Shown here: piece by piece, positions 1 to 31,635 of the stretch | Layout: each line of letters opens with the position of its first letter | Position numbering within the stretch: position 1 is the stretch's first letter | Virus record (IMG/VR): IMGVR_UViG_3300032087_003396 | Location: 1 to 31,635 of that record | Source of the DNA: a virus | Length of the DNA: 31,635 nt | Direction: 5' to 3' (one strand) | Notes under the pieces: model-generated | The model's database searches: none | Told to the model about the DNA's origin: nothing | Seen by the model: the letters and a program-made list of their open reading frames with translations, nothing else | Made by a program: the position numbers and the translations under genes

Positions 1-91
1 CATCTATGGTATCATTGGTTTCTATCGTAACTGTAAAAATAGTTTTTTTAATATTACCCATTACGACTGTTTGCTTTTGTAGGGGTATTTT
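1..91. repeat. Terminal direct repeat, left copy (circular overlap)
   Basis: Bases 1-91 are identical to 31545-31635. An exact repeat at both ends of a contig whose gene order closes across the join is what a circular assembly, or a circularly permuted or short-repeat phage genome, gives. The 91 bases lie inside one reading frame that continues across the join, so they need not be real genome ends. Confidence 0.95.
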
Positions 92-220
92 ATCTGTGCT
101 ATAAAAGACACCATTAGATGTTGCATTTTGTTGTAGCTTCATATTGTTTACATACTGTCTGCTATACCACTTGTTACGATTAAATTTATTGTTTCTTGAT
201 TGATTAAAATCTACACCCAA
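1..220 (-). CDS. Probable head-closure / head-tail joining protein, N-terminal part (gene crosses the contig join)
   Basis: The frame is open from a TTG at 220-218 to base 1 and continues at 31544, giving 118 residues in total (residues 1-73 here). The TTG follows an AGAGAGG Shine-Dalgarno by about 8 bases and overlaps the last codons of the upstream connector gene (stop at 211-213). An internal ATG at 61 would cut the protein to 65 residues and leave about 150 bases of open frame unused, so I prefer the TTG. The C-terminal half has the pattern typical of small head-closure proteins (VYYGGELWLVDDI, then a strand-rich tail). Position after coat and connector also fits this role, in which the protein plugs the portal-connector channel and docks the tail. 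Family assignment is inferred from size, order and this motif. Confidence 0.7.
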   Translation of the reverse strand, partial: MGVDFNQSRNNKFNRNKWYSRQYVNNMKLQQNATSNGVFYSTDKIPLQKQTVVMGNIKKTIFTVTIETNDTID

Positions 221-624
221 TACCCTAACCTCTCTGTTCTTTTGTGTGCAAGATTACACATACCTGCATTTTTCCAAACCATATAAGCGTTTGGTGCTAA
301 TACTTTACCTTGACTTACTGCTTGTATAGACAAATCACCATTTCTTCTTAAGTAATCAATCTGATGTAGTAGTCCCAATGAAAAGGCATCAGCATCAAAA
401 ATAGCAACATCATCATCATCTGTTGGGTAAGTAGTGGAAGTTCCAAACTTCATAAACAGATATGACAAAGCCCATTCTTCTAACCTCACAATAAATGTAT
501 CTACCATATCACTTGGGTTGTCATAGTTTGCACCTTGTAATTCTAATGCCAAATCAATGCCACTAAAATCTAAATAATTTTGTTTTGTTATATACATAGG
601 TTCTGTTCTAATTGTTATTGCCAT
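211..624 (-). CDS. Probable head-tail connector (gp6/gp15-type adaptor)
   Basis: A 137-residue acidic, mostly helical protein directly downstream of the major coat gene, where tailed phages usually encode the first connector ring beneath the portal. Its start is clear: AAGGAG eight bases before the ATG at 624. Features visible are an N-terminal beta-like segment, a central run of four aspartates (about residues 69-72) and a basic C-terminus. I recognise no catalytic motif. The role is inferred from gene order, length and overall character; it could be a different small head protein such as a decoration protein. Its 3' end overlaps the TTG start of the head-closure gene by 10 bases. Confidence 0.6.
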   Translation of the reverse strand: MAITIRTEPMYITKQNYLDFSGIDLALELQGANYDNPSDMVDTFIVRLEEWALSYLFMKFGTSTTYPTDDDDVAIFDADAFSLGLLHQIDYLRRNGDLSIQAVSQGKVLAPNAYMVWKNAGMCNLAHKRTERLGYWV

Positions 625-654
625 TTTTCATACTCCTTATTTTTATAAGACACA

Positions 655-675
655 GGGGGGTCATATAGACCCACC
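655..675 (-). other. Hairpin downstream of the coat gene
   Basis: GGGTC (658-662) and GACCC (668-672) form a 5-bp GC-rich stem with an ATATA loop, with two further G-C pairs beyond a mismatch. No T-run follows on the minus strand, so it is not a standard terminator. It could protect the 3' end of the coat mRNA or be a partial terminator between coat and connector. Confidence 0.5.
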
Positions 676-694
676 CATATATGCCTATTAGTTT

Positions 695-1804
695 TTAATA
701 TGTATCTTGAATTGCAACTGCCAATTCTGGTCTTAATGATGCAATACCATATAACACATCAAATGAGATTGTATCAGTTTTACTTGATTGGTTGTAGTCA
801 TAAACTACTCTAACTGATAAACCTTCACCGTTAACAACAGATGCTCTTGGTGCGCCCATTGGTAAATCTAATGGTCTAATTACAAAAGCAAAAGCGTTCT
901 TGTGGAAGCCAACTGAACTTGAAAGTCTAACCATTCTAACTTCAGTTGCAGATACTCCTGATGGGAAAGCTGGGCTAACTGCTATTGAAGCAATAGCGTT
1001 TGATGACCCTGTTCCGTTTGCAGTAAATCTATATAGTTGTCCTTCGTAAACAAAACCTTCACCGATTTTAACAGTTGCTGAAGCAGTTGATAAACCACTC
1101 AATGCAACTGCACCACCTGAAGCAGATGCTACGCTGAATTTTTCTTTAGCTGTTCCAACTGCAGAACTTGTGCTTTCTGGTAAGTTTTGGTTCATATAAG
1201 TTTGCATACCATATACTTTACCAAGTAAAGCTTCTCTTAAAGTTTCGTTGCTACCAGCGAAGTTAACTTTTGTTAAAATCTCTGTTAAAGCATAACGATA
1301 TTTATGTTCTGGTGAAAGAACTAAATGTCTTTCTTGAAGAGGTGCTTTTGCTATGTCTAACTTCTTACCAACATTTGCAATGTCTGCAAGGTTAGTTGGT
1401 GAAGCAGATGTAGCTAATACTGACCCACTTGATTTTTCAAAAATAAAGTTTGCCAAGTCCTCATCTATTTTTTGTGCTAAAGCAACCATTGCTGGTTCTA
1501 TAACTTGTCTTGCAAAATCTCTTAATTCTAAAGATGCTTGTTGTGAAGTAATACTTACAGATACATCTTTGAATTTGTCTAACTTAACAGTAACTCCTTG
1601 TTCAGTTAAGTCCTGTGCTGAAATAGAACCTGCAAAGTCTTTTGCAATTAACTCTGCTGGTTTGCGCACAGTAATTGTGTCCCCTACTTTAACAAACTCA
1701 TTTGCATAGTCAGTATGAACTAATTCTGCAAAGATAAGTTGGTTTCTCAAAATTGCTAATGCTTCTTGTGCAATTATTTGAGGGGTTAAAAATGTGTTAG
1801 CCAT
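695..1804 (-). CDS. Major capsid protein, P22 coat-protein-like
   Basis: A 369-residue protein with the organisation of the P22 gp5-type coat family. The N-terminus (MANTFLTPQIIAQEALAIL) leads into a segment with VKVGDTITVRKPA (about residues 38-50), then a strand and spine-helix region ending in VEPAMVALAQKIDEDLA-type sequence. This family builds the icosahedral shell with a HK97 fold and needs a separate scaffold, which is encoded immediately upstream. Residues about 225-290 are rich in A, S, G and T and may be an inserted surface domain. The start is firm: TATAAGGAG precedes the ATG at 1804. Recognition is by N-terminal pattern and context, not by search. Confidence 0.88.
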   Translation of the reverse strand: MANTFLTPQIIAQEALAILRNQLIFAELVHTDYANEFVKVGDTITVRKPAELIAKDFAGSISAQDLTEQGVTVKLDKFKDVSVSITSQQASLELRDFARQVIEPAMVALAQKIDEDLANFIFEKSSGSVLATSASPTNLADIANVGKKLDIAKAPLQERHLVLSPEHKYRYALTEILTKVNFAGSNETLREALLGKVYGMQTYMNQNLPESTSSAVGTAKEKFSVASASGGAVALSGLSTASATVKIGEGFVYEGQLYRFTANGTGSSNAIASIAVSPAFPSGVSATEVRMVRLSSSVGFHKNAFAFVIRPLDLPMGAPRASVVNGEGLSVRVVYDYNQSSKTDTISFDVLYGIASLRPELAVAIQDTY

Positions 1805-1817
1805 TTTTTAAATCTCC

Positions 1818-2399
1818 TTATAATTTATTTTTCTCTCGCCAAGCGAGGTATTGTTTTGTTGTCATTTTAGAAAAATCTGGGTAGCTACCACCACTCATTT
1901 TAATACTGCTGTCCACACTTGTAAATTGCTCATTCTTAAACTTTGGGTGGGCTTCAAGATATTTCTCTACTGCCTGTTCATAAGTTTCGCCTTCTGCAAC
2001 TTCTATCTTTTCAATAAGATAGTCTGTGAACTCTGGGTCTGCATTTGATTTAGTTAAAACATTAACTTTCTCTTGCTTCGCCTTTTGAAGTTTTAGTGTT
2101 TCCACCTCACCTCTTACTGTTTCATATTCTTGAGATTTCTTAACAATGTCATCAAGCTTACTTTCATCTTCAATGCCAAGTTTCTTTAAAAACCTTGCTC
2201 TTTCTTTCCCAAGTCTATTTATCACAATCTCATCAAGCTGTGCTTGAGTAAACACTTTTCCTTTAGCCTCAACTTCTGCTTTTTGTTCTTGTGGTTGTGG
2301 TTCAGGTTTTGCCTCTACCACTTTTTCTTGCACTTGTTTTTCAACAGGTTGCTCTGTTGTGTTGACTGATGTATCAACTGTTTGTGTTTCTTTTTCCAT
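1818..2399 (-). CDS. Capsid scaffold protein (DUF4355 / GP20-like)
   Basis: 193 residues from the ATG at 2399, eight bases after AAAGGAG; a GTG at 2408 would overlap the Shine-Dalgarno region and is less likely. The protein has a disordered N-terminus rich in E, Q, P and V (about residues 5-45), a KGKVFTQAQLDEIVINRLGKER segment typical of phage scaffolds, a charged coiled coil (about 75-125) and a short basic C-terminus that would bind the coat. It guides assembly of the P22-like coat encoded 14 bases downstream and would leave the prohead. I see no dedicated prohead protease gene, so removal may be by exit rather than cleavage. Confidence 0.82.
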   Translation of the reverse strand: MEKETQTVDTSVNTTEQPVEKQVQEKVVEAKPEPQPQEQKAEVEAKGKVFTQAQLDEIVINRLGKERARFLKKLGIEDESKLDDIVKKSQEYETVRGEVETLKLQKAKQEKVNVLTKSNADPEFTDYLIEKIEVAEGETYEQAVEKYLEAHPKFKNEQFTSVDSSIKMSGGSYPDFSKMTTKQYLAWREKNKL

Positions 2400-2431
2400 C
2401 ACACACACTCCTTTAGTGTTATTTTTTTTTC

Positions 2432-2450
2432 CAAGTTTTTATAGAACTTG
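2432..2450 (-). other. Short hairpin before the scaffold gene
   Basis: CAAGTT and AACTTG form a 6-bp stem with a 7-base loop in the 64-base gap between a small ORF and the scaffold gene. It lacks a downstream T-run on the minus strand, so it is unlikely to terminate. It might be an mRNA processing or stability element ahead of scaffold and coat. Confidence 0.35.
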
Positions 2451-2463
2451 TAAACTAATTTTA

Positions 2464-2625
2464 TTATATCACATTACTTAATGTGTTTAATAAACCATAA
2501 AATTCTTCATAACTTTCTTTTGCTTTTTCTGTTGCTTCTTCTGTCAAAACATAAATACCTTTGTCTAAATCAAATTCATACCATTCTGCATTTTCCATAA
2601 AATAGGGTATATCTACTGTTGTCAT
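2464..2625 (-). CDS. Small acidic protein, 53 residues, coupled to the MuF-type gene
   Basis: The ATG (2625-2623) overlaps the TGA of the upstream head-protein gene (2624-2622) in an ATGA junction, the standard signature of translational coupling. The frame runs 53 codons to a TAA. The peptide is acidic, with an aromatic-rich first half (YF, EWYEFD, GIYVL) and a helical EEATEKAKESYEEFYGLL second half. I recognise no family. Its place between the minor head protein and the scaffold suggests a small head-assembly accessory protein. I judge it real because of the ATGA overlap, sensible composition and tight packing. Confidence 0.7.
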   Translation of the reverse strand: MTTVDIPYFMENAEWYEFDLDKGIYVLTEEATEKAKESYEEFYGLLNTLSNVI

Positions 2626-4730
2626 AATCTATTAACCTCTTTAATTATATTTTTTATATCATCAAATGTTTCAACAATATACTTTGGTAACTTCTCTTTT
2701 TCTTTTGGGTCATTATACATTACAAATGTTTCTGCAAAGCATTCAAGAAAATTTGAGTTTGCATACATACCAACATTATATATACTTTCATCTTTATTCA
2801 TTTTTTTGTGATTTCTTCTTATTCGCCATTTCATCTCATCAAGTTTTGGACTAATAGAATTTAACTTATCAAGGTTTCCACTATTTCTTAATTTGTTTAA
2901 CTTACCTTGAATAGTTTTGTTCCAATTAACTTCTTCAAAATATTGAAGGTGTATTGTGTGGGCGTATTCGTGTTGTGTCAATCGTTTCACATCTCTTTCT
3001 AAATCACCACTTCCTTTTATAGTCCATCTTTTATACTTAAATGCTTTTGAATTTTTTTTAATATAATTGTTATATTGTTTAAGCCTCATTCTTTTTTCAA
3101 CTTGGCTCATAGTCTTATTTTCTTCTACTTCTTTAATATACCTTTTAGCTATCTGTATTTGTTCTCTTCTTTTTATGTTGTTTTCAGCAAATCGTATATT
3201 AGTTTCAGTAATATCATTTGCATTCAATGTAGTTCTATTATATTGTATGCCATCTCTTGTTGCATTTGCATTAGCTTTCATTCTTGTTTTTGTTTGAAAT
3301 CTTGTCATCTTGTAAGATAAAGGAAAGTCATCTTGTAATTCAATTATTGATTTATTCACAATATTCAATCTATCTAATTTTACTTTTTCAAAATCAGTTG
3401 CAACATCACTAAATATTTTTGTTTGAGTAATTGCTTCTTGTAAAGTTTTAGCTTTTTTGTATTGAAACATATCTGTTTTTTGTTCTGGTATTTCAAGATG
3501 CTCTTTGACTACTTCACTCATTGCAACAGGTGGGGTTTGTGGTGGCTTATTAGTAATTGGTGCTGGTGGCTTGTTTGGGTCAGATTGTATTTTCTTATCT
3601 TTTAGTCCCAAGTCCTGCAACAATACTTTTGGGTTTTCTCTTTCATAATCTCTAAACAAATCTGGGTTTGCTTTCATATGTTGTCTTTGTCTTTTCTGCC
3701 ACAACATTGCTTGTCTTTTTTCTTTCTGTGCTTGTAACAAATACTCTTTATTATTAGTATCTTTATAGAGTGCCATATAAGTTAAATTTCTTTGTTTGTA
3801 TTTTCTTATATTTCTCTCGTTGTATCTTTGTGTTTTTGTTGCTTCATAATTTTCAGGTCTATACGATTTTGTTTTATACCCTAAATCATCTTTAATGTTT
3901 TCAACACTCTCTTGTAATACTCTATCTATAGCAACAGGTTTCATCTTGTGTCTGCAATTAGGTCTGGTTGTTAAGTATGGGGGTTTATCTCTAACATCTT
4001 GTATTGACTGCAAATTATTATTCTGTATGTGTTTTCTTATCATTGCCTTTGCATCTGTAGTCAATGGAAACAAAAGGTATTTTTCATCATAATACATTCT
4101 GCCTTGATAGTCAGCGTGGTCATCTGCACAATCACCAAATTCATTTACCACATAGAAAACAATGTTTGCATTTCTACCAGCCTCTAATTGTCTATTACCT
4201 ATCTCTTGTTGTATGCCTGTTCTGACTGCCATTTCCATATAAGCTTTGTAAGTAACCTTACGACCATTTTTATATGTTACAGGTAAGCCTTTATCAATGC
4301 CTGTTTTAGTTTGGCTAATAATACTTTTATCTAAATTAGGTATAAACTCTGCTGATGTTTTATATCTTTCTAACCGTGATACTTTTTTTAGTGTTCTGTT
4401 CTGTAATGACTTGGCACTTCTTACTAACATCTTCATTCCCATTGCTGTATCTTTTTTTAGTTGTTTGGTATCTGTTCCTGTATATGAACCAATATTGTCA
4501 ATCACATTGTTTATTATTTTTTGAGATTTGTTTGCCACTTGTTGTAACTTATTATTTAATTGTCTTTTTGAAGCTACTTGTGTTTTGATGTAGTCTTTGG
4601 CATTGGCTGATTTTGCACCTTTGTTAAGATGAAGTGCTGTTTCTAATACCATTGCATTTTCAGTTGCATCAATGACTTCTCTCATTACTAAAGATACATC
4701 ATCAGTAACATTATGTATATCTCTTGCCAA
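2622..4730 (-). CDS. MuF / phage_min_cap2-type minor head protein with C-terminal HExxH metallopeptidase-like domain
   Basis: 702 residues from a TTG at 4730; an in-frame TGA just upstream rules out a longer form, and TAGGTG stands six bases before the TTG. Residues about 150-270 match the phage minor capsid 2 / MuF core: a conserved helix with AVRTGIQQEIGNRQLEAGR, then GDCADDHADYQGRMY (199-213) and RPNCRHKMKP (256-265). Such proteins sit inside the capsid by the portal. A basic helix-rich linker and a proline-rich stretch (about 385-402) lead to a C-terminal region of about 290 residues carrying HEYAH (587-591) and, some 70 residues on, ECFAET (E663, E667), the arrangement of a zinc metallopeptidase. 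Temperate-phage MuF proteins fused to toxin domains are known; this could be an injected effector or an internal head protease. The peptidase call is by motif only. Confidence 0.8.
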   Translation of the reverse strand: MARDIHNVTDDVSLVMREVIDATENAMVLETALHLNKGAKSANAKDYIKTQVASKRQLNNKLQQVANKSQKIINNVIDNIGSYTGTDTKQLKKDTAMGMKMLVRSAKSLQNRTLKKVSRLERYKTSAEFIPNLDKSIISQTKTGIDKGLPVTYKNGRKVTYKAYMEMAVRTGIQQEIGNRQLEAGRNANIVFYVVNEFGDCADDHADYQGRMYYDEKYLLFPLTTDAKAMIRKHIQNNNLQSIQDVRDKPPYLTTRPNCRHKMKPVAIDRVLQESVENIKDDLGYKTKSYRPENYEATKTQRYNERNIRKYKQRNLTYMALYKDTNNKEYLLQAQKEKRQAMLWQKRQRQHMKANPDLFRDYERENPKVLLQDLGLKDKKIQSDPNKPPAPITNKPPQTPPVAMSEVVKEHLEIPEQKTDMFQYKKAKTLQEAITQTKIFSDVATDFEKVKLDRLNIVNKSIIELQDDFPLSYKMTRFQTKTRMKANANATRDGIQYNRTTLNANDITETNIRFAENNIKRREQIQIAKRYIKEVEENKTMSQVEKRMRLKQYNNYIKKNSKAFKYKRWTIKGSGDLERDVKRLTQHEYAHTIHLQYFEEVNWNKTIQGKLNKLRNSGNLDKLNSISPKLDEMKWRIRRNHKKMNKDESIYNVGMYANSNFLECFAETFVMYNDPKEKEKLPKYIVETFDDIKNIIKEVNRL

Positions 4731-4747
4731 ACCTAATCACCTACACT

Positions 4748-4816
4748 TTATTTTTTCTTGCCTTTACTCTTGTTGCCATAACCCATCTTCTTGGGTTTCT
4801 TTTTTCCATAGTGCAT
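4748..4816 (-). CDS. Very small basic peptide, 22 residues
   Basis: ATG at 4816, preceded by GAGGAG with a spacing of six bases, then 22 codons to TAA, in the gap between the portal gene (stop at 4820) and the minor head gene. Half of the residues are lysine, with two MGYG/HYGK-like glycine-tyrosine spots. It resembles a nucleic-acid-binding tail or a packaged basic peptide. No family is recognisable at this length. Support comes from the strong ribosome binding site and from filling an otherwise empty gap; conservation in related phages would settle it. Confidence 0.55.
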   Translation of the reverse strand: MHYGKKKPKKMGYGNKSKGKKK

Positions 4817-4819
4817 ATT

Positions 4820-6601
4820 CTACTCCTCACTTGGTAAATTTGATGTATCTATCTTAACCATATTTCTTGCTGTTTGTTCATCTATTCTTAAGAACTCCAT
4901 AAGCATTGATATTGCACTATCTTCTGCCAATGCCCCTGTTGCATATTCTTTAACAATGTTAATCGCACTTTGTATCTGCGCACCATTGTAAGAAGTTTCT
5001 TGTTGTGCTTTATCACTTGCTACTTCTTCTTGTGGTTGTTCTGATTGTTCACCTTCTACACCATCATATAAGAAGTCTTGCATATCTGCTTCTTCCTTAC
5101 CAACCATCTTCTCAATATATTCTATAATCTCTAATTTGTTTGTTGCATTAGGAAAAACTTTTTCTACATATTGTTCTGGTGTAATTGCACCGCTTGATAA
5201 GGCTGTTAAGTAGTTGTCTATCACTTTGTATAAGAAATGGTTGTTGTATTTTTCTACTGCTGTTTCTTCATCTTCACCATACCATTTTTCTCTATACTCT
5301 GGCACACTCATTATTCCAGCTTGAACATCTAATCTATCTCTGTCCATTTCGCTACCCTTATCTTCAAAGATACTGTCATCAAACATAATTCTAATTTCTT
5401 TATCTTCTAAAGGTCTAAATTGAATGTTAGTAAAATCATTAGATGCTTTCATCAATACTTTCGCTAATCGTAATAAGACATCTTCTATAAGTATTTGATG
5501 CTTTTTAATATTTCTAAATAGTGTTGAGTTTTCACTAATGACCTGTGTAGCTGTAGCGACTGCACTACCATCAAATTTCAAAAAGTTTTCACCAAGTCCA
5601 CACTTCATTGCAATATAACTCATCTCTGTATTGATACCTCTAACATATGCTTCATATCTTAAGTCATCACTCTTATTTGTGATAAGTGGTTTACCATCAT
5701 CATTATCTGGCAAGTGATAGAAGAGTGTATCATATGGGTCAAAAGTTCTCTGCATTGTTCCATCATTTTTGTTAAGTGTCCAAGCTTCAGTTGATACAAA
5801 CATACGCTTACGACCCAATACATATTCTAAATCAAAACCATCATATTTGTTGTCAATCGCTTTGAAGTTGTCAAGGCAGTTAGCATAAATACTAATACCA
5901 ATTTCATCATCTAATAATTCTGTCATAAAGTTTGATGATAGGTTAGGTCTTAATATAAAGAACCAAGGCATCTCACTTTTTGTATTAAATATATATTTTG
6001 TTTTTATTTTATAATCGTGGTCTAAACAATAGTTGCATATATCATATGTTCCTGTGTCTTTGTTTTTAAGATGCACAACCACATTAGTTTCATCTGTTCC
6101 TTGAGATACAAATGCACACTCTGTGATATTCTTATGTTCTATTGTGATTGGGTATATCTTTGTTTCATTCACAAAGTCTATTGTTAGTTTAGATTTGTCT
6201 TTATTTATTCTACCTGTTTCACTAACACCAAGTCCTTCCACATTGACAATCAATGCACCTAAACCTAATGCAAAAGATTTCTCAATACCATCATTTGCTT
6301 TTTGCCAGAAGTTCGTGCTGTATAGTATGTGGTCTAACTTTTCTTTTTCTTCATCAGGTAGTATAATATCACATCTTTCATTCATCAAAAGATTAGCCCA
6401 ACTTTCAGCAATAAACTTTGGTAAGTTTAGGGTCTTTCTTTCCATCTCAAGATAGTTAGTCCCATTATATATTTTGTAGTTATGAAAACCTAACACTCTA
6501 CCTCTATACCAAGATAACCAATCTTTAGCATAGTATGATTTGTAAGGTAGTGCTTTTTCAATACCTACTAAATCTTTAATTATTCCATTTACATCTATCA
6601 T
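4820..6601 (-). CDS. Portal protein (SPP1 gp6-like)
   Basis: 593 residues from the ATG at 6601, seven bases after GAGGGG. Length, order (between terminase and minor head protein) and sequence character fit the SPP1-type portal family, the dodecameric ring through which DNA is packaged and ejected. Supporting stretches include an N-terminal YRGRVLGFHNYKI and NLPKFIAESWANLLMNER, a mid-protein block ending GMSYIAMKCGLGENFLKFDG-like sequence (about residues 325-345) and the crown-like helical region after residue 440. The C-terminus (from about residue 500) is rich in E, Q and S. No anomaly in frame or composition. Confidence 0.88.
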   Translation of the reverse strand: MIDVNGIIKDLVGIEKALPYKSYYAKDWLSWYRGRVLGFHNYKIYNGTNYLEMERKTLNLPKFIAESWANLLMNERCDIILPDEEKEKLDHILYSTNFWQKANDGIEKSFALGLGALIVNVEGLGVSETGRINKDKSKLTIDFVNETKIYPITIEHKNITECAFVSQGTDETNVVVHLKNKDTGTYDICNYCLDHDYKIKTKYIFNTKSEMPWFFILRPNLSSNFMTELLDDEIGISIYANCLDNFKAIDNKYDGFDLEYVLGRKRMFVSTEAWTLNKNDGTMQRTFDPYDTLFYHLPDNDDGKPLITNKSDDLRYEAYVRGINTEMSYIAMKCGLGENFLKFDGSAVATATQVISENSTLFRNIKKHQILIEDVLLRLAKVLMKASNDFTNIQFRPLEDKEIRIMFDDSIFEDKGSEMDRDRLDVQAGIMSVPEYREKWYGEDEETAVEKYNNHFLYKVIDNYLTALSSGAITPEQYVEKVFPNATNKLEIIEYIEKMVGKEEADMQDFLYDGVEGEQSEQPQEEVASDKAQQETSYNGAQIQSAINIVKEYATGALAEDSAISMLMEFLRIDEQTARNMVKIDTSNLPSEE

Positions 6602-6634
6602 TTACTTACCCCTCTTAATCGCTTCATAAGGCTC

Positions 6635-6928
6635 TTATCTCCATTTTACCTTATTACTCCAATAACTCCCACTCATTTTTCCTTTAGCAATTCCTTTAGC
6701 GTGTCTTGCTTTGAATGATGCCCTCTTTGCTTTTAGGGCTGGTGTCAATTTCTTCGTGGCTTTTGTTACTGTATCTGCACCCTTCTGTCCAAACCTAATC
6801 GTTTTTATTTTGTTACCTTCTTTTGCTACGACTATATGTGATTTCGTTGGGTGGTTAGGTGTCCTCTTTGGTTTGTTATAACCAGACACACCAGCTCGTT
6901 CTAATCTTGGGTCTTTCTTTTTAGCCAT
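6635..6928 (-). CDS. Small basic DUF6321-like protein
   Basis: 97 residues, strongly basic. The stretch GYNKPKRTPNHPTKSHIVV (17-35), then RFGQKGADT and a C-terminal FKARHAKGI...SGSYWSNKVKW block, matches the DUF6321 domain that I know from many aquatic tailed phages. The 'RHAK...W..KVKW' end is its most constant part. The function is not established; high charge and placement between terminase and portal suggest DNA contact during packaging or an internal head protein. GAGGTGAT precedes the ATG at 6928, and the start overlaps the end of the upstream membrane peptide gene by eight bases. Confidence 0.8.
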   Translation of the reverse strand: MAKKKDPRLERAGVSGYNKPKRTPNHPTKSHIVVAKEGNKIKTIRFGQKGADTVTKATKKLTPALKAKRASFKARHAKGIAKGKMSGSYWSNKVKWR

Positions 6929-7046
6929 TACTTATCACCTCTATAATCATCAAGACTAATATGAATATTGCGATACCATTGACCCACCAATTTATAGGCT
7001 CATTGTCAATCGGTCTTAATAAACTCTTCCATACTTTCTTCCACAT
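6921..7046 (-). CDS. Small single-pass membrane protein, 41 residues
   Basis: ATG at 7046 follows GGAG by six bases, four bases after the terminase stop (7050-7052), and the frame runs 41 codons to a TAA inside the start of the next gene. A basic N-terminus (MWKKVWKSLLRP) is followed by one hydrophobic helix, about residues 19-38 (INWWVNGIAIFILVLMIIEV), so a membrane-anchored peptide with a short cytoplasmic head is likely. It could be a small holin- or antiholin-like protein, but position alone does not show that. The ribosome binding site and overlap at both ends support it as a gene. Confidence 0.7.
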   Translation of the reverse strand: MWKKVWKSLLRPIDNEPINWWVNGIAIFILVLMIIEVISNG

Positions 7047-7049
7047 ATG

Positions 7050-8309
7050 CTACTCCATTTCTACCAAGTTCTCTAAATATTCTTCTATGCTATATTCAAA
7101 AGCATCTAATATATCTATATCACTTGTCCCATCATCTAACCTGATGCCTTCCTTCTTCTCACTCCATACTGCCTGACTTAAACCTTTTTGTAGTGGCACA
7201 GTTGTATGTCTTAACATCTTTATTCTGTCTGTTCCTAATAAGCGTTGCACTAATTCTATTCTATCTTTGATGGGTTTCTTTAGTGCCTTCTTGATGTTTG
7301 TTTTTAACCTGTCCTTGATTGCCACATTCTTAAGTCCTCGTATCAATACAGGTTCTGCATTATCACATCTTGTTGTAAATAGTTTATCATACTTTTCATA
7401 TACTATCTTGGCAAAGGTGCTAAATCTTTTATCTAATGTTTCTGGGCTTAATTCTTCCTCTATTCTTTCTGCTTCTAATACGACTATGTTTTTGAGGTGT
7501 GGGGTAAAGCCTGTTGCTACAAATGTTGTCCCACTCTTATTGCCACCAAAGTCAACACCAACATTGATGAGTATGAGGTTGTCTGGTTCTTTGTCTATAA
7601 GGTATCGTTCCATATTGTCTGCAAACTTGGTGTATATAATACCCTCTGCTCTAACCCATTGCCCCAATATATATCTCTGGTAAAATACACCATCATACAT
7701 ATTCTCATATCGTTGAACAATCTCATCTGTTAGGCTGGGGTTGTCTTTCATTGTAAAGTGTATATACTTCACATTCTTTTGTTCAGACTTGTTGACCCAC
7801 TCTTTCTTGAACCAATGATTAGGACTTTCTGGGTTACAGCTAAACCAATACTTACTTCTTGGGACACTACATCTTGCTAATACCTGATTGACAAAACTTT
7901 CTGGCATCAGGACTACTTCATCTAAAAATGCCCCTGCACTTGTAATACCTTGAACCGTTTGATATGATGCCTCATCTTTACCACCAAACACATAAAAGTA
8001 TTGGGTGTTCCTACCTCTTGTAACTTTGAGTGTATGTGTTGATGTGTAGTAGGCTATATCAAATTGTTTATGCAGATACTTTATATTCATCAAAGGCTTA
8101 ATGATATTTCTCTCTGCACTTGTTACACTTTTTGAAGCTATGATAAAGTTCTTGTTCTTAAACTCACTCATTGCCCAAAGTATAAATGCGATACTCATTG
8201 ATGATGTTTTTCCTGACCTGATTGTTCCATCTGCTATGACACCATCATAATTACTAAACCCAAACTTAAATAGTTCTAATTGTTTTGGGCTAAAACCAAT
8301 CTCATTCAT
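7050..8309 (-). CDS. terL: Terminase large subunit
   Basis: 419 residues from the ATG at 8309, which has AAGGA just upstream; a TTG at 8327 is a weaker alternative. This is the ATP-driven packaging motor and headful or site-specific nuclease of the terminase_3/PBSX-like type. Visible are the Walker A motif GTIRSGKT (28-35), Walker B AFLDE (127-131), the coupling motif WFSCNPESPNHWF (about 155-167) and the RNase H-like nuclease beginning INVGVDFGGNKSGT (about 245), with a late acidic block DDGTSDIDILDAFEY. The start overlaps the TerS stop by eight bases. All expected motor residues are present. Confidence 0.95.
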   Translation of the reverse strand: MNEIGFSPKQLELFKFGFSNYDGVIADGTIRSGKTSSMSIAFILWAMSEFKNKNFIIASKSVTSAERNIIKPLMNIKYLHKQFDIAYYTSTHTLKVTRGRNTQYFYVFGGKDEASYQTVQGITSAGAFLDEVVLMPESFVNQVLARCSVPRSKYWFSCNPESPNHWFKKEWVNKSEQKNVKYIHFTMKDNPSLTDEIVQRYENMYDGVFYQRYILGQWVRAEGIIYTKFADNMERYLIDKEPDNLILINVGVDFGGNKSGTTFVATGFTPHLKNIVVLEAERIEEELSPETLDKRFSTFAKIVYEKYDKLFTTRCDNAEPVLIRGLKNVAIKDRLKTNIKKALKKPIKDRIELVQRLLGTDRIKMLRHTTVPLQKGLSQAVWSEKKEGIRLDDGTSDIDILDAFEYSIEEYLENLVEME

Positions 8310-8673
8310 CTTGTTCCTTTTTATCAAAACTTGCCTTTATAGATGCTGTCAATGGGTCATCTTCACTATCATCTAAATTGTTGTATGTAATAATATCTTT
8401 TTGACCCAGATGCTGTTTACCTAACCAGATTGCCATAGCTGTATTTTTTTGAGATAGTTGAAACTGATTTCTTCTTAATGATAACAGACCACCTACTCTA
8501 AATTCTTCAAAGGCTTCTTCGTATGTCATTCCCATCTCTCTTTTACACCAGCTTCTTACTGCATCTTCTGAACAATGGAAAAACCCTGCTACTTCTCGCA
8601 GAGTGCTTTGTAGTTCACATAACTTAACAAATTGGTCTTTATCTATTTCTGTTTTTGGTCGTCCTGCTTTCAT
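8302..8673 (-). CDS. terS: Terminase small subunit
   Basis: 123 residues from the ATG at 8673, preceded by GTGGAG (eight-base spacing); a GTG three bases upstream is possible. The N-terminal AGRPKTEIDKDQFVKLC and the helix-turn-helix region STLREVAGFFHCSEDAVRSW (about residues 27-46) are typical of small terminases that recognise the packaging site. An oligomerisation helix and an acidic C-terminus follow. It overlaps TerL, its partner. It is the first gene after the non-coding region at 8677-8999 and so is probably the first late gene. Confidence 0.85.
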   Translation of the reverse strand: MKAGRPKTEIDKDQFVKLCELQSTLREVAGFFHCSEDAVRSWCKREMGMTYEEAFEEFRVGGLLSLRRNQFQLSQKNTAMAIWLGKQHLGQKDIITYNNLDDSEDDPLTASIKASFDKKEQDE

Positions 8674-8779
8674 CACATCAACTCCACTTGTTTTCTTTTT
8701 ATAATAGGCTGGTCGTTAAACTTTAATTTTTTTGTAATGCTTTCGGTTACAATTAGAAAGATGGTATTTGCTCTCTTGA

Positions 8780-8797
8780 CCTTTACACAAATAAAGG
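8780..8797 (-). other. Hairpin in the late leader
   Basis: CCTTTA and TAAAGG pair perfectly around a 6-base loop. It lies between the arms of the longer inverted repeats 8745-8753/8820-8828, so it would be an internal stem of that candidate RNA structure. Confidence 0.45.
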
Positions 8798-8842
8798 AAA
8801 TAAGCCTATTTTATTAAATATTGTAACCAAAAACACTACCTT

Positions 8843-8871
8843 ATAACACAATAATAAATCAATTTATTCAA
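8843..8871 (-). promoter_or_regulatory. Possible promoter for the late operon
   Basis: Minus strand TTGAAT (8866-8871), 17 bases, then TGTTAT (8843-8848), about 165 bases before TerS. The -35 matches that of the 19271 promoter; the -10 is weak. It is the best sigma70-like match in the non-coding region upstream of the packaging genes, but the AT-rich background makes chance matches easy. Confidence 0.35.
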
Positions 8872-8999
8872 AAAAGCAAGGTTTTTTTATAAAAAATGTA
8901 GGGTATGTATAGTTGAGATAGTTTTTCCATAAAGTCCCATATGAGAAAAAAATATATAATAGTTTACTGAAAAATGCTTCAAACCCTACACACTATACA

Positions 9000-9179
9000 T
9001 TATTTTACAACCACCTCTGGTTTTACCAAACCTTTACTTAATTTGATAATCATATCTCTGCTACGCTTTGCTTTGCGCCTACCAAAGACAACAAGTGCCT
9101 CTTCTGGTGCATTTGTTAGCGTAAGTTTTGGTGAGATGTATTGGTTTCCCACCTTCAACAGACACGCTACGACCTTCAA
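9000..9179 (-). CDS. Small basic protein, 59 residues, unknown
   Basis: A TTG at 9179-9177 overlaps the TGA of the upstream gene (9178-9176), and the frame runs 59 codons to a TAA. The peptide reads like real protein: a strand-rich first half (KVGNQYISPKLTLTNAPEEA), VVFGRRKAKRSRD as a basic patch, and MIIKLSKGLVKPEVVVK. Without it about 180 more bases would be empty. The start overlap suggests coupled translation, but I see no good Shine-Dalgarno for the TTG, and a GTG 30 bases further in is possible. No family recognised. Confidence 0.55.
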   Translation of the reverse strand: MKVVACLLKVGNQYISPKLTLTNAPEEALVVFGRRKAKRSRDMIIKLSKGLVKPEVVVK

Positions 9180-9412
9180 ACTCTAATGTCCATTATTTCC
9201 TGAAGTGTAAAGCCACGACTTTTTAACTCTCTAATACAAGTAAGGTAATCGCTAACCACATCTCGATACTTAACAATTTTGTCAATATTTTTCTTATCGT
9301 TTTTCTTGTAGTGTAAATCGACTAATTGTTCTGGCAAACATCTTGCTGATACCCAAGCAAATTGTTTCATCATCTCATCATCATTAAGCAACTTCAAGTC
9401 TTTTCTTTTCAT
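9176..9412 (-). CDS. Small basic protein, unknown
   Basis: 78 residues from the ATG at 9412, with AAGGGAAG about 10 bases before; a TTG at 9433 would place the Shine-Dalgarno inside the gene. It overlaps the end of the upstream gene by 29 bases. Mostly helical and charged, with DDEMMKQFAWVSARCLPEQLVDL in the middle and RELKSRGFTLQEIMDIRV at the end, a pattern that could be a small helical or winged-helix protein. No family recognised. It is part of a run of four small genes behind the 10022-10050 promoter. Confidence 0.72.
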   Translation of the reverse strand: MKRKDLKLLNDDEMMKQFAWVSARCLPEQLVDLHYKKNDKKNIDKIVKYRDVVSDYLTCIRELKSRGFTLQEIMDIRV

Positions 9413-9638
9413 AACTCGCTTCCCTTTTGACAACCATTCTAATTATTTCGTTGTCCTCACCTTTCTCTATTCTATCTAATATTTGTTGCGCATAATCTCT
9501 ATCAAACACATAACCCACATATTCATCATTGATGTCAATAAGTATTTCACCACCATCATCTAAACCAATGAAAGCATAGTTGTATATGTCCCCATTTCGT
9601 ATCTCACATATATAATGATTTAAAACTAATCTTTTCAT
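9384..9638 (-). CDS. Small acidic protein, paralogue of the upstream gene
   Basis: 84 residues. The ATG at 9638 overlaps the TGA of the upstream gene (ATGA) and has GGGAG eight bases before it, so I prefer it to the ATG at 9653. It is clearly related to the gene before it: both contain GDIY-Y, then DINDE(H/Y)(I/V)GY, RDY-Q-IL--IE and D-EIIR--VK. Spacing between these blocks is nearly identical, so the two arose by tandem duplication and diverged. The fold looks alpha/beta; no function is recognised. The C-terminus differs and is basic. Confidence 0.75.
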   Translation of the reverse strand: MKRLVLNHYICEIRNGDIYNYAFIGLDDGGEILIDINDEYVGYVFDRDYAQQILDRIEKGEDNEIIRMVVKREASYEKKRLEVA

Positions 9639-9880
9639 TTTCGCCACTCCCATTCATCTATTGGTTTACTTTTTACTATAAATCTGATGATTTCATCATC
9701 ATCTGAATATTCTATTTTTTCAAGAATAGTCTGAACATAATCTCTATTGTATAGATAACCAATATGTTCATCATTGATATCTAATGTCCATTCATTGTCC
9801 CTTGTATGTAACATTAGGTAACCATAGATATCACCTGCTCGTTTTTCTATTACTTTATCGTGCCACATTTTACAATTCAC
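9635..9880 (-). CDS. Small acidic protein, paralogue of the downstream gene
   Basis: 81 residues, ATG at 9880, preceded by AAAGAGGTGAA. First gene of the short block expressed from the 10022-10050 promoter, about 140 bases downstream of it. Shares GDIYGY, LDINDEHIGYLYNRDY and DDDEIIRFIVK with the next gene, with which it is coupled by an ATGA overlap. No known family comes to mind. Early or middle timing and small acidic character fit accessory proteins acting on host factors, but that is inference. Confidence 0.75.
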   Translation of the reverse strand: MNCKMWHDKVIEKRAGDIYGYLMLHTRDNEWTLDINDEHIGYLYNRDYVQTILEKIEYSDDDEIIRFIVKSKPIDEWEWRK

Positions 9881-9981
9881 CTCTTTTCATAATTTTTTTT
9901 ACTCCCCTTCATTATTGTTATACTTAAAGTTGCCCCCTTTTACAACCTTAATAACGATTTTTTTGAAGTTTCTACTACTAT

Positions 9982-10001
9982 TATACCTAAAATAAGGTAT
10001 A
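9982..10001 (-). promoter_or_regulatory. Palindromic operator or leader hairpin
   Basis: TATACCT and AGGTATA are perfect 7-bp inverted repeats with a 6-bp AT spacer. It lies about 15-35 bases downstream of the start expected from the 10022-10050 promoter and overlaps a TATAAT-like hexamer (9980-9985). It could be a repressor site in DNA or a hairpin in the leader RNA. Confidence 0.5.
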
Positions 10002-10021
10002 TTTTTTTCACCCTCACCTAT

Positions 10022-10050
10022 ATTATAGTGGTTTGGTGGAAAAAGTGGCA
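10022..10050 (-). promoter_or_regulatory. Phage promoter with TAGTGCCACTTT box
   Basis: On the minus strand TATAAT (10022-10027) stands 17 bases after TGCCAC (10045-10050), the latter inside TAGTGCCACTTT (10042-10053). The same box, spacing, -10 and downstream GTGAAAAAA recur at 18367-18398. The box overlaps the stop codon of the helicase gene. It would drive the four small genes and possibly the late block. Confidence 0.7.
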
Positions 10051-11397
10051 CTATTTTAAGATACTTTTTCTTTTTTTATACATTCCCAAACAGTAATTGA
10101 TATTGACATCTACATAATCATAGATGACAGGGGTGTCTTTTCCATCAACACTTCTCTCAATACGACCTGCACTTTGTTTGATGACTGCTCTGTTTTTATT
10201 TGGTGTTGCTAAATGTAGCCTATCAAGTATGGGTATATCTAAACCTTCTTTGGCAAGTGTATAGGTGGCAATTAAAACTTTATGTTTTCCTTCTCGCATC
10301 TGATGTAAAATATGTTCTCTCACATCTTTTGGTATTTTACCATTTATCATCAAAGCATCTACGCCTATACTATGTAACATATGGTGTAGCGTTCTGATAT
10401 GTTCTACTCTATGGGTTAGCACCAAATGATGATGGTCTGGTTCTCTATAAATTCTATTCACAATCTCAACATTTCTATCTTGATTATTTGTAATATAATC
10501 TATAAGTTTGATGTAGTTAAATGTCCCATCTGTTTCTAAATATTTCTCGCTATCATCTAAATCAGTTGCTATCATTTGATGTCTGGCTTTCATAATTTTA
10601 TCACCAACTTCTTCTGGGGCAATACTATATGCCATATTGCCAAGTAGTGAAAAAGTGCTTTTGAGTAAACCATCTACTCTGTCAAGTGTTGCTGACAAAC
10701 CAAATTTGTGTCTGGCTTTTAGATTTGATAAGACCCTGTAAAATTGCATCACTTTTGTTGGTGTTCCTGCTACTCTATGACACTCATCTACAATAATCAC
10801 ATTCCATTCTTTTGCATACTCTGACAAATCTAATTTAGTCATTGTCTGAACGGTAGCAAATGTTATGTCTTGACCTATATCTACTTTGCCATTAGTAATT
10901 GTTCCAAAATCACCATCAAAATAATGCTCTGCTCTCTTCTTACTTTGTATCAATAGGTCTTTTGTATGAGTAAGCCATAAGGCTTTTTGACCTAATGCTT
11001 GAATAAGTGCAATACCTATTTGTGTTTTACCAGAACCACACGGTGCTTCCAAGACACCACCCTTTGCATTTTTTAGCGTTTTAAGGGCTTTTTCTTGGTA
11101 GCCATATAAACTAACATTACCTTGCATTTCTAATGCTTTAAACGGTGCAAAATCAAGCTCATATGGTGTATCTTTGATAATGTCCCATACATTATTTAGC
11201 TCACCAAATGGTAAATAGATTTTATTTCCTAATCGTTCATATAGGTAAAGTTTTTTATCAATATTACCTGTCCATCTACCCATCTTTTTTGCTACATAAT
11301 AATCAGGGTTATCAAGCACTAAATTATTCTCACAATAATTAAGTAGTGCCATATTATAATTTTCTACAATAATCTTGTTACTGATAACGCTATTCAT
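10051..11397 (-). CDS. DEAD/H-box superfamily II DNA helicase
   Basis: 448 residues from the ATG at 11397; no clear Shine-Dalgarno stands before it, and a TTG or ATG up to 57 bases upstream is possible, but the N-terminus from here (NSVISNKIIVEN) looks like the family start. Motifs are all present: GYQ Q-motif-like LYGYQEKAL, Walker A APCGSGKT (118-125), DECH (204-207), SAT (235-237), and motif VI QSAGRIER near the end, with THR and ATYTLAKEGLDIP between. This is the XPB/SSL2- or UvsW-like type found in many phages, acting in replication fork or recombination intermediate remodelling. Its stop overlaps the next promoter box. Confidence 0.92.
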   Translation of the reverse strand: MNSVISNKIIVENYNMALLNYCENNLVLDNPDYYVAKKMGRWTGNIDKKLYLYERLGNKIYLPFGELNNVWDIIKDTPYELDFAPFKALEMQGNVSLYGYQEKALKTLKNAKGGVLEAPCGSGKTQIGIALIQALGQKALWLTHTKDLLIQSKKRAEHYFDGDFGTITNGKVDIGQDITFATVQTMTKLDLSEYAKEWNVIIVDECHRVAGTPTKVMQFYRVLSNLKARHKFGLSATLDRVDGLLKSTFSLLGNMAYSIAPEEVGDKIMKARHQMIATDLDDSEKYLETDGTFNYIKLIDYITNNQDRNVEIVNRIYREPDHHHLVLTHRVEHIRTLHHMLHSIGVDALMINGKIPKDVREHILHQMREGKHKVLIATYTLAKEGLDIPILDRLHLATPNKNRAVIKQSAGRIERSVDGKDTPVIYDYVDVNINYCLGMYKKRKSILK

Positions 11398-11620
11398 TTT
11401 TAGATGTGATGAAGTTCTTGTCATAATATGCAATACAACCTTCTTCACCCTCACAAAATTCAGCTAACTCTACGATACCACAAACTTCATAAATTTCTTG
11501 CTCACAAAGTTCATCATAATAATCGCTACTGCCACCCTCATTCATAGATACTAAATAATCATAGGCATCATCATAATCTTGAAACAGTTCATCATCAACT
11601 GCCCACCAACATTTTTGCAT
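11390..11620 (-). CDS. Small very acidic protein, unknown
   Basis: 76 residues, ATG at 11620, with AGGAAGG about 10 bases upstream. Extremely rich in D, E and Y (DDELFQDYDDAYDYL, SSDYYDELCEQEIYE) and carrying five cysteines. The acidity would allow DNA mimicry or binding to a basic host protein, a common strategy of small early phage proteins, but nothing specific identifies a target. It overlaps the helicase start by eight bases and follows the 79-residue gene by one base. Confidence 0.72.
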   Translation of the reverse strand: MQKCWWAVDDELFQDYDDAYDYLVSMNEGGSSDYYDELCEQEIYEVCGIVELAEFCEGEEGCIAYYDKNFITSKNE

Positions 11621-11621
11621 T

Positions 11622-11861
11622 TTAATATAACCTTCCTAACTGATTTTCCCAAAAAGAAGATGCTTTCATATAAATTGTATCATAAATATCAAGTAGTGTT
11701 TCATCTGTTGTAATGGTTCTTGGCAGATGACCCAACTGTATAAGATATTCAACTAACTCTTCAAAGAACATTGCAAACTTAATGGTCAAATCTAATTTGA
11801 TATTCATTTTTTTTGCTACCTCTCTCATAAAACCATATAGCTCATATTGTTTCAGTTTCAT
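11622..11861 (-). CDS. Small helical protein, unknown
   Basis: 79 residues. ATG at 11861 overlaps the TGA of the upstream gene (ATGA), with AAGGAGTAT close before it. Predominantly helical: KLKQYELYGFMREVAKKMN, then LTIKFAMFFEELVEYLIQLG and a C-terminal IYDTIYMKASSFWENQL. No family recognised; compact all-helical form suggests a regulator or adaptor. Member of the helicase operon. Confidence 0.72.
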   Translation of the reverse strand: MKLKQYELYGFMREVAKKMNIKLDLTIKFAMFFEELVEYLIQLGHLPRTITTDETLLDIYDTIYMKASSFWENQLGRLY

Positions 11862-12070
11862 TCTGATACTCCTTGTCTTTCTTCTGTTAACATTGAACTA
11901 AACTTTTCAAGTGATGTTGCTTCTTTTGGTTCTAAATTATTATAGGCACACCACTTTACAAAAGTTTCTAATCTCTGACACTCCTGCCAAGATACTAATA
12001 CTTCATCTTGACCAATCTCTCTCACAAAATAAAGTTCTTGTGATTTGACATTTCTAACTAATACAAACAT
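11858..12070 (-). CDS. Small protein, unknown
   Basis: 70 residues. ATG at 12070 shares one base with the TAA of the upstream gene (TAATG). First half looks like a small beta unit (FVLVRNVKSQELYFVREIG, EVLVSW), the second is helical with an acidic and basic mix. It is coupled at both ends to neighbouring small genes, so translation probably depends on ribosomes arriving from upstream. No recognisable domain. Confidence 0.72.
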   Translation of the reverse strand: MFVLVRNVKSQELYFVREIGQDEVLVSWQECQRLETFVKWCAYNNLEPKEATSLEKFSSMLTEERQGVSE

Positions 12071-12393
12071 TATTCTTCCTCTCTTTCATTTAACCAATCT
12101 ATAAAATCATCTTCATCAATAACTTTTAATAATTCATTAGTCCAACTAAATGATATTATTTTAGAATATTCTTTGTCAAATTTAAAATGTGTATCTTGAT
12201 GATTATATGACCCATTTCCAATCGCCCTTGCTAAATCGTGAAGTTGACCTGAAAAAGCACTATCTAAACCATCTTGGTCATTCTCAAAAATCTCATCTGC
12301 TGGACTTAAATGTTCATATACATATTCATTCCAGACATAGACTAAATCTTCAAAGTCAAAATAATCTATTAAATTATCTTTGGTATAATTCAT
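12070..12393 (-). CDS. Small acidic protein, unknown
   Basis: 107 residues from the ATG at 12393, seven bases after GAGAGGA; a longer frame from 12432 would run through the upstream gene and bury that site. Strongly acidic, with FDFEDLVYVWNEYVYEH, PADEIFENDQDGLDSAF and a C-terminal DEDDFIDWLNEREEE. It reads like a helical phage accessory protein with possible DNA mimicry. No family recognised. Starts one base after the upstream stop. Confidence 0.72.
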   Translation of the reverse strand: MNYTKDNLIDYFDFEDLVYVWNEYVYEHLSPADEIFENDQDGLDSAFSGQLHDLARAIGNGSYNHQDTHFKFDKEYSKIISFSWTNELLKVIDEDDFIDWLNEREEE

Positions 12394-12394
12394 A

Positions 12395-12580
12395 TTACAT
12401 TCCTCTCTTATTCTTTTCGCTATAAAAAGCATTGTGAAGTCTTTTTCTTCTTGTGTTTAATTCTACTTGCTGTGCTAATATTTTGTCAATTTCTGAACCT
12501 TTAAATGAAGATAAAGGTCTAACCGTTACTTTACACATTAAGTTTTTATACTCTTCATCTGTAAATAATCGTTTTTTCAT
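12395..12580 (-). CDS. Small protein, 61 residues, first gene after the hammerhead ribozyme
   Basis: ATG at 12580, nine bases after GAGAGGG (12590-12596). The frame is open further up to 12643, but that stretch is the hammerhead ribozyme, so the longer start is rejected. The protein is basic and helical: KKRLFTDEEYKNLMCKV, then SSFKGSEIDKILAQQVELN and RRKRLHNAFYSEKNKRG. No family recognised. Its Shine-Dalgarno begins right beside the 3' strand of the ribozyme pseudoknot, so ribosome loading and ribozyme folding could interfere with each other. Confidence 0.72.
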   Translation of the reverse strand: MKKRLFTDEEYKNLMCKVTVRPLSSFKGSEIDKILAQQVELNTRRKRLHNAFYSEKNKRGM

Positions 12581-12596
12581 ATTACAATACCCTCTC

Positions 12597-12659
12597 TGGA
12601 CTTGCTCATCAGTTGGGGTAGTCCATTTCCCCAAGACCCACAATTAAGTGGGTTTCGCA
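12597..12659 (-). ncRNA. Type II hammerhead ribozyme with loop I pseudoknot
   Basis: Read on the minus strand, every core element is present. Stem II is open at the ends: UGC (12659-12657) with GCA (12605-12603). GAAA is 12656-12653. Stem III is ACCCAC/GUGGGU (12653-12648 with 12641-12636), loop UUAAUU. The cleavage site is GUC, cutting after C12635. Stem I is UUGGGG/CCCCAA (12634-12629 with 12618-12613), loop of 10. CUGAUGA is 12612-12606. UGGACU in loop I (12625-12620) is complementary to AGUCCA right after stem II (12602-12597), a 6-bp pseudoknot that would be the stabilising tertiary contact. G10.1-C11.1 is also present. Self-cleavage is predicted, not shown. Confidence 0.93.
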
Positions 12660-12661
12660 TT

Positions 12662-12946
12662 TTATAAATTAGTTGCCCATTTATCTTCTTCAAGTTGTAA
12701 AGCATATAATGGTCTGTATGCTTTTTCATATGCTTCTAATAATGCTATTCTTTCTTCATCATTTGGGAAGAAATCTTTTTGATAATATCTTCCTACTAAT
12801 ACTCTGTTTTGTGGTTCAGCAGTTAACATACCATTTGGTGTTACTTCATATCTATTTGTATCTTTGTAATACCATACATCACAATCATCATAGTTCAACA
12901 ATGTTGTTACTACTTTACTTCTTACACTTTCATTTAATCTTTTCAT
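12662..12946 (-). CDS. Small protein, 94 residues, unknown, upstream of the ribozyme
   Basis: The frame opens at 12991, but that ATG touches the -10 element of the promoter at 12992-13020 and would be at or before the transcription start. The next ATG at 12946 has AAGGAG eight bases before it and fits a leader of about 40 bases, so I use it. The protein has an aromatic, strand-rich centre (DDCDVWYYKDTNRYEVTPNG) and an acidic helical end (DEERIALLEAYEKAYRPLYALQLEEDKWATNL). No family recognised. The TAA (12664-12662) lies two bases before stem II of the hammerhead, so a terminating ribosome would cover part of the ribozyme. Confidence 0.78.
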   Translation of the reverse strand: MKRLNESVRSKVVTTLLNYDDCDVWYYKDTNRYEVTPNGMLTAEPQNRVLVGRYYQKDFFPNDEERIALLEAYEKAYRPLYALQLEEDKWATNL

Positions 12947-12991
12947 TTCTTTTCTCCTTTTTGTTAAGGCTCTTTCTTGCCTTACACTCAT

Positions 12992-13020
12992 ATAATATCA
13001 TAACTTAAAGAGAATGTCAA
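12992..13020 (-). promoter_or_regulatory. Strong sigma70-type promoter
   Basis: On the minus strand TTGACA (13015-13020), 17 bases, TATTAT (12992-12997), with TATGA directly before the -10 (extended -10, TGn). The bases TTTAAGTTATG in the spacer recur in the 19271-19299 promoter. It would drive the 94-residue gene, the ribozyme, five small genes and the helicase. Confidence 0.85.
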
Positions 13021-13048
13021 TAAAAAAGATTATTTTTTTTTACTTTAA

Positions 13049-13120
13049 TTATTTTTTAATAAAAAGCATTAGCCAACCAAACAAAATTCCTATAAACAAT
13101 GCGATTAAATAGAATATCAT
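13049..13120 (-). CDS. Membrane micropeptide, 23 residues
   Basis: ATG (13120-13118) overlaps the TGA of the resolvase gene (13119-13117) as ATGA. The 23 codons end in TAA. Sequence is one hydrophobic helix with a glycine-rich face and a basic end: MIFYLIALFIGILFGWLMLF then IKK, so a single-pass membrane peptide with its C-terminus inside. Expected to be made by coupled re-initiation. No family can be named; small early membrane peptides can modify membrane or bind host membrane proteins. Conservation in relatives would decide. Confidence 0.62.
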   Translation of the reverse strand: MIFYLIALFIGILFGWLMLFIKK

Positions 13121-13491
13121 ATCAATACCCTAATGCAATCTCTTTTTAATGTTCTTGGTTTGTCAAAATCAATTTTGCTATATTTTAGTAAATACCATTC
13201 ACCATCAAAGCAAATAACAAAACCCACATTTGAGATACCTCGTTTCATCAACATTTTCATTGATGATTTTTGATTTGGTTCTATTCTATTGTGTAAGAAG
13301 TAATTTTTACCACTTACATTTTTTACATCTAAAAACCAAACAGCACTATTTTTTGCCATAATTATATCGAAAGGTTGTCCATTTACTTTGTCATTTAAAA
13401 TATGAACCCACCAACCTTTGTTAAACATTAAATTAGCAAAATCTTTTTCTGTCTGATTTCCGATTTTCTTTACATTACTTTTCATATACAT
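13117..13491 (-). CDS. Holliday junction resolvase-like PD-(D/E)XK nuclease (RecU/Hjc type)
   Basis: 124 residues, ATG at 13491 (a second ATG two codons in is possible), overlapping the primase-helicase end by 17 bases. The nuclease signature is E15, then PFD42, then D55-V-K57, with a small domain size and a basic surface typical of RecU and archaeal Hjc resolvases, which cut four-way junctions formed in replication and recombination. Such an enzyme would clean branched DNA before packaging. The exact subfamily is inferred from size and motif spacing; other PD-(D/E)XK nucleases cannot be excluded. Confidence 0.75.
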   Translation of the reverse strand: MYMKSNVKKIGNQTEKDFANLMFNKGWWVHILNDKVNGQPFDIIMAKNSAVWFLDVKNVSGKNYFLHNRIEPNQKSSMKMLMKRGISNVGFVICFDGEWYLLKYSKIDFDKPRTLKRDCIRVLI

Positions 13492-15742
13492 ATTCTGGGT
13501 TCTCGCTTTTGAGTTTTAAGCCAAGATACCATACCCCCTTACTCGTTCTTTTTTTCTTAAATCGTTTACCTAATTCTCTGCCAAATATTGTTGAACTTGC
13601 CACCCACTCATTTGATGACTTCGCCCACGCTACATATTCTTGATATATTTTTGTTGCTAATACTTTTGATTGAGGGTCTGTTTTTGTGTGGTCTTTTAAG
13701 AATATGGTAATAATGTCCATTTCTTCTTGATAGTCTTGATTAGATTTTGTTATAGCATCTGGAAGTTTTAGTCCTTCTTTTTGCCATTTCAAACAACCAT
13801 CTATTGCCCACTTTAAAATTGCACCCATCTCTTCTTGCAACTCAAATATTAAAGATTTATTTCTCTTTTCTCTTGGCACTTTATAATTAAAAGGTATGCT
13901 TATAATTCTACGCCATATACCTGTATCATTACCTCTAATAATTGGCTTGTGATTGGTAGCTAACCAAATCTTAAACTTTGGGTAAAATTCAAAATATTCA
14001 GCGTATAAATGCCTCGCTGTAATTTTTTCACCACCTGTCATTTGTTTGATTAGACCCTCATTTAGTTTTGACCCTTGAGAGTTCTCACCTGTAGTTACAA
14101 ACCTGACACCTTTTAATCGTGCTAAATCTTCACTTGCCCCACCACTACCATTTGATTTTCGTTCAAGCAAAGTTTCTACCTGTGCATTTGCACCATAATC
14201 ACATAACAATCGTTTTATAACATCAAGAAAAACTGACTTACCATTTGAACCATCACCAAAAGTTAAGAACATAGATTGTTCTCTGATGCTTCCTGTTAGC
14301 GTATAACCAACAGCCTTGTGTATAAAGTTTATCAGTTCTTTATCACCTTGAAAAATCTCATCTAAAAATGCTAACCATTTCACAGGTTTATTTATTCTAT
14401 CTATTTGATGATTTATGATATAACTCATATATTTTTCTTTGTTGTGTTCATAAACCACACCTGTTTTTAAGTCAACCATACCATCAAGGGTGTTAAGTAA
14501 AAAGTCATCATTATCTAATTGCTCACTCAATATTTGCACATAATGTTTGCTCTCTTCTAACAATGCTTTCTTGCCACCTGTTTGTGATGCTCTGGTTACA
14601 TTTCTCATCAAAATTTTTCTGGTTTTTTCATCACCTATAACTTCTGCTTCTTTTCTCATTTCAGCAATAATCACTTCAGCAAAAAACTTAATTTGATTTG
14701 TTCTGTCAACTTCCCAAAACTTGCCATTCCAGATTAACCATTTGTTAGTATCAAAATTAAATCTAATTCTTTGACCTATTCTGTCTTTTAATCTTTCAGC
14801 ATTACCACTATCATCTAAAGTATAATTCTTACTGCCAACAGTTACGACTTCCCCAGAATGTGCATTTATATAAATGCTTGTTTCATCTTCGTATTGTCTG
14901 CCATATACTGCTTGACAATTTTCTATTGCTTTATCAATAGTTAGTTTTCCATAAGTAGAACCACTTTGTTTTCTGTCCCACTTATCTCTCATCAAAGCAC
15001 TAATTCTAAATATTCTGTCCATCTGGTCTGCATCTTTACCTGACCAAAAAGCAAGTAAATTACAGAACGCCAAATCAGCCTCGCTTTGACTTGGGTATTG
15101 ACCAGCCCAAATACCTTGCATCAGTAATGAAAACTGCTGACCACTTTTTGACCTCTGGGCTTTTGTTATAAGTGTAGTATCATCAAGTGTAATACTATCT
15201 TGAACCACAACACTTGTGATAGGTTTTGTTGTTTCTTTTTTAAGATATTTGTTATATAAATGTTTGACTTTTTCTGTCCCATCTACTAAATCATAATTAC
15301 CAATCTTATCGCCTGTCATAATAAAGTATCGCTTGTCATCATACATTTCAATACCTTTGACACGGTTGCGACCTTTTGGCAACTGACCCTTACATATAAT
15401 GTGTATGCCATTACCGCTTTGACTTGTTTCTGAATAAGATTGCATATGATTGATGAACTCATTTTTTAGTTCTTCTGGGCAGTCATCTAAATCTATACCG
15501 AAATAACCTTTACCTGTGAACACAAAACCAATACCATCAAGACCAAATTGTTTTTCTGCAATAATCGCTTCTTGCATTGTTGTAAAAGTTGATGGGTCTG
15601 ATACTTTTGCAAAACGACCTGTCATTGCATCTATTGGTAATTTGGTTGGTTTACCGTTTTCTTGATTTGCACCTTTCTTCCAACATACCCATTGTCTTAA
15701 GTCTTGCAACTCTTTAGGTATGTTTTCAACATATTTTTGCAT
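13475..15742 (-). CDS. Primase-helicase (AEP-type primase N-terminus, D5/P4-type helicase C-terminus)
   Basis: 755 residues from the ATG at 15742, preceded by AGGAAGG at 11 bases; a GTG at 15754 is too close to that site. N-terminal primase/polymerase features: FGIDLDDC (81-88) as the metal-binding acidic pair and SQSGNGIHI (107-115) as the nucleotide-binding SxSGxGxH box. The middle (about 300-440) holds the D5_N-like region, and the superfamily III helicase follows: Walker A GDGSNGKS (496-503), sensor IWLATNHKP (about 593-601) and IWRRIISIPF (arginine region). This is the replication initiator, making primers and unwinding DNA. All key residues are present. Confidence 0.92.
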   Translation of the reverse strand: MQKYVENIPKELQDLRQWVCWKKGANQENGKPTKLPIDAMTGRFAKVSDPSTFTTMQEAIIAEKQFGLDGIGFVFTGKGYFGIDLDDCPEELKNEFINHMQSYSETSQSGNGIHIICKGQLPKGRNRVKGIEMYDDKRYFIMTGDKIGNYDLVDGTEKVKHLYNKYLKKETTKPITSVVVQDSITLDDTTLITKAQRSKSGQQFSLLMQGIWAGQYPSQSEADLAFCNLLAFWSGKDADQMDRIFRISALMRDKWDRKQSGSTYGKLTIDKAIENCQAVYGRQYEDETSIYINAHSGEVVTVGSKNYTLDDSGNAERLKDRIGQRIRFNFDTNKWLIWNGKFWEVDRTNQIKFFAEVIIAEMRKEAEVIGDEKTRKILMRNVTRASQTGGKKALLEESKHYVQILSEQLDNDDFLLNTLDGMVDLKTGVVYEHNKEKYMSYIINHQIDRINKPVKWLAFLDEIFQGDKELINFIHKAVGYTLTGSIREQSMFLTFGDGSNGKSVFLDVIKRLLCDYGANAQVETLLERKSNGSGGASEDLARLKGVRFVTTGENSQGSKLNEGLIKQMTGGEKITARHLYAEYFEFYPKFKIWLATNHKPIIRGNDTGIWRRIISIPFNYKVPREKRNKSLIFELQEEMGAILKWAIDGCLKWQKEGLKLPDAITKSNQDYQEEMDIITIFLKDHTKTDPQSKVLATKIYQEYVAWAKSSNEWVASSTIFGRELGKRFKKKRTSKGVWYLGLKLKSENPEYVYEK

Positions 15743-15763
15743 ATTTCTTTGCACCTTCCTAAA

Positions 15764-16225
15764 TTAAAATGGTAAATCTTCTTCTGCTACTTCCTCTACT
15801 ACTTTTTTAACCTGTTTAGGTTTGTGTTGTGAACTCATATAATATTGTATCTTGTTCACATCTTTTCCTCTATATTCATCAAATGCTACGACCACTTTAA
15901 TTCTCATAAATGAACCAAGCATTTCATCTATAATAGCTATAATGTTTTTAAATGTTTTTCCATCTTCGAAATCTTGTGTGCCTAATAACATATTTATTCT
16001 TCTTCTATTATAAAATTCTGTTTCTCTTTCTTTCCAAATCGTATCAAATAAAACTCTATTGATGTGAACTTGACCTTCAATATCTCTAATTCTTAACATC
16101 AAATCAATTTTCTTTTTACCGTTTGGTGTTTCACCTTCTGTCATTCTTTCAATGACCACTTCATATTCACCTTCTTTAATTAAGGTGTTTGCATCTAATG
16201 ATGCTGTCTTTTCTACTCTATACAT
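15764..16225 (-). CDS. Single-stranded DNA-binding protein (DUF669 type)
   Basis: 153 residues, ATG at 16225 behind AAAGGAGT. An OB-like N-terminal part (LIKEGEYEVVIERMTEGETP, then KIDLMLRIRDIEGQVHINRVLF) is followed by a helical region and an acidic tail ending EEDLPF. The acidic D-L-P-F tip is the partner-binding tail shared by SSB proteins, and the body matches DUF669, found next to phage recombination ATPases and primases. It would coat single-stranded DNA and recruit the neighbouring primase-helicase and nuclease. Confidence 0.85.
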   Translation of the reverse strand: MYRVEKTASLDANTLIKEGEYEVVIERMTEGETPNGKKKIDLMLRIRDIEGQVHINRVLFDTIWKERETEFYNRRRINMLLGTQDFEDGKTFKNIIAIIDEMLGSFMRIKVVVAFDEYRGKDVNKIQYYMSSQHKPKQVKKVVEEVAEEDLPF

Positions 16226-16229
16226 TTTA

Positions 16230-16838
16230 TTACTCCTTTATAATTATTATTTCATCTATTTTCCAATTTTCTATATAGGTTTGCATCAAGTCATTATCTT
16301 TAAGAAATTGAAAGAACTTTCTAATGACCTCTTTTAAATCTGCACTTTCTTCTCGTAAATATTCTTCAGTATATACATTAACATATTGACCACTACCTGC
16401 ACCAATAAGATACACAAAACTTGTGGCTTCTGGTATTAACTCAAAATATATTGGGTGTTGATATGAACCAAGATACTTTTGTAAATCATATCTATTGACC
16501 CTCTTAATGTCATATATGATACCTTCCTTTAATACATCAAGATAACCAAGTAATCTAATCTCATAACCATCTACATTTATATCTTTTTCTGCATAGACCT
16601 GAAATGCACCATCTCTAATCACATCACTTATAATTGGCACTTGACCATTATAGCAATCATCTTCAAATTTTAAACCCCTTCTCATAAAAAAGTTAGGTGG
16701 TTCTTTAATGCGATTAAGATATTTCACAAAACTATCATATGCTTCTTTTTGGTAGTCTGGTTTCGCTTGGTAAATATAATTCCAAGAATTAAGTAGTGTT
16801 GCTGTTATCTTATATAAAGGCTTTTTTATTGGTGTCAT
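16230..16838 (-). CDS. PD-(D/E)XK exonuclease, Cas4/RecB-like
   Basis: 202 residues, ATG at 16838, overlapping the Sak4-like gene by 29 bases. Motifs run in order: GLKFED (E59), GYLDVL (D101), YDIKR (D110-I-K112) and a following Q/Y helix (RYDLQKYLGSYQHPIYF), the RecB/Cas4 nuclease arrangement. I do not see a four-cysteine iron-sulfur cluster, so it is not a classical Cas4. Together with the RecA-like ATPase and the SSB it would form a phage recombination set, resecting ends for strand annealing or exchange. Confidence 0.83.
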   Translation of the reverse strand: MTPIKKPLYKITATLLNSWNYIYQAKPDYQKEAYDSFVKYLNRIKEPPNFFMRRGLKFEDDCYNGQVPIISDVIRDGAFQVYAEKDINVDGYEIRLLGYLDVLKEGIIYDIKRVNRYDLQKYLGSYQHPIYFELIPEATSFVYLIGAGSGQYVNVYTEEYLREESADLKEVIRKFFQFLKDNDLMQTYIENWKIDEIIIIKE

Positions 16839-17733
16839 ACTTATACCCCAACTCTTTAGCCTTGTTAATTAAATGAGTTTTAAGCTCTCTTTCGCTTGTC
16901 AATGAATGTTCTACTGTCTTAAGTTGTTCTAAAGCGTTATTTAAGTGATTATCGTTATCACACTTGTCAATTACTTTTTTAAATAACATTGCTTTTGTAT
17001 AAGCACTTTGTTTTTCTATATGTGCTGTTGAATAACTGTTTAGGTCATCTATATAACCTTGAAATAAATTTGATAGAAAATCATTGTTAGCTTTTTCGTA
17101 AAGCGTTGGTATATCATATACACCACTTACACCGTGTGTTCCTTTAGCATAATATCTTTCAGTATTGCTAAAACCAATGGTTCTTTTCTTGCCAACCATT
17201 TCTACAAAACCACCCAAGTCCATATCTTCCCATATCTTTGTTTTGATTGAACCTTCTACTTGTATGCGAAGTTTTGTTATATCACCATCATTTTCTTCTT
17301 TTGTGTGAAAAATATAAATGATATGTTTTTTCATATTGTTGACAATCTTCATAAACCTTTTGAACTCTTGTGCTACTGCACCCCAGCCCTTCATAGACAA
17401 TGAACCATCACGCTGTCCATTTTGTTGATTTTGTCTAATCACATAAGGCTTCATCAAATCTAATAACTTACCACCTGTGTCAACCACAAATGTTTCATAA
17501 TTGTCAAAGTTTTCTGTTTCTAAATCTTCTAACAGACCTTGATAACTTTCAACAATCAATGTGTCTTTTCTATACTGACCTTCTACTCTGTCAACACCAT
17601 TCTCAATATCAAATAGTAATGGCTTTGGTGCAGAAAGTCCAAGTGTTGTTTTACCAATACCAGCATACCCTGCTACTATCATCTTAATTTTTTTATTTGA
17701 GAAATCTAACTCATTTGCTTTTTTAATAGGCAT
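16810..17733 (-). CDS. Sak4-like RecA-family ATPase (AAA_24)
   Basis: 307 residues, ATG at 17733 behind AAGGAG. Walker A is GYAGIGKT (22-29), followed by LLFDIENG and a Walker B-like ETFVVDTGG (about 80-88), then KGWGAVAQEFKRFM and IYIFHTKEENDG, as in phage AAA_24 / Sak4 proteins. These bind single-stranded DNA and act with SSB in annealing or RecA-like strand pairing. The C-terminal 70 residues are helical and specific to this phage. Placed directly before the nuclease and SSB genes, which supports a recombination role. Confidence 0.85.
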   Translation of the reverse strand: MPIKKANELDFSNKKIKMIVAGYAGIGKTTLGLSAPKPLLFDIENGVDRVEGQYRKDTLIVESYQGLLEDLETENFDNYETFVVDTGGKLLDLMKPYVIRQNQQNGQRDGSLSMKGWGAVAQEFKRFMKIVNNMKKHIIYIFHTKEENDGDITKLRIQVEGSIKTKIWEDMDLGGFVEMVGKKRTIGFSNTERYYAKGTHGVSGVYDIPTLYEKANNDFLSNLFQGYIDDLNSYSTAHIEKQSAYTKAMLFKKVIDKCDNDNHLNNALEQLKTVEHSLTSERELKTHLINKAKELGYKYDTNKKAFI

Positions 17734-17759
17734 TTGTATTACTCCTTCTTTCTTATTTT

Positions 17760-18038
17760 TTATGACAATGCACTTGTCAATTTCACATAAAACTTTATTG
17801 CTGTTTTTTCCTCACCATCTAATTCTAACATTTTAAAACTTGGTAAAACTGTTAGGTCGTGTGAGTTTGGTGCTAAATATCTTCGTGTAGTTATAATAGC
17901 TTTAACTGCTTGATTTACACTTTGGCTTCCGATTGCTTGTATATAAACAAATTTATCTTCATATAATGAAAGGGCAATAGAACCAGCCAACTTGTTCACA
18001 TCAGAGTTATGAGCTACTTTGATAATCTTTTGCATCAT
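17760..18038 (-). CDS. SpoVS-like (Alba-fold) nucleic-acid-binding protein
   Basis: 92 residues, ATG at 18038 six bases after AAGGAG. It matches stage V sporulation protein S along most of its length: IKVAHNSDVNKLAGSIA, then VYIQAIGSQSVNQAVKAII, RYLAPNSHDLTVLPSF and LDGEEKTAIKFYV. SpoVS in Bacillus affects sporulation and septation, and the family has the Alba nucleic-acid-binding fold. In the phage it could act on chromosome structure, RNA, or cell development. It overlaps the repressor gene by 32 bases and is probably expressed with it. Gene not truncated. Confidence 0.85.
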   Translation of the reverse strand: MMQKIIKVAHNSDVNKLAGSIALSLYEDKFVYIQAIGSQSVNQAVKAIITTRRYLAPNSHDLTVLPSFKMLELDGEEKTAIKFYVKLTSALS

Positions 18039-18249
18039 ACACTACTCCTTCTTTCAATATTCTTCGCAGAACAAAATAGTCCACGCCTAAAACTTGTGCA
18101 ATTCTTCGCAAGGTTGTTACGCTTGGCTTTGACTTGTCATTCTCTATTGTGTTTATTGTTTGCACCGACACATCACACTTCTCTGCTAATTCTTTTTGCA
18201 AGATACCAATGTCAAGTCTTTTCTCTCTAATATAATTTCCAACTGTCAT
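18007..18249 (-). CDS. XRE-family transcriptional regulator
   Basis: 80 residues, ATG at 18249 behind AAAGGTGGTGA. A helix-turn-helix of the Cro/CI type is clear: LQKELAEKCDVSVQTINTIE (about 17-36) then KSKPSVTTLRRIAQVLGVDY. Only a short tail follows, so it is Cro-sized and lacks a cleavage or dimerisation domain. It lies behind two candidate promoters (18367-18398 and 18306-18334) and probably controls them. No integrase is encoded, so a lysogeny role is not indicated; timing control of early genes is more likely. Confidence 0.88.
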   Translation of the reverse strand: MTVGNYIREKRLDIGILQKELAEKCDVSVQTINTIENDKSKPSVTTLRRIAQVLGVDYFVLRRILKEGVVYDAKDYQSSS

Positions 18250-18305
18250 TTAATCACCACCTTTCTGTTAGAAATTTGTGTGAGGTTTTATTCCCCCTCA
18301 CTTAT

Positions 18306-18334
18306 ATATTACTAAAACTTATAAAAAAATACAA
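18306..18334 (-). promoter_or_regulatory. Promoter upstream of the XRE gene
   Basis: On the minus strand TTGTAT (18329-18334), 17 bases, TAATAT (18306-18311). The bases just downstream (AAGTGAGGG) resemble those after the 10022 promoter. GTGAGG and CCTCAC downstream can form a 6-bp hairpin in the leader. It lies about 55 bases before the XRE start. Confidence 0.55.
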
Positions 18335-18366
18335 GTGCAATAAAAACTTTTTTCACTTTCATATAT

Positions 18367-18395
18367 ATTATAGTTAAAATATAAATAAAGTGGCA
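18367..18395 (-). promoter_or_regulatory. Phage promoter with TAGTGCCACTTT box, second copy
   Basis: TATAAT (18367-18372), 17 bases, TGCCAC (18390-18395) inside TAGTGCCACTTT (18387-18398), minus strand. Same box, same spacing and shared ACTATAATATA and GTGAAAAAA as at 10022-10053. It precedes the XRE, SpoVS and replication genes. Confidence 0.7.
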
Positions 18396-18403
18396 CTACT
18401 TTT

Positions 18404-18427
18404 TTTAATTGTTTCAATGTTACCCTT
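18404..18427. repeat. 24-bp inverted repeat, arm 1
   Basis: Reads AAGGGTAACATT-G-AAACAATTAAA on the minus strand. The plus strand at 19217-19240 carries the same 24 bases with one difference (C for G). The two arms enclose the two unknown genes at 18444-19200. In one transcript they could pair over 24 bases with a single mismatch. Confidence 0.85.
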
Positions 18428-18443
18428 CGTTACTCCTTTCTAT

Positions 18444-18818
18444 TTATTCAATACTATTATTTTCTGGCAATAATTGACCATAGATGTCTGGGTCATTTTC
18501 ATTATGCTCAACAACCATTTCAATTCTACCAACATCATCTCTTATTTCAATGTCTAAAATATTTCTGTCATAAAGCCTATCGCAAATGCTATCATAATAT
18601 TCACACTTTTTACGAGTAAGCAAACCTGAATATTGTCTGTGATATTTTCCATCTTTGCCTTTATATTCAGCTACAGGTAAATCATCAAACCAAGTGATGT
18701 AGCCTTCTTTATCTGAATTGAAATCATCACCTGAAACAATTTTGACATCATATAAATCTTTGCATCTTCTGTTGTAGAATTTTTTATTATATGCTCTTAA
18801 GAAAGTTTTGAATTTCAT
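18444..18818 (-). CDS. Early protein of unknown function (124 residues)
   Basis: ATG at 18818, one base after the TAA of the upstream gene. A basic N-terminus (MKFKTFLRAYNKKFYNRRCKDLYDV) is followed by an alpha/beta-looking acidic body (GYITWFDDLPVAEYKGKDGKYH, DRLYDRNILDIEIRDDVGRIEMVVEHNEND). No family recognised. It is the second gene of the first early transcript and the last before arm 1 of the inverted repeat. Early timing and lack of homology I can name fit a host-takeover role, which remains inference. Confidence 0.75.
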   Translation of the reverse strand: MKFKTFLRAYNKKFYNRRCKDLYDVKIVSGDDFNSDKEGYITWFDDLPVAEYKGKDGKYHRQYSGLLTRKKCEYYDSICDRLYDRNILDIEIRDDVGRIEMVVEHNENDPDIYGQLLPENNSIE

Positions 18819-18819
18819 A

Positions 18820-19200
18820 TTAACCCCAATGTTCAGGTGCTAAATTCCACATTGCATCATTCTCTTCTTTTGATATAATATAAGCATTTAATATGCTTTC
18901 ATCATCAAATGAGTGTTCCCATCTTGCAACTTCACCATCTTCTAAACACTTTGCTAATAAACCATTACCCAACGCCCCATAAGTAAAATATTTTTGATGC
19001 TTTGACCAAGTCAAGAACCATTTGTAATTTTCATTTGATTTGTAAGGTTCTTTAAACCTTGTTATATCATACTCAAGAAGTGCAAACATTTTTTTATCTT
19101 CTTCATTTGCTTTCAAGAATGTTTTAATAATTTCACTAAATTTTATTTTGTTTTTCTTTGCTACTATACTTTTTATTAGATTTTTTAATTCTTGTTTCAT
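18820..19200 (-). CDS. Early protein of unknown function (126 residues)
   Basis: ATG at 19200, first gene downstream of the 19271-19299 promoter, with a leader of about 65 bases that contains arm 2 of the inverted repeat. Basic helical N-terminus (KQELKNLIKSIVAKKNKIKF), then acidic body rich in aromatic residues (NYKWFLTWSKHQKYFTYG, WEHSFDDESILNAY). Resembles phage proteins annotated only as hypothetical; no motif I can name. No obvious Shine-Dalgarno is seen before the ATG, so translation may depend on leader structure. Confidence 0.75.
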   Translation of the reverse strand: MKQELKNLIKSIVAKKNKIKFSEIIKTFLKANEEDKKMFALLEYDITRFKEPYKSNENYKWFLTWSKHQKYFTYGALGNGLLAKCLEDGEVARWEHSFDDESILNAYIISKEENDAMWNLAPEHWG

Positions 19201-19216
19201 ACACTTTTATTTCACA

Positions 19217-19240
19217 AAGGGTAACATTCAAACAATTAAA
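19217..19240. repeat. 24-bp inverted repeat, arm 2
   Basis: Plus strand AAGGGTAACATT-C-AAACAATTAAA. Inverted copy of 18404-18427 with one mismatch. It lies in the leader of the first early transcript, between the promoter (19271-19299) and the first gene. Confidence 0.85.
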
Positions 19241-19270
19241 TTGCCAAAGACCAAATCTTACTTCATTTAT

Positions 19271-19299
19271 ATTGTAACATAACTTAAAATAAAATTCAA
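19271..19299 (-). promoter_or_regulatory. Sigma70-type early promoter
   Basis: On the minus strand TTGAAT (19294-19299), 17 bases, TACAAT (19271-19276), with TATGT before the -10 (extended -10). TTTAAGTTATG in the spacer matches the 12992-13020 promoter at the same place. It follows the late-operon terminator, so it starts the early block. Confidence 0.8.
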
Positions 19300-19341
19300 G
19301 TAATATGCTTTTTGGTATTTTTTATATTCTTATCTTTAAGC

Positions 19342-19368
19342 AAAAAAAAAGAAGCAATTACGCCTCTT
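19342..19368 (-). terminator. Rho-independent terminator of the late operon
   Basis: On the minus strand AAGAGGC (19368-19362) pairs with GCTTCTT (19355-19349), one G-U, loop of six, followed by nine T. The stem overlaps the TAA of the last late gene (19358-19360). It separates the late operon from the early promoter about 45 bases downstream. Confidence 0.88.
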
Positions 19369-20329
19369 TTAATTGTAATGGCATCTCGCCACTTTCTATA
19401 ATAGGTGGTGATGATTTTTGTTCTTCTTTCTCAAGCTCTTCTAATATTTTAATTTCTTCTTGAAAGATTTGATGTGAGTTGTCATATAAGTTTTTAAACT
19501 CTATAAGTAAATCTGCTTTGTTGATTTGTCTGTTCTTAAGCTCTGATACTATATAGTCCTCACCTTCCATATAATGTGTTACTCCCATCAACATAATAAC
19601 TGCAACTTGTATTGCACCCCATAATATTGATGAACCCAACACAACCTGAATAGCAAAGTAACTTGTAATAATAGGTAAGATAGATTTTGTAATTGCCATT
19701 GTGATACTTGATTGTCTTGCATCAGTTCTTTCATCTTTACCTAAATATAAAGGGTCATAATGTTTTGATTTGCTCTTACTGTGTTCTGATAATAAATCAC
19801 TCGGTTGTAATTTTGTTATCTTAATTTTCTTAACATCTTCAAGTGCTTTCTTTTGTTCTATTGATAAACTCTTATATATCTCTTTTCGTTCATAATAGCC
19901 TTTTTTATATAAAGTAAACAGTAAACCCATCTCTTCAATAAAAAGCTTTCTAACATCATTTAAAGCCACTTCATTCTTATATCTGGCATAGCGTGGAAGC
20001 AAATACATAATCTCTTTGATGTTTGTCTTTGCTTCTGCTAAATATTTTAAAGCGTTCATAAATGTTTGACTTTCTTTACCAGACTTTTTACCCATCTGTC
20101 TTAATGAGATAGACACATAAAGTGCAAATAGATATGTGAATGACATTGACATTATAATTGTTAATACATCATCAGTTGATGCACTAAACTCTAAACCTTC
20201 TTTAAATATAAATAATATAGATGCAACAATAAGTATTAGCCAAGACATTCTTTTCTTGACCCAATCACCTATGTTTCTTTTGCCTTCTACATATTTATAC
20301 TTTTCTTCTAATAATTTTTTTTCTTCCAT
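19358..20329 (-). CDS. Membrane protein of unknown function, last late gene
   Basis: 323 residues from the ATG at 20329 (a GTG at 20338 is possible). Two membrane helices near the N-terminus (SWLILIVASILFIF and VLTIIMSMSFTYLFALYVSI) and two more around residues 205-250 (SILPIITSYFAIQVVL, LWGAIQVAVIMLMG) flank a basic cytoplasmic region with KLQPSDLLSEHSKSK. The C-terminus is helical and acidic. No family recognised. It closes the late operon, where lysis genes often lie, and is followed by the terminator. It may be a lysis or superinfection-exclusion protein. Confidence 0.75.
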   Translation of the reverse strand: MEEKKLLEEKYKYVEGKRNIGDWVKKRMSWLILIVASILFIFKEGLEFSASTDDVLTIIMSMSFTYLFALYVSISLRQMGKKSGKESQTFMNALKYLAEAKTNIKEIMYLLPRYARYKNEVALNDVRKLFIEEMGLLFTLYKKGYYERKEIYKSLSIEQKKALEDVKKIKITKLQPSDLLSEHSKSKSKHYDPLYLGKDERTDARQSSITMAITKSILPIITSYFAIQVVLGSSILWGAIQVAVIMLMGVTHYMEGEDYIVSELKNRQINKADLLIEFKNLYDNSHQIFQEEIKILEELEKEEQKSSPPIIESGEMPLQLKEA

Positions 20330-20330
20330 A

Positions 20331-20768
20331 TTAGACACCCATTAGGTCATCATTGTTTTCTTGTCTTACTGCTACCCTAACTTTTTCATCTTTGTATGCT
20401 TTATATTCTTGCATATGTCTTTCACCTATCATAGCAATAAACATATAGAAAATATAGCCAATAATGATAGATAAGATGACCCAAAATAAATCTTGAATGA
20501 TACTACCTAAAAACCAAACAATCGCAAGGAAAGTGAACATAGATAGCAATGTGGCTATTCTTGGGCTTACTTCTTTCAACGCCCCTCGCATAACTAAAAT
20601 TGCATATAGCAAACCAATTAAAACACCGATAGATATTTTAGTTGCTTCACCCTGAACTACCCATTGTTCTCTATTGATAAGAAATAGAAATGCAGTTGGT
20701 GTAATTAAAACCACAAAAGAGGCAATGTTATATAACAAGCCTTTAATGTATTTTTTACTCAATGTCAT
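20331..20768 (-). CDS. Multi-pass membrane protein, possible holin-like
   Basis: 145 residues from the ATG at 20768 (GTG and TTG codons up to 20786 are alternatives); it overlaps the upstream gene by 14 bases. About four hydrophobic helices: IASFVVLITPTAFLFLI, a GVLIGLLYAILVMRG segment, TLLSMFTFLAIVWFLGSII, and FWVILSIIIGYIFYMFIAMIG; a basic tail follows. Size and number of helices would suit a holin, but no family is recognised and no endolysin is found beside it. Neighbour of two other membrane proteins. Confidence 0.75.
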   Translation of the reverse strand: MTLSKKYIKGLLYNIASFVVLITPTAFLFLINREQWVVQGEATKISIGVLIGLLYAILVMRGALKEVSPRIATLLSMFTFLAIVWFLGSIIQDLFWVILSIIIGYIFYMFIAMIGERHMQEYKAYKDEKVRVAVRQENNDDLMGV

Positions 20769-21141
20769 CACCAAACTCTTTGACAATTAAGTCTTTGATT
20801 TGTTCATCTCTTGCTTTATATTCATCAAGTAGTGATTGCACATTTCTGTTGGTTTGGTTTTGGCTTCTTATCAATTTATCTATTTCTTCTCTTAAACTAT
20901 CTACTTGTGCTTTTAAGATTGTTTCACTTGCAGTTAGTGCTTTCATTGTTTGCTCAGCTTGTGCAGAACTAATTTTATTTCTTTCTTCAGCTTCTAACAC
21001 TTTTGCTTTCATTGTTCTTGTAACTCTACCCAAAGCAGACTTAACAATTAGTGCAACAGTTCCTGTCCCCACAAATGAAGTTCCAAGTGCTACAATGATT
21101 GCTTCAACTGTTTCAAGTTGTAAACCAAATAATTCACTCAT
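20755..21141 (-). CDS. Membrane-anchored coiled-coil protein
   Basis: 128 residues, ATG at 21141, one base after the upstream stop. One N-terminal hydrophobic helix (about residues 12-34, VEAIIVALGTSFVGTGTVALI) and then a long coiled coil rich in E, K, Q and S (about 45-115, with SSAQAEQTMKALTASETILKAQ), ending acidic. Such layout resembles small phage hemolysin XhlA-like or spanin-like proteins that tether to the membrane, but the assignment is by layout only. It lies in the run of membrane proteins after the fibre genes. Confidence 0.75.
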   Translation of the reverse strand: MSELFGLQLETVEAIIVALGTSFVGTGTVALIVKSALGRVTRTMKAKVLEAEERNKISSAQAEQTMKALTASETILKAQVDSLREEIDKLIRSQNQTNRNVQSLLDEYKARDEQIKDLIVKEFGDDIE

Positions 21142-21381
21142 CTATTTCACCTCTTTCACAAAAGCACCAAGAAATCTTTTTTGTCTTTTGTTTATTTGTT
21201 CTTTGAGAACTCTTGTTTGTTCTCTTAACATTTCAAACTCTTTCTTTAAAACAGCAAAGTCTTTCATCACACCTTCTAAAAGATGTTCTTTTTTTATTGC
21301 TTCAAACTTTTTGCCATTATAAATAAGTAGTTCACCTTGTTTTAACCCTTCTGGGTTTTTGATATTAAACTGTATAGTCAT
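21142..21381 (-). CDS. Small coiled-coil protein following the tail fibres
   Basis: 79 residues, ATG at 21381. An N-terminal beta-like unit (IQFNIKNPEGLKQGELLIYNGKKFEAI) is followed by a leucine-heptad coiled coil (KKEFEMLREQTRVLKEQINK) and a basic end. The first part resembles short attachment modules on phage structural proteins, so a small fibre-tip or trimerising component is possible. Function not known. Confidence 0.7.
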   Translation of the reverse strand: MTIQFNIKNPEGLKQGELLIYNGKKFEAIKKEHLLEGVMKDFAVLKKEFEMLREQTRVLKEQINKRQKRFLGAFVKEVK

Positions 21382-21385
21382 TATA

Positions 21386-21736
21386 TCACACTCCTATTAT
21401 ATTTTTTATTTCATCAAGTCTTGCTCTTTTTATTGCTCTTTGTTCTTTATACTCTATAAATCTTGGGTCTGTTGCTTCCCACTCACCTAATGTAATTTTG
21501 TTTACTTTCCAATCATTTTCAAATAACCAACCTTGAATTGCAAACATTTCTTCTTTTAATAATTGTGTATCAATTAAATCTTGTGATTGTTGTAAAGACC
21601 CATTACTGTAAACATAACTTCTTAATATGTCTATATCTCTTAATTCATCTTCAACTTCTATTTCAGTAAAATCTTCAATCATTTTATGTCTTATATCTAC
21701 AATACGATTGCCTTCTGTTTTTATATATCTTTTCAT
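21386..21736 (-). CDS. Small tail-associated protein, possibly fibre assembly
   Basis: 116 residues from the ATG at 21736, six bases after AAGGAG; the ATG at 21751 would put that ribosome binding site inside the gene. Sequence reads MKRYIKTEGNRIVDIRHK and later YVYSNGSLQQSQD, EEMFAIQGWLFENDWKVNK and ATDPRFIEYKEQRA. The 'WLFENDWKVNKITLGEW' region and its position after a long fibre resemble XkdW or fibre-assembly-type phage proteins. I am unsure of the family; it may be a chaperone or accessory of the fibres. Confidence 0.65.
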   Translation of the reverse strand: MKRYIKTEGNRIVDIRHKMIEDFTEIEVEDELRDIDILRSYVYSNGSLQQSQDLIDTQLLKEEMFAIQGWLFENDWKVNKITLGEWEATDPRFIEYKEQRAIKRARLDEIKNIIGV

Positions 21737-21737
21737 A

Positions 21738-24713
21738 TTATACTCCTTCAACTCCTACAAGTTTCCAAACTCTACCCACATATACTGTGTCTGCTATTTC
21801 ACTTGATGAACCATTTGTGAATTTATAACTATAACTAAATGTTAGTTGTGTTGATGCTAAACCTCTATACACTCTTATTGAACCAACTTGTATTGAAGCA
21901 TTACTTGCTGAAGCATTGAATAATATACCACCTGCTGAACTACTTGAGTTTTCTAATTTAACAATATGAACCTCACTTGTTGTGCTTGTTACACTTGATG
22001 TATTTAATTCAAAAGCTATAACTAATTGGTCTTGACCACCTTGATTGAGTAATGTTTCATCTACAGTAATTGATGTTGCAGATGTTCCACTTGTAATTGT
22101 TGTTGAACCTGTTTTGATTTGTTTCCAATAACCAGAAGCATTTTCTACGAAGTCTTGAGTTGCTACTCTTTCACCAAGTTCAAAAATATAACCTGTGCTT
22201 TCTTCAATCTTTGTTGTTGGGTTACTATATGCTCTTATATCACCATCAAAGTCTGCACCTTTGTTAAAATAAAATCTACCTCTATCTGTGCTAAAATGTG
22301 AAAAGCCTGTGTTTTGTGGTCCAATATCTACATAACCTGAATTGGTTTGTATTTTTACAGAGTTAGCATTACCTTCTTTTATTATTGTGTTTGTATCGTT
22401 CAGGTGTAACTCGTTACCGTTAATGTTACCATTGACTTCAAGTTTTTGTGTTGGACTTGTTGTTCCTATACCCACATTACCTGCTGTTGTTATAGCAAAT
22501 CTTTCTTCTTGGTTGCTTGTGTCTGCAATTTCTAACACACCATTATTGTTTGCAATGTGAAAATCACTATCATTATCTGTGTCTGTAAATTGAATTTTAG
22601 GCAATGTGCTATTAAGTTTTATGTTGCCATTTACTTGTAATTTTTCACTTGGACTTGTTGTTCCAATACCTACATTACCTGCTGTAGTTATTCTAATACC
22701 ATTCGTGTCGTTGTTATTTGATGATAGTTGTAATTGGTCACCACCACCACTCTTTATAACTGCTATTGCACCTGATGTTGTTTTAATTGTAACATCTGTT
22801 GTGTCTGTGTCATTTCTAAACTTAGCTAAGTCTGAACCTGATGTGGTATCAACTATATTTAATTTAGCAGAAGGACTTGTTGTTCCAATACCTATATTAC
22901 CATTACTTTGAATGCGCATTCTTTCATCATTACCTGTTGCAAATGTAAAGCTACCAGAGTTTGAACCACTTGATGCAAAATGCACATTATTATCTAATGC
23001 AACATCACCAGCAGTAACATTTACATTTAAGTATAAACCGTGTGTATCACCATTACCTGTTGAGAAAAACCTACCTAAAGCTGTGCCTGATGAATTAACC
23101 TGTAGTTTTGATGCAGGACTTGTCGTTCCAATACCGAAAAGTCCACCATTACTAATTCTTGCTCTTTCAGCATTACCTGCAACAAATGTCAAAGCATCAC
23201 TACCAGCGTGAACTTTAAGTGATGTGCCACCTTGATAATCTATATAAGCACTACCACTTGTATCACTATCTGTAAGTTGTAAGATAGGGTTAGAAGCTGT
23301 TATGTGTGTTTTTGCTGTAGTTACTGATGTAGGTGCGTGAAGTGTGCTACCAACATATACATAACCATCAGTTCCAACAGTCATTCTTCTTTGACCACCA
23401 GCTACAAACTGTAAGTTTCCTGCGCTATTGGTTGTTAAATCATCAGGGCTTTCATAAATCTTAAAGTTTCCACCACTCCAATCAATCCCTTCGTTTGGGC
23501 CTGCATCATTAAATTGCAACATATTAACGCCTGTTAAATTAAAATTTTGCATATTGATTGCTTTTGTTGTTAGTGTTCCTGTAAGTGTTCCACCTGTCAA
23601 ATTTAACTTACCTGCTAAACTATTTGTTACTGTTGTTGAAAAGTTTGCATCATCACCTAAAGCACTTGCTAATTCATTAAGTGTATCAAGTGTGCTTGGG
23701 GCTGAAGCTACAAGACTTGCTATCTCTGTGTCCACATAATCTCTTGTTGCAATTCTTTCACCAAATAAATAACCAATATTTGTATCTGCTTCTAATTGTA
23801 ATGGGTGTGGTGTTTCATAACCTGTTCCTACATTATTGTTGCCATCTCTATCTGCTAATATATAAAAGTTATTACTGTTAGCGTGTAAAAAGAAATCATC
23901 TGCACCACTTGTGTCATCTGCAAATGTAATTGTTGGTGATGTTCCTTTAAGATATAAAGCATTTGATGATGTTCCTGTATCAATAGTTACTTGATTATTA
24001 AAAGTTGTAGTTCCACCAAAAGTTAAATTACCTGATGCACTATCTGTTGTATCACTTCTAATAAATTGACTTGCTTGTAAGCCATCTACGGTGTCAGCAT
24101 CAAGTCCACTACCACTACCATCATTTCCACTATTCCACATTTTATATTCTGTGGTTGCTGTATAACCTGTTGGTGCTGATGATGTTTCACTATTGCTATC
24201 ATAAGTTGTTATTGTTCCATCACTTAAATAAGCAGTTGCTGTTACCTCTGCAAAGTTTGATACTTTTACCCAAATGTTTACTCCATTTGTTCCATCATCT
24301 ACAATACCAACCTCATCAACTACTTGACTTGTTCCTGTTTCATTATTGAACCACCACACATCATAGTTGTTATCATTATTTAATTGTCCAAGTATCTTAC
24401 AATAATTAGGTAAATCACCATCACCATAACCAGCGTATCTACCTGTTAATTCTATTTGAAATCGTGATGATATTGAGGCACTTACATTTGCAATTCTATA
24501 ATATACAACCCCACTTGCTGATGTATTGTTGATTGCTCTCCAAGCATAAAACTTGGTGTTTCCATCACCAACATTAGCCCAAGCACCATCACCTCTTAAA
24601 AAGTTAGATGAACTTGGTGTGCCTGATGCAACAATATCTGTGTGTCTAACTTCTGGGTATTGTTGAACCCAAGCACTACCATTCCATTTTTTTAATTTAA
24701 TCTCGTTAGCCAT
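21738..24713 (-). CDS. Long tail fibre with GIGTTSP repeats
   Basis: 991 residues, ATG at 24713. The N-terminus (KKWNGSAWVQQYPEVRHTDIVA) resembles that of the preceding fibre gene and is probably the attachment domain. The middle has fibre shaft units such as LDADTVDGLQASQFIRSD and SLAGKLNLTGGTLTG, and then four copies of a G(N/L)xGIGTTSP-x2-KL unit (about residues 515-765) seen in many aquatic phage fibres. The C-terminal about 130 residues (IKTGSTTITSGTSATS onward) form a strand-rich tip likely to bind the receptor. No chaperone or endosialidase motif is seen. Role: host recognition. Confidence 0.85.
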   Translation of the reverse strand: MANEIKLKKWNGSAWVQQYPEVRHTDIVASGTPSSSNFLRGDGAWANVGDGNTKFYAWRAINNTSASGVVYYRIANVSASISSRFQIELTGRYAGYGDGDLPNYCKILGQLNNDNNYDVWWFNNETGTSQVVDEVGIVDDGTNGVNIWVKVSNFAEVTATAYLSDGTITTYDSNSETSSAPTGYTATTEYKMWNSGNDGSGSGLDADTVDGLQASQFIRSDTTDSASGNLTFGGTTTFNNQVTIDTGTSSNALYLKGTSPTITFADDTSGADDFFLHANSNNFYILADRDGNNNVGTGYETPHPLQLEADTNIGYLFGERIATRDYVDTEIASLVASAPSTLDTLNELASALGDDANFSTTVTNSLAGKLNLTGGTLTGTLTTKAINMQNFNLTGVNMLQFNDAGPNEGIDWSGGNFKIYESPDDLTTNSAGNLQFVAGGQRRMTVGTDGYVYVGSTLHAPTSVTTAKTHITASNPILQLTDSDTSGSAYIDYQGGTSLKVHAGSDALTFVAGNAERARISNGGLFGIGTTSPASKLQVNSSGTALGRFFSTGNGDTHGLYLNVNVTAGDVALDNNVHFASSGSNSGSFTFATGNDERMRIQSNGNIGIGTTSPSAKLNIVDTTSGSDLAKFRNDTDTTDVTIKTTSGAIAVIKSGGGDQLQLSSNNNDTNGIRITTAGNVGIGTTSPSEKLQVNGNIKLNSTLPKIQFTDTDNDSDFHIANNNGVLEIADTSNQEERFAITTAGNVGIGTTSPTQKLEVNGNINGNELHLNDTNTIIKEGNANSVKIQTNSGYVDIGPQNTGFSHFSTDRGRFYFNKGADFDGDIRAYSNPTTKIEESTGYIFELGERVATQDFVENASGYWKQIKTGSTTITSGTSATSITVDETLLNQGGQDQLVIAFELNTSSVTSTTSEVHIVKLENSSSSAGGILFNASASNASIQVGSIRVYRGLASTQLTFSYSYKFTNGSSSEIADTVYVGRVWKLVGVEGV
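22430..23160 (-). repeat. Four imperfect repeats in the long fibre gene
   Basis: DNA units with GGACTTGT(T/C)GTTCC(A/T)ATACC begin near 22451, 22651, 22874 and 23117 on the plus strand, each followed by related sequence. They encode the GIGTTSP units of the fibre shaft. Such repeats allow length change by recombination. Confidence 0.8.
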
Positions 24714-24730
24714 TTAACTAACCCCCTTGC

Positions 24731-25885
24731 TTACCACTCAAAGCCGATTACATTACTATATTCTGAACTACTTGTTAGCGTTGGTAGTGTATCACCGTGA
24801 TACACAGGGTAAGTCATTTTAAGACCACTACTTTCTTGTGTAAGTCCTTGACCACCAGCCACACTAAATGTTGTGCCACTTAATGCAATACCATTACCAG
24901 CACTATATGTTGTATCTGTTACAGTTTCTGTTGCTGTTGATAAACTTGTGATATGTCCATATGTATCAAGACTTATACTTTGAATATATGTTCTACCACT
25001 ATTGTTTGAACTTGCTTGACTTGATGTGTCAGCGTGTGCTAAACCATTTGCTTCTTGTGTCAAACCATTTCCTGATGCAACACTAAATGTTGTTCCTGTA
25101 AGTCCAATACCATTACCTGCTGAATAATTTGTGTCTGTTGATGATATAGTTACTGCACCAGCACTTTCACTTATAGAAACATTTGTTCCTGCTGTAAATG
25201 CTAAAGTTTCAGTTGCACCTAATGTATTACCACCAGCAGTTACCGTTCTAAATGTATTTGTATCTGCCCAAGGCACATTAACAAATGCTCTTCCACCTGA
25301 TAATTCAACAGGGTAATTTTTACCATTTTCAGAATAACCAAGTTTTATAATACCTTGTTGTGATGAACTTGCTGTTGCATAAGTATTATTCACAACTGTT
25401 AAAGCAATAGAATAAGGTGAACCTTGAGTTCCTGAACCTGATATACTTTGAATGACAATCCAATCACCGTGTTCTACAACTAAATCATTACCATCTGGGG
25501 CTTCTTCTTCTGTTTCTCTTGTTGTGTCCCATAGATAATATCTACCTGTTGTTCCTGCTTGGTCGCCACTATTATTCTGTAATGTAAAAGTTGTTGTAGC
25601 AATGAAGTATGAACCAACCATTGCTTGAATATTATCAGTTCCGACTGCTTGATAAACTGCATCTAAATTGTTTGCAAAAGAAGCATCAGTTTGTGAACCA
25701 ATCGCAGACTGAAATCTCATTCCACCAAACACAAAGTCTGGCAAATATTGTGGGTTCAATTTTCCTGATTGAAATATACTTACAGGTGAACCTGCTGTCA
25801 CATCAGCAACAATATCTGTATAAGTTACTTTAGGACTTAACGCTTCCCAAGCGGTCGTGCTGGTGTTCCATTTTTTAATAATCAT
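24731..25885 (-). CDS. Tail fibre / baseplate-attached protein
   Basis: 384 residues, ATG at 25885, overlapping the upstream gene by four bases. The N-terminus (IIKKWNTSTTAWEALSPKVTYTDIVA) is related to that of the 991-residue fibre, then SGKLNPQYLPDFVFGGMRF, a globular domain and two copies of a shaft unit with YSAGNGI(G/A)L(T/S)GTTFSVA and GLTQE, separated by SLDTYGHITSLSTATETV. It is a fibre or receptor-binding protein; its short last part (YPVYHGDTLPTLTSSSEY) differs from its paralogue. Both fibres probably compete for or share one docking site. Confidence 0.8.
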   Translation of the reverse strand: MIIKKWNTSTTAWEALSPKVTYTDIVADVTAGSPVSIFQSGKLNPQYLPDFVFGGMRFQSAIGSQTDASFANNLDAVYQAVGTDNIQAMVGSYFIATTTFTLQNNSGDQAGTTGRYYLWDTTRETEEEAPDGNDLVVEHGDWIVIQSISGSGTQGSPYSIALTVVNNTYATASSSQQGIIKLGYSENGKNYPVELSGGRAFVNVPWADTNTFRTVTAGGNTLGATETLAFTAGTNVSISESAGAVTISSTDTNYSAGNGIGLTGTTFSVASGNGLTQEANGLAHADTSSQASSNNSGRTYIQSISLDTYGHITSLSTATETVTDTTYSAGNGIALSGTTFSVAGGQGLTQESSGLKMTYPVYHGDTLPTLTSSSEYSNVIGFEW

Positions 25886-26232
25886 TTTTTAACTCCTTCG
25901 CCTTCACCATTAAAGGCTTGTATTTTTAGTTTCATAAGTTCTTGAGTTCTTAACATATTTCTCAAAAACAATTTGTTTATTTCTACGCTGTCATCACTTG
26001 CTTTCATATACTCATCAAATATTCTTGCAAGTTGATTATACTTTATTCCTAATTCTTGTTGCCCTTTTTGTTGTTCTTGCATTTGAGATTTGATTTGTGT
26101 TACCTCTTGTCTTAAATCAAATGCTTCTTGCAACAACTCCTCATTTCTTTTTTTATACTGTCTTGCTTCTTCTAATGATGCTAATTCTTCTTCAAGTTTT
26201 TGAACCTTTAACTCTAACTCTAATTTTGTCAT
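25882..26232 (-). CDS. Coiled-coil protein between baseplate and fibre genes
   Basis: 116 residues, ATG at 26232. Almost wholly a coiled coil, rich in E, K, L and Q (KLELELKVQKLEEELASLEE onward, about residues 3-70), with a helical end (NKLFLRNMLRTQELMKLKIQAFNG). It could trimerise as a fibre connector or act as a small tape-like spacer. Nothing identifies a family. Confidence 0.75.
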   Translation of the reverse strand: MTKLELELKVQKLEEELASLEEARQYKKRNEELLQEAFDLRQEVTQIKSQMQEQQKGQQELGIKYNQLARIFDEYMKASDDSVEINKLFLRNMLRTQELMKLKIQAFNGEGEGVKK

Positions 26233-26246
26233 ATTATTTTTACCCC

Positions 26247-27296
26247 CTAATCTTCATCAAAATAAGTTAAGTTATTAAATCTATCTGCTTCTGCTGGTAA
26301 GTTATCATCATAGAAAACTCCACCACTAAAGCCTGTTTTAAATCGTGCTTCACTTGTGTCCCAAACTAATGTTTGCCCTTGACCTATTGAACCATAATCT
26401 ATATACACATCTTTGACTTGGCTCATTTTTGGAAAGCGTATTTGCTTCACCCACAAGATGCCTTGATTTTGATGTGAATAAACTGTTACTGCAATAGGTG
26501 TTCTATTAAGTGGTGCTTCTGGTGCATTAGTATCATCTATTTCTATAAGCCCACCAGCAACTGTTGCACTTGGCACTAATATTTTGCCTTCTGTGAAACC
26601 ACTTGTATTTACATTTTCAATAATGCCATTTAGTTGTATAAAGAAATCTTGATTGTTTGTAGCACTTGTCAATGCAATTCCCATCTTTCTTTCTGGGTGG
26701 TCTTTAATATTGATAGTTCCTGTTTGACTTGCTTTTGATACTAACAGTTTACCACTTGCACCAACAGTTCCTACAAACATAACCAAATCTAAAGCATCTA
26801 TTGTTCCACTTGCTCTAACTTCTAATCTATTATTTGCTGTTGATAAATAACTCACGAGTGCTTGGTATTGTGTATCTTCTATGGTGTCTGTGCTTTGTGA
26901 TGAACTTGATAGTATATTCAAGTTAGCAATACCGAAGGTCTGTTCAACTTGTGTTACAGGGTTGTATCTTTTAGCAGTAACTTTTAGTGTTCCTGAATAT
27001 TGTGTAACCCAATCAGTTATTGTAAACTTAAAGTATTTTGGTGTTGCACTATAAATTGGTGATGTTGCTATGTTGTTTGAAGAAGAACCATCTGGTCTTT
27101 CAATATTTAGTAAGCAACCATTGTCTGTCATATTTGTAGTTGTCAAAGCATCTACATAAGAACCAGAAGTATAATCACCAAAATAAAATCTAAACTCTAT
27201 GCTGTCTGTCTGTCCTTGATTTAACACATTGCTGTTGTCTGCGATTGTTTCAAGTGTAAAGTTATTGATGTCATAATAAAAATCTATATTAGCCAT
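26247..27296 (-). CDS. Baseplate upper protein (BppU N-terminal-like)
   Basis: 349 residues, ATG at 27296. The first about 120 residues (a DINNFTLETIADNSNVLNQGQTDSIEFRFY segment, later NIERPDGSSSN) follow the BppU_N pattern of lactococcal and related phages: beta sandwich with 'rPDG' motif, mounting receptor-binding proteins on the tail. The remainder is beta-rich with a TIDALDLVMFVGTVGASGKL region and a YGSIGQGQTLVWDTSEARF segment like fibre attachments. It would join the hub (upstream gene) to the fibres (downstream). Confidence 0.78.
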   Translation of the reverse strand: MANIDFYYDINNFTLETIADNSNVLNQGQTDSIEFRFYFGDYTSGSYVDALTTTNMTDNGCLLNIERPDGSSSNNIATSPIYSATPKYFKFTITDWVTQYSGTLKVTAKRYNPVTQVEQTFGIANLNILSSSSQSTDTIEDTQYQALVSYLSTANNRLEVRASGTIDALDLVMFVGTVGASGKLLVSKASQTGTINIKDHPERKMGIALTSATNNQDFFIQLNGIIENVNTSGFTEGKILVPSATVAGGLIEIDDTNAPEAPLNRTPIAVTVYSHQNQGILWVKQIRFPKMSQVKDVYIDYGSIGQGQTLVWDTSEARFKTGFSGGVFYDDNLPAEADRFNNLTYFDED

Positions 27297-27308
27297 TTAT
27301 TCACCCCC

Positions 27309-29912
27309 TTACCTATTGATATATAGTGGTTCATATGTTGAAGCTAAACCAGAACCACTTCCTAATTTATTTACTGCTATAAGTATGTTTCCATCTGTAT
27401 CACATATTGCATAACTAACTGCATCATTTTTTGCATTTAGCCAAACTTGTGATTGGTTTACATCTATAATTTGTAACTCATTGCCACTTCTTTGTAAAGC
27501 AACATTATTTGTTGATAGTAAACTGCCTTTATATACTTTGCTATCTCTATTATATCTTAATGTGTTAGAATAAGCAATCTTAAATGTGTAGTCTGTTGTG
27601 CCATTAAATATCATTGGTGTATAGTTTACAAACTCATTTGTTATAAATATTTGTTGTGTGCTACCATTACCACTAACACTTGTGCCAAAATTAAATTGTA
27701 ATGTTTCGTGTGTAATTTCTCTGTTGTCTTTATATCTCTTAACAAAATTATTACTTGATGTTCCTGATTGATACACCCTTGCATTTGTATTTATCACATT
27801 ATAAGTATCTGTATAACCATTACCTTGTGCATCATTTCTTGTAAAAGATGATTGATATGAAATCTCTGGTAACTTATCACTTACTATTGCACCTGCTTCA
27901 AAATAAGTTTGATTGTTATTAGTTGCATCTGGTGAAGGGTCTGTAACATAATATGGTTTGATACTAATACCTCTGTTAAGATAGTTTGCATCATATCTAT
28001 ATAGATGTATTTTTATTTCTTCAAACCTACCATTGCTATCTACATATGGCACAAAAGTTGAATAACCTGTATTGCCATTTCTAACAACACCTCTTTGACT
28101 ATTAAAATTATCTGTCATTTGCATTGTTACAATAACTGATTTTCCTATTGGGTGTGCTGTTGTTTCTAAAAGTATTTCATTTTTTGGTTGTCCTGATGGT
28201 GTTTCTGTTTGTGTTTCATCAGTAAGAACTAATGCACCTTGTATATATTTATCTTTTTTACCAAAGTTTTCAACCACATAATTTTCTGTCTGTCCTAAAA
28301 AGCTACCGTTGGCTTCATCATTATTACTTATTGTAAAATTAACTTCTGTAAGATGGTTTGATATAAATGCTTCTTCAGGTGGTGCAATAGAAAAATATTT
28401 TCTTTGACTGTTTATTCCTGCAAACATATTATCTTTACTATAAAACTCACTCATTGTTCCTTTAAAATTGTAGTGGCTTTCGTGTATTTGTATTTCTCTT
28501 TCTACTAAAACAAAATCATCTATGTAATCTTTGAGGTCTGGTATGTCATTATAATTATCATACCTACCTGTTATCATCATCTCTCTATTTCCAATTCTAT
28601 TTACGAACTCTTGTTGTTGTTTACCTAAATTTTGACTATCTATTATTGAACTTTCTTGTGAACTAATTAAGACACTTTTATTTCTGGTTGGTATGTCTTT
28701 CTTAACTTTAAATAAAATGTTATCTGTGGTTAAATATTCCACCTTAAAAACAATATCTTTATATAATAAACCATTAAAATCATTTTGAACTGCATTAGCT
28801 AAAGTGTTTTGCCCATTATCTACTAATGACCAATAAACAGTATTGTTTATATTAGAGTGGTCGCCTGTCAAAACACCAAGCCAATCATCTTCTTTAAATG
28901 TTAAATCAATAATGTTTTTACCTTCTTCAAAAAATAAATAGTTTCTTTTGTATTTTACAGTTGCTGTATCTTGTATTTTACCTGCATTATTACTTGGAAA
29001 GAAAGTGTCCCATACTTTTTTATTTACAACTCTATTTGTTATATCAACGGTGTATTGTGTTTGATTAGAAGCTGTAGTTCCATTTGCAAATGATACTGTA
29101 ACTTTTTTAACATCAAAGATAGGTTTATTTAAAACGACTTGTTGGTTGTTACTTGTTATTAAAACTTGCTCTACAGTTCTTGGTCCGTAGTTTTCTGGTG
29201 TATGTGTGATAGCTTTTTTGTTATACACATTTTGTGCATCTATTTCTACCTCACTTGCATACTCTCTGATGTCTTGTCTAACTTCTAAATTATGAATTTT
29301 TGTTTGGTCTATTGCACTACCTTCTTCATCTAAATCAAGAAAACTAATTTTCTTCTGATTTGAAGAGTTTATTGTTAGTTTGACCACACTACCCAGAGGC
29401 TTTAATAAATCGTTAAATACTTCAAATAAAGTGGGTCTGTTCCATTGTTGCTCTGGTGCTATGGTTGAACCCAACTTGGTTATAAGTTCTGTTGATAAAG
29501 TAATTGATGGTGCATAAATTTCTAAATAGTTTTCCATTATTGTTTTGATTGTTTTATCTGATGTGCCATCTAAACTTTGTGTGATACTTCTACTTGGCAA
29601 TACTATTCTTTGAAGTTCTGTAGTTAAAGACACAAGTCCAATGTCATATTGATATTGTTTTGTTGTTCCAAATTTTGTAATTTTTTGTTGTATTGTTCCT
29701 ACATAGAAATTTAATTTTTTTGTTGTTTCATATGTTATCTCAATAATATCAAAAGGTTCTATATCTAACTCTGCTGTTTTAACTAAAACTAAAGAACCTG
29801 TATCTAAATCTTGATTTAAAATGTCTTTTACTGTGATACCATACTTAAAAGAAAGTGCTAAATCAGTTGCAAAACCTGTTCTCTTTAACCTAACTGCATT
29901 GATTGTAGCCAT
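27309..29912 (-). CDS. Tail hub / baseplate protein
   Basis: 867 residues, ATG at 29912 overlapping the previous stop. The N-terminal about 350 residues resemble the tail-associated hub (gp27 / Tal-like) found at the end of siphophage or short tails: strand-rich beginning with ELDIEPFDIIEITYETTKKL, then RPTLFEVFNDLLKPLGSVVKL and SFLDLDEEGSAIDQTKIHNLEVRQDI. The second half is beta-rich and probably forms an outer baseplate part. I see no lysozyme, peptidase or amidase motif in it, although many Tal proteins have one. It is the largest tail protein here. Confidence 0.75.
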   Translation of the reverse strand: MATINAVRLKRTGFATDLALSFKYGITVKDILNQDLDTGSLVLVKTAELDIEPFDIIEITYETTKKLNFYVGTIQQKITKFGTTKQYQYDIGLVSLTTELQRIVLPSRSITQSLDGTSDKTIKTIMENYLEIYAPSITLSTELITKLGSTIAPEQQWNRPTLFEVFNDLLKPLGSVVKLTINSSNQKKISFLDLDEEGSAIDQTKIHNLEVRQDIREYASEVEIDAQNVYNKKAITHTPENYGPRTVEQVLITSNNQQVVLNKPIFDVKKVTVSFANGTTASNQTQYTVDITNRVVNKKVWDTFFPSNNAGKIQDTATVKYKRNYLFFEEGKNIIDLTFKEDDWLGVLTGDHSNINNTVYWSLVDNGQNTLANAVQNDFNGLLYKDIVFKVEYLTTDNILFKVKKDIPTRNKSVLISSQESSIIDSQNLGKQQQEFVNRIGNREMMITGRYDNYNDIPDLKDYIDDFVLVEREIQIHESHYNFKGTMSEFYSKDNMFAGINSQRKYFSIAPPEEAFISNHLTEVNFTISNNDEANGSFLGQTENYVVENFGKKDKYIQGALVLTDETQTETPSGQPKNEILLETTAHPIGKSVIVTMQMTDNFNSQRGVVRNGNTGYSTFVPYVDSNGRFEEIKIHLYRYDANYLNRGISIKPYYVTDPSPDATNNNQTYFEAGAIVSDKLPEISYQSSFTRNDAQGNGYTDTYNVINTNARVYQSGTSSNNFVKRYKDNREITHETLQFNFGTSVSGNGSTQQIFITNEFVNYTPMIFNGTTDYTFKIAYSNTLRYNRDSKVYKGSLLSTNNVALQRSGNELQIIDVNQSQVWLNAKNDAVSYAICDTDGNILIAVNKLGSGSGLASTYEPLYINR

Positions 29913-30340
29913 TAGTATCTACTTCCTTTTGTTGAAATTTGTCCTAATCGTTCAACTGTAAATTGATGTTCTTGTGTAAGCCTTTGTTGTTGCACAAAAG
30001 ATGTTGCAAACTGCAAAGCATATTTACCAGCAACTGCAACTGCACCTGCTACACCCCCAACTGCAATGGTTGCTACATCTGCACCTATAGATGATACTGC
30101 ATTTAATGCACCAGCCGTATAATAATCACCACTTAATTCTGCATATTGACTTATGCCTTGTGATACCATTTGTTTACCAACTTGTAAAAGGGCAGTATTG
30201 ATTGCACCTTGTTGCACACTTCTTTTGCCTTTTTCTTTTTTATTTACTTGTGCTTCACCTGTTGCTGATGATGATGCTTCTGTTTGTGATACACCATCAG
30301 CACTTGTGCCTTTTCTTATGATGACTTCAATATCTGGCAT
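29912..30340 (-). CDS. Small protein with hydrophobic core, possible short tape-measure or ejection protein
   Basis: 142 residues, ATG at 30340 behind AGGAGTGTGAGTT. Disordered, charged N-terminus (about 1-40, with KKEKGKRSVQQ), then an alanine- and glycine-rich hydrophobic segment (about residues 72-115) that could insert in a membrane, and a charged end with TQEHQFTVERL. Where siphophages encode a long tape measure, this is the only candidate. Function inferred from position; it may be a short tape or an ejected pore protein. Confidence 0.65.
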   Translation of the reverse strand: MPDIEVIIRKGTSADGVSQTEASSSATGEAQVNKKEKGKRSVQQGAINTALLQVGKQMVSQGISQYAELSGDYYTAGALNAVSSIGADVATIAVGGVAGAVAVAGKYALQFATSFVQQQRLTQEHQFTVERLGQISTKGSRY

Positions 30341-30351
30341 AACTCACACTC

Positions 30352-31080
30352 CTATTTTACAAATGACAATGATAAGATTGGAAGGCTTTGGTTCTCACTA
30401 TTGATTGTCATATTGCTTAATCTCATACTATATGTTTCTTCCACATTGTTAAAGCTGTAAACTAATTTGACAGTAAAGGTTGTGTCTAAATCTGAACTGT
30501 CTGTTCTTATCAATTTTAATTTATTATTTAATGTATTATTTTTTAATATCATCTGGCAGTTAAATTGTAAACTACCATAAGTTACATTTGATGTATTTAA
30601 AAAAGCATTTGCATTTCTTTGATTGTCAACTTGTGCCACATAGCTTAATGTTCTTTGTGTGGTTTCATACTCTACACCATCTATAAATACTTGTTTTATT
30701 TCGTTAACATTTTCTGATGTAAGTAAAGTTGCATTGATAACAAACTGATGTGTATAATTATTTCCTGTTGGGTCAAAAGGTGTTAGCAACAATGGTGTTG
30801 AATAAATTTGTTGAACATAAGTTGTTGGTGTTTGGCTATCATAGAATGGTGCATTATTTTTTTCTTTTGTAAATGTATCAAGTGTTGCTTTTGTTGCAAC
30901 TAAATCATTTGTATAAACTGCAAGTTGTATGGGTTGAACTTTACTGTCTTTGTAATTTGTTCCATTAAGATACTTAATCACAAGTGCATTGCCAGAACCA
31001 TTGTATTGATAGTTCAATTCATCAGTTACTGTGTAACCACTAAAATAAGATAGACCTTCTAAATAAGATTTATAGTTCAT
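30352..31080 (-). CDS. Tail protein, possible tail terminator and tube-like fusion
   Basis: 242 residues, ATG at 31080, overlapping the upstream gene by 11 bases. The first about 100 residues resemble a tail terminator-like alpha/beta domain (KSYLEGLSYFSGY, VQPIQLAVYTNDLVATKATL, TFTKEKNN). The second part is beta-rich with HQFVINATLLTSENVNEIKQ, VFIDGVEYETTQRTLSYVAQ and SLQFNCQMILKNN and resembles tube domains. No separate tail tube gene is seen, so both functions may lie here. This split is my reading of the pattern, not a match. Confidence 0.65.
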   Translation of the reverse strand: MNYKSYLEGLSYFSGYTVTDELNYQYNGSGNALVIKYLNGTNYKDSKVQPIQLAVYTNDLVATKATLDTFTKEKNNAPFYDSQTPTTYVQQIYSTPLLLTPFDPTGNNYTHQFVINATLLTSENVNEIKQVFIDGVEYETTQRTLSYVAQVDNQRNANAFLNTSNVTYGSLQFNCQMILKNNTLNNKLKLIRTDSSDLDTTFTVKLVYSFNNVEETYSMRLSNMTINSENQSLPILSLSFVK

Positions 31081-31408
31081 ACTTCACACTCCCTGATACA
31101 GCCTGTGCTGTTTCTTTGATAGTTTTTTCTACCCATTGATACCACACACTTCCTTTGTTTCTTGTTGTCTTTGTTGGTGTTTGTTTTTGATTTAGATATT
31201 GTGCATAATCAAAACCACTTTTTGTTGGTCCAGAAATTACGATTTTAAAATAATCACCATAATCTTCAAGTGTAATATTTTTAATTAAGTTTCCTGAAAG
31301 CTGTGGGGCATTTGATAAAAATTGAGTAAACAATAAATAATAAAATTGACTACTTGCTAAATCTTCTGCATTACCAAAACCTTCACTACCATCTAAATTA
31401 TACTTCAT
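31070..31408 (-). CDS. Tail completion / neck protein (HK97 gp10-like)
   Basis: 112 residues, ATG at 31408 coupled (TAATG) to the head-closure gene. The middle (LIKNITLEDYGDYFKIVIS, then a GFDYAQYLNQKQT block) and a C-terminal WYQWVEKTIKETAQAV helix match the usual look of gp10/gp17-type neck proteins that cap the tail. The order connector, closure, completion, then tail is the standard one. Family assignment is inferred from that order, length and the helix-rich ends. Confidence 0.65.
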   Translation of the reverse strand: MKYNLDGSEGFGNAEDLASSQFYYLLFTQFLSNAPQLSGNLIKNITLEDYGDYFKIVISGPTKSGFDYAQYLNQKQTPTKTTRNKGSVWYQWVEKTIKETAQAVSGSVKYEL

Positions 31409-31635
31409 TATTTTCTTAACCTTATCTCTGTTGTAAAACTTGGTCTTTTAGAAAACTCTTTTGCTGTATTATAATCATTAGCTATGATGTCATCAACCAA
31501 CCAAAGCTCACCACCATAATATACATAGTCATCTACATTCATTGCATCTATGGTATCATTGGTTTCTATCGTAACTGTAAAAATAGTTTTTTTAATATTA
31601 CCCATTACGACTGTTTGCTTTTGTAGGGGTATTTT
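31408..31635 (-). CDS. Probable head-closure protein, C-terminal part (duplicate of the join)
   Basis: This is the other end of the gene that starts at 220. It encodes residues 44-118, of which the stretch in 31545-31635 repeats what is encoded at 1-91. It ends in a TAA that overlaps the ATG of the next gene at 31408 (TAATG), so the two are translationally coupled. There is no start at the right edge because the gene enters from across the circular join. Confidence 0.75.
   Translation of the reverse strand, partial: KIPLQKQTVVMGNIKKTIFTVTIETNDTIDAMNVDDYVYYGGELWLVDDIIANDYNTAKEFSKRPSFTTEIRLRK
31545..31635. repeat. Terminal direct repeat, right copy
   Basis: Exact copy of bases 1-91. Removing it leaves a 31,544-bp circle in which the head-closure gene is intact. 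From sequence alone I cannot tell an assembly overlap from a physical terminal repeat. Confidence 0.95.

Follow-up and report, generated by a model that had tools for sequence, protein, structure and literature searches.

Why would two phage genes without recognisable homology be enclosed by a long and almost perfect inverted repeat? The question arises from the virus record IMGVR_UViG_3300032087_003396, which was analysed as a single stretch (the window) of 31,635 bases with 32% G+C and a 91-base terminal direct repeat. The phage genome is circular, and a unit of 31,544 bases was used for the repeat search. A preliminary description of the locus had proposed that the arms of the repeat might pair in a transcript as a panhandle or act in the DNA as a recombination or regulator-binding pair, and that the enclosed genes form a cassette.

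The gene pair and its surroundings

The gene set comprises 44 open reading frames (ORFs) treated as genes, with start codons chosen mechanically. All genes that could be assigned lie on the minus strand, and they encode a terminase, a portal, a coat protein, a primase, a helicase, a Sak4-like annealing protein, a SpoVS-like protein and an XRE regulator. Judged by single proteins, the nearest named relatives are a Faecalibacterium phage for Sak4 (47%) and a Listeria phage for the primase (42%). The gene of the XRE-type regulator (18007–18249, minus strand; Pfam HTH_3, E 2.4e-16) is flanked by that of the SpoVS-like protein (17760–18038, minus strand; Pfam E 7.4e-28), which is located between it and the Sak4 gene and is conserved in the near relative described below. 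Elsewhere in the genome, an extended AT-rich region with no convincing gene (8677–9000, minus strand) precedes the ORF at 8302–8676 and the terminase gene. A type II hammerhead ribozyme was also recognised at 12595–12660 (minus strand; 38.7 bits against an Rfam gathering score of 37), immediately behind the stop codon of the gene at 12662 and ahead of the next gene, which suggests self-cleavage of the phage mRNA between genes.

The enclosed pair consists of P0002 (18820–19200, minus strand, ATG at 19200), encoding 126 amino acids, and P0001 (18444–18818, minus strand), which encodes 124 amino acids and starts one base past the P0002 stop. By codon use both look coding, with phage-like values of 0.17 and 0.22 bits per codon in frame against −0.30 and −0.27 in the next best frame. 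Their neighbours make it plausible that the pair is early. P0002 has no Shine–Dalgarno sequence (anti-SD energy −0.6). This is not unique, since the anti-SD energy falls short of −2.5 in 13 of the 44 ORFs, P0002 among them, a figure that partly reflects the mechanical choice of starts; 26 of the 44 reach −5 or stronger.

Both genes are orphans. Neither has a homologue in viral contigs or annotated phages, and P0002, the one of the two that was also searched against genome contigs and plasmids, has none there; the contig scans used short exact peptide patterns, which distant relatives could escape. For neither protein did Pfam, PHROGs, PADLOC or NCBIfam yield a significant match. Weak matches of P0002 (PHROGs, E 0.03; Cas5a, E 0.033; PDB CIAO1, E 0.066) and of P0001 (PDB, E 0.43) were judged to be chance. 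The absence of recognisable homology noted in the preliminary description is thus borne out by the contig, phage and four profile-library searches. The structures predicted for the two proteins without relatives are of low confidence (mean pLDDT 43 and 42).

Scans of viral contigs with P0006, A1, A2 and A3 identified one near relative, IMGVR_UViG_3300034101_001784 (L003, L004, L008 and L009), and three distant ones (L005–L007), and a scan of genome contigs with A1 gave no relative. The genes flanking the locus are kept in L003 (membrane protein 58%, XRE 58%, SpoVS 59%, Sak4 72%). Between the membrane protein and XRE genes, L003 carries six unrelated ORFs (chosen from the ORF list), one of which (4119–4634, plus strand, 171 amino acids) resembles, by eye, a SprT-type metalloprotease because of its HEVAH motif. 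Neither P0001 nor P0002 finds a match in L004–L008, the near relative's contig included. Together with the six other ORFs, this indicates that the locus is variable. Clear nucleotide similarity to L003 ends at window position 19435 and returns at 18263, so that both borders are outside the arms. The space between them holds weaker AT-rich matches, the best of them pairing 18461–18364 with L003 3388–3483 (E 0.004). The idea of a cassette therefore holds insofar as unrelated ORFs replace the interval in the sole near relative, but the evidence does not place the limits of the exchange at the arms. As judged against L003, the variable piece is not delimited by the repeats as it would be in a transposon or MITE.

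The inverted repeat and the signals around it

Two arms, at 18404–18427 and 19217–19240, had been described as inverted copies that agree at 23 of 24 positions. This is confirmed, and the arms extend to 18404–18430 and 19214–19240 with 25 of 27 positions matching. No other inverted 24-mer pair in the 31,544-base unit has one mismatch or fewer, and none of 200 order-3 Markov genomes contained any such pair. The repeat is real and beyond chance. As the preliminary description had it, the arms lie just outside the two genes, one in the leader of the first gene and the other past the last stop. The 5′ arm (19214–19240, minus strand) forms part of the leader and is separated from the P0002 ATG by 13 bases, and the 3′ arm (18404–18430, minus strand) lies between the stop of P0001 and the promoter of the XRE gene. 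Both arms are wholly untranslated, in a genome where only 1,157 of 31,518 placements of a 27-base segment are free of the gene set. The record holds no further copies at up to three mismatches, and exact copies of the arm pattern number zero in viral contigs. Further, the corresponding interval of L003 has no comparable inverted pair, its longest being 26 bases at 77%.

The signals around the pair are consistent with an operon of its own. The membrane-protein gene upstream ends in a terminator-like hairpin of 10 pairs followed by a T run (19347–19370, minus strand). Past it lies the putative promoter P1 of the gene pair (19271–19299, minus strand; TTGAAT-17-TACAAT, 9 of 12 consensus positions). 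Its spacer contains the word TTTAAGTTATG (window 19278), which has one other exact copy in the genome, near 12999, within the spacer of another promoter. The candidate promoter P2 of the XRE gene (18367–18398, minus strand; TAGTGCCACTTT ... TATAAT) shares its boxes, TAGTGCCACTTT and ACTATAATATA, and their spacing with 10022–10053 (minus strand) and with no other place; the two may represent a phage-specific promoter class. Promoter-like sites are common (14 found in the AT-rich stretch against 9.5 expected, sd 3.2), and the assignments of P1 and P2 consequently rest on these shared words and not on the scan. The search for terminators gave none between P0001 and P2, so P1 transcripts probably continue through the 3′ arm.

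An apparent outer extension of the repeat (18352–18391 with 19260–19299, 70%) was first taken for an inverted copy of P1. Only 9 of 2000 shuffles do as well, but 16 of 3146 genome windows, those overlapping P1 included, equal it against the P1 side. Its 18352–18391 half lies within P2, whose boxes and spacing recur at 10022–10053, and the extension was not counted as part of the repeat.

Two bases before the 3′ arm stands an AAGGAG (18433–18438, minus strand) without a start codon 6–9 bases on. Of the 12 occurrences of this motif on the minus strand, 10 precede an ATG at 6–9 bases and one lies inside the coat gene, leaving this one. Its anti-SD energy of −8.5 is equalled in strength by 72 of 10,509 windows. 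A 33-codon ORF starting with TTG after it overlaps P2 and was set aside. L003, too, has at 3409 an AAGGAG that lacks a start codon; it stands upstream of the early promoter of L003, and no such arm accompanies it. The alignment of the window and L003 blocks around these motifs is equalled by only 5 of 2000 shuffles, but it does not stand out clearly from other places (28 against 27 elsewhere, and 29 in the reverse test), so that the two blocks may or may not be homologous.

Predicted transcript folding and competing explanations

In the sense RNA, 26 of the 27 arm positions can pair, 25 of them as Watson–Crick pairs and one as G-U, leaving a single G.G mismatch. Both DNA differences would be mismatched in the antisense RNA, whereas one is kept as the G-U in the sense RNA. 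The arm duplex is predicted at −33.0 kcal/mol. Five transcripts were modelled, running from 19258 to 18380, 18340, 18250, 18007 or 17760. In these, 25 of the 27 arm positions are paired with probabilities of 0.88–1.0, the outermost position with 0.50–0.63 and the G.G position with 0. Among 41,020 long-range pairs of 60-base tiles in the sense RNA, the tiles with the arms rank first at −44.7 (mean −13.8, sd 4.5); the next strongest pairs, located elsewhere, reach −41.7 and −41.2. The best long-range duplex in L003 3000–5300 has −34.0 and lies between coding tiles. By itself the P1 leader shows no local structure (z +0.48), as against the strong hairpin of the leader near 12995 (z −3.6), and the leader of the early promoter in the near relative is not specially structured either (z −0.83). 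The fold of an 883-base transcript, in which the arms are paired as well, beats its shuffles only moderately (z −2.45; 1 of 20 as good). It should be noted that the folding models ignore ribosomes and kinetics, and that any inverted repeat on one transcript folds in silico, so that folding alone is no proof of function.

Of the three options raised at the outset, the panhandle is the best supported, owing to its near-complete pairing in all five modelled transcripts and to the G-U kept in the sense RNA. We tentatively propose, with a probability of roughly 0.4, that the arms are RNA elements which form a 5′–3′ panhandle on the operon mRNA and act on its decay, processing or initiation. The G-U kept in the sense strand alone, the location of both arms in untranslated regions and the lack of structure in the P1 leader itself argue for this reading. 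The moderate z of the whole fold, the tile pairs elsewhere that come next in strength and the near relative without such a pair argue against it. Transcription from P1, which we infer to be in use, would yield an mRNA with one arm in its 5′ leader and the complement just past the second gene. The arms would then close a helix of 26 pairs (25 Watson–Crick, one G-U, interrupted by the G.G mismatch), and a loop of about 780 bases would hold both genes. A near-perfect helix of 26 pairs is within the range cut by RNase III-type enzymes, here those of the host. The most likely role of the helix would be to cap or trim the operon transcript, setting its lifetime and keeping it distinct from RNA that reads through into the XRE operon. 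As it would end 13 bases before the P0002 ATG, it may also crowd ribosome entry. Simple blocking is not predicted, because the start region is about equally open with or without the 3′ arm (mean accessibility 0.64 → 0.69 before the start and 0.66 → 0.62 after it).

The arms could instead be the functionless relic of a replication template switch that copied some 27 bases, inverted, from one intergenic place to another and that will now drift. We regard this as a genuine possibility, if a somewhat unlikely one. It would account for a single such pair in the genome and for the lack of visible conservation. The 3′ arm directly after the start-less AAGGAG could likewise be read as an older gene start that was overwritten, but the similar AAGGAG upstream of the early promoter in L003 weakens this argument. 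Moreover, the event would have to be recent given the 25 of 27 identity, and both arms fall exactly in untranslated regions. Binding sites for a protein are an unlikely explanation. Here, a regulator would recognise the same sequence past P1 and before P2 and coordinate both promoters, perhaps by looping about 800 bases. The geometry is suggestive: one arm is found some 20–50 bases past the P1 start, just 6 bases separate the other from the upstream box of P2, and the XRE gene follows P2. However, the two promoters point the same way whereas the arms are in opposite orientation, and at 27 bases the site would be a long operator of its kind. Neither arm contains a dyad of at least 12 bases (both score 0, which all of 1000 shuffles equal or exceed), so that the suggested binding of the XRE protein is unsupported by symmetry; the left arm has an 11-base dyad, which the mismatch breaks in the right arm. 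In addition, a search for AATGTTACCCTT with up to two mismatches found five places, of which the two arms alone match without mismatch. Recombination is decidedly improbable, even though inverted arms do flank two genes at a locus that differs between relatives. If the arms were sites for inverting or moving the gene pair, inversion would set it against every other main gene. The similarity borders fall outside the arms, and the arm pattern has no exact match in viral contigs. As the preliminary description had reported, no recombinase came to light: among 39 of the 44 ORFs, Pfam matched no recombinase, integrase or transposase family (E limits 1, 0.01, 0.001 and 0.01), and the suggestion of a recombination pair thus found no support; a host enzyme is still conceivable. 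The XRE protein has a sub-threshold Pfam match to a transposase-type HTH (E 0.11).

Two further proposals concern the start of P0002. As a special case of the panhandle, the helix could set the 3′ AAGGAG beside the SD-less start, so that the first gene would be initiated well only on completed transcripts. The contrast between the two sites (−0.6 at P0002 against −8.5 at the 3′ AAGGAG) fits this, as does the predicted probability of the AAGGAG being unpaired, which is 0.92 when the helix is present and 0.38–0.43 in four controls with a shuffled 3′ arm. There is also precedent in phage T4 genes 38 and 25, where, according to PMC3014915, local helices shorten the spacing between the Shine–Dalgarno sequence and the start from 22 to 5 and from 27 to 11 bases. 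As in those genes, a helix could bring a Shine–Dalgarno sequence near a start codon. Unlike the local helices of T4, the bridge would span about 780 bases and leave a longer spacing, of about 15 bases plus a step across the helix. The missing Shine–Dalgarno sequence is moreover shared with other ORFs, as noted above, and L003 has its orphan AAGGAG without an arm. We consider such bridging very unlikely; if true, translation of a phage operon would depend on completed, circle-closed transcripts. The second proposal is a hok-like refolding in which the 5′ arm is first paired to the P0002 start and then exchanges this partner for the 3′ arm. In partial transcripts the 5′ arm does pair locally at 0.29–0.57, falling to 0 with the 3′ arm, and the probability that the first ATG base is unpaired rises from 0.25 to 0.55. 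For the third base of the ATG, however, it drops (0.94 → 0.79), and mean accessibility hardly moves. The complementarity between 5′ arm and start is at chance level (−4.4 against a shuffle mean of −4.6, matched or bettered by 482 of 1000 shuffles), and 2744 of 3152 30-mers do as well. Having failed this control, the switch was rejected as extremely improbable.

Relation to known mRNA end pairings

If the proposed panhandle forms, a near-perfect helix would hold together the two ends of an operon in a DNA phage. The operon would offer a simple model in which to examine if 5′–3′ closure governs decay or initiation in bacteria, and a reason other than recombination for inverted repeats around genes. 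A literature search of partial coverage, and as such a weak test, found nothing of the kind for panhandle mRNAs in phages. At the locus itself Rfam gave no match at gathering score, and one chance-level match to another family (E 0.63).

A structural parallel is found in pre-rRNA, where inverted repeats around a long transcript form processing stalks whose stem is cut by RNase III. As in these stalks, repeats of similar length enclose a long transcript here and are predicted to form a stem. The loop, on the other hand, would be protein-coding phage mRNA, and cleavage of the stem is hypothetical. Among bacterial mRNAs, we know of few examples with ends tied in this way, namely icaR and hok. The hok mRNA undergoes step-wise refolding with 5′–3′ pairing, and its toxin gene is small (about 50 amino acids). 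Unlike hok, the present locus encodes proteins of 124 and 126 amino acids, well beyond a small toxin, and has no known antisense RNA; the refolding reading failed its control.

PMC3868564, which also names hok of plasmid R1, describes how the 3′ UTR of icaR mRNA in Staphylococcus aureus pairs with its own Shine–Dalgarno region, lowers translation and becomes a substrate of RNase III. In icaR a single gene is involved and the Shine–Dalgarno sequence is paired. The locus described here would instead join a leader without Shine–Dalgarno sequence to the 3′ end by 26 pairs around two phage genes. Hiding of a Shine–Dalgarno sequence does not apply to the P0002 leader, and the accessibility of its start hardly shifts. 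What the two would have in common is an mRNA 3′ end complementary to its own 5′ leader, here at 26 of 27 positions with one G-U and on what would be a single transcript.
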